From Domibacillus indicus (GTDB taxonomy: Bacteria > Bacillota > Bacilli > Bacillales > Domibacillaceae): a stretch of DNA of 64,000 bases. The stretch lies in NCBI RefSeq assembly GCF_023715895.1, contig NZ_JAMBOO010000009.1, forward strand, positions 1 to 64,000, written 5' to 3'. Positions 1-64,000 of this stretch are shown piece by piece. Each line of letters begins with the position of its first letter. Position 1 is the stretch's first letter. The notes below the pieces were generated by a model that was not told the DNA's origin, ran no database searches, and was given only the letters and a program-made list of their open reading frames with translations. The position numbers and the translations under genes were made by a program.

Positions 1-127
1 TTGCCCACGTGTTACTCACCCGTCCGCCGCTGACTTCCGGGAGCAAGCTCCCTTCTGTCCGCTCGACTTGCATGTATTAGGCACGCCGCCAGCGTTCGTC
101 CTGAGCCAGGATCAAACTCTCCAAAAA
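1..127 (-). rRNA. rrs: 16S ribosomal RNA, 5' end (partial)
   Basis: Read on the minus strand, the segment begins with the universal bacterial 16S start (GAGAGTTTGATCCTGGCTCA) and runs through GACGAACGCTGGCGGCGTGC and the V1 helix to the GGACGGGTGAGTAACACGTG region. Only the first 125 or so nucleotides are inside the window; the rest of the rRNA operon lies to the left. The exact mature 5' end is placed by analogy with other Bacillaceae. The V1 helix sequence fits Bacillaceae, but the fragment is too short to name a genus. Confidence 0.97.
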
Positions 128-268
128 GTGTTTGACTTGCTCATTTGTTTCCACTAAAACACGGGGTGTTTTTAATGGAAGATAAAAATTAAAACGTTGA
201 CGTTTTTATTGATTTTGTTCAGTTTTCAATGTTCAATTTGCTCACACTGTCTTTGCGACAGCTATAAC

Positions 269-518
269 ATCATATCATTAAGCTCTTTTGTTTGTCAACA
301 ACTTTTTTCAAAAAGTTTATTAACCTTTTTTACGTTCCTCTCGCTTTAACTAGAAGAACTCCTCAATGACAGGCTTTATTCTATCGCATTTCTCAAAAGC
401 AAGTCAACTTCTTTTTAAAGTAAAAATGATTGGTAATCTTCACTTTAATTCAGTTGTGTTTTCACTTGATGTCTTAGCGACGTTTAATAATATAGCATCT
501 ATCAATCTATATGGTCAA
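269..518 (-). promoter_or_regulatory. Tandem rRNA operon promoters
   Basis: Three sigma-A-type promoters point towards the 16S gene, all with 18-bp spacers. The nearest has TTGACA at 293-298 and TATGAT at 269-274. The second has TTGACT at 402-407 and TAGAAT at 378-383. The farthest has TTGACC at 513-518 and TATATT at 489-494. Stacked promoters are usual for rRNA operons. The stretch 130-587 has no gene that I can support; the rest is AT-rich leader and spacer. Confidence 0.75.
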
Positions 519-587
519 TACATTTTTCGAAAAAAATATAAAAAATTCTTTTCACCTTTCCTCACATCTCTACCCCGCTTATACAGA

Positions 588-617
588 AAGCCCCGGTCGT
601 GTGTTTAACCGAGGCTT
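588..617 (-). terminator. Intrinsic terminator after the P-type ATPase gene
   Basis: AAGCCTCGG (609-617, read on the minus strand) pairs with CCGGGGCTT (588-596), with one G-T pair and a 12-nt loop. It lies directly after the ATPase stop codon. The trailing T run on the minus strand is short, so it may work only moderately. Confidence 0.6.
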
Positions 618-621
618 CCCT

Positions 622-3259
622 TTAGGATTTTTTATTTTGGATAAGCTTGATTACTTCCATAAGCACAACCGCTGCTAAGGCAAGTCCTGCAGCAACGAGC
701 CACTCATCCCAGCCAAACGAAGGCGGAATCGAAAAAATGTTTCGTATGCCTGGCAGCACCGTTAATCCATACAGTAAAAAACAAACACTTACGGCACCAA
801 GAACATATCTATTACTGAAAAATCCTATTCCAAATACTGTTTGTGTATTGGAACGGGCTGCAAAAGTTTGAAGCGTCCGAGCCAAGATCAGTGTAGTGAA
901 GGCCATGGCGATACCCATTTCTGCCGACGTCTGCACCCCCATGTAATGAGAGACAATAACCGCGATTCCAATCAGCAGCCCCCGGGTAACCACCGCTCTT
1001 AGCGTTCCTCCAGAAAAGATACCTTCGTTTATATCGCGCGGCTTTCGTTTCATAACCCCCGGTTCTTCCTTTTCCATCCCAAGCGCCAATGCCGGAAGCG
1101 AGTCATTAATCAAGTTGATAAATAAGAGCTGCAGCGCTGTAAATGGATTCGGAAGATTAAAAAATACTGCGAATAAAATAGCGATGATTGCGCCGAGGTT
1201 TCCAGCAAACAAATAACTAATCGCTTTTTTAATATTGTCAAACACCGTACGTCCAACACCGACGGCATTCACAATCGAAACAAAGTTATCATCTGCGAGC
1301 ACCATGGCGGCTGAATCCTTTGCTACATCCGTCCCGCTTCCCATCGCAATGCCGATATCCGCTTGTTTTAAAGCAGGTGCGTCATTGACGCCATCCCCCG
1401 TCATCGCTGTAATGGCGCCTTTTCGCTGCCACGCGCGGACAATACGGATTTTATTTTCGGGTGAAACACGTGCATAAACTGAGATATTCTCCAGCTTCTC
1501 ATCCAGTTCTTCGTCTGAAAGCCGATCCAGTTCCTGGCCGGTTAAAGCAATATCATTTTCATCCATTAAACCGATATCCCGCCCGATTGCCTTCGCGGTC
1601 GTTTTATGATCACCTGTAATCATAATCGTTCGGATGCCGGCACTTTTCGCTTCTTCAATAGCTCCGTATACGGCTTCACGCGGCGGATCGATCATGGCCG
1701 TCAAACCGACCAGCACCAAATCATTTTCATCCTCTGCCGCAATAGAAGCTTTTTCAGCAGAAAGCTTTTTATAGCCATATGCCAAAACACGAAGCGCATC
1801 ATTTGAAAAAGCTTCATTTGCTTCTTTCACTTTGTTCAGCTTTTCTTCAGTGAGCGGCTCTTCTTTGCCGTTTGTTAAAATAAAGCGGCATCGCTTGAAC
1901 ATTACATCGGGGCCGCCTTTTGTAAGCATCAGCCGTTCCCCCTCAATCGTATAAACGGTTGACATAAGCTTACGTTCAGAGTCAAATGGCAGTTCCAGTT
2001 CACGCTGAAACTGATCCCGCAGCTGTTCAGGAGGTTCATTCATCTCTTTCCCGAAATGAAGCAGTGCCGTTTCAGTCGGGTCCCCAATTTCCTGACCTTC
2101 TTTATTTACGTATGAGTCATTACAAAGCAAGGCGATATAAAGAAGCATTTGCTCAGACTTGTTTCTTTCCTCACGCGCTTCAGTAAATGTCTGCCCTGCT
2201 CCCGGCAGAAAGGTGTTTGTAACGGTCATTTTATTTTGGGTGAGCGTGCCGGTTTTATCTGTACAAATCACACTCGTTGACCCGAGTGTTTCTACTGCTG
2301 GCAGCTTCCGGATAATCGCCTGCCGTTTCGCCATTTTCGTTGTTCCAACCGCCATGACGATGGTTACAATAGAAGAAAGAGCTTCTGGAATCGCAGCTAC
2401 GGCAACAGCGACCGCGAACATAAACGCATTCAGCATTCCTTCTGTCGTATCTACCTGCTCATTGCCAAACCAAATGCGCAATGCCTGGGCCGCAAAAATC
2501 AAAATACATAAAACGAGAATACCGATTCCAAGCTTCTTGCTGAATTCGTCCAGCTTCCGCTGAAGCGGGGTTTGTTTAGACTCCGCAGTTGCGATCATAT
2601 TAGCGATTTTTCCGATTTCTGTTTCATTGGCCGTTCCCGTTACTACAAAACGGCCGCGCCCATTTACGACTAAGGAGCCGCTATGTACCATACTTAAGCC
2701 GATCACCAACAGGTACTTGCTCTGTTAACGTATCCGTGCTTTTTTGGGCTGCTTCAGATTCTCCAGTCAGCATTCCTTCGTTTACCTTCAATGATTCACT
2801 GGCAATCAGCCGTCCATCTGCCGGTACATAATCACCTGCATCAAGCTGAACAACATCCCCTTTTGCCAGCTCTCTTGCGGGCACCGTTTGACTCACGCCA
2901 TCACGCATTACTTTTGCGGACGGGGCGGACATTTCACGCAGTGCATCAAGGGAGCTTTCCGCTTTTCTTGTTTGAATGACGCTGATTACGCCGTTTAACA
3001 AAAGAACAAGAAAAATAATAACGGACTCTACCGCCTCGCCAAGCACAAGCTGGATGCCGGCTGCTACAAGCAGAACAATTACCATGGCATCTTTAAACGT
3101 GGCTAAAAAAAGCTTCCAAACAGGGTCCTTTTTCTTGCCCTTAATCTCATTATAGCCATGCTCTTCGAGTCGTTTGATCGCTTCCCCGGTTGTTAATCCC
3201 TGACTGGTTGTATTCCATTCTGCGATCACATCATCTGCACTTTTGCGATAGGTTTCCAA
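622..3259 (-). pseudogene. Calcium-type P-type cation ATPase, interrupted by one frameshift
   Basis: The two reading frames together make a P2A ATPase of about 880 residues, the usual size of bacterial SERCA/PMCA-like pumps such as B. subtilis YloB. The first frame (2681-3259) holds the N-terminal cation-ATPase domain, the first membrane pair and the actuator motif TGES. The second (622-2709) holds the PEAL motif of membrane segment 4, the phosphorylation site DKTGTLT, the hinge GDGVNDAPALKQAD and the C-terminal membrane segments. The frames must switch near 2690-2697: GDRL in the first is followed by SMVHSGS in the second, and removing one A from the CTTAAG stretch rejoins them. Translation starts at a TTG at 3259 behind AAAGGAG. 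As written the protein would stop before the phosphorylation domain, so it is either a recent pseudogene or a one-base sequence error. Confidence 0.85.
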
Positions 3260-3320
3260 TGAGTCAGCTCCTTTCTGTTATTTGGCTTTTGTTTTTTGCT
3301 TTCTTAAACATCCGTCCAGA

Positions 3321-4190
3321 TCATCCGCTTTTTCCATCTTGTACTGACAAGAGAAACTGTTTAAACAAGTCCGCTTCCTCTGTTATCGTTTTTTCAATTA
3401 AATACGTATGGGATGCTTGTTTTTCTGCAGTTTCAGACGGATAGGTGCTTAGCCTGCCCGAAACAAGCTCTTCTTTTACCATTGATTTTGGTATGTATGA
3501 CACCCCAAGACCCGCTTCAATAAATCGCTTTGTTACATCCATCTGGCTGACGGTCATGATTTTCAAGTGGGGATGTTTCTTTTTCAGTTCTTTTAAAAGC
3601 TCTTCCCAGTAACCCGGATGGTTATGCGCCAGAACCCGGTAATTTTTTAAGAGAAAAGCTTCATCGATCTTTTCAGCCGCCGGCCCGGCCAGTACAACCG
3701 CTTCACTATGAATGATACTGACAGATGTACCGGCAAAAGCGGAAGGCATTCGCGCAAGTCCAATGTCTGCCTCACCGCTCCCTACTTTTTCGCCGATTTC
3801 ATAAGACTTATGAATGTCGATCTGTACATCAATCTCCGGAAAGCGGGCCATAAACTGCTGAAGGACCGGGGGCAGAAAGGACGAGGCAATCTGTGGTGCG
3901 CAGGCAATTGCCAGCTTTTTTGTATATCCCTGCTTCCAGGCGTCAAACTCACTTATATTCCGGTCAAATGAATCGGCGATTTCCTTTGCACGCGGGAGAA
4001 AAAACAAGCCGGCCGGTGTCAGCTTGACCGCTTTCCCATGCCGCTCAAACAAAGAGATATCCAACCGGTCCTCCAGCCGTTGAATATGCTTTGTGACGGC
4101 CGGCTGGGAAATAAACAATTCTTCTGAAGCCTGCCGGAAATTTTCTGTTTCCGCTGCTTTTAAAAATGTTTTAATCCAATAAATATTCAT
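3321..4190 (-). CDS. LysR-family transcriptional regulator
   Basis: A LysR regulator of 289 residues. The N-terminal winged helix-turn-helix (about residues 1-60) has the family pattern FRQASEELFISQPAVTKHI followed by LEDRLDISLFERHGKAVKLT. The rest is the periplasmic-binding-protein-like effector domain. I start it at 4190 (MNIYWIK) because AAGGAGGAA lies just upstream; a longer reading to 4229 has no such site. It is divergent from the methyltransferase gene at 4292, with about 100 bp between them, so that gene is its likely target. It also lies upstream of the P-type ATPase gene on the same strand, 61 bp away, and could be co-transcribed with it. The effector is unknown. Confidence 0.88.
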   Translation of the reverse strand: MNIYWIKTFLKAAETENFRQASEELFISQPAVTKHIQRLEDRLDISLFERHGKAVKLTPAGLFFLPRAKEIADSFDRNISEFDAWKQGYTKKLAIACAPQIASSFLPPVLQQFMARFPEIDVQIDIHKSYEIGEKVGSGEADIGLARMPSAFAGTSVSIIHSEAVVLAGPAAEKIDEAFLLKNYRVLAHNHPGYWEELLKELKKKHPHLKIMTVSQMDVTKRFIEAGLGVSYIPKSMVKEELVSGRLSTYPSETAEKQASHTYLIEKTITEEADLFKQFLLSVQDGKSG

Positions 4191-4248
4191 ACGTTCCTCC
4201 TTATTCCACTTCGTTATCAAATTTCTCATTTTTAACTAATTTTCATTA

Positions 4249-4266
4249 TATAGGAAAAACCCTATA
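4249..4266. promoter_or_regulatory. Inverted repeat between LysR gene and methyltransferase gene
   Basis: TATAGG (4249-4254) and CCTATA (4261-4266) form a perfect inverted repeat with a 6-nt spacer in the divergent promoter region. Its right arm overlaps a possible -10 element (TATACT, 4263-4268) for the methyltransferase gene. It is a candidate LysR operator; that role is inferred from position only. Confidence 0.4.
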
Positions 4267-4291
4267 CTAAATGAAAAGGAGTGAAGTGAAT

Positions 4292-5032
4292 ATGATCTGG
4301 AATGCACAGTTATATGATGGAAAACACCAATTTGTCTCAAAATTTGGCGAGGATGTTGTAGACCTGCTTGCACCAAAAGCCGGCGAAGCGATTTTAGATG
4401 TTGGATGCGGCACAGGTGATCTGGCTTTTTCATTGTGCAACAAAGGAATTCATGTGGCTGGCATTGACCAGTCTGCCTCCATGATCGAAGAAGCAAAACA
4501 AAAATACCCTCATATCCCATTTTTTGTAGAAGACGCGCACAACCTCCCGTTTGAGAAAAAATTCGATGCGGTATTTTCAAACGCCGCTCTTCATTGGATG
4601 AAAAAGCCCGAACAAGTGCTGGGCGGTATATTTAAGAGTTTAAAGCCGGGCGGCCGGTTTGTGGCAGAGTTTGGTGCCAAAGGAAACGTCGCTTCTATTT
4701 CCCGGGCTATTATCGGGCAAATTGATCATTACGACCATAACCAATATCCATGGTTTTTCCCTTCGATTGGAGAATACACTTCTTTAATGGAACAAGCCGG
4801 CTTTCATGTCACGTTTGCCGAGCACTTTGAACGGCCGACCCGTCTTGAAGGTGTAGACGGGATGCGGAATTGGATTCATATGTTTGGTGATGTGGTCATG
4901 GGCGCACAGATACCGGAAGAAAAAGAGCGGATCATATCCGGGGCTGTAGCCACATTGATGGAAGAACGGTTTTATGAAGATCATTGGATCGCGGATTACT
5001 GGCGGATTCGTGTAGTGGGAACAAAAAAATAA
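4292..5032 (+). CDS. Class I SAM-dependent methyltransferase
   Basis: A methyltransferase of 246 residues with a Rossmann-type SAM-binding fold. Motif I is ILDVGCGTGDLAF (about residues 33-45), followed by an acidic residue after the second strand (GIDQSASM) and the post-motif pattern FDAVFSNAALHWM. The overall pattern is that of the UbiE/trans-aconitate-methyltransferase-like group; the acceptor substrate cannot be told from the sequence. I chose the ATG at 4292 (MIWNAQLYD) since AAAAGGAG lies 10 nt upstream; the ATG at 4271 would place that site inside the gene. It is transcribed away from the LysR gene and ends in a strong terminator. Confidence 0.85.
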   Translation: MIWNAQLYDGKHQFVSKFGEDVVDLLAPKAGEAILDVGCGTGDLAFSLCNKGIHVAGIDQSASMIEEAKQKYPHIPFFVEDAHNLPFEKKFDAVFSNAALHWMKKPEQVLGGIFKSLKPGGRFVAEFGAKGNVASISRAIIGQIDHYDHNQYPWFFPSIGEYTSLMEQAGFHVTFAEHFERPTRLEGVDGMRNWIHMFGDVVMGAQIPEEKERIISGAVATLMEERFYEDHWIADYWRIRVVGTKK

Positions 5033-5066
5033 CCGAGAAGCCCTCTTTGGGCTTCCCGGTTATTTT
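5031..5066. terminator. Bidirectional intrinsic terminator
   Basis: A 13-bp stem with one mismatch (5031-5043 with 5049-5061) and a 5-nt loop is followed by TATTTTTTAT on the plus strand. It starts at the last base of the methyltransferase stop codon and lies 20 bp from the stop of the convergent permease gene, so it can serve both. Confidence 0.85.
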
Positions 5067-5087
5067 TTATTTTGCCGTTCCTTTTTT

Positions 5088-6290
5088 TTACGCTGCTTTA
5101 TTTTTATTGTAAATATCAAATGCAACTGCTGCAAGAAGCACAAGCCCTTTGATACCCTGCTGCCAGTCGATGCCGAGGCCAAGGAGGGACATCCCGTTAT
5201 TCATGATTCCCATCACGAGGCCGCCGATGATCGCACCCGGGACAGTTCCAATACCGCCGTACGCAGAGGCACCTCCGATAAAGCAGGCCGCAATGGCATC
5301 AAGCTCAAATAAGTTTCCAGATTTTGGAGTGGCAGCATTTAAGCGGGCCGCAAAAATCAAGCCGGACAGCGCAGAAAGAACGCCCATGTTGACGAATACC
5401 CAAAATGTCATTTGTTTTGTTTTAATCCCCGACAGCTGTGCCGCTTTTTCATTTCCGCCAATTGCATAAATATGGCGTCCAGCTTTTGTTTTTTTCATGA
5501 CATATGTGTAAACGACAATTAAAATGCCAAGCAGGATTAACACATTCGGAATGCCTTCGTAGGAAGCCAGTACGTAGGTAAACACATTCAGCAGTACAAT
5601 CATGCTGACAAGCTTTAAGATAAACATTCCTTTCGGCTGTACATCAAAACGAAACTTTATTTGTGTGCGGCGTGTTCTCAGCTGACTGATCACAAGCACG
5701 ACAGACAACACAGCACCAATGGAAAGAGTTACTACGTTTGCGGCGCTTCCATCCGGAATAAAGCCGGAGCTTATTTTTTGGAACGCCTCCGGGAATGGAG
5801 CGATTGACTTCCCTTCTAATACAATCATCGTCAAACCGCGGAACAAAAGCATGCCGGCAAGCGTCACGATAAAAGCCGGAATTTTCACATAAGCGACCCA
5901 GAAGCCCTGCCAGGCGCCAATCAAAGCACCGATCAAAAGAGAAATCACGACAGCGCCAAATGTGGACATTTCGTAATTGACCATTAAAATAGCTGAAATT
6001 GCGCCGACGAACGCAGCGATCGAACCGACAGACAAATCAATATGGCCGGTAATAATGACAAGCATCATGCCAATCGCCAGAATTAAAATGTAACTGTTTT
6101 GCAGGATTAAATTGGTGATATTCAGCGGCTGAAGAAGCAAGCCGCTTGTCAGCACCTGAAACAGCATCATGATGACGATCAATGCAAAAATCATGCTGTA
6201 TTGGCGCATATTATTTTTTAAAAGCTCTTTCATTGGTGACTCTGGCTGAAGCGACGAGTAATTTCTTTGTTTTTGAGCGTGTGACTGCAT
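5088..6290 (-). CDS. mmsB: Monosaccharide ABC transporter permease (AraH/GguB/MmsB type)
   Basis: The membrane subunit (400 residues) of a CUT2-type sugar importer. After a polar N-terminus of about 30 residues it has some 10 hydrophobic segments, with the family signature GHIDLSVGSIAAFVGA near residue 85 and SALSGLIFAARLNAATP followed by AAxxIGGASxxGGxGT near residue 330. The closest named group is GguB/MmsB, the partner of ChvE. It is the third gene of the operon, 3 bp after the ATPase gene. In the G. stearothermophilus arabinan locus a transporter in this position next to a three-component sensor (araPST) is araEGH and imports L-arabinose; the same job is inferred here. Xylose or galactose as additional substrates cannot be excluded. 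Confidence 0.88.
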   Translation of the reverse strand: MQSHAQKQRNYSSLQPESPMKELLKNNMRQYSMIFALIVIMMLFQVLTSGLLLQPLNITNLILQNSYILILAIGMMLVIITGHIDLSVGSIAAFVGAISAILMVNYEMSTFGAVVISLLIGALIGAWQGFWVAYVKIPAFIVTLAGMLLFRGLTMIVLEGKSIAPFPEAFQKISSGFIPDGSAANVVTLSIGAVLSVVLVISQLRTRRTQIKFRFDVQPKGMFILKLVSMIVLLNVFTYVLASYEGIPNVLILLGILIVVYTYVMKKTKAGRHIYAIGGNEKAAQLSGIKTKQMTFWVFVNMGVLSALSGLIFAARLNAATPKSGNLFELDAIAACFIGGASAYGGIGTVPGAIIGGLVMGIMNNGMSLLGLGIDWQQGIKGLVLLAAVAFDIYNKNKAA

Positions 6291-6293
6291 CGA

Positions 6294-7829
6294 TTATCCC
6301 CTCACCTTTCTTTTGGTCATATACATCATCAATGTTTCCTGGCTGGCCTCTTCTCTTGCGACTTCACCTGTAATCGATCCTTCATTCATAACATACACGC
6401 GATCACACATACCAAGAAGCTCCGGCAGCTCAGAGGAGATCAGCAAAATGCCTTTTCCTTCTGCGGCCAATTCATTGATAATCGAGTAAATTTCGTACTT
6501 TGCACCAACATCGATGCCACGTGTCGGCTCATCCAGAATTAAAATATCCGGCTCTGAAAAAATCCATTTGCTCAGTACAATTTTCTGCTGGTTCCCGCCG
6601 CTTAAGTTGCCGGCTTTCTGCAAAACAGACGGGGTTTTGATCCGGAGTTTTTTACGGTAATGCTCCGCTTCGATCTTTTCTTTGTTTTCATCAATGATGC
6701 TTCGCTTGGAAATTTTATCGAGGCTTGCAAGCGTAATATTTTGCTTAATGTCATCCATTAAGATAAGACCGTTGCCTTTCCGATCCTCCGATACGTACGC
6801 CATCCCCTGCTTAATCGCACTTGTTACATTGGGAAACTGAACTTCCCGGCCGTTTTTCACAAGATGGCCGCTGATTTTTTTTCCGTATGATTTGCCGAAA
6901 ATACTCATCGCTAGTTCTGTGCGCCCTGCGCCCATTAATCCGGCAACACCGACAATCTCCCCGCGCCGGATATGGAAGCTGACATTGTCAATCATTTTCC
7001 GGTCGGCGTGCGCCGGATGATACACCGTCCAGTTTTTCACTTCAAAAACCGTTTCACCAATGTTTGGTGTGCGCTCTGGATACCGGTTTGTCAGGTCACG
7101 GCCGACCATTCCTTTAATGATTCGATCCTGGTTAACGTTATCCCGTTTCATATCGAGCGTTTCAATAGACTGCCCATCCCGAATAATCGTCATGGAGTCC
7201 GCCACCCGCTCAATTTCATTTAACTTGTGAGAAATCATAATGGCTGACATGCCGTGGCTCTTAAATTCAAGCAGTAAATTCAATAGGTTCTCACTGTCAT
7301 TTTCATTTAAAGAAGCAGTCGGCTCATCTAAAATCAAAAGTTTTACATCCTTTGCGAGCGCTTTAGCAATTTCTACAAGCTGCTGCTTGCCGACACCAAT
7401 ATCTTCTACTTTTGTCTGCGGCGACTCTTTTAATCCGACTTTTTGCAAAAGCTCTTTTGTTCTCATCATCGTTTCATTCCAGTCAATCACGCCATTGCGG
7501 CTCAGCTCATTACCGAGGAAAATGTTTTCGGCTATCGACAAATATGGAATAAGGGCAAGCTCCTGATGAATAATGACGATGCCCCGCTCTTCACTTTGAC
7601 GGATGTTTTTAAATTCACATACCTCTCCGTCCAGCAAAATGTTACCTGTGTAAGAACCATGCGCATAAACACCGCTGAGTACTTTCATGAGCGTAGATTT
7701 TCCTGCGCCGTTCTCTCCGCACAACGCATGAATTTCACCTCTTTTAACTTGAAGGTTTACATTGGAAAGTGCTTTAACTCCGGGAAATTCTTTTGTAATA
7801 CCGCGCATTTCGAGAATGATGTCTGTCAT
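6294..7829 (-). CDS. mmsA: Monosaccharide ABC transporter ATP-binding protein (AraG/GguA/MmsA type)
   Basis: A duplicated ATPase of 511 residues, the usual length for CUT2 importers. The first domain has Walker [10 protein letters not shown] (about residue 38), a signature [13 protein letters not shown] and Walker [12 protein letters not shown]. The second has a degenerate Walker A (GLMGAGRTE), the signature [14 protein letters not shown] and Walker [13 protein letters not shown]. The weak second Walker A is normal for this family. Its start overlaps the stop of the binding-protein gene by 4 bp (ATGA), so the two are translationally coupled. It works on the cytoplasmic face with the permease encoded next. 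Confidence 0.92.
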
Positions 7830-8923
7830 TGTACCACCTCTTCTTTCTGGCCAAGCTGCTCAGCCGTATAATAACCGCTGCCTACCAGCACGGAATCATA
7901 ATTGGTTCGGTCCACTGAGACAGGATTTAATAAAAACGAAGGAACGATCTTTGCACCGTTGTCATATGTTTTTGTATCATTTACGTCCGCTTTCTCACCA
8001 TTAAGCACCGCTGTCGCCATATTCACCGCTTTTTCCGCTAATTGGCGTGTGTCTTTAAAAATGGTCTGGGTCTGCTGTCCATGAATGATCGATTTTATCG
8101 AAGCAAGCTCAGCGTCCTGGCCAGTAATAACCGGCATTGGCTTTCCGGCTGAACCATACCCGATTCCTTTCAAGGAAGAAATCACACCGATGCTGATTCC
8201 GTCATACGGGGACAGCACCGCATCGAGCCGGTCTTTCGTATAGTAAGCGCTTAACAAATTATCCATCCTTGCTTGCGCCACCGCTCCGTCCCAGCGAAGA
8301 GTCGCACCTTGATTAAATTTTGTTTGTCCACTTTTCACCACCAGCTTGCCGCTGTCGATATACGGCTGAAGAATGGACATAGCCCCGTCAAAAAAGAAAT
8401 ACGCGTTATTGTCATCTGGCGAGCCGGCAAAAATTTCAATATTAAATGGACCTTTTCCATCTTTCAGCCCAAGTTTTTGTTCAATATACTGGCCTTGCAG
8501 GACACCAACCTGAAAGTTATCAAATGTCGCATAATAATCAATGTAGTCACTGTATTGAATCAAACGGTCATAAGCTATAATTTTAATGCCTTGCTTGTGC
8601 GCCCGCTCAAGTACCGTCGTTAATGCTGCCTGCCCATCAATGGGCGCGACCACCAGAACATCCACACCTTTTGTGATCATATTTTCAATTTGAGCTGTTT
8701 GGTTTTCCACAACATCTTCTGCATATTGAAGATCCGTTTTATAGCCAAGCTTTTCAAATTGCTTTTTCATATTTTCTCCATCGTTCACCCAGCGCTCTGA
8801 TGATTTAGTCGGCATGGAAATACCGATATACCCTTTTTCGCTTTCGCTTGTATCAATGACACCGCATGCGGATAAAAACAACATCAGCAGCATAAGGATT
8901 GGAACCGAAAGCCACTTTCTCAT
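7826..8923 (-). CDS. chvE: Sugar-binding lipoprotein of the monosaccharide ABC transporter (AraE/ChvE type)
   Basis: A periplasmic-binding-protein family I (RbsB/ChvE-like) receptor of 365 residues. The signal peptide ends in the lipobox LSAC, so Cys20 should carry the lipid anchor. The mature part starts with [13 protein letters not shown] and holds the family motifs [11 protein letters not shown] and IIAYDRLI. It is the first gene of the importer operon, with AAAAGGGGGAG upstream. The 5' region carries paired direct repeats and a cre site, which suggests activation by the YesN-type regulator encoded beyond the intergenic repeat and repression by CcpA. Substrate L-arabinose is inferred from the neighbourhood. 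Confidence 0.88.
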
Positions 8924-8959
8924 TTGATGCTCCCCCTTTTGTTCCTTGTTTTCTTACCT

Positions 8960-9043
8960 TGACTATAGCACCGCACCTGATATGCGTCTTTTCAATAAAT
9001 TACCTTCTTTTATAAAAATTCAACTTTTATAAAAACGCTTTCA
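8960..9043 (-). promoter_or_regulatory. Control region of the monosaccharide importer: direct repeats, cre and weak promoter
   Basis: Two identical 12-nt direct repeats, CTTTTATAAAAA, lie at 9007-9018 and 9024-9035 (17-bp period). They are candidate sites for the AraC-type regulator at 9500-10687. A near-perfect cre (TGAAAGCGTTTTTA, minus strand, 13 of 14 positions) spans 9030-9043 and overlaps the second repeat. A -10 hexamer TATAGT at 8960-8965 has no good -35, as expected for an activator-dependent promoter. Confidence 0.6.
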
Positions 9044-9058
9044 TAAACATATAAAAAA

Positions 9059-9495
9059 ACTGCCTTTTTCTTTAAAAGGCAGTCAGTGTGTAGACAAAGT
9101 CTTTCGCTTTTAAAAAAGAGCCGATCAGTGAAGCCTGCCTGCCTTCGCGCCCCTTAGGGCAGTGCGGGAGTCTTCGGCCGGCAGGCTTCACTAAGTGGTG
9201 TTGAAAATCCATAAACAAAGAACGAATAGACATTTTCTCTTTTTTTAAACAAAAAGATACAACCTTATTCGCTCTATCCAATCTTGTCGCAAGCCACTTG
9301 GCGGCGGGAGGGCAGCGCAGACTCCTATGGGACTAGCCGGCAGATGAGACCGGTGGAGCCGCCAGGCGAAGTCGGGCTCAGCGCCTGCCCCATGGAAAGC
9401 GGAGCTGCCTGGAAGCCGCCGACCCATCCCATTCATGTGCACGGTCATCCATATCATTTGTCTACAGTCTGACGGCCTTTTTCCTCAAAAGGCAG
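9059..9495. repeat. Terminator-nested intergenic repeat element, copy 1
   Basis: An element running from TGTAGACAAA (9089-9098) to its inverted copy TTTGTCTACA (9457-9466), 378 bp. It is flanked by two near-identical terminator hairpins: 9059-9083 and 9474-9495 match at 19 of 22 core positions. Inside are a folded module bounded by a 13-bp inverted repeat, AGTGAAGCCTGCC (9127-9139) with GGCAGGCTTCACT (9180-9192), and a second GC-rich module at about 9288-9430. A second copy, inverted, is at 29999-30491. It encodes no transposase. It separates the response regulator gene from the importer operon. Confidence 0.85.
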
Positions 9496-9499
9496 CTTG

Positions 9500-10687
9500 T
9501 TATCCGCTATTTTTGCGGTACTGATTCGGTGACATACCCACAGCTTTTTTAAAAGCAGTGCTAAAATAATGCTGGGATTCATAGCCGACGGCTTCCGCAA
9601 TATGCAAAATCGGCAGATCCGTTGTTTGAAGCAGATGAACAGCTTTATTCATTCTTTTCCCTGTTACAAGCTGGACAAAAGAAATGCCAAGCTCCTGCTT
9701 TATAATCCTGCTTAAATAAACCGGTGAGACTTGCAGGGCTTCTGCAGTAGATTCAAGTGAAAGCTCCGGATTTTCAAAATGCTCATGAATATATTCTTTT
9801 GCCCGGCGGACTATAGGGGACGCCAAGGCATCCTGGTTTGCCCGCTGCAGGCATTTTTGATAAGCAAGTACTACATGTTCCTTGATGTTCTCCCGGTAAA
9901 ACTGGCTATGTATGTTCATATATTGCTTCAACGCTTCCTCTATCTCCCAAACAAGCTTTTCTGAAAGGGAAACCCATGTAATTAACACAACATGTTCTTC
10001 GTTTGAAAATAATAAATGCTCCGTTTCCTTCAGCCAGTCTTCTGCAATGTTTTTTATAGCAAACAGCATCATTCGGCGGTCGTTATCCGTTAAAATCGGC
10101 TTGCCAGAACGGTATGCCTGACTTCTAATAATGCCAATTTCCCCCGGCATTTCAGCAGGAAGCCCAAAAAACTCCAGCTGCGCCCTGACTTCTTCCTCTT
10201 TTAACTTCTGCTCAATCCATTCCCTTCCGAATGCTTCCTTTAGTGTTAGTTTATTTTTGGTAAGCTGCGCACTCATTCTTTCTACACGGGTGGATTCTCG
10301 TTCATTTTGCTGAAGCTGGTCACGCACACGGGTAACAACTTCAAGCAGCTGCTCCGGTTTTACCGGCTTTAAAATATAGTCTGTTACATTTAAGCGAAGC
10401 GCTTCCTGCGCATACGTAAACTCGTCATGCCCGGTAATAATAATGACCTGGCAGTCTGGCTTTTGTTTTTTCAAGGCGCGTATCATTTCGATTCCATTCA
10501 TAATAGGCATGTTTAAATCGGCGAGTACGATATGAACATCGTGCTCAAGGGCGAGTTCCAGTGCTTCTTCTCCGTCTTCCGCCAATGCTGTTACTTCCAT
10601 TCCGAGTTCTGTCCAGTTAATGGACTCCTGCAGCCCTTCCCGAATCATTGGTTCATCGTCTGCAATAAGCACCTTCCAATTTTTCAT
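9500..10687 (-). CDS. araT: Response regulator, receiver plus AraC-type DNA-binding domain (AraT/YesN type)
   Basis: A YesN-family response regulator of 395 residues. The N-terminal receiver domain has the acidic pair DDEP, the phospho-acceptor Asp in VLADLNMP (about residue 56), and IIITGHDEF and ILKPVKPE later in the domain. The C-terminal 100 residues are two AraC-type helix-turn-helix units, ending in the signature GYESQHYFSTAFKKAVGMSP. It is the third gene of a minus-strand sensor operon, 11 bp after the kinase gene. This trio matches AraPST of G. stearothermophilus, which activates the arabinose importer araEGH, and XylFII-LytS-YesN of clostridia. The direct repeats at 9007-9035 are its probable target. 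Confidence 0.88.
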   Translation of the reverse strand: MKNWKVLIADDEPMIREGLQESINWTELGMEVTALAEDGEEALELALEHDVHIVLADLNMPIMNGIEMIRALKKQKPDCQVIIITGHDEFTYAQEALRLNVTDYILKPVKPEQLLEVVTRVRDQLQQNERESTRVERMSAQLTKNKLTLKEAFGREWIEQKLKEEEVRAQLEFFGLPAEMPGEIGIIRSQAYRSGKPILTDNDRRMMLFAIKNIAEDWLKETEHLLFSNEEHVVLITWVSLSEKLVWEIEEALKQYMNIHSQFYRENIKEHVVLAYQKCLQRANQDALASPIVRRAKEYIHEHFENPELSLESTAEALQVSPVYLSRIIKQELGISFVQLVTGKRMNKAVHLLQTTDLPILHIAEAVGYESQHYFSTAFKKAVGMSPNQYRKNSG

Positions 10688-10698
10688 AGTCCTCCCCC

Positions 10699-12483
10699 TT
10701 ATTCTCCTGTTAAACGATGATTCAGCGGCAGCACAACCACCACTTTTGTGCCAGCACCCCGCAGGCTTTTTATTTGGATGCCGTATTGGGAGCCGAATAC
10801 GAGCTGAATTCTTGCCTGTACGTTCATCATGCCGTAGCCAAAATCCGTTTTCTGCATCGTTTTTTCAGTCTGGACGGATGCCAGCTTGGCGCGGATTTGT
10901 TCCAGCCTTTCTTCTGTCATGCCGGCTCCGTCATCTTCTACCGTTAACAAAAGCCGTTCGTTTTCTTCACAAGCGGAAATGCGGACATGTCCCGGGCCCC
11001 GCCTTTCTTTTATTCCGTGGTAAATCGCATTTTCCACTATCGGCTGAAGAACGAGTTTAAGCACGGACGCGTTTTCTACTTCAGGTGCCATATGGATCGT
11101 GTAATGGAGTTTATCCTTATATCGGGCTTTTTGAATGCTCAAGTAGCTTTTAATATGTGTGATTTCATCCTGCAGAGAAATAATATCGTGCCCCTTACTC
11201 AAGCCAATCCGAAACAATGTAGACAGTGATTCCACAACCTCTGCCACATCGTATGCTTTTTGCTTTCTGGCCATCCAATTAATAGTGTCGAGCGTGTTAT
11301 ATAAAAAATGAGGCTTAATATGTGCCTGCAGACTGCGCAGCTCCGCTTCCCTCTTTTGCTGCTCCTGCACTTTGTTCATCATCATCAGTTTTTCGATGCG
11401 CATTAACATTCGGTTTAAGCTTCTGCCCAGCATGCCAATTTCATCTCTCCGACTATCCCTGTAGCGAACCGCCAGATCACCTGCATCTACCTTTTGGATA
11501 AATGAAATAATTCGCTCAATCGGTCTTACCATTGAGTTTGATAAGATATAAGCAGCCGTAATAGCAATGAAAAAAATAAGAAAAATAAAGCAAACAACGA
11601 AAAAGTTAATGGTCCGCACTTCTCGAACAGATTCTTGTGTTGAAAAAACGCCGACGGTGGTCCAGTTGGTAAAGGGCTGGTTTTGATAAATAAACTGTCT
11701 TTTTTCTCCATTTATGATAGACGAAAAAGAACCGGCTTTCTTCGCCTTGAATCGCTCAACAGGAACGCCTTTAAGCAGCGAGGGCTCAGGCGAATAAATC
11801 GGCCGGCCGGCTTCATCAAGCACCATTAAGTAACCCGCTTTTCCTGTATTAATATTTCGAGCCGCTTCTGCTATCACCCGGATTTTTAAATCAATTAAAA
11901 TCACACCTTTTACTTTCTTTGTGTCCGGGTCTACAATAGCCCGCACAACCGATACCACTTCCTCTTCACTGTAATGGACATGGCTCGTAATGGAGCGGTT
12001 TTTCGGCCGGCCGATCATTTTAAAAATCCCGGCTCCTTCGACCGCCTGCTTGTACCAGTCTTCTTTCGCAAGATCCCAATCAGGCTGAGCATATAATTCA
12101 TTGCTGACGGCTTCTCCCTTGCTGTTTACGGCTAAAATACCGGCTACTTCAGGATAAAGCGTTGTAAGCCTTTGCATAAATTGCCGAATTGAATACTCTC
12201 CTTCTTCCGTTCGTTTCCCATCTAAAAACGCCTCTACTTCAGGATCAAATGAAAGCAGGTAACTGACATTCTGCATATTTCCTGCATAGTACTCGATTGA
12301 TTTATTGACCTGCCCAATGAGCTGAAGCGTATTTTCGGTTACTTGATCTTCAATCACACGTTCAACCGTCACGGCAATAAGCAGGCTGAGGACAATGGCA
12401 GGAATGATCGTAATAAAGAGCAGCAGCGCGACCAGCTTATGCTTAATCGGAATGTTATTCAATTTCCATTTAGTTATTTTCAT
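10699..12483 (-). CDS. araS: Sensor histidine kinase (AraS/YesM type)
   Basis: A membrane histidine kinase of 594 residues. A membrane segment near residues 15-40 is followed by an extracytoplasmic Cache-like sensor region up to about residue 290, a second membrane segment (FFVVCFIFLIFFIAITAAYI), a HAMP linker, the YesM/LytS-type phospho-acceptor helix with HIKPHFLYNTLDTINW (His about residue 390), and a C-terminal ATPase domain with VENAIYHGIKE and DDGAGM. The external domain is expected to sense sugar through the binding protein encoded just upstream rather than directly, as shown for the homologous XylFII-LytS pair. It phosphorylates the regulator encoded next. Confidence 0.9.
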   Translation of the reverse strand: MKITKWKLNNIPIKHKLVALLLFITIIPAIVLSLLIAVTVERVIEDQVTENTLQLIGQVNKSIEYYAGNMQNVSYLLSFDPEVEAFLDGKRTEEGEYSIRQFMQRLTTLYPEVAGILAVNSKGEAVSNELYAQPDWDLAKEDWYKQAVEGAGIFKMIGRPKNRSITSHVHYSEEEVVSVVRAIVDPDTKKVKGVILIDLKIRVIAEAARNINTGKAGYLMVLDEAGRPIYSPEPSLLKGVPVERFKAKKAGSFSSIINGEKRQFIYQNQPFTNWTTVGVFSTQESVREVRTINFFVVCFIFLIFFIAITAAYILSNSMVRPIERIISFIQKVDAGDLAVRYRDSRRDEIGMLGRSLNRMLMRIEKLMMMNKVQEQQKREAELRSLQAHIKPHFLYNTLDTINWMARKQKAYDVAEVVESLSTLFRIGLSKGHDIISLQDEITHIKSYLSIQKARYKDKLHYTIHMAPEVENASVLKLVLQPIVENAIYHGIKERRGPGHVRISACEENERLLLTVEDDGAGMTEERLEQIRAKLASVQTEKTMQKTDFGYGMMNVQARIQLVFGSQYGIQIKSLRGAGTKVVVVLPLNHRLTGE

Positions 12484-12501
12484 ATTTATCTCTTCTTTCC
12501 T

Positions 12502-13461
12502 TTACCATGCATAATAGGAGGCGGCATTCTCTTTTGTAACGACCGTTACCCCTGTATTGACACGGGCGGGAATAGACGAATCCGAATCTTGATGGAGCTG
12601 AACCAAAAAGTGCAGAGACTGGTAGCCCATCTCCCATGTTCCCTGAGCAATGGCTGCATCGATTTCTCCCGACTGAATCAAATCGAGCGTCGTTTTGTAT
12701 GTATCAAACCCGATGATTTTCACATCCCGGCCGGCTGCCCTGGCTGCCTGTGCAATACCTGCTCCTGCATTTGCCTCTGTTGAAAAAAAGCCGCCAATAT
12801 CCGGATGCTTCTTAAACAAATTTAGAACTGCCTGTCTGGCTGTTTTTTCATCCCGTCTTCCGTTTTCAACAGCAACTACCTGCATATTCGGGTAATGCTG
12901 CTTCATGGCTTCGGTAAAACCCTTTGTGCGTTCCTGCAAATTCAACTGGCCGGGTGCGGTAATGACCGCTGTTTTTCCTTTTTCGTTCATAAGAGACGCA
13001 AGCTTATGAGCCGCTTCCGCTCCTGCTTCTTTGTTATCCGTGCCTAAAAAAGAAGCTGCACCACTTTGCGGCGCATCTGCATCAAACAATACAACTGAAA
13101 TACCGGCTTCAACAGCCTGTTTGATCGTTGGATTTAGCTTTTCTGCATCTACTGCTGATATGGCGATGCCGGCAGGCTTACGGGCAATGACCTGCTCAAG
13201 GACTGTAATTTGTTCATAAGCGTCAACTTGTGGCGCTCCTCTATATTCAATCGAAACACCCAATTCCTCTGCTGCGTCTTCAAATCCTTTGATTGCCGGC
13301 TTCCAATAATCAATACCGGCTTGAAACGTCACCATTACATATTTCTCATCAAGCGATTCCGGTGATGAATGCTGAAGTGCTCTTTCGCTCGTTTGATAAA
13401 AATAAAAATAAAGACCGAATGCGATGATTAATACTACATAAATAGCAAGCAGCTTTTTCAT
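12502..13461 (-). CDS. araP: Membrane-anchored sugar-binding sensor protein (AraP/XylFII type)
   Basis: A RbsB-like periplasmic binding protein of 319 residues with an uncleaved-looking N-terminal membrane segment (KKLLAIYVVLIIAFGLYFY) and no lipobox cysteine, unlike the transport receptor at 7826. The binding domain has the family patterns KPAGIAISAVDAEKL and GFFSTEANAGAGIA. I start it at 13461 because AAAGGGGC is 7 nt upstream and the AraR box at 13490 would otherwise fall inside the gene. It is the first gene of the sensor operon and probably hands the sugar signal to the kinase. Confusingly, araP in B. subtilis names a different protein, an ABC permease. Confidence 0.82.
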   Translation of the reverse strand: MKKLLAIYVVLIIAFGLYFYFYQTSERALQHSSPESLDEKYVMVTFQAGIDYWKPAIKGFEDAAEELGVSIEYRGAPQVDAYEQITVLEQVIARKPAGIAISAVDAEKLNPTIKQAVEAGISVVLFDADAPQSGAASFLGTDNKEAGAEAAHKLASLMNEKGKTAVITAPGQLNLQERTKGFTEAMKQHYPNMQVVAVENGRRDEKTARQAVLNLFKKHPDIGGFFSTEANAGAGIAQAARAAGRDVKIIGFDTYKTTLDLIQSGEIDAAIAQGTWEMGYQSLHFLVQLHQDSDSSIPARVNTGVTVVTKENAASYYAW

Positions 13462-13489
13462 TGAGCAAGCCCCTTTCAAAGGAAGCATT

Positions 13490-13506
13490 AACTTGTACGT
13501 ATAACG
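13490..13506. promoter_or_regulatory. AraR operator in front of the sensor operon
   Basis: AACTTGTACGTATAACG contains the AraR core TTGTACGTA and closely resembles the boxes before araD (28618) and araR (29903). It lies about 30 bp upstream of the araP start, so it would block the promoter when arabinose is absent. Confidence 0.65.
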
Positions 13507-13555
13507 TAATTCCAAGATAGCATTTTTATGCTTTTTCTACAATGAGTGCCTGCAT

Positions 13556-13591
13556 AAAAAAATGTGCGCCTTTAAAGGCGCACATTTTTTT
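13556..13591 (-). terminator. Intrinsic terminator after the GH43 gene
   Basis: A perfect stem, AAAAATGTGCGCC with GGCGCACATTTTT and loop TTTAAA, ends in T runs on both strands. It overlaps the stop of the GH43 gene by two bases and closes the long arabinan operon before the sensor operon. Confidence 0.9.
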
Positions 13592-14560
13592 ATACAGTAG
13601 AAGCCGGTGCTGCATTTGGAACCGGCTCCCCGAACACCGGATATCCTTTTTCGTCATAATGAAACGGCTGAATGCAGGCGTGCCGGCCGGCATCATTTAA
13701 CGCTTCTCCGCCGCCCGTTTTACGGTCGCGGGCATGGTACACAAGCAGGTCGGTTATGCCGTCGTCGGCAACCGTAAAACTGTTATGTCCCGGGCCAAAC
13801 TTTTCGTTTTGTTCACTCGTTTGAAAAACAGGCTGCTGCACTTTTTCCCATGACGCCGCATCAAGCAGGTCGGCTTCCTCGTCTGCCGCAAGCATCCCCA
13901 TCGCATAGTTTTCATCGGTCGCACTCGCTGAATAGGTGATAAAGATTTTTCCGTTCCGCTTCAGCACAGCCGGCCCTTCGTTCACAGGAATTTTACGCAT
14001 TTCCCATTCCAGATCAGGCTTTGTCAGCATCACTTGCTTGGCTTTCAGTGTCCACGGGTTTTCCATCTCCGCAATATATAAATTCGAGTTTCCTAGAATG
14101 GCTGGATCTTTTTGTGCCCATACATAGAAGTATGTGCCTTTATGCTCGAATACAGTCGCATCCAGTGAAAATGACTCCCAGTCGGTTTTGATCTGCCCTT
14201 TTTCTTCCCATTCGCCTTCAAGCGGATTTTCACCCTTATTTTGGATCACATACATGCGATGCTGAAACGTTTTATGCTCCGGATGTGCTTTTTCACTTGG
14301 AGCCGCTGCAAAATAAATGTACCAGCTTTCTTCTATATAATGAAGCTCTGGTGCCCAAATCAAGCAGCTTAGCGGACCTTCCTCATGCTTTGTCCAGACG
14401 GTTACAGCATTTGCTGTACGGAGACCATCAATAGTCGTTGAACGCCGCAGTTCAATACGGTCAAACTGTGGACTTGATGCAATAAAATAGTAGAAACCAT
14501 CTTTATGTTTATAGATAAACGGATCTGCCTGCTTTAACAGCAGCGGGTTTTCATAAACAG

Positions 14561-14564
<4 letters not shown>
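13590..14564 (-). CDS. Intracellular GH43 exo-alpha-1,5-L-arabinofuranosidase
   Basis: A five-bladed beta-propeller glycosidase of 324 residues without a signal peptide. The start NPLLLKQADPFIYKHKDGFY carries the general-base Asp in ADPF. WAPELHYIEESWYIYFAA follows in the next blade; the pKa-modulating Asp is probably in SLDATVF, and the acid Glu in VNEGPAVLKRNGK. The pattern YYFIASSPQFDRIELRRSTTIDGL recalls exo-1,5-alpha-L-arabinofuranosidases such as Streptomyces Araf43A (likely subfamily 26) and not the endo-arabinanase AbnB. It would release arabinose from linear arabino-oligosaccharides in the cytoplasm. Its start overlaps the stop of the upstream dehydrogenase gene by 4 bp. Confidence 0.85.
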
Positions 14565-17172
<2,608 letters not shown>

Positions 17173-18660
17173 TTAAGAGTGGATTGTGAGCTGGATAATA
17201 GACATGTTCGGCAGCTGTGCCGTTAATTGGCCGTTTTCCACTGTAAAATCGGTGTACGCTTCTGGCTTTACGCGCTCCGGATTTTCGAATGTGTTATGCG
17301 CATTCATTTCATCCGCTGTTAACATGCGCCCTTCAATAGATAAGGAGCCGCCAGCAATACCCCGGATATCAATGGAAACGGAAGCTGGGTGCTGATGGTC
17401 AATGTTATACAAGCTGAGATGAATAACGCCATCTGCATTTTTCGATGCTGTTGCACTTACTTGAGGAAGCATATCCCCTTCCATTTCATACGTTCCGCTG
17501 TTAACACTTACATCAAGGAGCTGTGCTCCCTGGTGCTCTTTATACATATCAAATACGTGATAAGTCGGTGTAAGAAGCATTTTTTCGTTATCCGTCAGCA
17601 CCATCGCCTGCAGAACATTTACGGTTTGAGCGATATTGGTCATCTGCACACGGTCCGCATGATCGTGGAAGATATGGAAGTGTACGGCCGCTACAAGCGC
17701 ATCGCGGATCGTATTCTGCTGGTATAAGAAGCCTGGGTTTGTACCCGGCTCCACATCAAGCCATGTGCCCCACTCATCAATAATCATGCCGATACGCTTG
17801 TCAGGATCGTATTTATCCATGATCGTTGAATGGCGTGTAATGAGCTCGTTCATATGTAATGCTTTTTTCATTGTCACGAACCACTCGGATTCTTCAAAAT
17901 CAAGCGCAGAGCCTTTTCCTTTCCAGAAGTCGCCTGGAATCGTGTAATAGTGAAGGCTCAGCCCATCCATAAACGGCGCCGCTTCACGCATCAGCACTTC
18001 AGTCCAGTTGTAATCATCGACGTTGGCACCACCGGCAATGCGGTAAATTTTATTATCGCCGTAGTTGCGGACGAACGTTTGAAAACGGCGGTATAAATCG
18101 GCATAGTATTCCGGCCGCATATTGCCGCCGCAGCCCCAGTTTTCATTTCCTACGCCGAAATACGTTAAGTCCCACGGTTCCTGACGGCCATTTTCCCTGC
18201 GCCAGTTGGCCATTGGCGACTCGCCGTCAAATGTCATGTATTCAATCCACTCTGACATTTCCTGCACGCTGCCGCTGCCGACGTTGCCGCAAATGTAAGG
18301 CTCGCATTCAAGCATTTCACACAGCATCATAAACTCGTGTGTACCGAAATGGTTGTTTTCTACCACACCACCCCAGTGTGTGTTGATCATATGCTTCCGC
18401 CCTTCACGGGGCCCGACTCCATCACGCCAGTGGTATTCGTCTGCAAAACAGCCGCCCGGCCAGCGAAGCAGCGGAATGCGAATGTCTTTTAATGCCTGCA
18501 GCACATCGTTGCGAATGCCGTTTGTATTTGGGATCGAAGATTCTTCTCCTACCCAGATTCCTTCATAAATACAGCGGCCAAGGTGTTCGGCAAAATGTCC
18601 GTAAATGTTTTTATTGATTGTTCCTTTTGTTACATCGGCATTGAGTACAACGTTGGTCAT
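17173..18660 (-). CDS. abf2: GH51 alpha-L-arabinofuranosidase Abf2
   Basis: A second GH51 enzyme of 495 residues, the length of B. subtilis Abf2 (Xsa). The acid/base Glu is in [13 protein letters not shown] and the nucleophile in [16 protein letters not shown]. It is only distantly similar to AbfA next door; B. subtilis also has both and they split the work between linear and branched oligosaccharides. I start it at 18660 ([10 protein letters not shown]) because AAAGGAGA lies 7 nt upstream; the ATG at 18684 has no site. It is cytoplasmic, with no signal peptide. Confidence 0.94.
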
Positions 18661-18702
18661 CCCAATCTCTCCTTTTTCGTTCAATACGTGTTCAGTTCTT
18701 TT

Positions 18703-19113
18703 CTAGTAAGCCTGCCGGGACAGTTTAATCGCTTTGTTTTTGGCTGAGTAAACAATGAACGCAAGTAAAAAGAGGACAAATCCGACTACATCCATCACAA
18801 GCAGCTGCAAGATGCCCCAGCAAGCAATCCAAACGACGATTTTCGGCTGAATGGCGTTGTCTTTTATGCTTCTGGCAATCAAAAAATTGATAATAGCCCC
18901 GACAAAAATAAACAAACCAAACGTCACAATCACTTTTGATACATTGTCCAGTAACGTTGCGCCCGCCATTGCATTTTCAACAGAAGCCCCTTGAAGCCCC
19001 TGCGCTCCTGTTGTTTTAAACCAGGTTGAATAGCCGAAAATCGTTACAATCGCTGTCAATGCATTCCACAGGGAGCCTGCTGTCAGCAGCTTTCTTTCTA
19101 ATCCTCTGTTCAT
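18703..19113 (-). CDS. Four-segment membrane protein of unknown function in the arabinan operon
   Basis: A protein of 136 residues that I do not recognise. Four hydrophobic segments are visible at about residues 10-28, 58-82, 90-107 and 110-126. The N-terminus is short and basic, a loop of about 25 residues after the first segment contains two GAxxLxGAS-like stretches, and the C-terminus is basic (KNKAIKLSRQ). AGGTGAGGAA precedes the start. It lies in line between the last importer permease gene and abf2, 36 bp and 42 bp away, so it is almost surely co-transcribed with the arabinan genes. It could assist the importer or be an unrelated passenger; nothing in the sequence decides this. Confidence 0.75.
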   Translation of the reverse strand: MNRGLERKLLTAGSLWNALTAIVTIFGYSTWFKTTGAQGLQGASVENAMAGATLLDNVSKVIVTFGLFIFVGAIINFLIARSIKDNAIQPKIVVWIACWGILQLLVMDVVGFVLFLLAFIVYSAKNKAIKLSRQAY

Positions 19114-19149
19114 ACGTGTTCCTCACCTTTTAAACCAAATTTTTGATCC

Positions 19150-20049
19150 TTATCCTTTTACGCCGGAATTCAAGTTAATAGATTGAACAAAATATTTTTG
19201 CGCGAATATAAACAAAAGCAACGTCGGAATGATGGCTAATATCGCTGAGCTCATCAGCTGCCCGATCATCCGGTAGTTTCCGTAAATGTCCTGAAGCAAA
19301 AGAAGACCAGCTGTAACAGGCATTTTTTCTACATCGGTATACACAATAACCGGCCAGAGAAAATCATTCCACGACCCGGTAAACGAAAACAGTCCGCAAA
19401 CAATTAATACTGGCTTAATCAAAGGAAGGATAATCGAGTAGTAAATTCTAAATTCACTGGCGCCGTCTACCCGGGCTGATTCATCAAGCTCCTTTGGAAT
19501 CCCTTTCATAAACTGTCGAACAAGAAAGATATTTCCCATACCTGCAAGACCCGGGATGATCATGGCCCAGGCTGTATTCACCCATCCAAGTGCATCAATA
19601 ATCTTATAGGAAGGAATCAGATTGACAACGCCTGGAAAAAAGGAAATACCGAGAAGAGTGAAAAATAATGTATCTCTTCCTTTAAAGTTCAAACGGGAAT
19701 AGCCGTAGCCGGTAATGGAAATCACAACAATCACCAGGAGTGTATGCATTGTTGCAATAAACATTGAGTTTAAAAGCCAACGTAAGATCGGCGCCGTGGA
19801 TGTATTTTGCAAAACGGCTACGTAGTTATCGACGATCCAGTTGACCGGCAGCAGGCTGAATCCGGTAGATACCACTTCTGTCTGGGAACGAAACGATGTA
19901 GTAATCCCAAATAAAACGGGAATGGCCCAGATCACACAAACGGCGATTAAAAACAAATACGCTAAATACTTGGAGACGCTTATTTTTCCAGGCTTCATGC
20001 GAACGGCGCTTCTTCCCATTTCTTTAGAAATCGTTGCATGCTTTGACAT
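19150..20049 (-). CDS. Oligosaccharide ABC transporter permease (AraQ/MalG type)
   Basis: A MalG-like permease of 299 residues with six hydrophobic segments. The EAA loop is GIPKELDESARVDGASEFRIYYSIILPLIKP, where the permease touches its ATPase, and the end NLNSGVKG is typical of the family. The best start is the ATG at 20049 (MSKHATIS) with AGGCAGG upstream; an ATG at 20109 would overlap the previous gene. It pairs with the permease at 20099 and the receptor at 21041, as AraNPQ of B. subtilis or AbnEFJ of G. stearothermophilus. No ATPase gene is nearby, as is normal for systems sharing MsmX. Confidence 0.88.
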   Translation of the reverse strand: MSKHATISKEMGRSAVRMKPGKISVSKYLAYLFLIAVCVIWAIPVLFGITTSFRSQTEVVSTGFSLLPVNWIVDNYVAVLQNTSTAPILRWLLNSMFIATMHTLLVIVVISITGYGYSRLNFKGRDTLFFTLLGISFFPGVVNLIPSYKIIDALGWVNTAWAMIIPGLAGMGNIFLVRQFMKGIPKELDESARVDGASEFRIYYSIILPLIKPVLIVCGLFSFTGSWNDFLWPVIVYTDVEKMPVTAGLLLLQDIYGNYRMIGQLMSSAILAIIPTLLLFIFAQKYFVQSINLNSGVKG

Positions 20050-20098
20050 CTTGCTTCCCTGCCTTTCTATTCTGTAGTTCCAGCTCATGATCAAACAT

Positions 20099-20977
20099 TT
20101 AAGCCGCATTCCGGTTCATGATAAAATATTGCAATGCGGAAATCACCAAAATAACCAGCCCCAACAAAACAGCCATCGCTGAAGCCATCCCTGCAATCGA
20201 CTCTCCATGCCCAAATGCCAGCTGGCGGATGTACATCATTAACACGGCTGTACTTTGATGCGGACCTCCATCTGTCATCATAAGCGGCTGGCCGAAAACG
20301 TTAAAAGCACCGGCAGTCGTCATAACGAACGTGTAAATAAGCGGGAAACGAATAGATGGCAGTGTAATGCTGAAAAATTTCCGAATCGGTCCAGCACCAT
20401 CAATATCTGCTGATTCATATAAATCTTTTGATACTCCGTTAATCGAAGCACGGTAGATAATCATATTTCCACCTACACCGCCCCATACTGTTAAAACAAT
20501 AATGATCAGCCAGGCATACGGCTGGTTTGCAGCCCAGACCGTTTCGGAACCGAATACATTATTGGTGATGCCCAGCTGCTTATTAAAAATCAATGACCAG
20601 ATCAGAGCGGCAGCAGAAATAGAGATCAAACCCGGTATATAAATAACGGACTGGATCAGGCTTTTCATTTTTACTGCTTTATGTTCCAGCGCCACAGCAA
20701 TCATTAATGGAATAACAATCAGCAGCGGTACGCTCAGAAGAACGAAAATCAAGGTATTTTTCAAGCCGTTTGTGAATTGAACATGAAAGGTCGACTCTTG
20801 ATCAAAGAGAATCGTCCGGTAATTCTCCAGCCCTACCCATACGGGATCACTCATTAAATTCCACTGAGTAAACGAAGCATAAATACCGTAAATAGTCGGC
20901 AGGAAAATAAAAACAGCAAACAAAATCACATGCGGACCTACAAAGAAAAGAGGGATTGCGTTCAGTTTTTTATTCAT
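20099..20977 (-). CDS. Oligosaccharide ABC transporter permease (MalF/AraP type)
   Basis: A MalF-like permease of 292 residues with six hydrophobic segments. The EAA loop is GVSKDLYESADIDGAGPIRKFFSITLPSIRFP, and the motif LMMTDGGPHQST between the last segments is a hallmark of CUT1 permeases. AAAAGGAG lies upstream. It is the middle gene of the importer, with about 60 bp to the receptor gene upstream. Together with the receptor it probably carries linear and branched arabino-oligosaccharides; that specificity comes from the flanking arabinofuranosidase genes. Confidence 0.88.
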   Translation of the reverse strand: MNKKLNAIPLFFVGPHVILFAVFIFLPTIYGIYASFTQWNLMSDPVWVGLENYRTILFDQESTFHVQFTNGLKNTLIFVLLSVPLLIVIPLMIAVALEHKAVKMKSLIQSVIYIPGLISISAAALIWSLIFNKQLGITNNVFGSETVWAANQPYAWLIIIVLTVWGGVGGNMIIYRASINGVSKDLYESADIDGAGPIRKFFSITLPSIRFPLIYTFVMTTAGAFNVFGQPLMMTDGGPHQSTAVLMMYIRQLAFGHGESIAGMASAMAVLLGLVILVISALQYFIMNRNAA

Positions 20978-21040
20978 AGGCTTTCAGTTCTCCTTTTAGA
21001 AAAGGGATGTGCCGCAATCGGGCACATCACCTGTTACTTT

Positions 21041-22282
21041 CTACTTTGCTGCTCCGTTGTCGCCTTCTGAAATCTTATCCTCAACAAATTTTTGCATCGT
21101 TTTCAGCCCTTTATCGATGTCCGTTTCACCGCGGACAATGTCTGGTGCATAAGTGTCTACCGCTTCAGCCACATACGGATAATATTCATATGTGTAAATA
21201 TGAAGCGACTGTGTTTCTTTTTCATTTGATGTAAAGAAAGACTGCGTAAATTTCTTGTATTCTGGGCTTTGGTTTACTTCGTTACTCGCTACAATCTGGC
21301 CGGCTTCCGCCCATTTAATTGAATTTTTGCGGATAAAATCAAGGAAGTCGGCAATCCCTTTTTCTTTTTCTTCTGTTCTTTCTTCATTTTTCAGCATCGC
21401 GAACAAGTGCGAAGATGCTCTGTTTGTAAACTTCTCAGGAGTAGGAGAGTACACATTTGTAACGCCGAAGTTCAACCCTTCAACACCTGCGTGAGCGGTA
21501 GAGCTCCACGTTCCATCCGTTGAGAATAATACGTTGCCGGATTGGAACATTAAATATCCATCTTCCCCGTACGGCGTCATGATTCCCGCATCATTCAAGC
21601 TTTTTACAGATTCAAGCGCTTTTCTCATTACATCTGTATTAACTGCCGGTTTGCCGTTTTCTTGAATGTCTCCATTGAAGTTTTGGATCTGCGCTAAGAT
21701 TACCCAGCCAAGAAGTGCATCGTTGACAACATAATCGCCTTTATCAAGCTTGCCTTGCAGAGAAAGCATTTCGTCGATCGTTACGACATTATCATCAAGA
21801 AAACTTGTCGCATTGTATTTTTCAAGCAGATCTTTGTTGTAGTACATGGCGCTGCTGTGGATATCGAGTGGTACTGTATACTGTGTTCCATCGATGTTGC
21901 CGGATGACCAGGCCTGCAGCAGGTAGTTTTCTTCTTTTAACCCTTCTTTTGAGGAGATAATATCGGTCATCGGCTTTAATACATCTTGTTTAACAAAGCC
22001 TGGTACACGGTCTGCATGAATAATGGATAGATCCGGTACACCTTTGCCAGAATTCAAGACAGTAGACATTTTTGTGTACATATCCGCTGTGACAACATGT
22101 TTTACTTTAATTTCTGGATCTGTTTCGTTATAGGCTTTAACAAGCTCATCCATGTACGCACCGTCTTCTCCAGTCAGCGGCGTCCAAAATGTGATGGTGT
22201 TTTTATCACTGCCGCTGCACCCCGCCAAAATGGTTGTTACAAGAAAAACAATGATCAACGAAAGGCTAAAGCTTTTTTTCAA
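21041..22282 (-). CDS. Oligosaccharide-binding lipoprotein of the CUT1 importer (AraN/AbnE type)
   Basis: A family 1 solute-binding protein of 413 residues. The signal peptide ends in the lipobox LAGC. The mature part opens with NTITFWTPLTGEDGAYMDELVKAYN and has the aromatic and acidic pattern of oligosaccharide receptors. I place the start at a TTG (22280-22282) because GAGGAGGAG lies directly upstream at proper spacing and the signal peptide then begins KKSFSLSL; the longer ATG readings lack a site. It is the first gene of the long minus-strand arabinan operon. A perfect cre lies 90 bp upstream, so CcpA repression is likely. Confidence 0.87.
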   Translation of the reverse strand: MKKSFSLSLIIVFLVTTILAGCSGSDKNTITFWTPLTGEDGAYMDELVKAYNETDPEIKVKHVVTADMYTKMSTVLNSGKGVPDLSIIHADRVPGFVKQDVLKPMTDIISSKEGLKEENYLLQAWSSGNIDGTQYTVPLDIHSSAMYYNKDLLEKYNATSFLDDNVVTIDEMLSLQGKLDKGDYVVNDALLGWVILAQIQNFNGDIQENGKPAVNTDVMRKALESVKSLNDAGIMTPYGEDGYLMFQSGNVLFSTDGTWSSTAHAGVEGLNFGVTNVYSPTPEKFTNRASSHLFAMLKNEERTEEKEKGIADFLDFIRKNSIKWAEAGQIVASNEVNQSPEYKKFTQSFFTSNEKETQSLHIYTYEYYPYVAEAVDTYAPDIVRGETDIDKGLKTMQKFVEDKISEGDNGAAK

Positions 22283-22372
22283 AATGTTCTCCTCCTCATT
22301 CATCCCATTTCTGTTTAGACAATTGATTTTCGGCCTTTGATCAATTAACTTAGTCATATTATAGCTTCATGT

Positions 22373-22386
22373 TGAAAACGCTGTCA
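22373..22386. promoter_or_regulatory. cre site (CcpA operator) before the arabinan operon
   Basis: TGAAAACGCTGTCA fits the consensus TGWAANCGNTNWCA at every position. It lies 90 bp upstream of the receptor gene start in the divergent control region. Confidence 0.85.
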
Positions 22387-22557
22387 ATAACTTATTAATA
22401 AATTATGTATTTAATTATTTTTATTTGATTAATAAATATGTTAATTATATAGCTAAAAAAATATAAATAAAAAAAATAATTAACTTTTTAATTATTTTAT
22501 GTTTTAATTAATCATTATAAAGTTATTGTTTATGTTAATCATAGTTCCGACAGAAAG
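22387..22557. promoter_or_regulatory. AT-rich divergent control region between importer receptor and ArsR-type gene
   Basis: About 170 bp made almost entirely of A and T, in strong contrast with the flanking genes. It repeats short motifs in both orientations: GATTAATAAATATG (22429-22442), TTAATTAATCATTA (22504-22517) and GTTAATCATA (22535-22544). The shared core TTAATCA/TGATTAA is a candidate operator for the ArsR-type regulator that starts at 22569. No small gene is seen here. Confidence 0.4.
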
Positions 22558-22568
22558 AAGGAGTGCTT

Positions 22569-23471
22569 ATGCAATTAGAAATCGACAGCTCTTCGCTCGT
22601 TGTTTATGAGGCGCTGGCAAGCGAAGTCCGCTTAAAGATCATTCAGCTGCTTTCACGGAATAAGATGAATATTAAAGAGCTGGCTGAGGAACTCGGCATC
22701 AGCAGCCCGATCGTCACCAAACATATTAAAAAGCTTGAAGAAGCAGGAATCATTAAAACGGAAAAAGTGCCCGGAAAATCCGGTCAGCAAAAAATCTCCA
22801 TCTTAAAAGTTGATCATATTGAGATTAACTTCCCGAAAAAGATCTTTCACTCGTTTGCTTCGTATGAGTCTTCCATTCCAATCGGCCACTACACTGATTT
22901 CAATGTAAAGCCGACGTGCGGGCTTGCAACGGAAAAAGAATTTATCGGCCGGGTGGATGAACCGCAGTATTTTATGGATCCGCAGCGGGTGGATGCAGAA
23001 ATTCTCTGGTTTACCCAAGGGTTTGTTCAATACAATACAGCCAACTTTTTAAAACCGGGTGAAACATTGCAGCAATTGGAGATTGCGTTGGAACTATCTT
23101 CGGAATTTCCTTTTTCTAACGATGTCTGGCCTTCAGACATTACATTTACTCTGAATGGAATCGAGCTGGGCACGTGGGTAAGCCCTGGCGATTTTGCGGA
23201 TACACGAGGAAAATACACGCCCGACTGGTGGCCGCATAACATCAATCAATATGGACTGTTGAAGACAATCAGGATTACCAAACACGGCACATATATTGAT
23301 GGCGATCCGTTATCCGATCTTTCTGTAGAAGACTTGGATACGACCTGTGACAGATGGACGTTTCGAATCGAAGTGAAGGAAGATGCCGAACATGTTGGAG
23401 GCGCTACCCTTTTTGGAAAAAAATTCGGAAATCATGCCCAGGATATTGTATTTAAACTTTACTATTTATAA
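22569..23471 (+). CDS. ArsR-type transcriptional regulator with a large C-terminal domain
   Basis: A regulator of 300 residues. The N-terminal 80 residues are an ArsR-like winged helix (VYEALASEVRLKIIQLLSR, then MNIKELAEELGISSPIVTKHIKKLEEAGII). The remaining 220 residues are rich in beta-strand and aromatics (VWPSDITFTLNGIELGTWVSPGDF, TPDWWPHNINQYG) and resemble a carbohydrate-binding jelly roll more than a metal site; no cysteine pair of metal sensors is seen. The start is the ATG at 22569, 5 nt after AAGGAG; a GTG at 22563 overlaps that site. It is divergent from the oligosaccharide importer operon, so it probably controls that operon in response to an arabino-oligosaccharide. This sugar role is inference. 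Confidence 0.8.
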   Translation: MQLEIDSSSLVVYEALASEVRLKIIQLLSRNKMNIKELAEELGISSPIVTKHIKKLEEAGIIKTEKVPGKSGQQKISILKVDHIEINFPKKIFHSFASYESSIPIGHYTDFNVKPTCGLATEKEFIGRVDEPQYFMDPQRVDAEILWFTQGFVQYNTANFLKPGETLQQLEIALELSSEFPFSNDVWPSDITFTLNGIELGTWVSPGDFADTRGKYTPDWWPHNINQYGLLKTIRITKHGTYIDGDPLSDLSVEDLDTTCDRWTFRIEVKEDAEHVGGATLFGKKFGNHAQDIVFKLYYL

Positions 23472-23480
23472 GCATTTGAG

Positions 23481-23516
23481 AAAAAGCGGACATTTCACAT
23501 GAAACGTCCGCTTTTT
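23481..23516. terminator. Bidirectional intrinsic terminator
   Basis: AAAAAGCGGAC (23481-23491) pairs with GTCCGCTTTTT (23506-23516). It separates the convergent ArsR-type gene and galM and has A/T runs on both sides. Confidence 0.88.
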
Positions 23517-23520
23517 AACA

Positions 23521-24531
23521 TTATTGGATGCTAAATTGATAAATCGTGTGGGCTGTATACGTTTCTCCTGCACGGATAATGCTTTGCGGAAAGTGCGGCT
23601 GGTGAATAGAATCTGGCAGTCCCTGTGTTTCAAGGCAAAGACCTGCATACTTTCGGGAAATTCCGCCATCCAGTTTTTCTCCGTCTGTTATTTGCGTGCC
23701 AGAATATAAAACAACACAGTTCTGATCCGTTTTCATGCGCAGCACACGGCCGCTTCCCTCATCTGATAGGATGATATCCTCCTGCCCGTTTAACAAGAAT
23801 GGATGATCATATCCTTCACCCGCCAGCTTATTCTGCGGATCACCTGACTCTACACCGGCTCGAATCGGCTGGCCGCGGCGGAAGTCAAAAGCCGTGCCTT
23901 CAACCGGCCGCAGCATGCCGGTCGGCAGAAGTTCCTTATTCAGCTCCCCATACCGGTCGCTGTCGAGCTGGAGCACGTGGTCGGTAATATCCCGCTTTAA
24001 ATCGCCGCTTAAATTAAAATACGTATGGTTGGTCATATTAAGAAGAGTCGGCTGGTCCGAAACTGCTTCGTAATGAATCGCAAATTCATTCTCATCATTC
24101 AGCGTGTACGTAACCACTGCTTTCACATTCCCCGGATACCCGCCTTCCCCATCAGGACTTTCATGGGTGAACCGGACACCGCCTGCTATACATTCCGATT
24201 TCCAAACTACTTTGTCAAAACCGGATTTGCCGCCATGCAGATGATTATTTCCATCGTTTTGTTCAAGTGTATACGTTTTTCCGTCCAGCTCGAACGATCC
24301 GCTGCCGATCCGTCCGGCAAACCGGCCAATTATCGCTCCCAAATACCACGGATTTTGAACATAACGATCTGCATTCTCATAGCCGAGTACAACGTTTTCC
24401 AGCTTTCCTTCCCGGTCCGGCACAACGATTTTCGTAATGATACAGCCATAATCCAAAAACGACACAGTCATGCCATTTTTATTTGACAGCGTAAATTCTT
24501 TTATATTGATGCCATTAATGGTGCCTGTCAT
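23521..24531 (-). CDS. galM: Aldose 1-epimerase
   Basis: A mutarotase of 336 residues that interconverts alpha and beta anomers of aldoses in the cytoplasm. Recognisable segments are GAIIGRFAGRIGSGSFELDGKTY, NDGNNHLHGGKSGFDK with a catalytic His, LLNMTNHTYFNLSGD with the second His, and GLCLETQGLPDSIHQP with the catalytic Glu. I start it at 24531 (MTGTINGI), 9 nt after GGAAAGGA; the ATG at 24540 sits directly on that site. It follows araA by 66 bp and should prepare the arabinose anomer for AraA; B. subtilis keeps galM elsewhere. Confidence 0.92.
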   Translation of the reverse strand: MTGTINGINIKEFTLSNKNGMTVSFLDYGCIITKIVVPDREGKLENVVLGYENADRYVQNPWYLGAIIGRFAGRIGSGSFELDGKTYTLEQNDGNNHLHGGKSGFDKVVWKSECIAGGVRFTHESPDGEGGYPGNVKAVVTYTLNDENEFAIHYEAVSDQPTLLNMTNHTYFNLSGDLKRDITDHVLQLDSDRYGELNKELLPTGMLRPVEGTAFDFRRGQPIRAGVESGDPQNKLAGEGYDHPFLLNGQEDIILSDEGSGRVLRMKTDQNCVVLYSGTQITDGEKLDGGISRKYAGLCLETQGLPDSIHQPHFPQSIIRAGETYTAHTIYQFSIQ

Positions 24532-24597
24532 AATGTCCATTCCTTTCCTTATGAGAAAAAAGGCCAGCCCACGAATGAGACAGCCTCTCCCTTTTGT

Positions 24598-26070
24598 TTA
24601 CTTCCAGATTGCTTCTCCCCACTTCAGCTCGTTGCGAAGCTGGGAGGTTTTTGTGTCCTTATCAATGATGATGCATTCAATGCCGGCCATTTCTGCAAAA
24701 TCATACAGCTGCTCAGCGCTGACAGCGAATGAAAGAACAGTGTGATGGGCTCCGCCTGCGTAAATCCAGGATTCAGTGGCTGTTTTCAAAGACGGCTGCG
24801 GCTTCCACAGCACTTTAGCAACCGGCAGATTTGGCGTTTGCTGCGGTGACTCAACCGCGTCTACCACATTGACGATCAGCCGGTAACGCCCGCCCATCTC
24901 AATAAGTGATGCGTTAACTGCCTGGCCGCTCATACCATCAAACACAAGGCGGGCCGGGTCTGCTTTGCCTCCAATGGACAATGGATTCACAACAATACGC
25001 GGTTTCGAGGCGGCAACAGTCGGGCACACTTCAAGCATGTGCGAGCCAAGAATCATTTCATTGCCGGCTTCTAAATGATACGTATAATCTTCCATAAACG
25101 ATGTCTGTTTGTTGCCTGCCGCGATTTTCATCATGCGGAGCAGAGCGGCTGTGCGCCAGTCGCCTTCACCGGCAAATCCGTAGCCGTCTGCCATCAGCCG
25201 CTGTGCAGCAAGGCCTGGCAGCTGCTCCATGCCGTGCAAATCTTCAAAGTTTGTTGTGAACGCGTTATAATTTCCCCGTTCCAAGAACGAACGAAGCCCA
25301 ATCTCGATTCGTGCCTGTTCTTTGATCGCCGCGCAAATATCATCACTTTCTTCAAATATATATTGCTGCTTGTATTCTTCATAAAGAGAATCGATTTGGT
25401 CCTGTGTGACGTTATTCATTTCTTCTACAAGATCACCAATGCCATAATAGTCTACGACCCAGCCGAATTTAATTTGCGCTTCTACTTTGTCACCATCCGT
25501 AACGGCTACGTTCCGCATATTGTCACCAAAGCGGGCAACCCGGATATTCGGCCCCTCTGTTACCGCGGCGGCGATATTCATCCAGTCGCTTACGCTTTTC
25601 TTAACTGACTCATCCTGCCAGTGGCCGACAATGACTTTGCGGCCAATTTGCATACGTGTACCGATAAATCCATACTCACGGTCTCCGTGTGCCGCCTGGT
25701 TTAGATTCATAAAGTCCATATCAATGCTGCTCCACGGGATCTCACGGTTAAACTGTGTATGCAGATGAAGAAGCGGCTTTTGCAGCGCTTTCAAACCAGC
25801 AATCCACATTTTCGCCGGAGAAAAAGTATGCATCCAGGTAATGATGCCGGCACAGTTTTCATCGCTGTTCGCCTGTTGCATCAACTGGTGAATATCTCCG
25901 GATGTTGTCAGTACTTCTTTAAAAACAATCGGGTAAGACAGCTCAGCCTCTCCATTTAGTCCATTTACGACTTCCTCTGAATTTTTCTGAACTTCTTGCA
26001 GCGCTTCTTCTCCGTACAAGTGCTGGCTTCCTGTAACAAACCAAAATTCTTTCTTATCTATTGCTAACAT
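24598..26070 (-). CDS. araA: L-arabinose isomerase
   Basis: A protein of 490 residues, close to the 496 of B. subtilis AraA. It converts L-arabinose to L-ribulose using Mn2+. The N-terminus EFWFVTGSQHLYGEEALQEV is a family signature. The metal- and substrate-site segments GFAGEGDWRTAALLRMMK (Glu), TSFMEDYTYHLEAGNEMILGSHMLEVCP (Glu and His) and GGAHHTVLSFA (His) are all present. It is the third gene of araD-araB-araA-galM, an order different from the B. subtilis araABD operon. AAGGGAG precedes the start. Confidence 0.97.
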   Translation of the reverse strand: MLAIDKKEFWFVTGSQHLYGEEALQEVQKNSEEVVNGLNGEAELSYPIVFKEVLTTSGDIHQLMQQANSDENCAGIITWMHTFSPAKMWIAGLKALQKPLLHLHTQFNREIPWSSIDMDFMNLNQAAHGDREYGFIGTRMQIGRKVIVGHWQDESVKKSVSDWMNIAAAVTEGPNIRVARFGDNMRNVAVTDGDKVEAQIKFGWVVDYYGIGDLVEEMNNVTQDQIDSLYEEYKQQYIFEESDDICAAIKEQARIEIGLRSFLERGNYNAFTTNFEDLHGMEQLPGLAAQRLMADGYGFAGEGDWRTAALLRMMKIAAGNKQTSFMEDYTYHLEAGNEMILGSHMLEVCPTVAASKPRIVVNPLSIGGKADPARLVFDGMSGQAVNASLIEMGGRYRLIVNVVDAVESPQQTPNLPVAKVLWKPQPSLKTATESWIYAGGAHHTVLSFAVSAEQLYDFAEMAGIECIIIDKDTKTSQLRNELKWGEAIWK

Positions 26071-26158
26071 ACTTCTCGCTCCCTTGAGTTATTTTCGCCC
26101 CTAACAGGTGCATTCAATATATTTGATTCATTCAAGACCGGCCTAAGAAACTTTTTCT

Positions 26159-27793
26159 TTAAACCAGCTGCTCCACCTTCTTCTGAATGAGTAAATGATC
26201 AATAGCTGCTTGCTCAATGGCAAGTCCTTGTTTATAACGATCCATAAAGGCTTCAAAACCTTCCACATCTTCTTCGTCTGCCTCTACTTCCACGCCGACA
26301 TTGTCGCCAAATACCTTTTTATCCAGATACTCTTCTAATGATTCATTTTCTTCTTTATTAGCTGTAAAAGATGCAAGCAGCGCAATTCCCCAAGCACCGC
26401 CTTCACCAGCAGTTTCCATAACAGATACAGGCGCATTCATGGCTGCGGCCATGATCTTCTGTCCAACACCTTTGGTCTTAAACAGACCTCCATGTCCCAA
26501 AATCTTGTCGATCCCAATATTTTCTTCATGTAAAAGAATATCCATTCCGATTTTCAAAGTGCCAAGTGCCGAAAATAAATGTACACGCATAAAGTTTGCA
26601 AGGTTAAAATTACTTTCTGGCGAACGGACGAATAACGGCCGGCCTTCTCTCATTCCTGTAATATTCTCACCAGAATAATAACCGTAAGACAGTAGTCCTC
26701 CGCAATCCTTATCCCCTTCAAGAGCCTTATTGAACAAGACTTCAAACAGTTTATCCTTATTTACTTGATAACCCAGGGCTTCTGAAAACTCTTCGAACAG
26801 CTTCATCCAGGCATTGATGTCAGAGGAACAATTATTCGCGTGAACCATACCAACTAAGCTTCCAGAAGGCGTGGTCACGAGGTCGATTTCTGGATAAACC
26901 TTTTTCAATTCTTTTTCCAGCACGATCATCGCAAATACTGACGTTCCTGCTGAAACATTTCCTGTACGCTGGGCAACACTGTTGGTTGCAACCATACCCG
27001 TTCCTGCGTCGCCTTCTGGAGGACATAGCGGAATGCCAGCTTGAAGGTTTCCACTCACGTCTAATAGCTTGGCGCCATCTTCTGATAATTGCCCGGCTTC
27101 ATCACCCGCCTGCATCGCCTGCGGCAAAATCTCTTTCAACTTCCATGGATAATTTTTTTGAATGATCAAATCATTAAAAGCTTGAATCATCCTTGTATCG
27201 TAATCCTTTGTTTCCACATCAATTGGAAACATACCAGAAGCATCTCCAACCCCTAAAACTTTTTGGCCGGTCAGTTTCCAATGGATATAGCCAGCTAATG
27301 TTGTGAAGAAATCAATATTTTCTACATGTTCTTCTCCGTTTATAATCGCTTGATATAAATGAGCAATACTCCATCTTTGCGGGATATTATAATTAAAAAG
27401 GGCTGTTAATTCTTTTTCTGCCTGTTCAGTGATCGAGTTCCTCCATGTACGGAATGGAACCAGCAGCTCTCCGTCTTTATTAAATGCCATATAGCCGTGC
27501 ATCATCGCACTAAAGCCAATGGCGCCAACCTTTTGAAGGATTACTCCATACTTTTCTTTCACTTCATTTGCCATCTCTTGATAACTTGTTTGAAGACCTT
27601 TCCAAATGTCATCAAGAGAATATGTCCATATTCCCTCTTCCAAACGATTCTCCCATTCATAGCTTCCAGAAGCTATGGGCGAGTGATTAGAGTCAATCAA
27701 AACGGCCTTGATGCGAGTAGAACCAAACTCAATACCTAAAGCTGTTCGACTGCTAGCGATATCAGCTTTTATTAGATCCAGCTTATTCATCAT
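26159..27793 (-). CDS. araB: FGGY-family kinase, ribulokinase of non-Bacillus type
   Basis: A sugar kinase of 544 residues between araA and araD, so almost surely the L-ribulokinase. The FGGY hallmarks are the N-terminal phosphate loop [16 protein letters not shown], the [12 protein letters not shown] segment, and a C-terminal ATPase lobe with [10 protein letters not shown]-like and [17 protein letters not shown] stretches. It is clearly not the B. subtilis AraB type (which opens MAYTIGVDFGTLSGRAVLV); it resembles the alternative kinase found in arabinose loci of clostridia and Bacteroidetes. Base composition is visibly more AT-rich than araA and araD on either side, which suggests replacement by transfer. 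The spacing is 88 bp to araA and 113 bp to araD. Confidence 0.85.
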
Positions 27794-27906
27794 TCAGCCA
27801 CTTCCTTTTAATCGATAATGTACGATTCCTCATTAGACTTTGCCGGGTGCTGAAGGGTTCATTTATAGTCAGGTCCCGAAGCCCTTATCAACGACGCCAT
27901 AACGGT

Positions 27907-28599
27907 TTATCCTTTTTGCCCGTAATAGGCGTTAACTCCGTGTTTCCGCAAATAGTGCTTATCCAGCAAAAATTGGTCAATCGGCTCAGTGTCCGGATTC
28001 AACTGAAACGTATTCAAGCCCATCTTAGCCACTTCTTCCAGTACAACTGCATTATGAACCGCTTCGCTCGGCGTTTTTCCCCAGTTAAAAGGCGCATGTC
28101 CGTACACGAGAACACCAGGCATCGCTTTTGGATCAAGGTGTGTAAAAGTTTCAATAATGACATTACCGGTCTCCACTTCATATGCCTGTTCAATTTCCTC
28201 CCTTGTCAGCGGGCGGGTACAGGGAACTTCTCCATAGTAATAATCAGCATGTGTAGTTCCAAGCGCCGGAATGGCTCTGCCCGCCTGCGCCCAGCTTGTA
28301 GCACAGGGAGAGTGAGTATGAACCACGCCGCCAATTCCCGAAAAATGCTTGTATAGAATCAAGTGCGTGGCTGTATCTGATGAAGGCTTTAACGTCCCTT
28401 CCACTACATTTCCGTCCAAATCTACGACAACCATGTCTTCTACAGTCAGCTGGTCATACGCAATGCCGCTCGGTTTAATAACAACGAGCTGCTCCCTTTC
28501 GTCGAAACCGCTTACATTACCCCAAGTAAAAGTAACGAGTCCATGCTTCGGAAGAGATAAATTCGCTTCCAGCACTTCCTGTTTTAATTGATCCAGCAT
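27907..28599 (-). CDS. araD: L-ribulose-5-phosphate 4-epimerase
   Basis: A class II aldolase-fold epimerase of 230 residues, full length, making D-xylulose 5-phosphate. Zn2+ ligands are visible in [15 protein letters not shown] (two His) and the later HAPFNWG His; [10 protein letters not shown] and the substrate loop KPSG are also typical. The start is the ATG at 28599 (MLDQLKQEV), 7 nt after AGGAGG. It is the first gene of araDBA-galM. Two AraR boxes 42 bp apart lie immediately upstream. Confidence 0.95.
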
Positions 28600-28617
28600 A
28601 ATAAGCCTCCTCATTCC

Positions 28618-28676
28618 AACTTGTACGTATATATTAACTTCTTAAGATTCATAATAGTACAATATGTACGCATAAT
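28618..28676. promoter_or_regulatory. Paired AraR operators in front of araD
   Basis: AACTTGTACGTATATATT (28618-28635) and CAATATGTACGCATAAT (28660-28676) both carry the AraR core TGTACG. Their centres are 42 bp apart, four helical turns. The paired in-phase operators of the B. subtilis ara metabolic operon have the same spacing and bind AraR cooperatively. Confidence 0.75.
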
Positions 28677-28737
28677 CAATATCTATTATGATAATTTTTC
28701 AATAACTTGCAGAAAAAACAAAAAGCACATAAACAAG

Positions 28738-29868
28738 TTACTGTTTATGTGCTTCTTCTGCTATTTTAACCGATGACCGAATGTGAAGCTCCGGTTCAAA
28801 TAAAATGGATTCCTGCTTTGGTTCCCTTTGTGCTGCTGACCCTTTTCTCTCTTGAACAAGTTCTAAAACGAGCCGAGCCGCTTCCCTGCCAAGATCACTT
28901 TTTGGGTGTGTAACTGTGGTAAGCTTGACTTCAGATACATCCGCTAAAAAGGAGTCATCGTATCCAACCATGGCGATATCGTCCGGGACACGAAGTTTTT
29001 TCTCACGCAGAAGGTTCAGCAGGCTGAGCGCCAGCTGGTCATTGTAGCATACAAGAGAATCCAGTGCCCTGTCTCCCTGCTGTTTGAGCAGCTGCTCCAG
29101 CTCCCGAGCCGGCTTGCTTTCTTTTTCCTCGGTATAATACGTGATAATATTTTGCGGTTCAATGGGAATCCGGTGCTTCCGATGTGCTTTCAGGAAGCCT
29201 TTCATCCGTTTGACCCCCTGGATATCGTCGGTTTTAAAAAACCCGGCAATATTCCGGTAACCCTGCTTAATTAAAAACTCTGTCTGCAAAAAACCGCCTC
29301 GTTCGTCATCCACTGCGACATAAAGAGGCTCAAGCTCATCATAGTAGGCATTTATCATCACATAGGGAATGTTCTGCCGTTCCAAATTTAAATAATAGTT
29401 GATATTCGGATTGCTGAATGCACTTTTGGTTGGTTCAACAATCACTCCATCAAATGAACCGGACAGTATTTTCTCTAAAATCTCCCGTTCTGTTTGATGA
29501 TTGTTGTTTGTGCTGAAAAGTGTGACATGATAGCCCTGCTCGCTTAATACAGATTCCGCACCTCGAATAATGGACGGAAAAATATAATCTGAAATATACG
29601 TTGTAATAAGGGCAATGTTTTTCTGTCCAGCCGGGTCCAAAACCGCACCGTTTGCCTGCCGGTCAGCGCAGAACGTGCCTGCTCCCTGCTCCCGGTAAAG
29701 CCAGCCTTTGTTGACAAGATCGCCTATTGCAAGCCTGACCGTATGGCGGCTGACTCCAAACTCCTTCATCAGCTCACTTTCCGAACTGATTTTTTGGTGA
29801 GGCAAAAATGTACCATCCAAAATGCGCGATTGAATCGCTTGTTTCACGATACTGTGTTTGGTTGCCAA
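28738..29868 (-). CDS. araR: Arabinose operon repressor AraR
   Basis: A chimeric repressor of 376 residues: a GntR-type winged helix at residues 1-75 (HQKISSESELMKEFGVSRHTVRLAIGDLVNKGWLYREQGAGTF) fused to a LacI/GalR-type ligand-binding domain (FDGVIVEPTKSAFSNPN, YNDQLALSLLNLL, VGYDDSFLADV). This combination and length are those of B. subtilis AraR. L-arabinose releases it from DNA. Translation starts at a TTG (29868) behind GGAGGTGATC. Boxes that it should bind are at 13490, 28618, 28660 and 29903, the last in its own promoter. It lies upstream of araD on the same strand with 138 bp between. Confidence 0.93.
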   Translation of the reverse strand: MATKHSIVKQAIQSRILDGTFLPHQKISSESELMKEFGVSRHTVRLAIGDLVNKGWLYREQGAGTFCADRQANGAVLDPAGQKNIALITTYISDYIFPSIIRGAESVLSEQGYHVTLFSTNNNHQTEREILEKILSGSFDGVIVEPTKSAFSNPNINYYLNLERQNIPYVMINAYYDELEPLYVAVDDERGGFLQTEFLIKQGYRNIAGFFKTDDIQGVKRMKGFLKAHRKHRIPIEPQNIITYYTEEKESKPARELEQLLKQQGDRALDSLVCYNDQLALSLLNLLREKKLRVPDDIAMVGYDDSFLADVSEVKLTTVTHPKSDLGREAARLVLELVQERKGSAAQREPKQESILFEPELHIRSSVKIAEEAHKQ

Positions 29869-29902
29869 GCGATCACCTCCCCGTTTTGTTTCTTTTCCCT
29901 AT

Positions 29903-29920
29903 AACTTATACGTATATATT
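29903..29920. promoter_or_regulatory. AraR operator before araR (autoregulation)
   Basis: AACTTATACGTATATATT differs from the araD box at 28618 only at one position (A for G in the core). It lies about 35 bp upstream of the araR start. Confidence 0.65.
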
Positions 29921-29998
29921 ATCACAAGAAAAATAAGATGTATGTAGTTTTATTCAGTCAACGAAGAGCCTGCTTCCCGCTGATTCGTCCAAAAAAAA

Positions 29999-30491
29999 GA
30001 AAGGCCTTCTCATAAGAAGGCCTTTCAGACTGTAGACAAATTATATGGATGACCGTGCACATGAATGAGATGGATCGGCGGCGTCCAGGCAGCTCCGCTT
30101 TCCATGGGGCAGGCGCTGAGCCCGGCTTCGCCTGGCGGCTCCATCGGTCTCTGCTGCCCGCTAGTCCCATAGGAATCTGCGCCGCCCTCCCGCCGCCAAG
30201 TGGCTTGCGACAAGATTCTATGGAGCTCATAAAGTCGTGTTTTTCTGTTTAAAAAAGAGAAAATGCCTATTCATTCCTTGCTTATGGATCTTCAATACCA
30301 CTTAGTGAAGCCCGCCGGACGAAGACTCCTGCTGGAAGTACAGTGAGTCGGGAGACCCCGCAGGCGCAACCGAGGAGGCTCCCGCACTGCCCGGGGAACG
30401 CGAAGTCCGGCAGGCTTCACTTACCGGCTCTTTTTTAAAAGCGAAAGACTTTTTCTACACACTAAACGGCCTTCTCATAAGAAGGCCGTTT
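29999..30491. repeat. Terminator-nested intergenic repeat element, copy 2 (inverted)
   Basis: The element runs from TGTAGACAAA (30031-30040) to TTTTTCTACA (30450-30459), 429 bp. It is flanked by two identical 20-nt hairpins, GGCCTTCTCATAAGAAGGCC, at 30003-30022 and 30468-30487. The module bounded by AGTGAAGCCCGCC (30304-30316) and GGCAGGCTTCACT (30409-30421) is full length here at 118 bp, against 66 bp in copy 1. The second module is at about 30070-30212 on the minus strand. The right-hand hairpin serves as the melC terminator. The order and orientation are those of copy 1 turned round. Confidence 0.85.
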
Positions 30492-30494
30492 GTA

Positions 30495-31325
30495 TTATCC
30501 TTTTACACTGCCTGCTGCAAGTCCTTCAATAAAGAAACGCTGCAGGAACAAGAACACAATCACCATTGGCAGCGAAGCCATAAGGGCGGCGGCGGCTACT
30601 AAATTCAACTGGCTTGAGTTTTGTCCGAAGAAACCAGCCAGGGCTACCGTTAAGGTCTGCACGCTCGAATCCTGCAGGAAGAAAATCGCAAATTGATAGT
30701 CGTTCCAAATATAAACGGAGGAAATGATTAACACCGTCGCTGTAATGGGCTTTAAAAGCGGGAATACAACCCTGAAAAAAACACCAAGTGTACTCGCTCC
30801 GTCGATTCGCGCTGCTTCTTCCAATTCTTTCGGAATCGTCGAACGGATAAAGCCGGCATAAAGGAAAATCGTCAGCGGCATAAAAGCTGCCACGTTATTT
30901 AAGATCGCAACAAGGTGGGTGTTCATCAAGCCGACATCGACAACAAGCCGGTACAGGGGTACAAGTGCTGTTAGCGGTGGAATTACCATCACTCCAACAA
31001 ACAGCATGTACACATATTTATTCAGCTTTGTTGTCCGGCGTGCCAATGCATACGCCGCCATTGAGCCAAAAAAGATCAATAAAACGGCTGAGCAAATAGT
31101 AATAATCGCCGTGTTGATAAACGCGTTGCCGAGATTTGCCTGCTCCCAGGCAAGCGCAAAATTTTCAGTATCAAAGGAAGTGGGAAACGCCCATTTTGAC
31201 GTAAAATCCCCCACTTTTTTCAGCGATGTGGTGATCAGTATATAAAACGGGACGAGGTGAAAAAGCGTAATGACAAGAGCGAGCCCGGTCAGCAGCCATT
31301 TTGTTCTTGAAGATATGTGTTCCAT
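30495..31325 (-). CDS. melC: Alpha-galactoside ABC transporter permease MelC (MalG type)
   Basis: A CUT1 permease of 276 residues with six hydrophobic segments. The EAA loop is STIPKELEEAARIDGASTLGVFFRVVFPLLKP and the C-terminus IEGLAAGSVKG is typical. Its start overlaps the stop of melD by one base. It is the last gene of a minus-strand locus matching B. subtilis msmR-msmE-melD-melC-melA (formerly amyD/amyC), which imports melibiose and raffinose. The ATPase is not in the locus; MsmX usually serves these systems. A perfect 12-bp hairpin follows at 30464-30491. Confidence 0.88.
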   Translation of the reverse strand: MEHISSRTKWLLTGLALVITLFHLVPFYILITTSLKKVGDFTSKWAFPTSFDTENFALAWEQANLGNAFINTAIITICSAVLLIFFGSMAAYALARRTTKLNKYVYMLFVGVMVIPPLTALVPLYRLVVDVGLMNTHLVAILNNVAAFMPLTIFLYAGFIRSTIPKELEEAARIDGASTLGVFFRVVFPLLKPITATVLIISSVYIWNDYQFAIFFLQDSSVQTLTVALAGFFGQNSSQLNLVAAAALMASLPMVIVFLFLQRFFIEGLAAGSVKG

Positions 31326-32257
31326 TATGCTTCAACCTCTTTTCGTTTAAAGTAGATGAGCGCCGCCATGCTGATGACTAAAATAATAACCGCCATTAAA
31401 ACCCCCTGGGTCGCCGCATAGCCTGCATCCTGGCGTGAAAAATAAAGATTGTACATAAAAGTAGACATCGACTGGGAAGCATTCCCCGGTCCGCCATTTG
31501 TCAAAGCGACGATTACATCAAACAGCTTTAATCCGCCAATAATATTCAGTACCATATTAATAGTAATAGACGGCATAAGAAGCGGAATCGTAATGTTTTT
31601 AAACTTTTGCCAGCCAGTTGCTCCGTCGATGTTCGCTGCTTCGTAATAATCTTTTGAAATGCTTTGCAGTCCTGCCAAATAGATAATCATGGCAATACCG
31701 ACGAATTGGAAAGTGTTCACAAAAACAATAATATACGGGTTTACAGCGGGGTTGCCGAGCGCGTTAATCGGCTCTTTTCCAAATAGAAGGAAAATATCAT
31801 TTAATGCTCCTCCTTGAAACGCAAAGAAGAAATACCAGATGTAGCCCATAATAAGCGGGCTGATAATAACAGGCAGATAAATAACCGTTCTTGTGAAAGA
31901 GCGTACTTTTAAATTGTGATTGAGCAATAAAGCGTAACCCAGCCCGACAATGTTTTGTAAAATCGTACTGCCTATGCCGTACAGCAATGTGTTTTTTACA
32001 ACAAGCCATGTGTCAGGGTCGGCGAACATACGCTTATATTGATCAAGCCCAATGTAATCGTACGTTTGCGAGAATCCGTTCCAGTTGGTAAAGGAAATAC
32101 GGATTCCATCTATAAACGGATATACAATAAACAAAACAACGATTAGGACACTGGGCAGATACATCCACCAAAGAGACGATTCCCGGCGGCTTCTTTTCAA
32201 CTTGGCGCTTTTTGTTTTCATGCTTGTTTTTTCGGGTGCTTTCGTCAGTGCGGCCAT
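31325..32257 (-). CDS. melD: Alpha-galactoside ABC transporter permease MelD (MalF type)
   Basis: A CUT1 permease of 310 residues. A basic N-terminus of about 30 residues ([14 protein letters not shown]) precedes six hydrophobic segments. The EAA loop is [31 protein letters not shown], and [14 protein letters not shown] is the usual motif before the last segment. AAAGGAG is placed correctly before the start. It is the partner of MelC and MelE. Confidence 0.88.
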
Positions 32258-32323
32258 TTTTATCCATCTCCTTTACGAGCCGGTCGGCCAGAGAAGCAGC
32301 TGCCTGCCTCCCTGTTCCAGCCC

Positions 32324-33586
32324 TTATTCTGCTCTTAGACGCTTGTATTCCTGTTCCATTTTCCCAGATACCTGCTTCGGATTCATTGTTCCAGCGATCA
32401 GTTCCTGTCCAGTTGCTCCCATTGGATCCCACATGCCACTTGGCAGATAGACACGGTCGAAGTACGGCTGAATTTGCGTGCCTTCGTACTGTTTATAAAA
32501 CTCGGCAAAATAGTTGTCTGCATCTACGTTTGTCAGCGCGTCTGGAAGAGAGGTGCCTTCTGCCAGCTTTTTAGCCACTTCCGGCTGAGCGAGATATTCG
32601 ATAAATTGCTTGGCTTCTTCTTTGTGTTCGGAATTTTTTGAAACTGCAAGAGTAAACCGTTCGCCGCCAATCCAGCTTGGTGAGTCGCCTTCATGAATGG
32701 CTGGCACCGGAATTGTCCCAACTTGAACTTCTGGATTTAATTGGGATACTTCACGCCCGACTGATCCATTCAACATTGTGAACGCAATTTTGTTTTGCGC
32801 CATCAGTTCAGGTCCTTGTGTAACTTGAGCGGTCAGTACGTCTTTGTTCAATAAGCCCTTATCGTTCATTTCTTTTAGCTTTTCAGGGAGATACGTATAG
32901 TTGGACCAGTCAAATGATCCGTCGAGCAATGCTTCACCATGGCTGTTTTCTTTATCTGTAATGAGAAGAGTTGTGGCGAATTCATCAAAGTACTGTCCGA
33001 ACTGGCTTTTCTCAGAGCCACCGAGCCAGAATGGTACGACTTCTCCTTTACTTTTCTTTTTCACTTCTTCAAGCGCCGCCATCAATTCATCGAACGTTTT
33101 CGGCGGCTCGATTCCATACTTGTCCAACAGCGTTTTATTGTAAGACATTCCATCCAATGCCTGGTTGATCGGATACGCGTGGAGCTTTCCTTTATCATCG
33201 GTCAGGATCGGCTTCATCGCTTCATCGAGGTTTTTCGCCCAATCCATATCACTTAAATCTTCTGTATATTCCCCGTACCGGCTTTTCGCCCAGCCGTGCG
33301 TGTCAAAAAGATCTGGCATGTCATCTGCAGCCATTTTAACGCGTGCCAAATCTTCATAGCCGTCACCTGGGTAGGTATCTTCAATATCAATTTCCGGATG
33401 CTTTTTTTCAAAGTCTGCAACGACTTCTTTAAAAATAGCCTGATCCGCTTTTGATGTTGCTCCTGACATCATTGTCAGTTTGACTTGATCTCCATTTTCA
33501 CCGCTCTCTGCACTGTCCTTGCCGCAAGCCGACAATGCCATCATGGCGGATAAAGAAAGAACAGATAATGTGACTCGTTTTTTCAT
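32324..33586 (-). CDS. melE: Alpha-galactoside-binding lipoprotein (MelE/MsmE)
   Basis: A family 1 solute-binding protein of 420 residues. The lipobox is ALSAC (Cys21), followed by a polar Gly/Ser-rich linker and VKLTMMSGATSKADQAIFKEVVADFEKKHPEIDIE. The aromatic pattern later in the protein fits an oligosaccharide receptor. TCGGAGGGA precedes the start. It lies 30 bp after the LacI regulator gene and 66 bp before melD. Binding of melibiose or raffinose is inferred from melA. Confidence 0.87.
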   Translation of the reverse strand: MKKRVTLSVLSLSAMMALSACGKDSAESGENGDQVKLTMMSGATSKADQAIFKEVVADFEKKHPEIDIEDTYPGDGYEDLARVKMAADDMPDLFDTHGWAKSRYGEYTEDLSDMDWAKNLDEAMKPILTDDKGKLHAYPINQALDGMSYNKTLLDKYGIEPPKTFDELMAALEEVKKKSKGEVVPFWLGGSEKSQFGQYFDEFATTLLITDKENSHGEALLDGSFDWSNYTYLPEKLKEMNDKGLLNKDVLTAQVTQGPELMAQNKIAFTMLNGSVGREVSQLNPEVQVGTIPVPAIHEGDSPSWIGGERFTLAVSKNSEHKEEAKQFIEYLAQPEVAKKLAEGTSLPDALTNVDADNYFAEFYKQYEGTQIQPYFDRVYLPSGMWDPMGATGQELIAGTMNPKQVSGKMEQEYKRLRAE

Positions 33587-33616
33587 GGAATTCCCTCCGA
33601 TTTTTATTGAATATTA

Positions 33617-34684
33617 TTATCGTTCCTGCTGGCGCAGTGCTCCGCAGCTTTCACGGACAACCAGCCCTGTTGGCACCATAATTTTAATGGGCATTTCCCG
33701 GCCATCCAGCCGGTCAAGCATTGTTCGGACACCGAGCCGCCCCATTTCTTCGGTCGGTATTTTAACGGTGGTCAATGGCGGAGATGTGAATTGAGCCATT
33801 TTGATATCGTTGAAGCTGACAATCGCGACATCATCCGGCACCCGAATACCGTCTTCATGAAGCGCCCTCATCGCACCAATGGCCATCGAATCACTGGCAA
33901 TGAAAAAAGCGTCCGGCACGTTTCCCTGCCCAATGGCTTCTTTCATCAAATCGTAGCCGGATTGAATGGAATACTCTTTAACAAATAGCAGGCTTGGGTC
34001 ATACAAGCCACGCTCCTTCATTTTGCTTTCATAAATCGTTTTCCTCGCATCGGGCGTATAAATTTTTTTTAATGACTGCTCCTGTTCGACGGAAATTCGT
34101 TCTGTGCCGCCAATATAGCCAATTCGTTTATATCCTTGCGCCGCCAGGTGGTCCATTGCCTGGCTGGCAGCTTTTTCATAATCAAAAATAATCGAATCGT
34201 ATTGATCTTCGTAGGTATGCTGATTAATGAGCACTATATTGCGGTTGTATTCGCGAATCGTTTGCAAAATCAGATAGTCGATCCGGCCGACGACAAGCAG
34301 ACCGTCAAGTTCAGCCAGCTCCTCTCTTGCTTTTACCATATGCTGAAGGCGGATCAGCTTTAATGAGCTGATTCCCCGGACTGCACATTCTTTTTCGATA
34401 CCTTCACGGATAGACAGCCAGTAGGGGTCACTCGCTTCCTCCTCTTGTGTTTGCACCAGTACCATACCGAGGTTAAACGTTTCGTTTTTAGTTCCTTCTT
34501 GTTTCTGTACCTGGCTTTGCAGCCGTCTGCTTTTAACCGTCCGGTAATTCAGCTCTTTTGCTGTGTCAAAAATCTTTTGTTTTGTTTCCGGAGAAGCGGA
34601 AAGTGTTTCGTCGTGATTCAACACTCTCGATACGGTTGAAGGAGATACATTTATCCGTTTAGCAATATCTTTGATTGTTACCAT
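33617..34684 (-). CDS. melR: LacI-family repressor of the mel locus (MsmR/MelR type)
   Basis: A LacI repressor of 355 residues. The N-terminal helix-turn-helix and hinge are intact (VTIKDIAKRINVSPSTVSRVLNHDETLSASPETKQKIFDTAKELNY). The effector domain has DAFFIASDSMAIGAMRALHEDGIRVPDDVAIVSFNDI. It lies between melA and melE on the same strand. A near-perfect 13-bp palindrome in front of this gene recurs in front of melA, so it probably represses both and itself. The effector is likely melibiose or a related alpha-galactoside. Confidence 0.88.
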   Translation of the reverse strand: MVTIKDIAKRINVSPSTVSRVLNHDETLSASPETKQKIFDTAKELNYRTVKSRRLQSQVQKQEGTKNETFNLGMVLVQTQEEEASDPYWLSIREGIEKECAVRGISSLKLIRLQHMVKAREELAELDGLLVVGRIDYLILQTIREYNRNIVLINQHTYEDQYDSIIFDYEKAASQAMDHLAAQGYKRIGYIGGTERISVEQEQSLKKIYTPDARKTIYESKMKERGLYDPSLLFVKEYSIQSGYDLMKEAIGQGNVPDAFFIASDSMAIGAMRALHEDGIRVPDDVAIVSFNDIKMAQFTSPPLTTVKIPTEEMGRLGVRTMLDRLDGREMPIKIMVPTGLVVRESCGALRQQER

Positions 34685-34698
34685 GCGGCATCCCTCAC

Positions 34699-34734
34699 TG
34701 ATCGTTTAGTAAATTTTACTCTTCAAAACGATCA
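34699..34734. promoter_or_regulatory. Operator region before melR
   Basis: AGTAAATTTTACT (34708-34720) is a palindrome except at the centre. It sits inside an outer perfect inverted repeat, TGATCGTTT (34699-34707) with AAACGATCA (34726-34734). A nearly identical core lies before melA at 36148, so this is a strong candidate LacI-type operator. Confidence 0.6.
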
Positions 34735-34774
34735 TATCACGGATGACAAGCGCTTACAAAATGTTTTTTGAAAA

Positions 34775-34797
34775 ATCAGACAGTTTTACTGTCTGAT
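34775..34797 (-). terminator. Terminator hairpin overlapping the melA stop codon
   Basis: ATCAGACAGT and ACTGTCTGAT form a perfect 10-bp stem whose 3-nt loop holds part of the melA TAA stop (34786-34788). TTTTTC follows on the minus strand. It would allow melA to be expressed apart from melR and the importer genes. Confidence 0.75.
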
Positions 34798-36111
34798 CGG
34801 CTGTTTAGATAATTGGTATTCCGGCAGCATGTCGCCATGTGCTTCAATTAAGTCATCACACAAGCTGATAATGTCGTCCATCGACAGCTCTGCTGCTGTG
34901 TGCGGGTCAAGCATGGCTGCCTGATAAATCTTTTCTGTCGATTTTGTAATCGCTGCTTCAATCGTTAACAGCTGCGTATTAATGTTAGAGCGGTTCAGCG
35001 CCGCCAGCTGTTCAGGCAGTTCACCCATATAAGCCGGAGTAATACCGTTTCGATTGGCGATACACGGCACTTCTACTACCGCTTTTTCCGGAAGGTTTGA
35101 AATAAGTCCGCCCGTATTTAACACATTTCCTCCAAATACAAATGGCTCGTTCGTTTCCATCGCTTCAATAATACGCGAGCCATATTCGTGAGAGCGTTCA
35201 TGGGTTAAGTTTTGGTCATTCATCAGCTCTTCTTTTGTTTTCAGCCAGTTTTCGATCTGTTCTTCGCAGCGGCGTGGATACTCATCAAGCGGGATATTGA
35301 AGCGGTCAATCAACTCTGGATACTTTTCTTTAATAAAGAACGGATGATATTCAGCGTTATGTTCAGAAGATTCTGTCACATAAAAGCCGAATTTATCCAT
35401 AAGCTCATACCGCACCATGTCATGATGCTTCGTTTGCTGCTTTTCTTTTGCTCTTCTTTTAATTTCCGGGTACAAATCTTTGCCATTGGATTTAATTTCA
35501 AGAAGCCATGCCATATGGTTAATGCCGGCGATGCGCTCTTCAATATTTTCATGCGGGATGCCGAGATCTTTCAGCAGGTCTTTTGTGCATACCTGCACGC
35601 TGTGGCAAAGCCCAACCATTTTTACATTTGTGTAGCGGGAAACAGCACCTGTTAATGTAGCCATCGGATTGGTGTAGTTTAGAAGCCATGCATCCGGGCA
35701 TACCTCTTCCATATCTTTTGCAATATCAAGCATAACCGGGATGGTGCGCAGCGCCCGGAACAAGCCGCCAATACCAATGGTGTCCGCGATCGTCTGGCGC
35801 AAGCCATATTTTTTCGGGATTTCAAAATCAATGACCGTACTTGGCTTATAGCCTCCAACTTGAATAGCGTTGATTACATATTTGGCATCTTTCAGCGCTT
35901 CCTTCCGGTCTGTGTACGTGTTGATCGTAACACTGGACTTCAGCGTATTCTTCAGTGCCTTAAGCAACACTTCCGACTCTGACAGGCGATTTTCATCAAT
36001 ATCGAACAGTGCAAATTCAAAGTCCTGAAGTGCCGGGGACATCATGCAGTCACCTAACACATTTTTCGTAAAAATTGTGCTTCCTGCGCCAATAAACGTA
36101 ATTTTTTTCAT
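34786..36111 (-). CDS. melA: Alpha-galactosidase MelA, family GH4
   Basis: A GH4 enzyme of 441 residues, strongly similar throughout to B. subtilis MelA. It hydrolyses alpha-galactosides such as melibiose by an oxidation-elimination route that uses NAD+ and a divalent metal, usually Mn2+. The N-terminal dinucleotide fold is ITFIGAGSTIFTKNVLGD. The metal ligands are in VGLCHSVQVC (Cys and His) and GINHMAWLLEI (His), with NYTNPMATLTGA for substrate binding. GGAGGCGGG lies upstream. It is transcribed first in the locus and is divergent from an AraC regulator gene. Confidence 0.93.
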   Translation of the reverse strand: MKKITFIGAGSTIFTKNVLGDCMMSPALQDFEFALFDIDENRLSESEVLLKALKNTLKSSVTINTYTDRKEALKDAKYVINAIQVGGYKPSTVIDFEIPKKYGLRQTIADTIGIGGLFRALRTIPVMLDIAKDMEEVCPDAWLLNYTNPMATLTGAVSRYTNVKMVGLCHSVQVCTKDLLKDLGIPHENIEERIAGINHMAWLLEIKSNGKDLYPEIKRRAKEKQQTKHHDMVRYELMDKFGFYVTESSEHNAEYHPFFIKEKYPELIDRFNIPLDEYPRRCEEQIENWLKTKEELMNDQNLTHERSHEYGSRIIEAMETNEPFVFGGNVLNTGGLISNLPEKAVVEVPCIANRNGITPAYMGELPEQLAALNRSNINTQLLTIEAAITKSTEKIYQAAMLDPHTAAELSMDDIISLCDDLIEAHGDMLPEYQLSKQPIRQ

Positions 36112-36147
36112 TTGCCCGCCTCCATTAAAAGTTCATGTTGAAATTTT

Positions 36148-36197
36148 AGTAAATTTTAATTAATGTATTTCTTATACCAAATAATATAACGCTTTCA
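36148..36197. promoter_or_regulatory. Control region between melA and the AraC-type gene
   Basis: AGTAAATTTTAAT (36148-36160) repeats the palindrome core found before melR. A cre-like site, TGAAAGCGTTATAT on the minus strand (36184-36197, 12 of 14 positions), lies between it and the divergent regulator gene. Repression by the LacI protein and by CcpA is likely; an AraC site was not identified. Confidence 0.5.
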
Positions 36198-36240
36198 TTT
36201 TTCGAACAATGGTAAATAAAATCGGAAAAGGGGTAATATA

Positions 36241-37134
36241 TTGTTCTCACTCCCAGATGATCCTCACCATAGTTTTGTTTATCACCATTCAAAGGAACCT
36301 TTAACAGATTCAGCCCGCATTGCTTCGATCGGCTTTGAAAAACGCACCTCCACCGATTACTATTGGGACGGGCGCATGCGGCCGAACGACCATAATACGT
36401 TTATTTTTCAATATACCGTAAAGGGCTGGGGAGAAATCCAGATCGGAGACCGGACAATGGAGGTCCGGCCGGGGCAAGCCTTTATCTTAGAGGTTCCAAG
36501 TGACCATTGTTACTACCTGCCGGCGGAAAGTCCAGAATGGGAGTTTCTCTTTATTACACTGGAAGGGACGAAAGTAAAAGAATGCTGGACTCAGTTAACA
36601 AACGAGCTCGGCCCGATTATTCAGCTCGAAGACGCCTCTCCACTTGTTTTTTTGCTGCAGAAAATCTATCAATTTGCCCTGAAAGAAGGTATTGAAGACA
36701 CGTTTACGTCTTCTGCCCGTGCGTACGATTTTATTATGGGACTATACCGGTTTGCCAAAGGACTGGACCAGCCAAAAGCAAGCGTTCCGGATGACATTCG
36801 GACGGCCCTGCAATTTATGGCCTCCCATTACGACCAGCCGCTGTCTCTTGATGAGATTGCCCATCATGCGGGGCTTTCCAAGTATTACTTTACAAACAAG
36901 TTTCATAAATATATGAACACAACACCCATTCAGCACTTGGCTAAAGTCCGCATGCAAAAAGCGATGGAGCTATTAACGACCACAAACAAAACCATTCATG
37001 AAATCGCTCTTCAAACCGGCTATGACAATGCGAACTATTTCAGCAAGGTATTTAAGAAAATGATCGGCATGTCTGCTGACAGCTTCCGCCGTGACAAAAA
37101 AATGACAGACTTTCAGCACGTTATTATTGATTAA
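36241..37134 (+). CDS. AraC-family transcriptional regulator
   Basis: A regulator of 297 residues with an N-terminal cupin-like sensing domain (FQYTVKGWGEIQIGDRTMEVRPGQAFILEVPSDHCYYLP) and a C-terminal pair of AraC helix-turn-helix units (LSLDEIAHHAGLSKYYFTNKFHKYMNTTPIQHLAKVRMQKA and GYDNANYFSKVFKKMIGMSADSFR). It starts at a TTG with AAAAGGGG about 9 nt upstream. It is divergent from melA and most likely activates it, like the AraC-type raffinose and melibiose regulators of other Firmicutes. With the LacI gene, the locus then has two specific regulators. Confidence 0.85.
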   Translation: MFSLPDDPHHSFVYHHSKEPLTDSARIASIGFEKRTSTDYYWDGRMRPNDHNTFIFQYTVKGWGEIQIGDRTMEVRPGQAFILEVPSDHCYYLPAESPEWEFLFITLEGTKVKECWTQLTNELGPIIQLEDASPLVFLLQKIYQFALKEGIEDTFTSSARAYDFIMGLYRFAKGLDQPKASVPDDIRTALQFMASHYDQPLSLDEIAHHAGLSKYYFTNKFHKYMNTTPIQHLAKVRMQKAMELLTTTNKTIHEIALQTGYDNANYFSKVFKKMIGMSADSFRRDKKMTDFQHVIID

Positions 37135-37138
37135 GCCA

Positions 37139-37172
37139 AAAAGCTGCTCCGCCATAGCGGAGCAGCTTTTTT
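37139..37172. terminator. Bidirectional intrinsic terminator
   Basis: AAAAGCTGCTCCGC and GCGGAGCAGCTTTT form a 14-bp stem with loop CATA. It lies between the convergent AraC and MmpL genes and overlaps the MmpL stop by two bases. Confidence 0.9.
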
Positions 37173-39828
37173 ATTTTCGCTTGAATGGCCACCAGACTCC
37201 CTGGTTAAAGGAGACGGTCACCGCCGGAATGAGCAGCGGCAGAACAATGAGTCCATACAGGAGAAGTCCTGTAATCACGATTGTCGCGATTTGAACTAGG
37301 CTGAGCACACCAGACGGCATCATCGCGCCAAAGGTGCCGGCCAAAATAATCGCTGCCGTAATAATCACAGTGCCCATTTTAGCCATGGACACAGACATCG
37401 CCTGCTGAACGCTGACACCATCCCGCGCTTCTTCCCGGAAACGGTCAAGGAGGAAAATCGAATAGTCAATACCGAGCGCCACCAGCATCACAAATCCGAA
37501 AAACGGAACGGCCCAGCTGACGCCGTCATAGCCAAGCCCATTTACAAAAATTAATTCTGCTGCAGCAACGGATGTATAATATGTTAAAAGCAGCGAACCG
37601 ATCATGTAAAGCGGCATAATAACCGAACGGAACAGCAGCGTCAGAACAATAAACAAACTGGCAAGCATAATGATTACTGTACGGCTGAAATCGTTCGATG
37701 AAATATCTTTTAAATCACTATTTACACTGGAAATGCCGCTGTAAGCAAATGTTGCTCCCTCAAACGGGGTGTCAATGGATGCCCGTTTCACAGCCCGCTT
37801 CACTTCCTCTGTGCTGTCAATCGCTTGAGGAGAATACGGGTCTTCAGACAGCACTACTTCCAGTTTAATCGTTTTTTCGTCATTTAATGTATAGCGGTCG
37901 AGCACATCTTTAAATTCTTTTCTTTCCAATGTACCATCAGGAATATAGATACCGGTATCGTGGACACTTTTCGATTGGCTCATAGACCGGGTCGTCTGAG
38001 CGGCTTTTGTAAGACCTTGTGCAATCTCTGTCAGCCCATCGTTTGCATCCCCTACTCCAGAGGCAAGCTGGGATAGTCCTCCGCCAAGTTGGCCGACCTG
38101 ACCGGCAGTTCCTTCAAGTTCTCCTGCCGCTGCATTGATTCCCTGGCCGATTTTGCCAAGCTGCTGCTGCACAGCTCCAAGCTGGGCAGCTGCCTGCTCT
38201 GCATTGCCTGACTGCTCAATGCCGGCAGAAATACGGCCGATCTGTTCGTTGACCTGCCCGATGCCCGATGCTGCCTGCTGCAGCCCTTCTGCACCAGAAG
38301 CAGCTTCACTTCCGGATGGAATCTGTCCCTCTGCCTGTGTTAACCCGTTTTGAATATCCGCAAGGCCATCCTGCACTTGCAGCAGGCCGTCTCTCGCATC
38401 CACAAGACCATCTGTCAGTGTGCCCAGCTGGTTATCTACATATAGCTCATCAAGTGCTTCACCCGTTGGCCGGGTAAGGGTCCGCACCGACTTTACACCA
38501 TCGACTTTTAAAATATCTTTACTGATGGATTCAAGATACGGAACCGTTTCTTCAGTTGCCATATCTTCTTTCCCGCTTATGAGCACGGTAACTGGAAGTG
38601 AATCGCCGCTGCCAAACCCTTCCGCAATCGCATCCAGTCCTTTCACAGATTCATAGTTACTGCCAATCTCATCTACCGTGTTAAATGAAAGCTTGCCGTC
38701 ATAGGTAAACAGAAGCGGTACGGTAATAACGGCAACAACAAGCATAGAAAGAAGCGGACGGCGAACAGATAATTTGCTGAACCAGGCCCAAAGCTTGCTG
38801 TCGTTATGGGAAGCAGACTTCTTCGACGGCCAAAACAGCTTTTCTCTTAAAACAGCCATAAAAAACGGCACAAGGGTAAACAGCACAACAATAAGCACGG
38901 CAATCCCCACGGCAACGCCGACTGCTGACTTGAAAATCGGGAAATCCGCAAAGCCGATCGCCGAAAAGCCGATAAAAACAGCAATGCCGCTGACCAAAAG
39001 CGTACGTCCGGCTGTTTTGTACGTATTCACGATTGAGTCTTCAACCGAATGACCTGCCTGCAGCTCTTCTTTGTACCGGCTGAGCAGCAAAATGCAGTAA
39101 TCTGTTCCAATTCCGAACAGCACCGCGACAAGAAAAATCTGAGTGTAGTTTGAAACAGGAAACCCAAACCAGTCGATGAAAAATGCCACAAGTGACTGGC
39201 TGAGCAGGTACGTAAAGCCGACAGCCGCAAGCGGAATAAGCGGTGTGACAATCGACCGGAAAACAGCTAAAAGCAGAACGAAAATCAACCCAACTGTAAT
39301 GAGCTCAGTCCGCTTAAGCCCTTCCTGCGAGCTTTTATTGACATCATTATTGATGATGGCTTCGCCCGTTACATATGCAGTCAGATCATCCGGCAGTACT
39401 TCCGCGCGGATCTCATCGGCCAGACGATTAATCTCATCCTGCGTTCCATCCACTGTAACTGGCACAAGAACGGTTTTTTGATCCTTTGATACAAGCTGCT
39501 TTTTTATTTCTTCACTTTCAAACGGATCCATTACATCTGTAATCGGACCGTCCATTTTCTCAAGGGATGCTACACTTTCGGTAATGGACTGCTGTGCCTG
39601 TTCCGTAAGCGGCTGATCCAGCTGGAAAACAAGCGAAATGGTTTCTTCTCCAGCTCCTGCCTGCTCAAGCAGGTCGGCTGCCCGCTGTGAATCTGCGTCA
39701 CCTGGCAGCTGGAATGACCCCGCCTGTTCGGCCTGCTTGGATAAATTAGGCGCCAGTAAAAACAGGGCTGCTGTTAAAACGAGCAGGCTGACAAAAATCG
39801 GCCAGCGCCATTGAATGATCCTTCTCAT
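37171..39828 (-). CDS. ydgH: MmpL/RND-type membrane exporter (YdgH type)
   Basis: A protein of 885 residues, like B. subtilis YdgH. It has the duplicated RND layout: one membrane segment at the N-terminus, an outer domain, five membrane segments with GIGTDYCILLLSRYKEEL, then a second outer domain, a further segment and another five with ALGIDYSIFLLDRFREEARDG. The Asp-Tyr pairs of these motifs carry protons in MmpL proteins. The second outer domain holds a long Gly/Ala/Gln-rich repeat region (about residues 460-620, units such as LGQLGGGLSQLASGVGDANDGL) that probably forms a coiled coil outside the membrane. It exports an unknown lipid or drug-like substrate. It overlaps the MarR gene by 4 bp. 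Confidence 0.9.
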   Translation of the reverse strand: MRRIIQWRWPIFVSLLVLTAALFLLAPNLSKQAEQAGSFQLPGDADSQRAADLLEQAGAGEETISLVFQLDQPLTEQAQQSITESVASLEKMDGPITDVMDPFESEEIKKQLVSKDQKTVLVPVTVDGTQDEINRLADEIRAEVLPDDLTAYVTGEAIINNDVNKSSQEGLKRTELITVGLIFVLLLAVFRSIVTPLIPLAAVGFTYLLSQSLVAFFIDWFGFPVSNYTQIFLVAVLFGIGTDYCILLLSRYKEELQAGHSVEDSIVNTYKTAGRTLLVSGIAVFIGFSAIGFADFPIFKSAVGVAVGIAVLIVVLFTLVPFFMAVLREKLFWPSKKSASHNDSKLWAWFSKLSVRRPLLSMLVVAVITVPLLFTYDGKLSFNTVDEIGSNYESVKGLDAIAEGFGSGDSLPVTVLISGKEDMATEETVPYLESISKDILKVDGVKSVRTLTRPTGEALDELYVDNQLGTLTDGLVDARDGLLQVQDGLADIQNGLTQAEGQIPSGSEAASGAEGLQQAASGIGQVNEQIGRISAGIEQSGNAEQAAAQLGAVQQQLGKIGQGINAAAGELEGTAGQVGQLGGGLSQLASGVGDANDGLTEIAQGLTKAAQTTRSMSQSKSVHDTGIYIPDGTLERKEFKDVLDRYTLNDEKTIKLEVVLSEDPYSPQAIDSTEEVKRAVKRASIDTPFEGATFAYSGISSVNSDLKDISSNDFSRTVIIMLASLFIVLTLLFRSVIMPLYMIGSLLLTYYTSVAAAELIFVNGLGYDGVSWAVPFFGFVMLVALGIDYSIFLLDRFREEARDGVSVQQAMSVSMAKMGTVIITAAIILAGTFGAMMPSGVLSLVQIATIVITGLLLYGLIVLPLLIPAVTVSFNQGVWWPFKRK

Positions 39829-40277
39829 CTATGATCCTCACCTATCTTTATAATTTCTTTTAGCTTGCGGAACATATTCACAAACTGCTCCACTTCCTGT
39901 TCATCAATATGACTGGATAGGAGCGAAGAAATAAAGTCTGAAACACATTCTCTCGTTTTTCGAATAAATTCCCGGCCTTCCTCGGTCAGCTCTACCCATT
40001 TTGTCCGCTGATCGCTTTCTGATCTCACCATTTGGATCAGTCCTTTTTCCTCCAGCTTTTTCATGCGATTGGAAATAGCACTTTTATGCACCCCCTGCAT
40101 CACCGCCAGGCTGCCTGATGTAATGGGCCCATGCTTTTCGATAATTTTCATCATTTGAATTTGTTCCGGTGAAAATTCATGCACAATCGGATCGTCAATC
40201 GACTTAAGGATTCGCTCGGTTCCGTAAACGATCACTTCCTCAAACAATTCCACCGCTTCACGCAGCTGTTTCTCCAT
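39825..40277 (-). CDS. ydgJ: MarR-family repressor of the MmpL exporter (YdgJ type)
   Basis: A winged-helix MarR protein of 150 residues. The recognition region reads GPITSGSLAVMQGVHKSAISNRMKKLEEKGLIQMVRSESDQRTKWVELTEEGREF, with the conserved D-x-R wing. It is the first gene of a two-gene operon with ydgH; B. subtilis has the same pair. A nested inverted repeat directly upstream is its probable autoregulatory operator. The ligand is unknown. Confidence 0.88.
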   Translation of the reverse strand: MEKQLREAVELFEEVIVYGTERILKSIDDPIVHEFSPEQIQMMKIIEKHGPITSGSLAVMQGVHKSAISNRMKKLEEKGLIQMVRSESDQRTKWVELTEEGREFIRKTRECVSDFISSLLSSHIDEQEVEQFVNMFRKLKEIIKIGEDHR

Positions 40278-40280
40278 ATT

Positions 40281-40322
40281 GTTTACCCCCTAAACTTCTT
40301 ACATTTAGTTTAGAAGGTAAAC
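40281..40322. promoter_or_regulatory. Nested inverted repeat before ydgJ
   Basis: An outer pair GTTTACC (40281-40287) and GGTAAAC (40316-40322) encloses an inner pair CTAAAC (40290-40295) and GTTTAG (40308-40313). It begins 3 bp from the ydgJ start codon. Its position suits binding by the MarR protein. Confidence 0.55.
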
Positions 40323-40372
40323 GGTTTTCCGTCAAGAGATAAGGTATAATTTCTAGGGGGAGGGGTTTTTTT

Positions 40373-40963
40373 ATGGATATCAATGGATTAACCGCTTTAT
40401 TTAGCAAGAAAGAACAGCACACCTATCTGGTTGCGATTGATGGCGGAGGCGGTGCTGGAAAAAGCACGCTCGCCCGCGCCTTACAGCAATCACTTGGCAG
40501 CGGAGCCGTAATTGTTCATGCGGATGATTTTTATGCGCTGTCGAGCAGGCGAAGCAGCGAAATTGGAGGCGGCTGGGATTTAAAGCGGCTCGAAGAACAG
40601 GTGTTAAAACCGCTCAGTCAAAACAAGCCGGCCCGGTATGAACGATATGACTGGGAAACGGACCAGCTTGCAGAAGCACACGATGTGCCGGCAGGCGGAT
40701 TTGTGATTGTAGAAGGCTGCTATACAATGGTTCAGCCTCTTCTGCCTTACTATCACTTTAAAATATGGGTGGAAAGCCCGGAAGAACTTCGGCTCGAGCG
40801 TGGGATTGAGCGGGACGGCGAGGAAAAACGGCATCTTTGGGAGGAGTTGTGGATGCCGGCAGAGAAAGTGTATATGCGTGAACAAAACCCCGCTGGCTCC
40901 GCAGACGTTGTGGTCAGTGGAACAGGCGGAGACGATCTTACAATTCTTTCTGCCCTGAACTGA
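40373..40963 (+). CDS. P-loop kinase of the uridine kinase-like family
   Basis: A small NTPase of 196 residues. It has Walker A GGGGAGKSTLAR near residue 24, the acidic strand VIVHADDFYA, and the pattern FVIVEGCYTM followed by FKIWVESPEELRLERGIERDGEEKRHLWEE, which resembles the lid region of uridine and phosphoribulokinase-like enzymes. The phosphate acceptor cannot be deduced. It is divergent from ydgJ and 53 bp upstream of the AIM24 gene on the same strand. A purine-rich stretch (GGGGGAGGGG) near the start serves as the ribosome binding site. Confidence 0.75.
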   Translation: MDINGLTALFSKKEQHTYLVAIDGGGGAGKSTLARALQQSLGSGAVIVHADDFYALSSRRSSEIGGGWDLKRLEEQVLKPLSQNKPARYERYDWETDQLAEAHDVPAGGFVIVEGCYTMVQPLLPYYHFKIWVESPEELRLERGIERDGEEKRHLWEELWMPAEKVYMREQNPAGSADVVVSGTGGDDLTILSALN

Positions 40964-41016
40964 AACTTTTCACACGAACAAATCGTACATTTAGCTGATC
41001 ATAAGGAGGATAAATC

Positions 41017-41808
41017 ATGAACAATCACGAAATTGACTTTCAATTATTTGGCGATGATATGCAGTTTGTACAGGTGGAGCTTGATCCGCAGGAAACGGTT
41101 ATCGCTGAAGCCGGCAGTTTGATGATGATGGATGATGGCATTCGAATGGAGACCATTTTTGGCGATGGCTCCTCAAACCGCGGCGGCTTGATGGGCAAGC
41201 TGCTCGGTGCAGGGAAACGTATGCTGACAGGCGAAAGCTTGTTTATGACGACCTTTACCAATGAAGGCAGCGGCAAAAAACATGTTTCATTCGCTTCACC
41301 GTATCCCGGAAAAATCGTTCCAATGGATTTAAGTGAACATCAAGGCAAGATTATCTGCCAAAAAGATGCGTTTCTGGCAGCAGCAAAAGGCGTATCAGTC
41401 GGCATTGAATTGCAGCGCAAGCTCGGCACCGGTTTTTTCGGTGGTGAAGGCTTTATTATGCAGAAGCTCGAAGGCGACGGTATGGCATTTGTTCATGCCG
41501 GCGGAACGATTTATGAAAAAACCCTTGCTCCGGGCGAATTGATTCGTTTAGATACGGGCTGCCTGGTCGCTATGACTGGTGATGTTGATTACAACATCGA
41601 AGCAGTTAGCGGCGTAAAAACAGCCCTGTTTGGCGGTGAAGGCTTGTTCCTTGCGACGCTTCGGGGACCTGGGACGGTATGGGTACAGTCTCTTCCATTC
41701 AGCCGCTTGGCCAGCCGTGTTTTTGCGGCAATGCCGCAAAACGGCGGATCAAAGGGGGAGGGCGGACTGTCCGGACTGTTTGATTTTATCGGCGGCGACG
41801 GCGACTGA
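41017..41808 (+). CDS. AIM24-family protein (TIGR00266 type)
   Basis: A protein of 263 residues of the AIM24/TIGR00266 beta-rich family. Typical segments are MQFVQVELDPQETVIAEAGSLMMMDDGI, SLFMTTFTNEGSGKKHVSFASPYPGKIVP and IRLDTGCLVAMTGDVDYNIEAVSGVKTALFGGEGLFLATLRGPGTVWVQSLPFSRLA. The biochemical role of the family is not established in bacteria. It ends in a Gly-rich tail. AAGGAGG precedes the start, and a strong terminator follows. Confidence 0.9.
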   Translation: MNNHEIDFQLFGDDMQFVQVELDPQETVIAEAGSLMMMDDGIRMETIFGDGSSNRGGLMGKLLGAGKRMLTGESLFMTTFTNEGSGKKHVSFASPYPGKIVPMDLSEHQGKIICQKDAFLAAAKGVSVGIELQRKLGTGFFGGEGFIMQKLEGDGMAFVHAGGTIYEKTLAPGELIRLDTGCLVAMTGDVDYNIEAVSGVKTALFGGEGLFLATLRGPGTVWVQSLPFSRLASRVFAAMPQNGGSKGEGGLSGLFDFIGGDGD

Positions 41809-41816
41809 TCTATACT

Positions 41817-41854
41817 AAAAGCCGGTGTTCCGAATCGGGAACACCGGCTTTTTT
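41817..41854. terminator. Bidirectional intrinsic terminator
   Basis: AAAAGCCGGTGTTCC pairs with GGAACACCGGCTTTT (15 bp, 6-nt loop), followed by further T residues. It lies between the convergent AIM24 and aminopeptidase genes. Confidence 0.92.
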
Positions 41855-41864
41855 GCTTTACGTC

Positions 41865-43259
41865 TTACTGAATGTCTTCGTTATGGTATAAATGAGGAAC
41901 TTTTACTTTACTCGCTTTCTTCACTTTGATCCCCTGATTATCAAAACGAGCTTTTTCATAAATGGCCGTTCCAACAATTTCACCCACGTCCTGAAGCTTT
42001 TCTTTACTAATTTTATCAATTGTATCATCCGGTGTATGGTACCAAGGCTCCGCTGGATCGTGAATAAACAGAGCAGCAGGAACCCCCGCTTCCGCGAATG
42101 GAACATGATCGCTGCGGCCGCCTTCAAGATAAGGGATTGCTTCTCCATTCAAGCGCGTGCTCGATGCCTGTGCCAGCTCAGTTACCAGATTGGGTTCACC
42201 ATCCGCTGTCATCATCACCAGATCACCGGCATCTCTGCTTCCGACCATGTCTAAATTAAAATTCGCGATCATGCGCGACACCTCTTCTTCCGGCAGCCCG
42301 TCTACATAGTACTCGGAACCAAGCAGCCCGACTTCTTCTGCTCCGAATGTAATAAAGCGAAGCTCCGTATCGGTTGGAATATCTTTAAACAACCGAGCGA
42401 GCTCCAGCGTCATGGCCGACCCGGACGCATCATCGTTTGCACCGGGAGCGCCCGGTACAGAATCATGGTGAGCACCAACGACGATAATGTCATTCGTTGC
42501 TTTGGTTTGATTTGCTGGCTTTTTCACCGCGATCACATTATGCGAGGTTTTTTCGTCAACGCTTGCTCCTTCAACGGTCAGGGAAGCCGTCAGTGTTTCC
42601 GCTGCTGCTTTCGCAGCAAGCGCTTCTCCTTCGGCTTTTGTTAAAGAAACAGCCGGAACGTATGCATCATTCGCTTCTCCTAATGTTCCATTTAGGGCAC
42701 CATCCGTATTGTTATAGATAATCACGCCGGCAGCGCCTTTTTCGGCTGCATTAAGCACTTTTTCGGCAAAACTAATTTCTCCGCGCTGAATAAGAGCGAT
42801 TTTTCCCGTCAAATCCAATTCCGCAAGCTCTTCTTTTTTACCAAGACCGGCCACCGCCAGCTCTCCTGTGATGCCGCCGCTCACTGTGTATGTAAAAGCA
42901 GCTGGTGTAAATGTTTCATCAGAGCCTTCGATGGAGAGAAAAATAGATTCAGGCTCCGTGTAACTTAAAAACGTAAAAGACTGAATCTCTGTTTCATAAC
43001 CGTAGGATTGAAATTGAGATTGAATGTATTGAACTGCTTTTTCTTCTGATTCCGTTCCAGCAATACGAGGTTCTTTCGATAAATAATCAATGTTTTGATA
43101 CACATTTTCCACGTTAAAATGTTGAACAATCTTATGATCCAAAACATTTACCGGCTGCTGCGCATAAACAGGTTCTACCTGGACTGCTGCAGCTTGAAAG
43201 CTAAATGCACCGGCTGTAATGGCAGCGGCTATTGTCAGCTTTAAAACAGGTTTTTTCAT
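41865..43259 (-). CDS. ywaD: Secreted M28 aminopeptidase (YwaD type)
   Basis: A protein of 464 residues with a signal peptide (KKPVLKLTIAAAITAGAFSF, cleavage probably after the Ala-rich stretch). A PA domain at about residues 130-235 (IALIQRGEISFAEKVLNAAEKGAAGVIIYNN) is inserted before the M28 zinc peptidase domain. Zinc ligands are visible in VVGAHHDSVPGAPGANDDASG (His, Asp), FGAEEVGLLGS (Glu pair), NLDMVGS (Asp) and HVPFAEAG/WYHTPDD (His). It should trim N-terminal residues from extracellular peptides. B. subtilis YwaD is of similar length and layout. Confidence 0.9.
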   Translation of the reverse strand: MKKPVLKLTIAAAITAGAFSFQAAAVQVEPVYAQQPVNVLDHKIVQHFNVENVYQNIDYLSKEPRIAGTESEEKAVQYIQSQFQSYGYETEIQSFTFLSYTEPESIFLSIEGSDETFTPAAFTYTVSGGITGELAVAGLGKKEELAELDLTGKIALIQRGEISFAEKVLNAAEKGAAGVIIYNNTDGALNGTLGEANDAYVPAVSLTKAEGEALAAKAAAETLTASLTVEGASVDEKTSHNVIAVKKPANQTKATNDIIVVGAHHDSVPGAPGANDDASGSAMTLELARLFKDIPTDTELRFITFGAEEVGLLGSEYYVDGLPEEEVSRMIANFNLDMVGSRDAGDLVMMTADGEPNLVTELAQASSTRLNGEAIPYLEGGRSDHVPFAEAGVPAALFIHDPAEPWYHTPDDTIDKISKEKLQDVGEIVGTAIYEKARFDNQGIKVKKASKVKVPHLYHNEDIQ

Positions 43260-43538
43260 CTTGCGAACCTCCCTCTGAAAATTACTATTATTTTAAAATA
43301 ATCACATTTTTTCTGAAAAGAGGAATTATTCTCATTATTTACATATAGTTCCATAGATTACAAGTTTTTGTTAAAAAAGAAAGAGGATTTCGAACGGAAA
43401 TCGCTTCTTTTTATTCAGCTTGCTTGTATCTATTCCCCCATGTCTTTTTCATTGTTTTATTTAGCCTTAACTAGGGGGATAATGTAAAAAGTGTGTCTAA
43501 ATGTAAACGTACACTGTCACAATCTTTAAAAAACGGGA

Positions 43539-43589
43539 TTGAAATTTGAATTTCGGCGTTTTATAATAAGTTTGTGAATAAATTCACAT
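43539..43589 (+). promoter_or_regulatory. ldh promoter with Rex operator
   Basis: TTGAAA (43539-43544) and TATAAT (43562-43567) are spaced 17 bp. A Rex box, TTGTGAATAAATTCACAT (43572-43589), follows directly on the transcription start region. Rex represses when NAD+ is high, so ldh would be on under low oxygen. The rest of 43260-43538 shows no gene, only a weak hairpin near 43385-43412. Confidence 0.88.
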
Positions 43590-43595
43590 TAATAA

Positions 43596-44591
<996 letters not shown>

Positions 44592-44600
44592 TGCACGAAA

Positions 44601-44648
44601 AAAGCGAAAGCCTTATTTCTCCGACAGGCTTTCGCTTTCTATTTGAAT
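44601..44648. terminator. Bidirectional intrinsic terminator
   Basis: AAAGCGAAAGCCT (44601-44613) pairs with AGGCTTTCGCTTT (44636-44648). It follows ldh and overlaps the end of the convergent STAS gene. Confidence 0.85.
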
Positions 44649-45353
44649 GGAGCTGGCATAAACAAGGCCGCTGTGCCGATGTTTTTTTAAAAACGGCGCG
44701 TGGGCAGGTTTCACTCCTACAATTCGAATGTTCGCATCAAGTAAGAGCAGAATGTCAACGAGCTGGTTAAACTGCTCAATACCGGACAGTGTAATCAAAT
44801 CCACTGCTGTAAAATCGATGTACAGGTACTCATAATTCCCGTCGTAAAAACATTGTGATAATACATCTTTTGTGTGCTCCATCAGGGCGGTGTCCAGATC
44901 GCCAAACATTGGAATGAGTGCCGTCGTGCTGCTCAGCGCAATGAGCGGAGCAGAGCGCTTCTTCATTTTAATGAGCGCGGCTTCGGCTTCTTCTTTTTTT
45001 TCAAGAAGCTGAAAATCGGCTTCAGCAAGCCTCATCTGCTGCTGGTGCACCATTTTCTCCAAACGGGCGAGCCGGCGGTCAAGCCCGACACACTGCAGAT
45101 ACCCTTCATGCTCGTCCCATTGAACGGACACTGAAAAAGCTTCGGGCTTTAACCCAACAGTTAACAGAGCCAGTTCAATCGTTGTTGATTGTTCTTGCAG
45201 TTTTGCTAATTTCCGCTGGCTTCCTTCATCTACGATCGATTCCAAATTCTGCTGATTCCCGAATCGGCATTGTGCCGAGTCGGAACATTCAAGAACATTC
45301 AGCTTTCGATCTACTCGAAAAGTCGGCAGCGGCATAGACTTAAGATGCCCCAC
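44613..45353 (-). CDS. STAS-domain protein resembling stressosome RsbR paralogues
   Basis: A protein of about 246 residues. The C-terminal 115 residues are a STAS domain: LIALSSTTALIPMFGDLDTALMEHTKDVLSQC, then YEYLYIDFTAVDLITLSGIEQFNQLVDILLLLDANIRIVGVKPAHAPFL. A coiled-coil helix (RLARLEKMVHQQQMRLAEADFQLLEKKEEAEAAL) joins it to an N-terminal domain of about 90 residues that may be PAS-like. RsbR proteins have the same order of sensor, linker and STAS. The Ser/Thr usually phosphorylated by RsbT are not at obvious conserved places except T/S in LITLSGI. The GTG at 45353 is preferred because GAGGGG lies 7 nt before it; it overlaps the B12 gene by 14 bp. It is the last gene of the operon. Confidence 0.75.
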   Translation of the reverse strand: MGHLKSMPLPTFRVDRKLNVLECSDSAQCRFGNQQNLESIVDEGSQRKLAKLQEQSTTIELALLTVGLKPEAFSVSVQWDEHEGYLQCVGLDRRLARLEKMVHQQQMRLAEADFQLLEKKEEAEAALIKMKKRSAPLIALSSTTALIPMFGDLDTALMEHTKDVLSQCFYDGNYEYLYIDFTAVDLITLSGIEQFNQLVDILLLLDANIRIVGVKPAHAPFLKKHRHSGLVYASSIQIESESLSEK

Positions 45354-45990
45354 TTGCTTTCCCCTCGCTTTGATCATTCATCCAGTCAGTTAACTTTTTA
45401 TAATCCGTTATAAAAAGCGTGTTCGGCGTGCAATAAAGTGATAAATCATACATGGATAAAAGACGGCTTCCCACAATGATTTTCGGGCGGAACGGCAAGG
45501 ACTCCAATGCTTCTGCATACGATTTCAAGACCGGTACATGATACAGAATCGTGACGGATAAACAAATCACGTCCGGCTTCCACTTTTCTGCAGCAGAAAC
45601 GGCGTGTTCAAGTGGTAAATTCGCCCCCATCATCCGCGTTTTCCAGCCGTTTTCTTCAAACAGCAGCGATGCCATCCGCATGCCGAGCGTGTGCTGCTCT
45701 TCTTCTACACATAAAAACATCACTTTACGGCTGGACGTTTTTCGTTTCGCTTGTGCATGAAAACGGGAAATCATAAAATCACACGTAGCCGTTGCTAAGT
45801 GTTCATCTGCCACGGAGATATCATCCTGTTCCCACAGAGACCCAATATGCTGCATCGCCCCACCGACGATAGACTGGTAAATATCGACCGACGTCCACCC
45901 TTTTTCGCGAAGATCACATAAAAAAGCAAAGCTTGCATCCACATCGCCATCAAGCAGCAGATGGGCTAGTTTCGCTGCTTCTGTGTTCAT
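45340..45990 (-). CDS. Cobalamin-binding photoreceptor-like protein
   Basis: A protein of 216 residues with a helical B12 cap domain (residues 1-85) and a B12-binding Rossmann domain (about 88-205). The cap contains WEQDDISVADEH, which is the W-x9-EH motif that marks light-sensing adenosylcobalamin proteins such as CarH and LitR. The Rossmann domain has EEQHTLG, the E/D-x-H-x-x-G motif whose His is the lower cobalt ligand, and later SVTILYHVPVL and IIVGSRLLS. Unlike CarH it has no MerR DNA-binding domain. The start overlaps the preceding gene by 4 bp, and the STAS gene follows with overlap. It probably signals by protein contact. Confidence 0.8.
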   Translation of the reverse strand: MNTEAAKLAHLLLDGDVDASFAFLCDLREKGWTSVDIYQSIVGGAMQHIGSLWEQDDISVADEHLATATCDFMISRFHAQAKRKTSSRKVMFLCVEEEQHTLGMRMASLLFEENGWKTRMMGANLPLEHAVSAAEKWKPDVICLSVTILYHVPVLKSYAEALESLPFRPKIIVGSRLLSMYDLSLYCTPNTLFITDYKKLTDWMNDQSEGKASGAS

Positions 45991-46346
45991 TTCGCTTCCC
46001 TTCTTTCAATATCGGCTATCGCCTCTGTCAACACCGTGCGGTAAAATACCGCCTCGTCTGAACGCTCCTCTTCCAAAACATGATAGATTCGTTCAAAATT
46101 ATCGATCACATGCGCCGCTTTCATTCCACGTGAAACGAGCAGATTCGTTAACCAATTGGCATAGTCAATGAAAAACTGTCCATTTTGAAGCGTAAAAGCC
46201 GTTTTTAAATGGTGAAAATGGTGATGATTGTCTTCGCGGCATTTTACTTTCCCATACTCACCAAATCGTTCCTCAAGCTCTGGATAATCACGGTACATTC
46301 CATTCATAATTACATCAATACACTGGTCAATCCGGCTTTGATTCAT
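45987..46346 (-). CDS. Small helical protein upstream of the B12 gene, function unknown
   Basis: A predicted all-helical protein of 119 residues, which I cannot name. It contains a His-rich turn (CREDNHHHFHHLKTA) followed by FFIDYANWLTNLLVSRGM and a final helical pair. This resembles, from memory, a helical domain fused in front of B12-binding domains in other bacteria, so here it may be a separate subunit of the same sensor. I start it at 46346 since that ATG overlaps the previous stop (ATGA) and a GTGGTGG stretch is upstream; a reading to 46457 would run inside the monooxygenase gene. Its own stop overlaps the B12 gene start by 4 bp. Confidence 0.7.
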   Translation of the reverse strand: MNQSRIDQCIDVIMNGMYRDYPELEERFGEYGKVKCREDNHHHFHHLKTAFTLQNGQFFIDYANWLTNLLVSRGMKAAHVIDNFERIYHVLEEERSDEAVFYRTVLTEAIADIERREAK

Positions 46347-46651
46347 GTAGCCACCACACGATACTTTTGCACTTTCGGGACAATCGAGGCGAGCTCCTGA
46401 TCCGGGTAATTCTTTTCTAGATCGTGCACTTTTTGAAAAGCTTCGCTTGTTACCCATTTCATATAAGCCTCTTTTGATTCCCAGACGAGCTGAACGGTTA
46501 ATTCAGATGGGCGCTTTTCATTTTGAAGCAGCCCGAAAGATATGAAGCCTTCATACTCGTCCACAAGCTTGGACCGGTTTTGATAAATAGAAATGGTTTC
46601 ATCAATCTTATCCGGCGGCACGTTGACAATGGAATGAACAATATAGCTCAT
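46343..46651 (-). CDS. ABM-fold monooxygenase, possibly heme-degrading
   Basis: A ferredoxin-like alpha+beta barrel protein of 102 residues of the antibiotic-biosynthesis-monooxygenase family. The pattern SIVNVPPDKIDETISIYQNRSKLVDEYEGFISFGLLQNEKRPSELTVQLVWESKEAYMKWVTSEAFQKVH matches HmoA/IsdG-like proteins. Whether it binds heme cannot be seen. It overlaps ywbE upstream and the helical gene downstream by 4 bp each. Confidence 0.78.
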   Translation of the reverse strand: MSYIVHSIVNVPPDKIDETISIYQNRSKLVDEYEGFISFGLLQNEKRPSELTVQLVWESKEAYMKWVTSEAFQKVHDLEKNYPDQELASIVPKVQKYRVVAT

Positions 46652-46839
46652 AAAATATCACACACTCGTCCGACCTGCCCATCTTCAAGACGGACTTTAA
46701 TGCCGTGCGGATGAAAACTGGATTTTGTTAAAATGTCTTTGACCGTACCGCTTGTTTTATTGCCCGTCCGCTGGTCCTTCTTTAAAATGATGTTGACCTT
46801 CAAGCCGGGTTTAATCTCACTCCTGTTTTGTCCGTTCAT
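46648..46839 (-). CDS. ywbE: YwbE-family small protein
   Basis: A protein of 63 residues. The sequence RSEIKPGLKVNIILKKDQRTGNKTSGTVKDILTKSSFHPHGIKVRLEDGQVGRVCDIL is the conserved YwbE (DUF2196) family, found widely in Firmicutes and Bacteroidetes, with no known function. The start is the ATG at 46839, 8 nt after GAGGGG. It is the first gene of the five-gene overlapping operon that ends with the STAS protein. Confidence 0.88.
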   Translation of the reverse strand: MNGQNRSEIKPGLKVNIILKKDQRTGNKTSGTVKDILTKSSFHPHGIKVRLEDGQVGRVCDIL

Positions 46840-46938
46840 CACTCATACCCCTCTTTGTTCCAGTTATTAGTACTAGTATAAAGGTTTTTGTTTCAATAAT
46901 CGAAGAAAAACGGCTCAAACCTCCAGAAACAAAGAAAA

Positions 46939-47060
46939 GAGACAGGTTATACCTGTCTCGAAGTGTAGACAAAGTTAGAAAGCAGGCAAGCGGCTTTTCA
47001 GGAAGCATCACTTTTTAAAAAGGGCCTATAGGGAAGTCGCCCGCCGCCTTATCATCTTCT
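46939..47060. repeat. Partial copy of the terminator-nested repeat (locus 3)
   Basis: A perfect hairpin, GAGACAGGT (46939-46947) with ACCTGTCTC (46951-46959), is followed by GAAG and TGTAGACAAAG (46963-46973), the element end seen at the larger copies. Beyond it only scraps of the GC-rich module remain; TAAAAAGGGCCTATAGGGAA near 47016-47035 resembles the mirror segment at locus 4. The interval 46843-47258 has no gene that I can support. Confidence 0.6.
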
Positions 47061-47258
47061 ATCCAACCAGCCGCACTCCTTGCGTGCAAAAGAAATAAAG
47101 GGATATGCTGACAAACGATTTTACTTGCTTGCTGTCTGGCAGTTTGTTTACCTGTTTGCCCAAAACGGGTATTATAATAATCGCCAAAGTAACAGAACAT
47201 CATTGTTTTTGAATAGGGTTTTTATTGGATAAATGAACGTGCAAAAAGGGGGATTTAT

Positions 47259-47531
47259 ATGAAACAGGCTCGTCATTTAACGGCTTCTGGAAAAGTACAG
47301 GGAGTTGGTTTTCGCTATTTTGCCCAAATGACTGCTGCCGATCATGGTGTTTCCGGCTGGGTGAAAAATCTTGATAATGGCACAGTCGCTGTTCATGCAG
47401 AGGGTTCCCCGGCAGAGCTGGACGCCTTTATGGCAGATTTAAAAAAAGGAAACCCCTTTGCAAAAGTTCATCATATTGAAGAGGAACGTGTACCGCTAGA
47501 GTCTCTTACTTCCTTTCGAATCAAGTATTGA
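47259..47531 (+). CDS. acyP: Acylphosphatase
   Basis: A protein of 90 residues, full length. It hydrolyses carboxyl-phosphate bonds of acylphosphates. The catalytic signature GKVQGVGFRYFAQMTAADHGVSGWVKNLDNGTVAVHAEG holds the conserved Arg (GFRYF) and Asn (VKNLDNG). AAAGGGGG lies upstream. It stands alone on the plus strand. Confidence 0.93.
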   Translation: MKQARHLTASGKVQGVGFRYFAQMTAADHGVSGWVKNLDNGTVAVHAEGSPAELDAFMADLKKGNPFAKVHHIEEERVPLESLTSFRIKY

Positions 47532-47632
47532 CACTCTTTTTTTCCGTTGCTATGATTAAACAAGTATTTTTGGTACTTGTTTTCCTAAAAACCCAGTAAA
47601 CAGATCGAAAAAGGAAAAAGGAGACTGTTGTT

Positions 47633-48724
47633 ATGTATCGGTTGTTCTTTGGACTGCTTTTATTTTTGCTTCTTTTAATTATTAAATCTCCCTTGTTTCG
47701 GGGAACCCGTATAGATGCGTCCTATGGTGCGATGATTATGGCCATTGGCATTTTCTCAATCGGGGTTTTCCCCCAGCTTCCTATTCCGCTCGTACTGCCT
47801 TCCTATTTGATTGATGTAGTGCTTTTTTTTATTTGGCTGTTTTTAATTTTTTCCTTTATGAAAGCAGCACTGAGGGGTGTTTTTCGAAAGCGGTATTTAA
47901 CCCATCCCGTCCAGAGCTTTGCCGTTGGCACATGGGTAGCCGCTACATCGATTTTATGTCTTGTTTTATTTCATCAATTCCCTTTTTTACAGCCGGTTAT
48001 TTTCACTGTTGCCCTCTTGAATACAGGACTTTGGGCGTTTTATATGGTGCTCTGTCTGAAAAGTTACAAGGTGATCCTTTCCGCTAAGTATTATACACGG
48101 ATTCACGGCATCGTTTTTTTATCGACAGTGAGTACACAATCACTTGTGATACTATTTAATACTCTTTTTCAAACACCGGTTTTGCAGTTACTCAGCCGAT
48201 TTGTGATTGCCGGCGGATTGTTCCTTTATTTTTTAAATCTCGTTCTTGTTATAATCCGCTTTCAGCGTTTTCGACGGGGAGATATTCTCAATGGCTGGAA
48301 AAATACGAATTGTATCATACACGGGGCCATGTCTATTTCAGGTATAGCAGCGATTGTTTCAGGAGCTTTTACACGTGAAGTTATACTCGTGATGTGGATA
48401 TGGGCGGCTTTATTATTTTTCATTATTGAAAGCATTGAGTTATGGCGTATGGCTGCCCGTCTTCAAGCTTATTCTCTTCATGAAGCGATTGGCCGCTACC
48501 ATGTTTCCCAATGGGCACGTAATTTTACATTCGGCACATTTTACATGTTTACTATACATATTGATTTTACCCATGCACCTGCCCCGTTTGTGACGGTACA
48601 GCAGCTGATCGTTCAATCCGGCATTCCCGTTCTTATTCTGCTTCTTCTGGCGGAATGTATGCTGTTTTTCAAAGATTCACTTCCGTGGTCAGAAAGCCGG
48701 GATCACGTAAAACAGCGCGCCTAG
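47633..48724 (+). CDS. Polytopic membrane protein, possible SLAC1/TehA-type anion channel
   Basis: A very hydrophobic protein of 363 residues with about 10 membrane segments. The stretch HPVQSFAVGTWVAATSILCLV and the later WARNFTFGTFYMF segment resemble the tellurite-resistance/dicarboxylate transporter (TDT, SLAC1-like) family, whose members also have 10 segments and about this length. The assignment rests on pattern and topology, so it is tentative; an unrelated membrane protein is possible. AAAAGGAG precedes the start. It stands alone and ends in a perfect terminator. Confidence 0.6.
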   Translation: MYRLFFGLLLFLLLLIIKSPLFRGTRIDASYGAMIMAIGIFSIGVFPQLPIPLVLPSYLIDVVLFFIWLFLIFSFMKAALRGVFRKRYLTHPVQSFAVGTWVAATSILCLVLFHQFPFLQPVIFTVALLNTGLWAFYMVLCLKSYKVILSAKYYTRIHGIVFLSTVSTQSLVILFNTLFQTPVLQLLSRFVIAGGLFLYFLNLVLVIIRFQRFRRGDILNGWKNTNCIIHGAMSISGIAAIVSGAFTREVILVMWIWAALLFFIIESIELWRMAARLQAYSLHEAIGRYHVSQWARNFTFGTFYMFTIHIDFTHAPAPFVTVQQLIVQSGIPVLILLLLAECMLFFKDSLPWSESRDHVKQRA

Positions 48725-48741
48725 TTGGACGCGCTGTTTTA
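48708..48741. terminator. Bidirectional intrinsic terminator
   Basis: TAAAACAGCGCG (48708-48719) pairs with CGCGCTGTTTTA (48730-48741), a perfect 12-bp stem. It covers the stop codons of both convergent genes. Confidence 0.88.
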
Positions 48742-49128
48742 CACGACAATTTTGATCCAATCCTGATCGACGCTTTCTGCGCCCTGGTCAAATGTCAGCT
48801 TCGTTTTAAATCGATAGGATTCATCACGGCCCGGAACCGGCAGGACTTCTGGCAGCCGGAATGTAAACGGCACTTTGTTTAATTCTTCCGCAGCAATGGT
48901 GCGGCTCGATAGAATCGTGCGGCTTTCAATCGTTTTGCTTGTTTCATCCGCATGGTTTTCCAGCATCAAATCACAATCGATCCGGTTGATCCGCTGTTCA
49001 ATCGTTCCTCCTTGAATTAAAAAGTAGGCTTCAATTTGTTCTCCAGGTCTGTACGTCTGCTTCGGCAGAACGAGGTCAATTTGAGCTGAGCCAATCCCCA
49101 GCAGTGACATATATTTTCGCAGCATCAT
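48739..49128 (-). CDS. Short Spo0M-like sporulation-control protein
   Basis: A protein of about 129 residues matching the N-terminal arrestin-like half of Spo0M: IDLVLPKQTYRPGEQIEAYFLIQGGTIEQRINRIDCDLML, then VPFTFRLPEVLPVPGRDESYRFKTKLTFDQGAESVDQDWIKI. B. subtilis Spo0M is about twice as long; short versions occur in other bacilli, so this need not be a truncation. I start it at 49128, 9 nt after GGAGG; ATGs at 49134 and 49125 are alternatives. A riboswitch-like RNA and two terminators lie directly upstream on the same strand. Confidence 0.82.
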   Translation of the reverse strand: MMLRKYMSLLGIGSAQIDLVLPKQTYRPGEQIEAYFLIQGGTIEQRINRIDCDLMLENHADETSKTIESRTILSSRTIAAEELNKVPFTFRLPEVLPVPGRDESYRFKTKLTFDQGAESVDQDWIKIVV

Positions 49129-49182
49129 AATCATGTTCCTCCACCCTTTTGTTTGGAATTAGTATGGACAAATAAAATAGAA

Positions 49183-49219
49183 AAAAACCCTTACCGATGC
49201 CAGTAAAGGTTTTTTTTTC
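49183..49219. terminator. Second terminator between the riboswitch and the Spo0M-like gene
   Basis: AACCCTTAC (49186-49194) pairs with GTAAAGGTT (49203-49211), one mismatch, with T runs on both strands. On the minus strand it comes after the riboswitch terminator, so two stops stand in tandem before the Spo0M-like gene. Confidence 0.75.
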
Positions 49220-49345
49220 ATAAAAAGAGACCTTTACCGGCTGGGTAAAGGTCTCGCTAACAGCTTATTGCTGCCGGAAAAGCCGAGAGTCAAGACTCTG
49301 AAATGACGACCAATCCGCTAAAGCTACTCCCCTTTAGGAGTTTTC
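49219..49345 (-). ncRNA. Manganese-sensing riboswitch, yybP-ykoY type, with terminator
   Basis: Read on the minus strand, the conserved AAAGGGGAGTAGC (49323-49335) is followed by a GTCGTCA segment, a GAGTCTTGACTC hairpin and GCTGTTAGCGAGACC. These are the landmarks of the yybP-ykoY aptamer, which binds Mn2+. The last part enters a perfect 12-bp terminator, GAGACCTTTACC with GGTAAAGGTCTC (49227-49255), followed by TTTTT: the expected off-state expression platform. Such RNAs usually precede Mn2+ exporters (TerC, MntP, P-type ATPases). Here the next gene on that strand is Spo0M-like. I recognised it from memory of the motif; no covariance search was run. Confidence 0.75.
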
Positions 49346-49399
49346 GTTCGATTGTATAGTCATATCATACTTGATTTCGTTTACCTTGTCCATTACTGG

Positions 49400-50725
49400 T
49401 TACTTCACCGCAATTTTCTCCGCAGCCGCTGCTTGTTCCACCACTGCTGCTACGCGTTCATGAACGGTCCGATCTAATGGATGCGGAACAAGATCGCCCG
49501 GTTTTGTGCAGGATGCGATGGCTTCCGCCGCTGCTACGAGCATCGGGTGCGTGACATCATTTGCTCTTGCATTCAATACGCCTCTGAAAATACCCGGGAA
49601 CCCTAGTACGTTGTTGACAGAGCGTCCGTCTGCCGCGTAAGCCGCTCCGGCTTCAAGCGCTTCTGTCGGCGCAATTTCCGGATTCGGGTTTGAAAGCGCC
49701 AGAATAATCTGCCCCTGCTGCACCCATTCTTTTTTAATCAGCCCCTGCACACCTGTTGTCGCAATGACAATGTCGCACTGGCCCATGAGTTCGCCAAGGT
49801 CGTTAACCGGTGTGCCGCCATACTGCTCGAGCCGCTGCTTCGCTTCTTCTGACAGGTCTGCACCGTACACCGATTTTACGCCGTACGCCATCAGCATGCG
49901 GCAGATCGCAAGACCGGCTGCACCGAGCCCGATCTGGCCGACTGTGGCTTCTTTCAAGTCTACGCCGGCACTTTTGCAGGCAGAGATGACCGCTGCCAGT
50001 GTCACAACCGCTGTGCCGTGCTGGTCATCATGCATAACCGGAATATCGAGTTCCGCTTTCAGCCGCTCTTCTACTTCAAAGCAGTGCGGTGAGCCGATAT
50101 CTTCCAGCAGGATACCGCTGAAGCCAGGTGCGATATGCTTCACTGTTTCGACAATTTCATCCGGGTTTTTCGTATCGAGCAGGATCGGAATCGCGTTAAT
50201 ATCCACTAATTGATCAAACAGCGCCGCTTTCCCTTCCATCACCGGCATGCCGGCAACCGGGCCGATATCACCCAGTCCTAAAATGGCCGTTCCATCTGTG
50301 ACAACGGCCACACTGTTGCCGATGTTCGTATAGATTTTTGCTTTTTCCGGCTCTGCCTGAATCACTTTGCACACATCCGCAACCCCTGGTGTGTACACGC
50401 GGCTCAAGTCTGCAAGTGTCTGGATCGGCACCCGGCTTTTCATCTGTACTTTGCCGCCTTCGTGGGCACGAAGCACCTCGTCCGATACCGCCTGCACGCG
50501 GAATCCTTCCAGTTCGTTGATGCTTTCAATAATGCCTGCAAGCTGATCTTCCTGTTCAATCTGCACGGTGATGTTCCGCTGCGTGTAAGCCGGGCCTACT
50601 TTAATCGTTTCTACTTCCCCGATATCACCGCCACGCAGCCCGATAGCCGTTGCTACTTTTCCAAGGCTGCCCGGAACGGATGGAATTTCGATCATTAACG
50701 TACGAATTAACTTATTGTATGCCAT
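49400..50725 (-). CDS. mleA: NAD-type malic enzyme with N-terminal ACT domain
   Basis: A malic enzyme of 441 residues that decarboxylates malate to pyruvate. An ACT domain at residues 1-80 ([32 protein letters not shown]) precedes the catalytic part: [12 protein letters not shown] (Tyr), [36 protein letters not shown] with the catalytic Lys, [11 protein letters not shown] for the metal, and the nucleotide fold [14 protein letters not shown]. subtilis MleA (YqkJ) has the same ACT-malic layout and length; the malolactic versus malic role cannot be told apart here. A cre and a Rex box lie upstream, tying it to carbon and redox state. It is convergent with nothing and is followed by the riboswitch. 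Confidence 0.87.
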
Positions 50726-50767
50726 GCTTGTTGTACCTCCATTAAAATAAAAAACTTCCTTTCTCTA

Positions 50768-50833
50768 TCATAGCGCTTTCAATCTAATTTTTCTGCATAA
50801 AAAACTTAAAAAATTATGTGAATTTATTCACAT
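50768..50833. promoter_or_regulatory. cre and Rex operators before the malic enzyme gene
   Basis: A cre on the minus strand, TGAAAGCGCTATGA (50768-50781), matches 13 of 14 positions. ATGTGAATTTATTCACAT (50816-50833) is a Rex-type palindrome whose arms equal those of the ldh box at 43572. Both lie 40-110 bp upstream of the gene. The rest of 50726-51110 shows no gene. Confidence 0.75.
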
Positions 50834-51110
50834 GTAAATCTATATCTCTTTCTTCTGATGATTTTTGCCCGTTATGTATAATGATTCTTCCAATGGAAAA
50901 ACTATATTAATAAAAATGAGCTTATTTTCTGCCTTATGGTTTTCCTTGAATGTACTCTATCGATATCAAAGGTGCGAATCCATCTGTTAAACTGCTTAAA
51001 AGAAGCCGGGTCCGTTTTAGGCCACACGCTCTTCCTGCTCAGCTGCTGCCGCTTTGCGTGAAAAATAAGCATATTTCCGTTAAAATAAAGAAAGAACGGA
51101 GTGTGAATGA

Positions 51111-52217
51111 TTGAAAAAATTATTATCTGTTGTGTTGCTGCTTGTTGTGGCTTTTAATACACGGCCGCTGTGGGAAGAATATGCTGAGCCGTATGTGAAT
51201 TTGGCTTTTATGGACGTGATCAGCGACGAGCTGGAGGACATAAGAGAAAGTTCTGCTGTAACTGGTACTGTAGATAGAGTGACAAGTGAAGTAAAAAGCC
51301 TCGTGGGCATAGCGCCAAAAACTGTAGAGAGAGCTGAACAGCCGGCGCTGGCTGCTCCGGAATCCCAGACGTTTTCCGTTTACAATATTCAAATTGGGGA
51401 CAGCCGTTCAAAGGTGGAGCAGGAAGTCGGGGCACCGAAACGCCATTCCCAAAATGAGTATGGAACCGAATGGTATGCTTATCACGAAAATTATCAAAAC
51501 TTTTTGATGGTGTCCTATGACGAAGAAAACCGCGTAAACGGGCTTTATACGAACCACAACTTGATTTCCTCGAAAAATGGTATTGCCTTGAATATACCTC
51601 AGGAAAACGTCCGTGAAAAGCTTGGCGAACCAATGGATAAAATGCGTAAAGGGCTGACGTATTATATTTTAAATGAAACAAATGAACATGATTACTACCA
51701 TATGGACGACAGCTACGTAACCATTTTTTATGATGTACACGAACAGGATACCGTTACAGCCATTCTTATTTTAGATGAAGATCTAGAAGCAGAAAAAAAG
51801 GGCATGTATGGTGAAAACAGTGCGGCACTGCGTAAAGGGTTTGAATACCAGCTGTTTGATGTGACGAACGCCGCCCGGGTTGTGCACGGACTGCCGGTAC
51901 TCACATGGGATGATCCGGTCAGTGGCACCGCACGGGAGCACAGCCAGGATATGGCCCAGCACGTGTATTTTGATCATACAAACCTTGAAGGCCAGTCACC
52001 ATTTGACCGGATGGAAGAAGACCGCATTCACTTTACAACAGCCGGTGAAAACCTTGCTTATGGGCAATTCAGCAGTATTTTTGCTCACGAGGGCTTAATG
52101 AACTCCGCCGGCCATCGAAAAAACATTTTAAATGGTGATTTCCACTACTTAGGAGTAGGAGTTGCGCTAAACGGCGAAAACCAGCCTTACTTCACGGAAA
52201 ACTTTTTTAATAACTAA
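51111..52217 (+). CDS. ylbC: CAP-domain protein (YlbC type)
   Basis: A protein of 368 residues like B. subtilis YlbC. A membrane anchor or signal segment (KKLLSVVLLLVVAFNTRPL) is followed by a CAP-associated N-terminal domain (IQIGDSRSKVEQEVGAPKRHSQNEYGTEWYAYHENYQNFLMVSYD and IPQENVREKLGEP) and a C-terminal CAP/SCP domain. The CAP motifs are AREHSQDMAQHVYFDHTNLEGQSPFDRM, AGENLAYG and NSAGHRKNIL, with the His/Glu set intact. It starts at a TTG with GGAG 9 nt upstream. It is probably outside the membrane; the function is unknown. Confidence 0.88.
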   Translation: MKKLLSVVLLLVVAFNTRPLWEEYAEPYVNLAFMDVISDELEDIRESSAVTGTVDRVTSEVKSLVGIAPKTVERAEQPALAAPESQTFSVYNIQIGDSRSKVEQEVGAPKRHSQNEYGTEWYAYHENYQNFLMVSYDEENRVNGLYTNHNLISSKNGIALNIPQENVREKLGEPMDKMRKGLTYYILNETNEHDYYHMDDSYVTIFYDVHEQDTVTAILILDEDLEAEKKGMYGENSAALRKGFEYQLFDVTNAARVVHGLPVLTWDDPVSGTAREHSQDMAQHVYFDHTNLEGQSPFDRMEEDRIHFTTAGENLAYGQFSSIFAHEGLMNSAGHRKNILNGDFHYLGVGVALNGENQPYFTENFFNN

Positions 52218-52249
52218 GCCTGATCCGTTTATGCGGCAGGCTTTTTTTA
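52217..52249 (+). terminator. Intrinsic terminator after the CAP-domain gene
   Basis: AGCCTG (52217-52222) pairs with CAGGCT (52237-52242) and is followed by seven T residues. The first base is the last of the stop codon. Confidence 0.7.
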
Positions 52250-52305
52250 TGGAACGCTTCTTTTGCTCGTCATGGAACAGGAACTTTCGCTCAAGCGAGC
52301 AAACA

Positions 52306-52336
52306 AAAAAGGCAGCCTCAAAGAGGCTGCCTTTTT
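52306..52336. terminator. Bidirectional intrinsic terminator after the cold-shock gene
   Basis: AAAAAGGCAGCCTC and GAGGCTGCCTTTTT form a perfect 14-bp stem with loop AAA. It lies 16 bp downstream of the cold-shock protein stop on the minus strand. Confidence 0.92.
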
Positions 52337-52352
52337 ATGATGTTATATAAAA

Positions 52353-52553
52353 TTATGCTTTTTGTACGTTAGTTGCTTGAGGACCACGTTGTCCTTGTTC
52401 AACTTCGAATGTTACTTCTTGACCTTCGTCAAGAGTTTTGTAGCCTTCGCCTTGAATTGCTGAGAAATGAACGAATACGTCGTCTCCAGCTTCGCGCTCG
52501 ATGAAGCCGAAACCTTTTTCTGCGTTAAACCATTTTACTTTACCTTGTTCCAT
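52353..52553 (-). CDS. Cold-shock protein (CspB/CspC/CspD type)
   Basis: A nucleic-acid-binding beta-barrel of 66 residues. RNP1 is KGFGFIER and RNP2 is DVFVHFSAI; the end [14 protein letters not shown] is typical of Bacillus Csp proteins. It acts as an RNA chaperone and antiterminator. The start is the ATG at 52553 (MEQGKVKWF), with GGGAGG 8 nt upstream. A leader of unknown length precedes it. Confidence 0.95.
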
Positions 52554-52755
52554 GTTATGTTGCCTCCCGTTGTGCATCTGCACAATATAATACTATTCCT
52601 GCTCAAAGCAATATCAAGACAATAAGCTTTTACAGCACTTGTACCTCTCGAACAAAAATAATTCTCATTTATCATAACAGCTTTTCAAAAAATAAGCAAG
52701 CGATTCGAAAAGAAAATGTTTTCATTTCCTTTTTACGGAAAAAGATTTTCCCCAT

Positions 52756-52945
52756 AGGCGTGTGTACCGAGGAGGCTCCCGCACTGCTCTAAGATGCGCG
52801 AAGTCCGGCTGTCTTCCCCTATCAATTCTTTTTAAGAAGCGATATTTCCCGAAAAGTCCCCTGCCCGTTTCGGCGTTGAAAACTTTCATGAAAAAGACTG
52901 TCGACTTTGTCGACAGTCTCAGCTGTTCCTTTAATAGGAACAGCT
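52756..52945. repeat. Partial copy of the terminator-nested repeat (locus 4)
   Basis: GTACCGAGGAGGCTCCCGCA (about 52766-52785) continuing to GCGCGAAGTCCGGC matches the 3' half of the module at 30304-30421. To the right, GACTGTCGAC (52896-52905) with GTCGACAGTC (52909-52918) is the element end in variant form, followed by the hairpin AGCTGTTCCT with AGGAACAGCT (52921-52945), which also closes the azoR gene. The left end is missing or decayed. The interval 52554-52952 has no gene. Confidence 0.65.
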
Positions 52946-52952
52946 TCATGAA

Positions 52953-53579
52953 TTAAAATGTCCGCGCCGCTTCTGCTGCGAGCTTGATGCCGTCTGCAAT
53001 GATTTCTGCTGAACGGTCCGGGAATTGATTATGTCCTTCAATAACAATAGTCTGCACATCTTCTACGCCCCAGAAAGCCATAATGGTCTGTACATATTTT
53101 GCAGACATTTCAACGTCTGCCGCTGGACCTTCTGAGTAAACACCGCCGCGTGCATTCAAAAGCATTACTTTTTTATCTTTTAATAGACCGACTGGGCCTT
53201 CCGCCGTATATTTAAACGTCTGCCCCGCCTGGCCAAGGTAATCAAGGTATGTGTGAAGCACAGCTGGAATCGTGAAGTTCCAAAGAGGGAAAGCGAAAAC
53301 CACCTTGTCTGCTTTCAAAAATTGATTCAAGTATTTTGTAACAAGTTCTGTTGCTGCTTTTTCACCTTCTGTTAATTCCATTCCACGTGCTAATTTGAAC
53401 ATGCCGTTAATTTTATCGTTGTCGTAGTACGGAAGGTTTTCTGCAAAAAGATCTAATTCTGTGATCGTATCCGCCGGGTGCTCAGCGCGGTACGCCTCTA
53501 GAAATGCATTATATAGCTGCACGCTCACTGCTTGGTCCGCTGGGCGTGAATTGGCTTTTACAAATAAAACGTTTGTCAT
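52953..53579 (-). CDS. azoR: FMN-dependent NADH-azoreductase
   Basis: A flavodoxin-fold quinone/azo reductase of 208 residues. It has VLFVKANSRPADQAVSVQLYNAFLEAY at the N-terminus, the FMN-site segment VFAFPLWNFTIPAVLHTYLDYLGQAGQTFKYTAEGPVGLL, and LLNARGGVYSEGP. In B. subtilis AzoR1 and AzoR2 detoxify quinones and azo compounds. It stands alone, with GGAGG upstream. A perfect 18-bp palindrome overlaps its promoter, and a MarR gene lies 93 bp upstream on the same strand, so it is probably repressed by that protein. Confidence 0.94.
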   Translation of the reverse strand: MTNVLFVKANSRPADQAVSVQLYNAFLEAYRAEHPADTITELDLFAENLPYYDNDKINGMFKLARGMELTEGEKAATELVTKYLNQFLKADKVVFAFPLWNFTIPAVLHTYLDYLGQAGQTFKYTAEGPVGLLKDKKVMLLNARGGVYSEGPAADVEMSAKYVQTIMAFWGVEDVQTIVIEGHNQFPDRSAEIIADGIKLAAEAARTF

Positions 53580-53638
53580 TTTTGTTTCCTCCAGTTATTT
53601 TGTTACTTTTAATTATTAAAAGGATTGTACCACACAAT

Positions 53639-53656
53639 TAGTTGCTATAGCAACTA
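53639..53656. promoter_or_regulatory. Palindromic operator at the azoR promoter
   Basis: TAGTTGCTATAGCAACTA is a perfect 18-bp palindrome. It overlaps a -35-like TTGCTA, 18 bp upstream of TACAAT (53624-53629), so a bound repressor would block azoR. The neighbouring MarR protein is the natural candidate. Confidence 0.75.
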
Positions 53657-53672
53657 TTTAATGCGGACTTTT

Positions 53673-54098
53673 TTATTCCATATTGGTCCGCATTTTTGTT
53701 AAAATTCTGCGCACTTCCTCCAGCTCTTTTGCTGTAATGCCTGCTGTAACAGTACGATGAAAGGATTCAACAACCGGTATCACATCATCTTGAAGAGCTG
53801 TGCCGGCTTCGGTAAGAAAAATCCGCACGGAACGCCGGTCGCTGGCTTCGGTCACCCGTTTAATAAATCCTTTTTGCTCAAGGCTTGATACCATGCGGGT
53901 AATATTTGTTTTGTCCTTTTCAAGCTGCTCGGACAACTCCTGCTGAGTCCGTCCGTCCCGCTCCCAAAGCAGCATCATAATCAAATTCTGCTCCGGGGCG
54001 AGCTGAAATGGGGCGAGGCGTTCTTTTACACAGTTTGTGATTTTTAAATCCGTTTGGTGAATAAAAATGCTGATGTAATCTTTTAATTTAATATCCAT
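53673..54098 (-). CDS. MarR-family regulator, probable repressor of azoR
   Basis: A MarR protein of 141 residues. The DNA-binding part reads LAPEQNLIMMLLWERDGRTQQELSEQLEKDKTNITRMVSSLEQKGFIKRVTEASDRRSVRIFLTEAGTALQDD with the conserved wing D-R-R. The start is at 54098 (MDIKLKDYIS) because GGAGGA lies 6 nt upstream; an earlier ATG at 54137 would run into the decayed cyclase sequence. It lies directly upstream of azoR on the same strand. The arrangement resembles the MhqR and YodB quinone-sensing systems, but I cannot assign it to one of them. Confidence 0.87.
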   Translation of the reverse strand: MDIKLKDYISIFIHQTDLKITNCVKERLAPFQLAPEQNLIMMLLWERDGRTQQELSEQLEKDKTNITRMVSSLEQKGFIKRVTEASDRRSVRIFLTEAGTALQDDVIPVVESFHRTVTAGITAKELEEVRRILTKMRTNME

Positions 54099-54121
54099 AA
54101 TCAGTCCTCCATCATCCGGTC

Positions 54122-54436
54122 TTAAGAAACCGCACATGTACCAGCCCCTGGTATAGGCGTGAGCTGCACAATTTGCACTTCGTTTTGAATACCGAATAAT
54201 TTTTTAATCGTGCTTTTCGCACTGAATGAAAATTCCTTCGCGATCCCGGCAAACGATTCCCGTTCCCATTCCTAGGCACTGACTATAATATCGACGCCTT
54301 CGCTTTGCTGCTGAATACGTGCAGCCATATTCACAGTATGCTCAAAACAATCAAGCAGGCCGTTCGCATTAACCGCGATCGTCGGCCCTGTAAACAATCC
54401 GACTTTAATGACGACGCCCATTTCATTCAGTTCGTT
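54122..54436 (-). pseudogene. Remnant of a class III nucleotidyl cyclase domain
   Basis: Read on the minus strand this gives VVIKVGLFTGPTIAVNANGL, then FEHTVNMAARIQQQSEGVDIIVS, the end of a class III adenylate/guanylate cyclase catalytic domain (the N-x-A-A-R-I-Q pattern near the active site). An in-frame TAG follows directly (about 54273-54275), after which the frame continues through KLFGIQNEVQIVQLTPIPG to a stop at 54122. No start codon or N-terminal half is present. The remnant ends 24 bp before the MarR start and breaks off at the other side against the DUF3307 remnant. Confidence 0.7.
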
Positions 54437-54678
54437 AAAAAAGCGACTTTCGACTACACATTCTTGTTTCCCTGTTTTCCTGGCTGACGTTTAGCGGCCT
54501 CTCTCCGCTGGCTATCGCTTTTATTTTTCTCACTCATGTAACCATTGACCGCCGGACCCTCGTTGCCTGGTGGCTGCGGACCATTATGAAAGCCCAGGGA
54601 CCTGAATCGGGCTGGCTTGGGATTATTGTAGACCAAATCTTTCATCTGCTTGTTCTGGCAGCGGCATTGTACTTATAA
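54436..54678 (+). pseudogene. Remnant of a DUF3307 membrane protein, C-terminal part
   Basis: An open stretch of about 80 codons without a usable start codon or ribosome binding site reads HILVSLFSWLTFSGLSPLAI, then FIFLTHVTIDRRTLVAWWLR, and WLGIIVDQIFHLLVLAAALYL before a stop at 54678. The D-Q-x-x-H-L-L end and the T-H-x-x-I-D motif are those of DUF3307 family membrane proteins. The N-terminal region is gone. DUF3307 genes often adjoin SatD-family genes; no SatD is seen here. Confidence 0.6.
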
Positions 54679-54698
54679 GCAAGAAGGGTTTGATGTCA

Positions 54699-55238
54699 TC
54701 AGCCGGTTTTCGGCTCTTTCCATATGATGAATCCGCTCATAACGTACATAAGAGATGCCAGATAAAAAATGGTTGCAATGGTTAAAAAATCAACGAGGTA
54801 ACCGGTAAAGATGACCGCCGCGGCTGCGGCAATAGAAGTCCAGAAGTGATAGCGGCCTATATCGGCGCCGACCTGACTTTGATCTGCCTGCCGGGCCAAG
54901 GCCGCTTTTTCAGTGTTTTTTTGCACAGCACCCAGCACCCCCATGCACACTTGAAGCCCATATACCTGCCATACACTTGTGGCAAGCGGGAAAAACAGCA
55001 GCAGCACAGCCATGGCCATTGAATAAAAAATGAGCAGGACCCGGTCTCCTAATCGGTCTGCCGCTTTTCCAATCACCGGATAAGCGAGGGCAGACGTTAA
55101 CGCAAAAAGGCCATACGCCCAGCCAAACTGTGAGTAGCTGTCCCCCACATTCCTCAGCAGCAGAACATAAAATGGAAAAATCATGCTCCCTGCCATTAAA
55201 ACGAGACTTTGAGACGTGACAAACCGACGATAATTCAT
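54699..55238 (-). CDS. Half-size MFS-like membrane protein
   Basis: A protein of 179 residues with six predicted membrane segments, half of a normal 12-segment MFS transporter. The conserved MFS loop between segments 2 and 3 is present (GKAADRLGDRVLLIF). The pattern YGLQVCMGVLGAVQKNTEKAALARQAD is also MFS-like. The start codon overlaps the stop of the FAD oxidase gene (ATGA), so the two are coupled. No second half is seen downstream, only the DUF3307 remnant, so it is either a natural half-transporter that dimerises or a truncated gene. The substrate is unknown. Confidence 0.75.
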   Translation of the reverse strand: MNYRRFVTSQSLVLMAGSMIFPFYVLLLRNVGDSYSQFGWAYGLFALTSALAYPVIGKAADRLGDRVLLIFYSMAMAVLLLFFPLATSVWQVYGLQVCMGVLGAVQKNTEKAALARQADQSQVGADIGRYHFWTSIAAAAAVIFTGYLVDFLTIATIFYLASLMYVMSGFIIWKEPKTG

Positions 55239-56665
55239 TGTTGGTACTCCTCATAAAAATAGTTTGTAAACCGCTTCTTTGGGTCCATCTCCTGCTTTTT
55301 CTTAAAAAAAGCAGGAGCAAGCGGATACGCTTTCCTCAGCTGTTCCTTCGTTGGAAAGGAGTAATAGGGCAGATAATAGCTGCCGCGGTGGTTCAAGGTG
55401 ATATCAATCATTGCCTGTATAACCGCTTTTGATTGCTCCACTTCCTGCTTTGACTTTCCTTGATTGATTAAAAGTACAAGTGCAAACATGTCTTCCTTTG
55501 CATAGGATAGAACAGCCTGATCATTTTTTTCCACGTAGCGGATAGTAATGTTCAAAAGGTTAAACTCGTCTTTTTTTTCAAGAAGGTTCCGCATATCATC
55601 AATATAAGAAGCAAATTCATCTGTAGGAATAAAGTACTCCTGCAGCACTTCGGTTCTCTCGCCGCTTTCATAGTCCATAAAATCCGTTTCCGAACGCATA
55701 ACGTTATTTCTCGATTCAAGTGAGCCATCTTCTTGAAGCATATACTGCTTTTGAATATTCCAAAACGTTTCTTTTCCCCATTCACTGTAACGGGACAAGC
55801 CGAGGAAAAGCTTTGGCAGCGCCACAATCCGCTCTTCCTTCAACTCGTTATAGCTTGTCAGCATGTCCTGATTTTGGGCTTTTATATAATCTGTTATATA
55901 CATGCTGCGCAGAAAAGAAGAAGGGGCGACCGAAATACGTGCCAAATGCATTTTTACCGCTTCATTTTCTTTTACCTGCTGCCCAAAATAGCGGGTGTAG
56001 TCTCGATAGTCAAGTTCTCTCGTTCTTTTTTGATACAGTTCATCTTCCGTCAAAGAAAGCGTAACATCTAAAATAATACCAAATAAGCCGTAGCCGCCAA
56101 TCACGTAAGGAAACCATTCTGCATTTTCCTCTCTGCTGACGCGGATAATGGTACCGTCCGGCTTTAACAGCCGAAATGATTTTATTGTTGTGATAAGGGC
56201 CTCGTTCCGAATATCCCGGCCATGTACATTCACGCTTAATGAGCCGCCAACCGTAAAAATGTTTTGGGACTGCATCACTTTTACAGAAAGGCCGTAAGGA
56301 TTGATGTACCGCTGGATATCATCCCATGTCGCTCCGCTTTGAACAGTAATCCATTTTTCCTCCGGATCAAAGTCAATAACGTTATTAAAAGGCTTCATAT
56401 CAATCATAACGGCTCCCGGATAGTAGGTCTGTCCGCCCTGACTGTGCTGCATTCCTGCAATCGTCAGCTGAGTCCCTGTACGGTTTGCCTCCTGTACAAT
56501 TTTCTTCAACGTTTGTTCACCACCCGCCCGCTCAATTGTTTTCACCTGCGCAGGCAGGAGACGCCCTGCATCTTCAACGGCTGGCCGGGAATAAACGTGG
56601 CTGTAAAGATAAACAGAAGCGGTAAATAAAACACCGTACAAGCAAAAGAATAACCCTTTTTTCAT
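55235..56665 (-). CDS. Membrane-anchored FAD-binding oxidoreductase (VAO family)
   Basis: A flavoprotein of 476 residues with an N-terminal membrane anchor (KKGLFFCLYGVLFTASVYLY). The FAD-binding type 4 domain covers about residues 35-215: LTIAGMQHSQGGQTYYPGAVMIDMKPFN, WITVQSGATWDDIQRYI and QNIFTVGGSLSVNVHGRD, where the His could hold FAD. The C-terminal part is a substrate domain ending MDPKKRFTNYFYEEY. This is the D-arabinono-lactone oxidase/VAO-like group; the substrate is not evident. The start is at 56665 with AAGGGGC 8 nt upstream. It is coupled to the half-size MFS gene downstream, which suggests a joint role in oxidising and exporting or importing a compound. Confidence 0.8.
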   Translation of the reverse strand: MKKGLFFCLYGVLFTASVYLYSHVYSRPAVEDAGRLLPAQVKTIERAGGEQTLKKIVQEANRTGTQLTIAGMQHSQGGQTYYPGAVMIDMKPFNNVIDFDPEEKWITVQSGATWDDIQRYINPYGLSVKVMQSQNIFTVGGSLSVNVHGRDIRNEALITTIKSFRLLKPDGTIIRVSREENAEWFPYVIGGYGLFGIILDVTLSLTEDELYQKRTRELDYRDYTRYFGQQVKENEAVKMHLARISVAPSSFLRSMYITDYIKAQNQDMLTSYNELKEERIVALPKLFLGLSRYSEWGKETFWNIQKQYMLQEDGSLESRNNVMRSETDFMDYESGERTEVLQEYFIPTDEFASYIDDMRNLLEKKDEFNLLNITIRYVEKNDQAVLSYAKEDMFALVLLINQGKSKQEVEQSKAVIQAMIDITLNHRGSYYLPYYSFPTKEQLRKAYPLAPAFFKKKQEMDPKKRFTNYFYEEYQQ

Positions 56666-56774
56666 GTTTTTGCGCCCCTTTTGCCAAACTTCAACTTCCA
56701 TATTTTTTCACTTCCACTATACCAAAAAAAGGGTGGAGCTGCCGGGCAGGCTTGTAAACAGCCCAAAAAGCGAA

Positions 56775-57098
56775 TCAGCCCTTTTTTGGCTGATCCGCTT
56801 TTTCAGTTATTTTATTCCAATCAACGCGCCCGTCTTCTGTAAAAGAAACGCCTTCTTCCCTCAAACGGCGGCGCTGTTCGGCTTTTGCTTCTTCACCCGG
56901 CACATTTATTTCACCCCGAGCATTTACAACCCGGTGCCAGGGCAAATTATGTTTCTCACCCATCGAATGCAAAATGCGGACTACCTGGCGGGCAGCACGG
57001 GGACTTCCGGCCAGGCGTGCTACCTGTCCATATGTGACAACAACACCTTCTGGAATACTTTTAAGTACACGAACGACGTCTTCTGTAAATGGCGTCAC
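56775..57098 (-). CDS. Alkyltransferase-like protein (Atl1/MGMT family without active cysteine)
   Basis: A protein of 107 residues with the DNA-binding C-terminal fold of O6-alkylguanine-DNA alkyltransferases: VVRVLKSIPEGVVVTYGQVARLAGSPRAARQVVRIL and LPWHRVVNARGEI. The active-site PCHR is PWHR here, with Trp for Cys, so it cannot accept alkyl groups. Such ATL proteins bind O6-alkylguanine and flag it for nucleotide excision repair. It overlaps the stop of adenine deaminase gene by 4 bp, so it is translated with it. Confidence 0.88.
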   Translation of the reverse strand: MTPFTEDVVRVLKSIPEGVVVTYGQVARLAGSPRAARQVVRILHSMGEKHNLPWHRVVNARGEINVPGEEAKAEQRRRLREEGVSFTEDGRVDWNKITEKADQPKKG

Positions 57099-58819
57099 TC
57101 CGGAATTCCTACTTCAATATGACGGAAAGCATCTACATCAAACAATCCTTTGTCTGTCAGCTTTAAGCTTGGAATAACGGGCAGGCACAGGAAAGATAAA
57201 ATCATAAAAATATTTTGTGACTCCTCCGCTACAAGAGACAGCTGTTCATGCAGGTGATGCAGCTCCTCGATCACTTCTTCATACGGCTTTTCTGACATAA
57301 TGCCGCCGACACGAAGAGGAACTGATGCCAGAACCTTTCCGTTTTCTACAATGACAAGGCCGCCCTGCATGCACTCTGACGCTTCAATGGCTGCCAAAAT
57401 ATCTTCATCATTTGTTCCGGCTACGACAAGGTTATGTGAATCATGTGCGACGGTTGACGCAATCGCACCCCGCTTCAGTCCGAGCCCGCTGACGATACCT
57501 GCGCCGATGCTGCCGGTTGCATGGTGGCGCTCACACACCACAATTTTCAGCTGATCGCGCGCTGCATCCGGCACGAAAAAGCCATTTTCTACTTTTACAT
57601 CGGCTTCTATTTTATTTGTAATAATCCGTCCCGGTACAACGCCGATGATCATGGCTTTTTGTCCGTCCTTCAGCGGAATCTGCAAGGATTCTTTCGTAAC
57701 CTTCTTTATATTAAGCGATGATTGAACCGATTCTGGCACGGCGGCACGGCGGCTTTTAGAAGCAGCTAGATCCAGTACCCGGCCGTCCTTTATAATCGTT
57801 TCCGGCTGGAGTGTCTTCAAGCTGCCCGTGATCAAAATATCTGCTGTGTATCCAGGAACAATGGCTCCTTTGTTTTTCAAGCCGTGGCATACCGCATTAT
57901 TGATCGTCGCCATTTGAATGGCAATCAGTGGATCGAGCCCATGCTTGATTGCCAGGCGTGCCGCAAAATTAACAGTTCCTTCCTCAGCCAGCTCATCCAA
58001 ATGTTTATCATCTGTACAAAAAGAAAACCGGCTGCTGTTCCGCTCATGAATAGCTGGCAGGAGGGCAAGCAGGTCTTTAGCAGCTGAACCTTCCCGTACA
58101 AGAACATGCATCCCCCGGCGTACACGCGCAACCGCCTCCTCTGCTGTTACGGCTTCGTGGTCGTTGCGGATGCCGGCTGTGCTGTAAACGTTCAACGCTG
58201 CATCCGGCAGTCCCGCCGCATGACCGTCTACAGTTAAATTTGCTTCTGTTGTCATCTTAATTTTGGCAAGCATGCCTGTATCTCCATTTAAAACAGAAGG
58301 ATAATCCATAACTTCTGCCAGGCCGATCACATTTTTGTGAGGCAGGTATGGGCGCAGGTCATCCGCCGTTAACGTGGCACCGTTCTGCTCAAACGGGGTT
58401 GCCGGTACACAGGAAGGCAGCTTCATTAAAATATCAACATCCGTCCCGGCTGCATCCTCCAGCATAAAGTCGATGCCAACTCGTCCCGCCACATTGGCAA
58501 TTTCATGTGGGTCTGTTACAACGGTCGTCACGCCGTGTTTAATAAGAGCCCGCGAAAACTCCGACGGTGTCACCATCGTTGATTCAATATGGATATGGCC
58601 ATCGATAAAGCCCGGCATCACATACTTGCCCGACGCATCTACGATCTTTTTTCCTTTCGGATACGTGCCGATGCCGACAATGCAGCCATCTTTGATCGCA
58701 ACATCCGCTTGAAACGTTTCAAGTGAAAAAACGTCTACCACTGTCCCGTTTTGAATAATAATATCCGCTTCCTCCGGGCGCTGTGCTGTTTCGATCAATC
58801 TTTTTAGTGCATTTGTCAT
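57095..58819 (-). CDS. ade: Adenine deaminase
   Basis: A protein of 574 residues, full length. It converts adenine to hypoxanthine for purine salvage. The amidohydrolase core has VMPGFIDGHIHIESTMVTPSEF (metal His pair), VTDPHEIANVAG, VDGHAAGL and FCTDDKH. The C-terminal part holds ERHHATGSIGAGIVSGLGLKRGAIASTVAHDSHNLVVAGTND, also specific for the AdeC family. The gene is translated from an ATG at 58819 with AAGGGGG upstream. It is coupled to the ATL gene. A large hairpin lies about 115 bp upstream. Confidence 0.95.
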   Translation of the reverse strand: MTNALKRLIETAQRPEEADIIIQNGTVVDVFSLETFQADVAIKDGCIVGIGTYPKGKKIVDASGKYVMPGFIDGHIHIESTMVTPSEFSRALIKHGVTTVVTDPHEIANVAGRVGIDFMLEDAAGTDVDILMKLPSCVPATPFEQNGATLTADDLRPYLPHKNVIGLAEVMDYPSVLNGDTGMLAKIKMTTEANLTVDGHAAGLPDAALNVYSTAGIRNDHEAVTAEEAVARVRRGMHVLVREGSAAKDLLALLPAIHERNSSRFSFCTDDKHLDELAEEGTVNFAARLAIKHGLDPLIAIQMATINNAVCHGLKNKGAIVPGYTADILITGSLKTLQPETIIKDGRVLDLAASKSRRAAVPESVQSSLNIKKVTKESLQIPLKDGQKAMIIGVVPGRIITNKIEADVKVENGFFVPDAARDQLKIVVCERHHATGSIGAGIVSGLGLKRGAIASTVAHDSHNLVVAGTNDEDILAAIEASECMQGGLVIVENGKVLASVPLRVGGIMSEKPYEEVIEELHHLHEQLSLVAEESQNIFMILSFLCLPVIPSLKLTDKGLFDVDAFRHIEVGIPE

Positions 58820-58932
58820 GCCGCTTCCCCCTTTATTTTTTCTGCTCTGTCGGCATTTGTGAATTCCCTCACTAGTTTTTCATATTTTACTCGGAAAAAA
58901 ATATGGTTGCAAATGATTTTTTACTTTAAAAA

Positions 58933-58974
58933 AACAGGCTCTTTTTTGTCAGCGCTGACAAAAAAAAGCCTGTT
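58933..58974. repeat. Large hairpin upstream of ade
   Basis: AACAGGCT (58933-58940) pairs with AGCCTGTT (58967-58974), and between them a T run and an A run close on the palindrome TTGTCAGCGCTGACAA. The nearly perfect 21-bp stem has almost no loop. It has the form of a bidirectional terminator standing before ade, after the terminator of the tautomerase gene. The interval 58820-59091 has no gene. Confidence 0.7.
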
Positions 58975-59091
58975 TGTACTTCTTCTTATAATAAATGATT
59001 TTGTTTATTTATATACGGACCGTTCATTCCCGCCACTTCCGGCTCGATCCTCCAAAAAGGGCAAGAGCCGCTTTTAAAAAGCAATTAAAAA

Positions 59092-59120
59092 ATCCATTTC
59101 AGAAAGTATCTGAAATGGAT
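59092..59120 (-). terminator. Intrinsic terminator after the tautomerase gene
   Basis: ATCCATTTCAGA (59092-59103) and TCTGAAATGGAT (59109-59120) form a perfect 12-bp stem followed by TTTTTTAATTG on the minus strand. Confidence 0.9.
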
Positions 59121-59126
59121 GGCAGG

Positions 59127-59516
59127 TTAAAGATCACCTGTTAAAAACTGCGCTTTACCAAATCCGAAGCTCCAATCGGCATCTCCATTGATGGAAAGAG
59201 AAATCATGACATCTTTTGGATCGATTCCGCAGCTTTCCTGCAATTCTTCCACAATGTACTGATACAGCTTCTGTTTTTGTTCTTCTGTTCTTTGCTTGCT
59301 TACAATACTGATTACCACGACATCTTTTGAGCGTTCAAACCCAAGTCCGGTGTCTTCAATAATCATTTCATGAGCCGGATGCTGGTGAACAATTTGATAG
59401 CGGTCACGTTCCGGTACTTGAAATGCTTTGAGCATCCCCCGGTGAGCTGCATCAAGCAGCCCTTTCAGCTCTTCATCAGTTCTTCCTTCGATGACATCAA
59501 AACGAAGCAATGGCAT
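59127..59516 (-). CDS. Tautomerase-family protein (YrdN type)
   Basis: A protein of 129 residues of the tautomerase/MIF superfamily with the catalytic Pro1 after Met removal ([29 protein letters not shown]). It resembles B. subtilis YrdN and malonate semialdehyde decarboxylase-like members ([32 protein letters not shown]). The natural substrate is not known. It stands alone with GGAGGG upstream. Confidence 0.88.
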
Positions 59517-59722
59517 AACAGAGTCCCTCCAATTCTTATGTACACTTTCACTCTATCATGGTTACCCTTCTTTCACAATGTTCATGCAATTCTAATTAAT
59601 TTATTACTTGTTTATGCAAGTGATTTTTTTCCTATTTTTTCGACTTAAGGATTTTGGAGCAGGAAAGGAGGGTACGACAAATAAAGACACAACATTCTAT
59701 TATGCTGAAGGAGGATTTTTTT

Positions 59723-60562
59723 ATGTTCCGTCACCAGAAAGAATTACAGTTTGAAGTAAAAGTAGAACGTCCAGACCCGCTGCTTGCCCGCCAGATTCAA
59801 GAGGTGCTCGGCGGCCAGTTTGGTGAAATGACCGTCATGATGCAATATTTGTTCCAGGGCTTTAACTGCCGGGGAGAAGAAAAGTATAAGGATATGCTGA
59901 TGGATATCGGTACAGAGGAAATTGGGCACGTGGAAATGCTTTGCGCCCTGATCAGCCAGCTTCTAGATGGGGCATCGCCAGAGGCACAGGCCGAAGCAGC
60001 GGAAGACCCCGCCATCGCTGCCATTATGGGCGGTATTAATCCGCAGCACTTGCTTGTCAGCGGACTTGGCGGCCTGCCAACCAATTCAAACGGTGTGCCG
60101 TGGAACGGAAACTATATTGTAGCGAGCGGCAACCTGCTTGCTGATATGCGCTCCAATCTGCACGCTGAATCTCAAGGACGCCTGCAGGTTGCACGCCTTT
60201 ACCATATGACAAAAGACGAAGGCGTCCGGGCTGTATTCCGTAAAATGCTCGCCCGTGACCGCTATCACCAATATCAATGGATGGAAGCCATTGCGGAGTT
60301 GGAAGAGAAAAACGGCGTAGCCGTGCCGGCCTCCTTCCCTCCAGAAGCAGAGCAGGAAGCACAGCCGCACGCGTTTGAGTTCTGGGATCTTTCAGAAGGA
60401 TCGGAATCTGCTGAAGGACGCTGGGCAAAAGGCAGTGCACCAGATGGAACCGGTGACTATGTCTATTTAAAAGATCCAGCGCCGCAGGGTCAAAAACCGA
60501 TGCCGGCTGTTCCTCCGACTGCGATTCACCATGATCTAGACGGAAAAGCAACCGATAAATAA
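59723..60562 (+). CDS. ydbD: Manganese catalase (YdbD/CotJC family)
   Basis: A non-heme catalase of 279 residues with a dimanganese ferritin-like four-helix bundle. Metal ligands are visible in FGEMTVMMQYLFQGF (Glu), DIGTEEIGHVEML (Glu, His) and SNLHAESQGRLQVARLYHMTKDEGVRAVFRKMLARDRYHQ (Glu, His). It has the C-terminal extension of the family (HAFEFWDLSEGSESAEGRWAKGSAPDGTG). The start is the ATG at 59723, 7 nt after GAAGGAGGA. Two coat-like genes follow within 16 bp and 6 bp, so spore association, as for CotJC, is likely. Confidence 0.92.
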   Translation: MFRHQKELQFEVKVERPDPLLARQIQEVLGGQFGEMTVMMQYLFQGFNCRGEEKYKDMLMDIGTEEIGHVEMLCALISQLLDGASPEAQAEAAEDPAIAAIMGGINPQHLLVSGLGGLPTNSNGVPWNGNYIVASGNLLADMRSNLHAESQGRLQVARLYHMTKDEGVRAVFRKMLARDRYHQYQWMEAIAELEEKNGVAVPASFPPEAEQEAQPHAFEFWDLSEGSESAEGRWAKGSAPDGTGDYVYLKDPAPQGQKPMPAVPPTAIHHDLDGKATDK

Positions 60563-60577
60563 AAAGGAGTGATGAGC

Positions 60578-60796
60578 ATGGCCAAATCGTTAGCAATGCA
60601 TGAGAAGCTGGAAGTTCATGAAGTTCTTTTATTTAAAACAGCCTGCTTGACAAAAAGCACCGCCATGCTTGACCTTGTCAAGGATTCAAATCTAAAAAAA
60701 TTGCTGAAGGAAGATATTAAGCTTTCTAAAAAAGCGATTAAAGATTTACAATCTGTGCTCGAAGACGACCAAAAACAAACAGCGAAAGGCAGGTAA
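60578..60796 (+). CDS. Small coat-associated protein (YraE-like)
   Basis: A helical protein of 72 residues: KLEVHEVLLFKTACLTKSTAMLDLVKDSNLKKLLKEDIKLSKKAIKDLQSVLED. It resembles the small partner proteins encoded with CotF paralogues in B. subtilis (YraE). The start is the ATG at 60578 (MAKSLAMHE), 8 nt after AAAGGAG. It lies between the manganese catalase and CotF-like genes in one operon. It may be an adaptor that docks the larger coat protein; that is inference. Confidence 0.75.
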   Translation: MAKSLAMHEKLEVHEVLLFKTACLTKSTAMLDLVKDSNLKKLLKEDIKLSKKAIKDLQSVLEDDQKQTAKGR

Positions 60797-60802
60797 GCAT
60801 GG

Positions 60803-61147
60803 ATGGCAAAAAAAAGTGAAAAAGATGTGGTACTCGACGACCTGGCCATCGCGACTGATTTTCTTATTACGGCTAAAGCCGGTGTACGAAATTTAGCCGT
60901 AGCCATTACAGAAACGGCTACGCCAGAAGTGAAGCAGCTGCTGCGTCGAGAACTTGATAACGCAATTGATCTGCATGATAAAATGGCCCAGTATATGATT
61001 GATAATGAAATGTATCACGCGTATGACATAGAAGAGCAGGTCACACACGATCTTGAGAAAGCAGACAAAGCACTGTCTATTGCTCCTTCCGCTAAATCAT
61101 CCAGCGGAGGCAAAAGCAGTTCTGCTAAAAAGTCAAAAAGCAAATAA
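60803..61147 (+). CDS. CotF-family spore coat protein (YraD/YraF-like)
   Basis: A protein of 114 residues with the ferritin-like helical Coat F domain: DVVLDDLAIATDFLITAKAGVRNLAVAITETATPEVKQLLRRELDNAIDLHDKMAQYMIDNEMYHAYDIEEQVTHDLEKADKAL. The C-terminus is a Ser/Lys/Gly-rich tail, as in several coat proteins. It is the third gene of the catalase operon and ends in a strong terminator. Expression late in sporulation is expected; I did not identify a clear sigma-K promoter. Confidence 0.85.
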   Translation: MAKKSEKDVVLDDLAIATDFLITAKAGVRNLAVAITETATPEVKQLLRRELDNAIDLHDKMAQYMIDNEMYHAYDIEEQVTHDLEKADKALSIAPSAKSSSGGKSSSAKKSKSK

Positions 61148-61179
61148 AAAAGCATCCGGTGAAAGCCGGATGCTTTTTT
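61146..61179 (+). terminator. Intrinsic terminator after the coat operon
   Basis: AAAAGCATCCGG pairs with CCGGATGCTTTT with a 6-nt loop, followed by further T residues. It also ends the small minus-strand gene at 61180. Confidence 0.9.
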
Positions 61180-61326
61180 CTATAAAATAAGCGCGATCGC
61201 TTTTTGAAGCAATTCAATGTCTTTGGCAATTTGTTTTTTGATAGCGCCGTTGTGGCAGCGTGCATAGTCCATGTACAACAATGTGAGCTCCTGCTTAAAA
61301 ATACACCGATCTGCTGCTATTCCCAT
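61180..61326 (-). CDS. Small hypothetical protein, 48 residues
   Basis: An ATG at 61326 preceded by AAAGGAAGTGA opens a 48-codon frame: GIAADRCIFKQELTLLYMDY, then ARCHNGAIKKQIAKDIELLQ and a short hydrophobic end. It is convergent with the coat operon and shares its terminator. The helical, charged composition and the well-spaced ribosome binding site favour a real gene. I do not recognise the family; it lacks the SQELD motif of Spo0E-type phosphatases. Confidence 0.55.
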   Translation of the reverse strand: MGIAADRCIFKQELTLLYMDYARCHNGAIKKQIAKDIELLQKAIALIL

Positions 61327-61494
61327 GGCTGTCACTTCCTTTGCATGACTTTTCTTTTTAGCCTTTTAGTAATAATTACCCAATCGAAAGGAAAATATTC
61401 ACCGTCATGTAAAGTTTTTAAACTCTGTATTTTCAAAACACTTCAATAACAATCGTTGAATAAAGGGCTTTTTCTCTTTTATACAAAGCCGTTT

Positions 61495-61623
61495 TTAATT
61501 CCACCAGCGCACGAGAGCCCGGATCCCATATATAATGAGTTCCCCGCCAGAAGTAATGAGTTCAAGCAAAACATGGGCTTTATCCCACTTATCTTTGCGC
61601 TTTTTTTCTGCTTTTTTATCCAT
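61495..61623 (-). CDS. Small hypothetical protein, 42 residues
   Basis: An ATG at 61623 just after GGGAGG opens a 42-codon frame: DKKAEKKRKDKWDKAHVLLE, then LITSGGELIIYGIRALVRWWN. A highly basic head and an amphipathic or membrane-seeking helix ending in RWWN make it look like a small membrane-bound protein. The spacing between GGGAGG and the ATG is only 2 nt, which weakens the case. It lies in a 590-bp interval without other genes, divergent from the MFS gene at 61741. Confidence 0.45.
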   Translation of the reverse strand: MDKKAEKKRKDKWDKAHVLLELITSGGELIIYGIRALVRWWN

Positions 61624-61740
61624 TGCCTCCCGCCTTCGTTTATTTTTTTATACGTTCCATTGGCGGAGTCTGTTTCATTTTCTTTTTGTTCCTGGCCCAT
61701 GCTATAGTAAAATGAGCGATTGATCGAACGGAGGCGGCCG

Positions 61741-62892
61741 ATGATGCGGGCGTTTGTGTATCTTATTGTCTTCTTTTCTTTTTTTGACCTTTTTGCCCAG
61801 CTGCCTATTATAAGCCCGCTTGCCGAATCACTCGGTGCGGCGCCCTTCTTAATAGGACTGGCTGTTGGCATGTATTCTTTTTCTAATACAATCGGCAATA
61901 TACTGTCCGGCTTTTGGGCGGACAAGCTCGGGCCTTTTACCGTTTTGGTTATCGGCCTGCTGTCGACCGGTGCAGCCTTGTTTTTTTATGGGGCAGCTGT
62001 AAACGCATGGACACTGCTTTTCATTCGTTTTGTTCATGGCCTGGCTGCCGGGTTCATTACGCCAGCCGCTTTTACTTATTTGGCCAATCATACGGCAAAT
62101 GAAAAAAAAGGCCAGGGCGCTGCTGTTTCCGGTGCTTTTATCGGCATAGCAGCCATTGCCGGTCCTGCTTTCAGCGGCATTTTAGCCAGCCGCACAAGTG
62201 AAATATATGTGTTGGCCGTCATAGGGATGGTAATGGCGGTACTTGGGAGCACGGCCATGGTGATGCTGAAGAAAAAGCGGCCCGCTGTTCCTCATTCATC
62301 CCAAACAGCGAGCGTTCCGCTTCTTGTCCTTTTCAGAAGCCCCCTCGTACGCAAGGCATTTATCGGCGCTTTTCTGCTTATGTTTTCCCAGGGGGTGCTT
62401 GCTTATATGCTGCCGCTTAAAGTGGAACGGCTTGGCTATGGAGCGCAGACAAGCGGCCTGCTCCTCAGCACGTTTGGATTAACAGCCATTGTCGTTTTTC
62501 TTTCTCCGGTTAATCGGCTGTTTGACCGGCTAAGGCCGGAAAAAACGTTTCCGTTCGGAGCGGCCATGATGGGCGTGAGCCTTCTGCTTATCAGCCAGGC
62601 GGAAGTGCCTGTCCTTCTTCATAGCGTAATGGCCATATATGGAGTTGGCTTCGCTTTTTTATTTCCTTCGATTAATTCCCTGCTTGTGGACGCTGTCACA
62701 GTGGAAAGCAGAGGCAGGGCGTATGGCTGCTTTTATGCTTTTTTCTCACTTGGCGTGGTGGCAGGTTCTTCCGTAACCGGCGCTCTTGCTCTCTCCCCGC
62801 TGCAAGGCTTCATAGGGACCGGCTTTCTTCTTGTAGCAGCAGGCGTGTTCGTGTTTAGCCAATCACTCAAAAAACCGTCCAGCAGCTCTTAA
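61741..62892 (+). CDS. MFS transporter
   Basis: A 12-segment major facilitator of 383 residues. The loop 2-3 motif is GNILSGFWADKLGPFTVLV, with FIRFVHGLAAGFITPAAFTYLANHTANEKKGQGAAVSGAFIGIAAIAGPAFSG (motifs B and C of the drug:H+ antiporter group) and SLLVDAVTVESRGRAYGCFYAFFSLG. It is probably an efflux pump of the DHA1 type; the substrate is unknown. The start is the ATG at 61741 (MMRAFVYL), 6 nt after GGAGG; a TTG at 61720 is less likely. It stands alone. Confidence 0.88.
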   Translation: MMRAFVYLIVFFSFFDLFAQLPIISPLAESLGAAPFLIGLAVGMYSFSNTIGNILSGFWADKLGPFTVLVIGLLSTGAALFFYGAAVNAWTLLFIRFVHGLAAGFITPAAFTYLANHTANEKKGQGAAVSGAFIGIAAIAGPAFSGILASRTSEIYVLAVIGMVMAVLGSTAMVMLKKKRPAVPHSSQTASVPLLVLFRSPLVRKAFIGAFLLMFSQGVLAYMLPLKVERLGYGAQTSGLLLSTFGLTAIVVFLSPVNRLFDRLRPEKTFPFGAAMMGVSLLLISQAEVPVLLHSVMAIYGVGFAFLFPSINSLLVDAVTVESRGRAYGCFYAFFSLGVVAGSSVTGALALSPLQGFIGTGFLLVAAGVFVFSQSLKKPSSSS

Positions 62893-62906
62893 GCCGGACG
62901 GTTTTT
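62869..62906. terminator. Bidirectional intrinsic terminator
   Basis: AAAAACCGTCC (62870-62880) pairs with GGACGGTTTTT (62896-62906). It overlaps the MFS stop region and lies 4 bp from the stop of the convergent EAL gene. Confidence 0.88.
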
Positions 62907-62909
62907 CTT

Positions 62910-63873
62910 TTAACCCGCTGCAGGTTCTGCAGAGGGCTTTCCAAAGTAATATCCTTGCACAAGCGGGATGCCTGCCGCAAGACAATACTCATATTCTTCT
63001 TTGCGCTCAATGCCTTCTGCGAGTGTTTTAATTCCCAGATTTGACGCCGTTTTCAGCGCTCTTTCAATAAATAATTGTTTATCCCCGTCCTGATCCACAA
63101 AACGAGACGTACGAACGGTCAATTTTAATGTAGTCCGGCCTTAGCTTCTCAAGCATTTCAATCGTAGAAAAACCGGCCCCGACGTCGTCAAGCGCTACTT
63201 TAATGCCTTCTTGCTTATAAACATTCAGCACTTTTCTTAGGTGCTCAATATCTTCTATCTTCTCCGTTTCAACCACTTCAAACACAAGATCGCCAGGATT
63301 TACATTGTATTTTTCGATAATCCGAAACGTATGCTGCAGGCAGAATTCCGGATTGTAAATGGTGGAAGGCAAAAAGTTAATAAAGCTTTTCTGTCCATTT
63401 CGGATGTATTTTTTACGGGCAATGATGGCACTTTCTCTTGCCTGCTTATCCAAGTAGGAGTGCATGCCCAGCTTTTGAGCGGCAGCAAACAGACGGCCCG
63501 GCGGGATTGCAGCTTCTTTGTTCGTCCGCAGAAGCGATTCATATCCGTATATGCTGCCGGTGCCTGCGTCAACAATCGGCTGGAGAAAGCTGACAAATTG
63601 GCTCTTTTCAATGACACGGATCACTTCCTGGTGAGAAAACCATTCTGCCACTTCTCTAATGGGTGCGGTGCGAAGCGGCGCCTCGTCATCCGGGCGCCCG
63701 ATCCCGCCTATTAACGTCCCTTCCTGCTTCTCCTGAACAGTTTGAAGCTTTTTCTCCGCCTCTTTCATCGTTTGAAAATCGATAAATGACCAATCTTTCT
63801 CATTTGAAATAAACAGGCGGCCCGGTTCATAAAATCGAATGGGAACCCGGCATTCAATACAGCTTTCCGGCAT
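62910..63873 (-). pseudogene. EAL-domain cyclic-di-GMP phosphodiesterase, interrupted by one frameshift
   Basis: Two frames join into a protein of about 320 residues: an N-terminal part of about 90 residues with two cysteines (ESCIECRVP), then an EAL domain. Catalytic landmarks are present: YGYESLLR for E-x-L, FEVVETEKI, ALDDVGAGFS (the Asp pair), DYIKIDR (Lys), and in the second frame LAEGIERKEEYEYCLAAGI and QGYYFGKP. The frame must change near 63111-63118, where RSYVSF in the first frame meets FVDQDGDKQL in the second; reading TTTT as TTT restores it. As written, translation stops right after the KIDR motif. AAAAGGAG lies 9 nt before the ATG at 63873. It may be a real loss or a homopolymer error. 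Confidence 0.85.
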
Positions 63874-64000
63874 GTGTATATACTCCTTTTTATCAAAAAT
63901 AAACACTAAAAATAGCGAATATTACTTAAGTCCCCTTTTTGGGCGCCTCGTAAACTTTATCGGAAAAATAATGAGTATTTTTTAATTAAACTTTTGTCCT

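Follow-up and report, generated by a model that had tools for sequence, protein, structure and literature searches.

RESULTS AND DISCUSSION

Gene organization of the locus

What does a B12-binding protein without a DNA-binding domain sense, and to what does it report, when its gene overlaps that of a STAS domain protein? The question is raised by a gene cluster in the window, by which we mean the whole analyzed stretch of 64,000 nt from Domibacillus indicus (assembly GCF_023715895.1, contig NZ_JAMBOO010000009.1, positions 1 to 64,000 of the forward strand). According to the frame listing, five overlapping genes lie on its minus strand in the order ywbE, ABM protein, globin, B12 protein, and PAS-STAS protein. 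The chain described in the initial annotation was confirmed by re-reading the window: the three 4-bp ATGA overlaps (46648 to 46651, 46343 to 46346, and 45987 to 45990) are real, as is the 14-bp overlap of the B12 and STAS genes when the latter starts with GTG. An alternative in-frame ATG at 45377 would give a STAS protein of 254 aa and an overlap of 38 bp. Among relatives, 14 bp is the commonest value (31 of 90 STAS loci) and 38 bp is found in 8 of 90, where each overlap was measured from the earliest start codon that the frame allows, so that Domibacillus is itself scored as 38.

The operon likely ends at an intrinsic terminator (44598 to 44635, minus strand), a 9-bp inverted repeat across the STAS stop codon followed by T6, which was read by eye and falls outside our hairpin scan because its loop exceeds the limit of 3 to 8. 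The scan itself found 7 terminator-like sites in the region versus 3.0 expected, including a hairpin with 9 pairs and a T-rich tail upstream of ywbE (46939 to 46959, minus strand). A sigma-B promoter ahead of the operon was considered and rejected, as no sigma-B-type promoter was found there in the window; a loose site of this type occurs in 10 of 129 relatives versus about 1.6 expected from plain letter shuffles, and was given no weight. The first gene of the local transcription unit, ywbE (DUF2196; PF09962, 1.6e-32; 46648 to 46842, minus strand), had been counted as a member of the system. Among the loci looked at, it adjoins the module only in Domibacillus (eight loci, which are the same four genomes present twice); thus, ywbE is probably a lineage-specific neighbor outside the sensor.

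B12-binding protein

The B12 protein (216 aa; 45340 to 45990, minus strand) stands alone and consists of a four-helix cap and a Rossmann B12-binding domain (Pfam B12-binding_2 and B12-binding; PF02607 and PF02310). As the initial annotation had stated, no DNA-binding domain was matched in Pfam or NCBIfam, and the W-x9-EH and E-x-H-x-x-G motifs are present, being kept in 159 to 161 of 161 rows of aligned relatives. These rows include two for one locus (L019), whose B12 gene lies in two frames of 90 and 125 aa, and another locus (L170, genome G035) was left out of the B12 and globin row counts. The first motif, W53-x9-E63-H64 (45799 to 45834, minus strand), corresponds to the adenosyl-pocket residues Trp61 and Glu71-His72 of the photocobilin SasPcob and is kept in 160 of 161 rows. 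The second, E98-x-H100-x-x-G103 (45682 to 45699, minus strand), reads E98-Q-H100 in the window and contains the lower cobalt ligand His (His108 in SasPcob), which is found in all 161 rows. The place of the second His ligand of CarH, which we take to be His132, beside Trp131, is occupied by Glu54; therefore, the photoproduct must differ from that of CarH.

The nearest PDB relatives are the photocobilins 8j2w and 8j2x (4e-15) and 8jbs (1e-12), followed by the predicted cobalamin protein 1y80 (4e-7), methionine synthases (1e-5), and CarH (6e-4). In NCBIfam, CarH (2.4e-10) and MtgC (3.8e-9) both score far below their own cutoffs. Besides, three elements of a published four-motif signature (SignatureFinder), namely, GxxW, EH, and GxxxP, are found in the window; GxxH is missed since Glu97 takes the place of Gly, which is Gly in 63 of 161 rows. 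We regard this as a mild failure because, in a published passage on CtMerR, the Gly of GxxH bonds through its main chain. The W-EH motif has been tied to light-responsive B12 domains in passages of two studies (PMC10979010 and PMC11796333). Judging from these sequence features, the B12 protein is predicted to be a member of the adenosylcobalamin light-sensor (CarH) class.

Globin-type protein

The gene ahead of it encodes a protein of 119 aa from the ATG at 46346 (45987 to 46346, minus strand), which had been described as a small, His-rich helical protein and possible third subunit. It has no family match in Pfam on its own. Its AlphaFold model (pLDDT, 96.6) has five helices, and the first 13 Foldseek matches are phycobiliproteins, SasPcob, or smURFP, with TM scores of 0.72 to 0.77 among the top matches (0.77 to 8j2x) and 0.80 for one smURFP chain; heme globins come lower (rank 14; TM score, 0.58). 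The E values are weak, ranging from 0.03 to 0.3 among the 50 matches listed, with none below 0.001. A profile search found phycocyanin (0.0015) and photocobilins (0.037), and PF00502 was detected in 26 of 59 globin relatives at E values of up to 1 (best, 1.6e-5), a scan in which some unrelated families, in a smaller number of members, also gave chance-like matches no weaker than the best of PF00502 (e.g., ARMC9 in 5 members; best, 6e-6). On the strength of model and profiles, the helical protein is assigned to the phycobiliprotein/photoglobin-type globins as a putative member. Thus, the idea of a third subunit looks right, whereas the identity as a bilin-type globin had been missed. A His-rich metal-binding protein was rejected: the top PDB matches of the single sequence fall on His-rich, tag-like stretches, and the profile search is headed by phycocyanin and photocobilins, the tag-like matches having E values near 1.

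Biliverdin in SasPcob is contacted by Asp270 and Trp296 (D-ring), according to a passage of PMC10979010. The equivalent residues, Asp39 and Trp65 (46152 to 46154, minus strand), are kept in all 114 rows, representing 113 places, as one globin (G496) was counted twice. Asp39 lies in a C36-x-E-D39 motif (46230 to 46241, minus strand), whose Cys is at the phycobiliprotein attachment place and is kept as Cys in 68 of 104 separate-globin rows. His42 and His43, in the long second helix, are the only invariant His residues in the 59-member alignment; hence, the alignment shows no obvious proximal heme ligand. Photocobilins are characterized by a five-helix globin that has these Asp and Trp contacts, and such a globin is present here, although in the window it and the B12 domain are encoded by separate genes rather than in one protein. 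With a bilin-type globin, the B12 sensor would become a split photocobilin with two likely chromophores.

ABM protein

The ABM protein (PF03992, 1.1e-13; 46343 to 46651, minus strand) is IsdG/IsdI/HmuQ-like: its profile matches are 8avh, IsdI, and IsdG, and its best NCBIfam match is HmuQ, far below the cutoff. The gene was passed over in the initial annotation and accompanies the globin in most loci. The active-site triad of IsdG, which we take to be Asn, Trp, and His, is incomplete in the family; His76 is found in 58 of 58 members and Trp66 in 49 (Tyr in 9), and the Asn is replaced by Ser7 in 57, with one gap. Heme cleavage is therefore doubtful, and a search of the window's genome for a canonical heme oxygenase (PF01126) gave no match. 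From its fold family and its company, the ABM protein is a candidate partner of the globin that would either degrade heme, and so supply the bilin, or handle the bilin.

PAS-STAS protein

The last gene product (246 aa from the GTG start; 44613 to 45353, minus strand) consists of a PAS-like N-terminal domain (residues 8 to 90; 45084 to 45332), a helix, and a STAS domain of the RsbR/YtvA class (residues 134 to 233; 44655 to 44954). The STAS domain was recognized by Pfam (PF01740, 7.8e-7), profile, and Foldseek searches; the PAS-like domain is based on Foldseek PAS matches and is shared with kinase-type partners, and Pfam detects PAS in only 4 to 5 of 63 relatives. Profile matches are YtvA (3.7e-20), RsbR (4e-15), and RsbS (4e-10), and the best Foldseek match of the model is YtvA (2mwg; E value, 2e-10). 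Thus, the sensor-linker-STAS layout of the initial annotation holds, but the label "RsbR-like" needs correction, as YtvA matches better than RsbR and the sensor has a PAS fold rather than the globin fold of RsbR. Alignment of relatives revealed no invariant Cys in the PAS domain. The phospho-acceptor residues of RsbR, presumably Thr-171 and Thr-205, are not conserved as such in the 63 family members: the first place is Asp in 42, Asn in 11, and Thr in 4, and the second is Thr in 25, Ser in 13, and Asn in 13, where the YtvA profile alignment has Asn and Ser, respectively. The Asp at the first place implies that regulation is not exactly RsbR-like.

Distribution and output types

The B12 gene is present in 173 of 397 sampled genomes of the order. 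We compared neighborhoods at 129 loci in 117 of these 173 genomes, which were drawn from the best matches listed, so that weak relatives are underrepresented; flanks of only about 1.5 kb were available for loci L022 to L050. The next gene carries the PAS part in 123 of the 129 loci, including L048 and one locus (L061) with PAS and STAS in two frames of 132 and 122 aa. The B12 and STAS genes are neighbors far beyond Domibacillus, so that the absence of this neighborhood in related genomes, which the initial annotation had named as a refutation, was not encountered, and the pairing of a stand-alone CarH-class B12 domain with a STAS protein is conserved in the order survey. Both the ABM and globin genes were found in 73 loci, neither in 55, the globin gene only in 1, and the ABM gene only in none (globin in 74 of 129). 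Outside the order survey, globins without ABM occur at L019, G407, and G496 and in 9 of 10 loci with fused genes. The globin/ABM part is optional, given that 28 of 90 STAS-type loci lack both, and globin presence changes at least 13 times on the B12 tree, a quick tree with SH-aLRT support and several long branches.

Furthermore, all 10 loci fetched from a Paenibacillus-like family (f50) encode this globin and this B12 domain as a single fusion protein. The fusion gene is followed, within 25 bp or with an overlap, by a frame of 560 to 626 aa; nine of these ten frames have the kinase H-x-x-R-T-P box, and a Pfam check of one of them identified a hybrid histidine kinase. The phycobiliprotein-type globin, this fusion, and the joint occurrence with ABM therefore suggest that the globin and B12 proteins form a split photocobilin, usually accompanied by ABM.

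Relatives share a constant PAS part and differ in their output, which is a STAS domain, a histidine kinase, or a short tail. STAS-type output was found in 91 of 129 loci (90 scored loci plus L048, which has a 298-aa STAS-type frame). Kinase-type partners form one clade on the B12 tree and occur in RsbS-positive genomes as well. Short partners were considered as a mark of genomes without a stressosome, and this was rejected, since all 22 in the order survey are from RsbS-positive genomes; their tail resembles, by eye only, part of the kinase dimerization region, and no Pfam family was found in the three scanned.

RsbS is present in 169 of 173 genomes with the B12 gene versus 141 of 224 without it, in counts that ignore kinship. 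Likewise ignoring kinship, all 91 survey STAS-type loci, and L061 also, are in RsbS-positive genomes, and the PAS-STAS partner occurs in none of 32 module-bearing genomes without RsbS, which represent three lineages only (f20, f50, and f53). The window's genome has a whole sigB operon by reading of frames, and RsbS was found by search. That the STAS versions are found only with RsbS supports the stressosome as the output of the module.

Proposed mechanism and alternative explanations

From these comparisons, we consider it reasonably probable that the ABM, globin, B12, and PAS-STAS genes encode a split photocobilin that signals to the stressosome. In this scheme, the B12 protein would bind adenosylcobalamin between the helical cap and the Rossmann fold, with His100 as the lower ligand and Trp53 and Glu63-His64 surrounding the adenosyl group. 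The globin would hold a linear tetrapyrrole via Asp39 and Trp65, and perhaps also covalently via Cys36, and would dock on its B12 partner in the manner of the fused globin of photocobilins; a bilin supplied or loaded by the ABM protein may widen the absorption of the unit to red light. Green light absorbed by B12, red light absorbed by the bilin, or possibly a loss of adenosylcobalamin would alter the B12-globin unit, which would pass the change on through contact with the PAS domain of the PAS-STAS protein. The STAS domain of the latter may, like YtvA, be part of the stressosome together with RsbR paralogues, and light would thereby change, in one direction or the other, RsbT release and sigma-B activity.

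More tentatively, at somewhat less than an even chance, we propose a previously unrecognized route by which green and red light act on sigma-B across much of the order. It would be a two-chromophore split receptor (cobalamin plus a covalently or noncovalently bound bilin) with a phycobiliprotein-like globin in nonphotosynthetic Bacilli, usually with a dedicated IsdG-fold protein that makes or loads the bilin, and with exchangeable outputs behind one PAS adaptor (STAS domains where RsbS is present and histidine kinases where it is not).

It is possible, though rather unlikely, that the B12 protein alone signals green light or the adenosylcobalamin level to the stressosome and that globin and ABM are accessory proteins binding heme, a fatty acid, or an oxidized tetrapyrrole. 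The 28 STAS loci that keep the B12 and PAS-STAS genes without globin and ABM would fit this explanation, as would the lack of the IsdG Asn and of a PF01126 heme oxygenase, and His42 and His43 could ligate a metal or heme. However, the biliverdin-contact residues are kept at all 113 globin places, no proximal heme ligand is apparent, and the fused f50 form resembles known biliverdin-binding photocobilins.

An improbable alternative is a cobalamin or redox/oxygen sensor that works in the dark, with adenosylcobalamin occupancy or ABM-derived heme products informing the PAS-STAS protein of the metabolic state. To our knowledge, Domibacillus is not phototrophic, and the missed GxxH element is consistent with a function other than light sensing; besides, a separate MerR-type CarH/LitR-like gene (L114) in the genome means that light could already be read elsewhere. 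Against this stand the near-invariant W-EH motif of light-responsive B12 domains, a partner globin of the bilin class, and the same layout in the light-sensing STAS protein YtvA. Finally, a corrinoid methyl-transfer protein with accidental neighbors, to which the close MtgC and CarH scores and the rank of 1y80 and methionine synthases above CarH might point, is scarcely credible and was rejected because photocobilins come first in the PDB search and W-x9-EH is conserved, and the operon has no methyltransferase gene and a PAS-part protein comes next in nearly all loci.

If the split photocobilin is real, a B12-based light receptor is carried by 173 of the 397 genomes sampled, with STAS output in most loci looked at and, in 74 of 129 loci, a phycobiliprotein-like globin as well, in bacteria that are not regarded as users of bilins. 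In Bacilli, light is known to reach the general stress response chiefly via YtvA, a LOV protein that responds to blue light. Effects of red light on sigma-B have also been reported, and a passage of PMC12627116 describes an RsbP-dependent pathway in B. subtilis. The system would give direct experimental access to how stressosomes take signals in trans and could supply split, interchangeable components for green/red optogenetics.

Comparison with known systems

Photocobilins are already known, and the split form with a probable stressosome-type output appears to be new. Photoglobins were reportedly described by Schneider et al. in 2022, in a paper not covered by our literature search; within that search, no paper joined a B12-binding domain, a STAS domain, and Bacillus. 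The photocobilins SasPcob (8J2W/8J2X) and AbDPcob (8J2Y) (PMC10979010) have the same W-EH/E-x-H B12 domain and five-helix globin with Asp and Trp contacts. They are fused, as are the f50 relatives, whereas the window has separate genes, an attached ABM gene, and a separate PAS-STAS output; furthermore, photocobilins lack Cys at the phycobiliprotein attachment place, where window-type globins often have it. Photocobilins are reported to act on a partner enzyme by protein contact, and a passage of PMC10979010 had already drawn on an interaction network to suggest that SasPcob has STAS and SpoIIE partners. As far as described in passages of PMC10151467, BBAG globins are likewise stand-alone globins of the phycobiliprotein/photoglobin class, encoded beside a B12-binding protein and a heme-degrading gene, and share Cys-containing motifs with the window-type globin. 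They come, however, from other groups and with HO-type oxygenases, in contrast to the IsdG-fold protein and STAS output of the window; "bacill" and "firmicutes" had no match in the main text of PMC10151467.

With YtvA and RsbR paralogues, the window's protein shares a PAS-fold domain, a helix, and an RsbR/YtvA-class STAS domain, and proteins of the window's type were found only together with RsbS in the genomes examined. YtvA is a LOV flavin sensor, whereas the window-type PAS domain lacks the invariant Cys that would make it LOV, and its light-absorbing part would come in trans from the B12 and globin proteins. CarH and LitR have the same class of adenosylcobalamin domain, but in CarH it forms one protein with a MerR DNA-binding domain; the window's genome has a gene of that type (L114) apart from the module. 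A stand-alone B12 photoreceptor acting on a PAS domain protein is known in AerR, whose partner CrtJ/PpsR is a DNA-binding repressor and not a STAS protein. Foldseek also matched the window's PAS-STAS model to PAS domains of PpsR.

Gene organization and the B12 protein

Five overlapping minus-strand genes make up the run: ywbE (46648-46842) comes first, followed by an ABM gene (46343-46651), a gene for a 119-aa protein initially called a helical protein (45987-46346), the gene for a 216-aa B12 protein (45340-45990), and lastly the STAS gene (44613-45353), which overlaps the B12 gene. All of the overlaps listed in the initial annotation proved real when the gene coordinates were re-read. A hairpin scan located a terminator-like hairpin upstream of the run (46939-46959), and direct reading of the sequence showed a 9-bp inverted repeat, with T6 behind it, across the stop of the STAS gene.

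The B12 protein contains both B12 Pfam domains and is 98% identical to its counterpart in Domibacillus sp. PGB-M46; the window's genome is thus Domibacillus-like. Its closest PDB relatives were the Saccharothrix photocobilins (4e-15) and the putative cobalamin-binding protein 8jbs (1e-12), followed by the photocobilin domain 8j2y (3e-9), and CarH (6e-4) was outranked by both 1y80, a predicted cobalamin protein (4e-7), and methionine synthases (1e-5). In NCBIfam, CarH was the top match (2.4e-10), with MtgC near it (3.8e-9), all far under the cut-offs. Judged from sequence, the distinguishing feature of the protein is a predicted adenosyl pocket. In an alignment of 161 B12 rows, which include the window and two rows from one split gene (L019), His100 was conserved in every row, Trp53, Glu63, His64, and Glu98 in 160 rows each, and Gly103 in 159. 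Trp53, Glu63-His64, and His100 correspond to Trp61, Glu71-His72, and His108 of the Saccharothrix photocobilin SasPcob (chain indices 55 and 65-66 for Trp and Glu-His, offset 6), which are reported to pack against or bind the adenosyl group and to coordinate the cobalt (PMC10979010). The GxxH element of the published light signature (PMC11796333) is absent from the window protein, which has Glu97 there.

A bilin-class globin linked to the B12 protein

The helical protein alone gave no informative match in Pfam, NCBIfam, or a single-sequence PDB search. A profile of 59 relatives (A1) detected phycocyanin alpha (0.0015) and photocobilins (0.037) in the PDB. Pfam Phycobilisome was matched by 26 of the 59 (best, 1.6e-5), a result not decisive by itself because other families match too, in fewer relatives (MetOD1, 16/59, best 0.012; ARMC9, 5/59, best 6e-6). 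The AlphaFold model has five helices and is very confident (pLDDT 96.6, pTM 0.89). Foldseek ranks 1 to 13 were all phycobiliproteins, SasPcob, or smURFP (TM 0.72-0.77), with TM 0.80 for a lower-ranked smURFP chain, and heme globins appeared lower, at rank 14 (TM 0.58); the E values were weak (0.03-0.3 among the matches listed). Asp39 aligns with the Asp of the phycocyanin C-x-R-D motif and with SasPcob Asp270, and Trp65 aligns with SasPcob Trp296 (both numbered with the same offset of 6); these two SasPcob residues are reported to contact biliverdin (PMC10979010). The two positions were kept in 114 of 114 rows, representing 113 distinct places, and Cys36, at the phycobiliprotein attachment place, was found in 68 of 104 separate globins and 0 of 10 fused ones. 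The model and the alignments thus point to a bilin-class globin.

A globin of this kind was found in 58 of 398 genomes of the class. Family f50 contributes 22 of these, with the globin inside frames of 357 to 391 aa, and all 10 fetched f50 loci encode globin and B12 domain in a single protein. The existence of this fused version is strong evidence that the separate globin and B12 proteins of the window would form one functional unit. A 560- to 626-aa frame follows or overlaps the fused gene in 10 of 10 loci, with a kinase H-x-x-R-T-P box in 9. A Pfam scan of one of these (L187) showed HisKA, HATPase, receiver, and Hpt domains, identifying it as a hybrid histidine kinase.

The globin is usually accompanied by ABM. 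Among the 129 loci of the order survey, which come from 117 genomes, 73 had both, 55 neither, and one (L044) the globin only; ABM without globin was found at no locus examined, there being none in the survey (0/129). Beyond the survey, globins without ABM in the fetched stretch occurred at L019, in two genomes (G407 and G496), and at 9 of 10 fused loci. The pair lies before the B12 gene, behind a partner of the kinase type, or on the other strand, and since globin presence changes at least 13 times on the B12 tree, the two genes seem to come and go together as a cassette. IsdG-type heme-degrading enzymes are the closest match to the ABM protein, whose relatives keep the IsdG-type His (58/58) and Trp (49/58). 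Because the IsdG-type Asn is not retained in the family, and the window's genome has seven ABM-domain places and no classical heme oxygenase that we could find, a role as bilin maker is only a guess. In four loci of genus g65 (L045, L050, L055, and L066), ABM, globin, and B12 genes lack an adjoining PAS partner, and at least three of the four genomes (G165, G191, and G082) carry a second B12-PAS-STAS copy elsewhere.

Output proteins and the stressosome

In the model of the last gene product (pLDDT 81.7, pTM 0.46), a PAS fold is followed by a long helix and then by a STAS domain. Its top Foldseek match was full-length YtvA (E 2e-10), followed by RsbR, RsbS, and PAS domains; the whole-chain TM of 0.41 to YtvA means that the domain placement is either not shared or not predicted. 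Profile ranking agreed (YtvA, 3.7e-20; RsbR, 4e-15; RsbS, 4e-10; SpoIIAA, 3e-6), and Pfam found STAS in 62 of 63 relatives and PAS in just 4 to 5.

Across partners, the N-terminal PAS part is constant and the remainder varies. The 129 loci comprised 90 STAS partners (91 with L048, plus L061, whose PAS-STAS gene is broken into two frames), 9 histidine kinases, 22 short-tail partners (L136 and L155 being very short), and 6 without a partner. The kinases (L074, L081, L084, L091, L098, L101, L117, L118, and L135) lie directly behind the B12 gene, share the PAS-like N terminus of the STAS partner, and form one clade on a quick B12 tree (SH-aLRT 97); one checked in Pfam matched HisKA (7e-8) and HATPase (7e-23). 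Short partners of about 180 to 220 aa (L085, L096, L097, L099, L100, L102, L106, L107, L017, L018, and L020) carry, behind the PAS part, a tail that looks helical and by eye is like a kinase dimerization region; three that were scanned had no Pfam match, and no globin was nearby at any of the 22 short-partner loci of the order survey. In L019 (Bacillus taeanensis), the B12 gene is broken into two frames, reflecting, as for L061, either sequencing error or decay.

The window's genome carries an rsbR-rsbS-rsbT-rsbU-rsbV-rsbW-sigB-rsbX operon (frames read by eye). Among 397 genomes of the order, 310 have RsbS and 173 the B12 gene; RsbS occurred in 169 of 173 genomes with the B12 gene versus 141 of 224 without it (Fisher p 1e-19, uncorrected for kinship). 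The four exceptions (G063, G153, G178, and G204) all belong to family f20 and are kinase type, and 5 of the 9 kinase-type loci are in RsbS-positive genomes. Outside the order, 14 f49 genomes and one f58 genome with globins were all RsbS positive, with PAS-STAS in all 15 loci, and no RsbS match at 1e-10 was found in 22 f50 and 6 f53 genomes. Three f80 genomes gave an ambiguous RsbS-like match (42-44% in two, weak in the third), and their fetched loci showed no PAS partner. A profile search found a PAS-STAS partner in none of the 32 RsbS-lacking genomes (22 f50, 6 f53, and 4 f20), which represent only three lineages; the PAS part alone was present in 10, inside the kinase in f20 and in short frames in f53, and the four f20 genomes had a separate STAS-type match within frames of 520 to 529 aa. 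We read this distribution as a single putative light-sensing head with exchangeable outputs, STAS being used where a stressosome is present, a reading tempered by the small number of RsbS-lacking lineages and by the kinase types that accompany RsbS.

Two f53 loci were read, and in both the ABM-globin pair adjoins a CheB-CheR-PAS-kinase gene, while the B12 gene and a short partner are oriented toward the pair. At L201, L202, L207, and L208, of the same family, the pair directly precedes a 1,215- to 1,229-aa CheB-CheR-PAS-histidine kinase fusion (Pfam on one), and the B12 gene with its short PAS partner faces this run, perhaps a light-dependent kinase output.

Proposed mechanism and related systems

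Most likely, adenosylcobalamin (AdoCbl) in the B12 protein would be broken directly by green light or, alternatively, by red light via the bilin of the docked globin. The altered B12-globin complex would then act on the PAS domain, and the STAS domain would relay the signal to the stressosome, much as blue light is relayed by YtvA. The pairing of AerR with CrtJ is a precedent for a B12-PAS combination. Both routes of AdoCbl breakage are reported for photocobilins, and STAS and SpoIIE partners were already proposed for SasPcob from an interaction network (PMC10979010). Known systems include photocobilins, BBAG globins accompanied by B12 proteins, and LOV-STAS proteins; our literature searches gave no report of a split photocobilin, a Bacillales phycobiliprotein-like globin, an ABM-globin cassette, or, in Bacilli, a STAS protein linked to B12, although a 2022 photoglobin paper may touch on some of these.

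Besides, the window's genome encodes a separate 305-aa MerR-type B12 regulator, CarH/LitR-like by reading (L114:1417-2334, contig C115), which would possibly bring its AdoCbl light receptors to two. PF01740 marks 29 STAS places in the same genome (C33, C91, C93-C99, and other contigs), many in 260- to 300-aa frames like RsbR paralogues and several on C33, possibly a rich set of candidate stressosome sensors.
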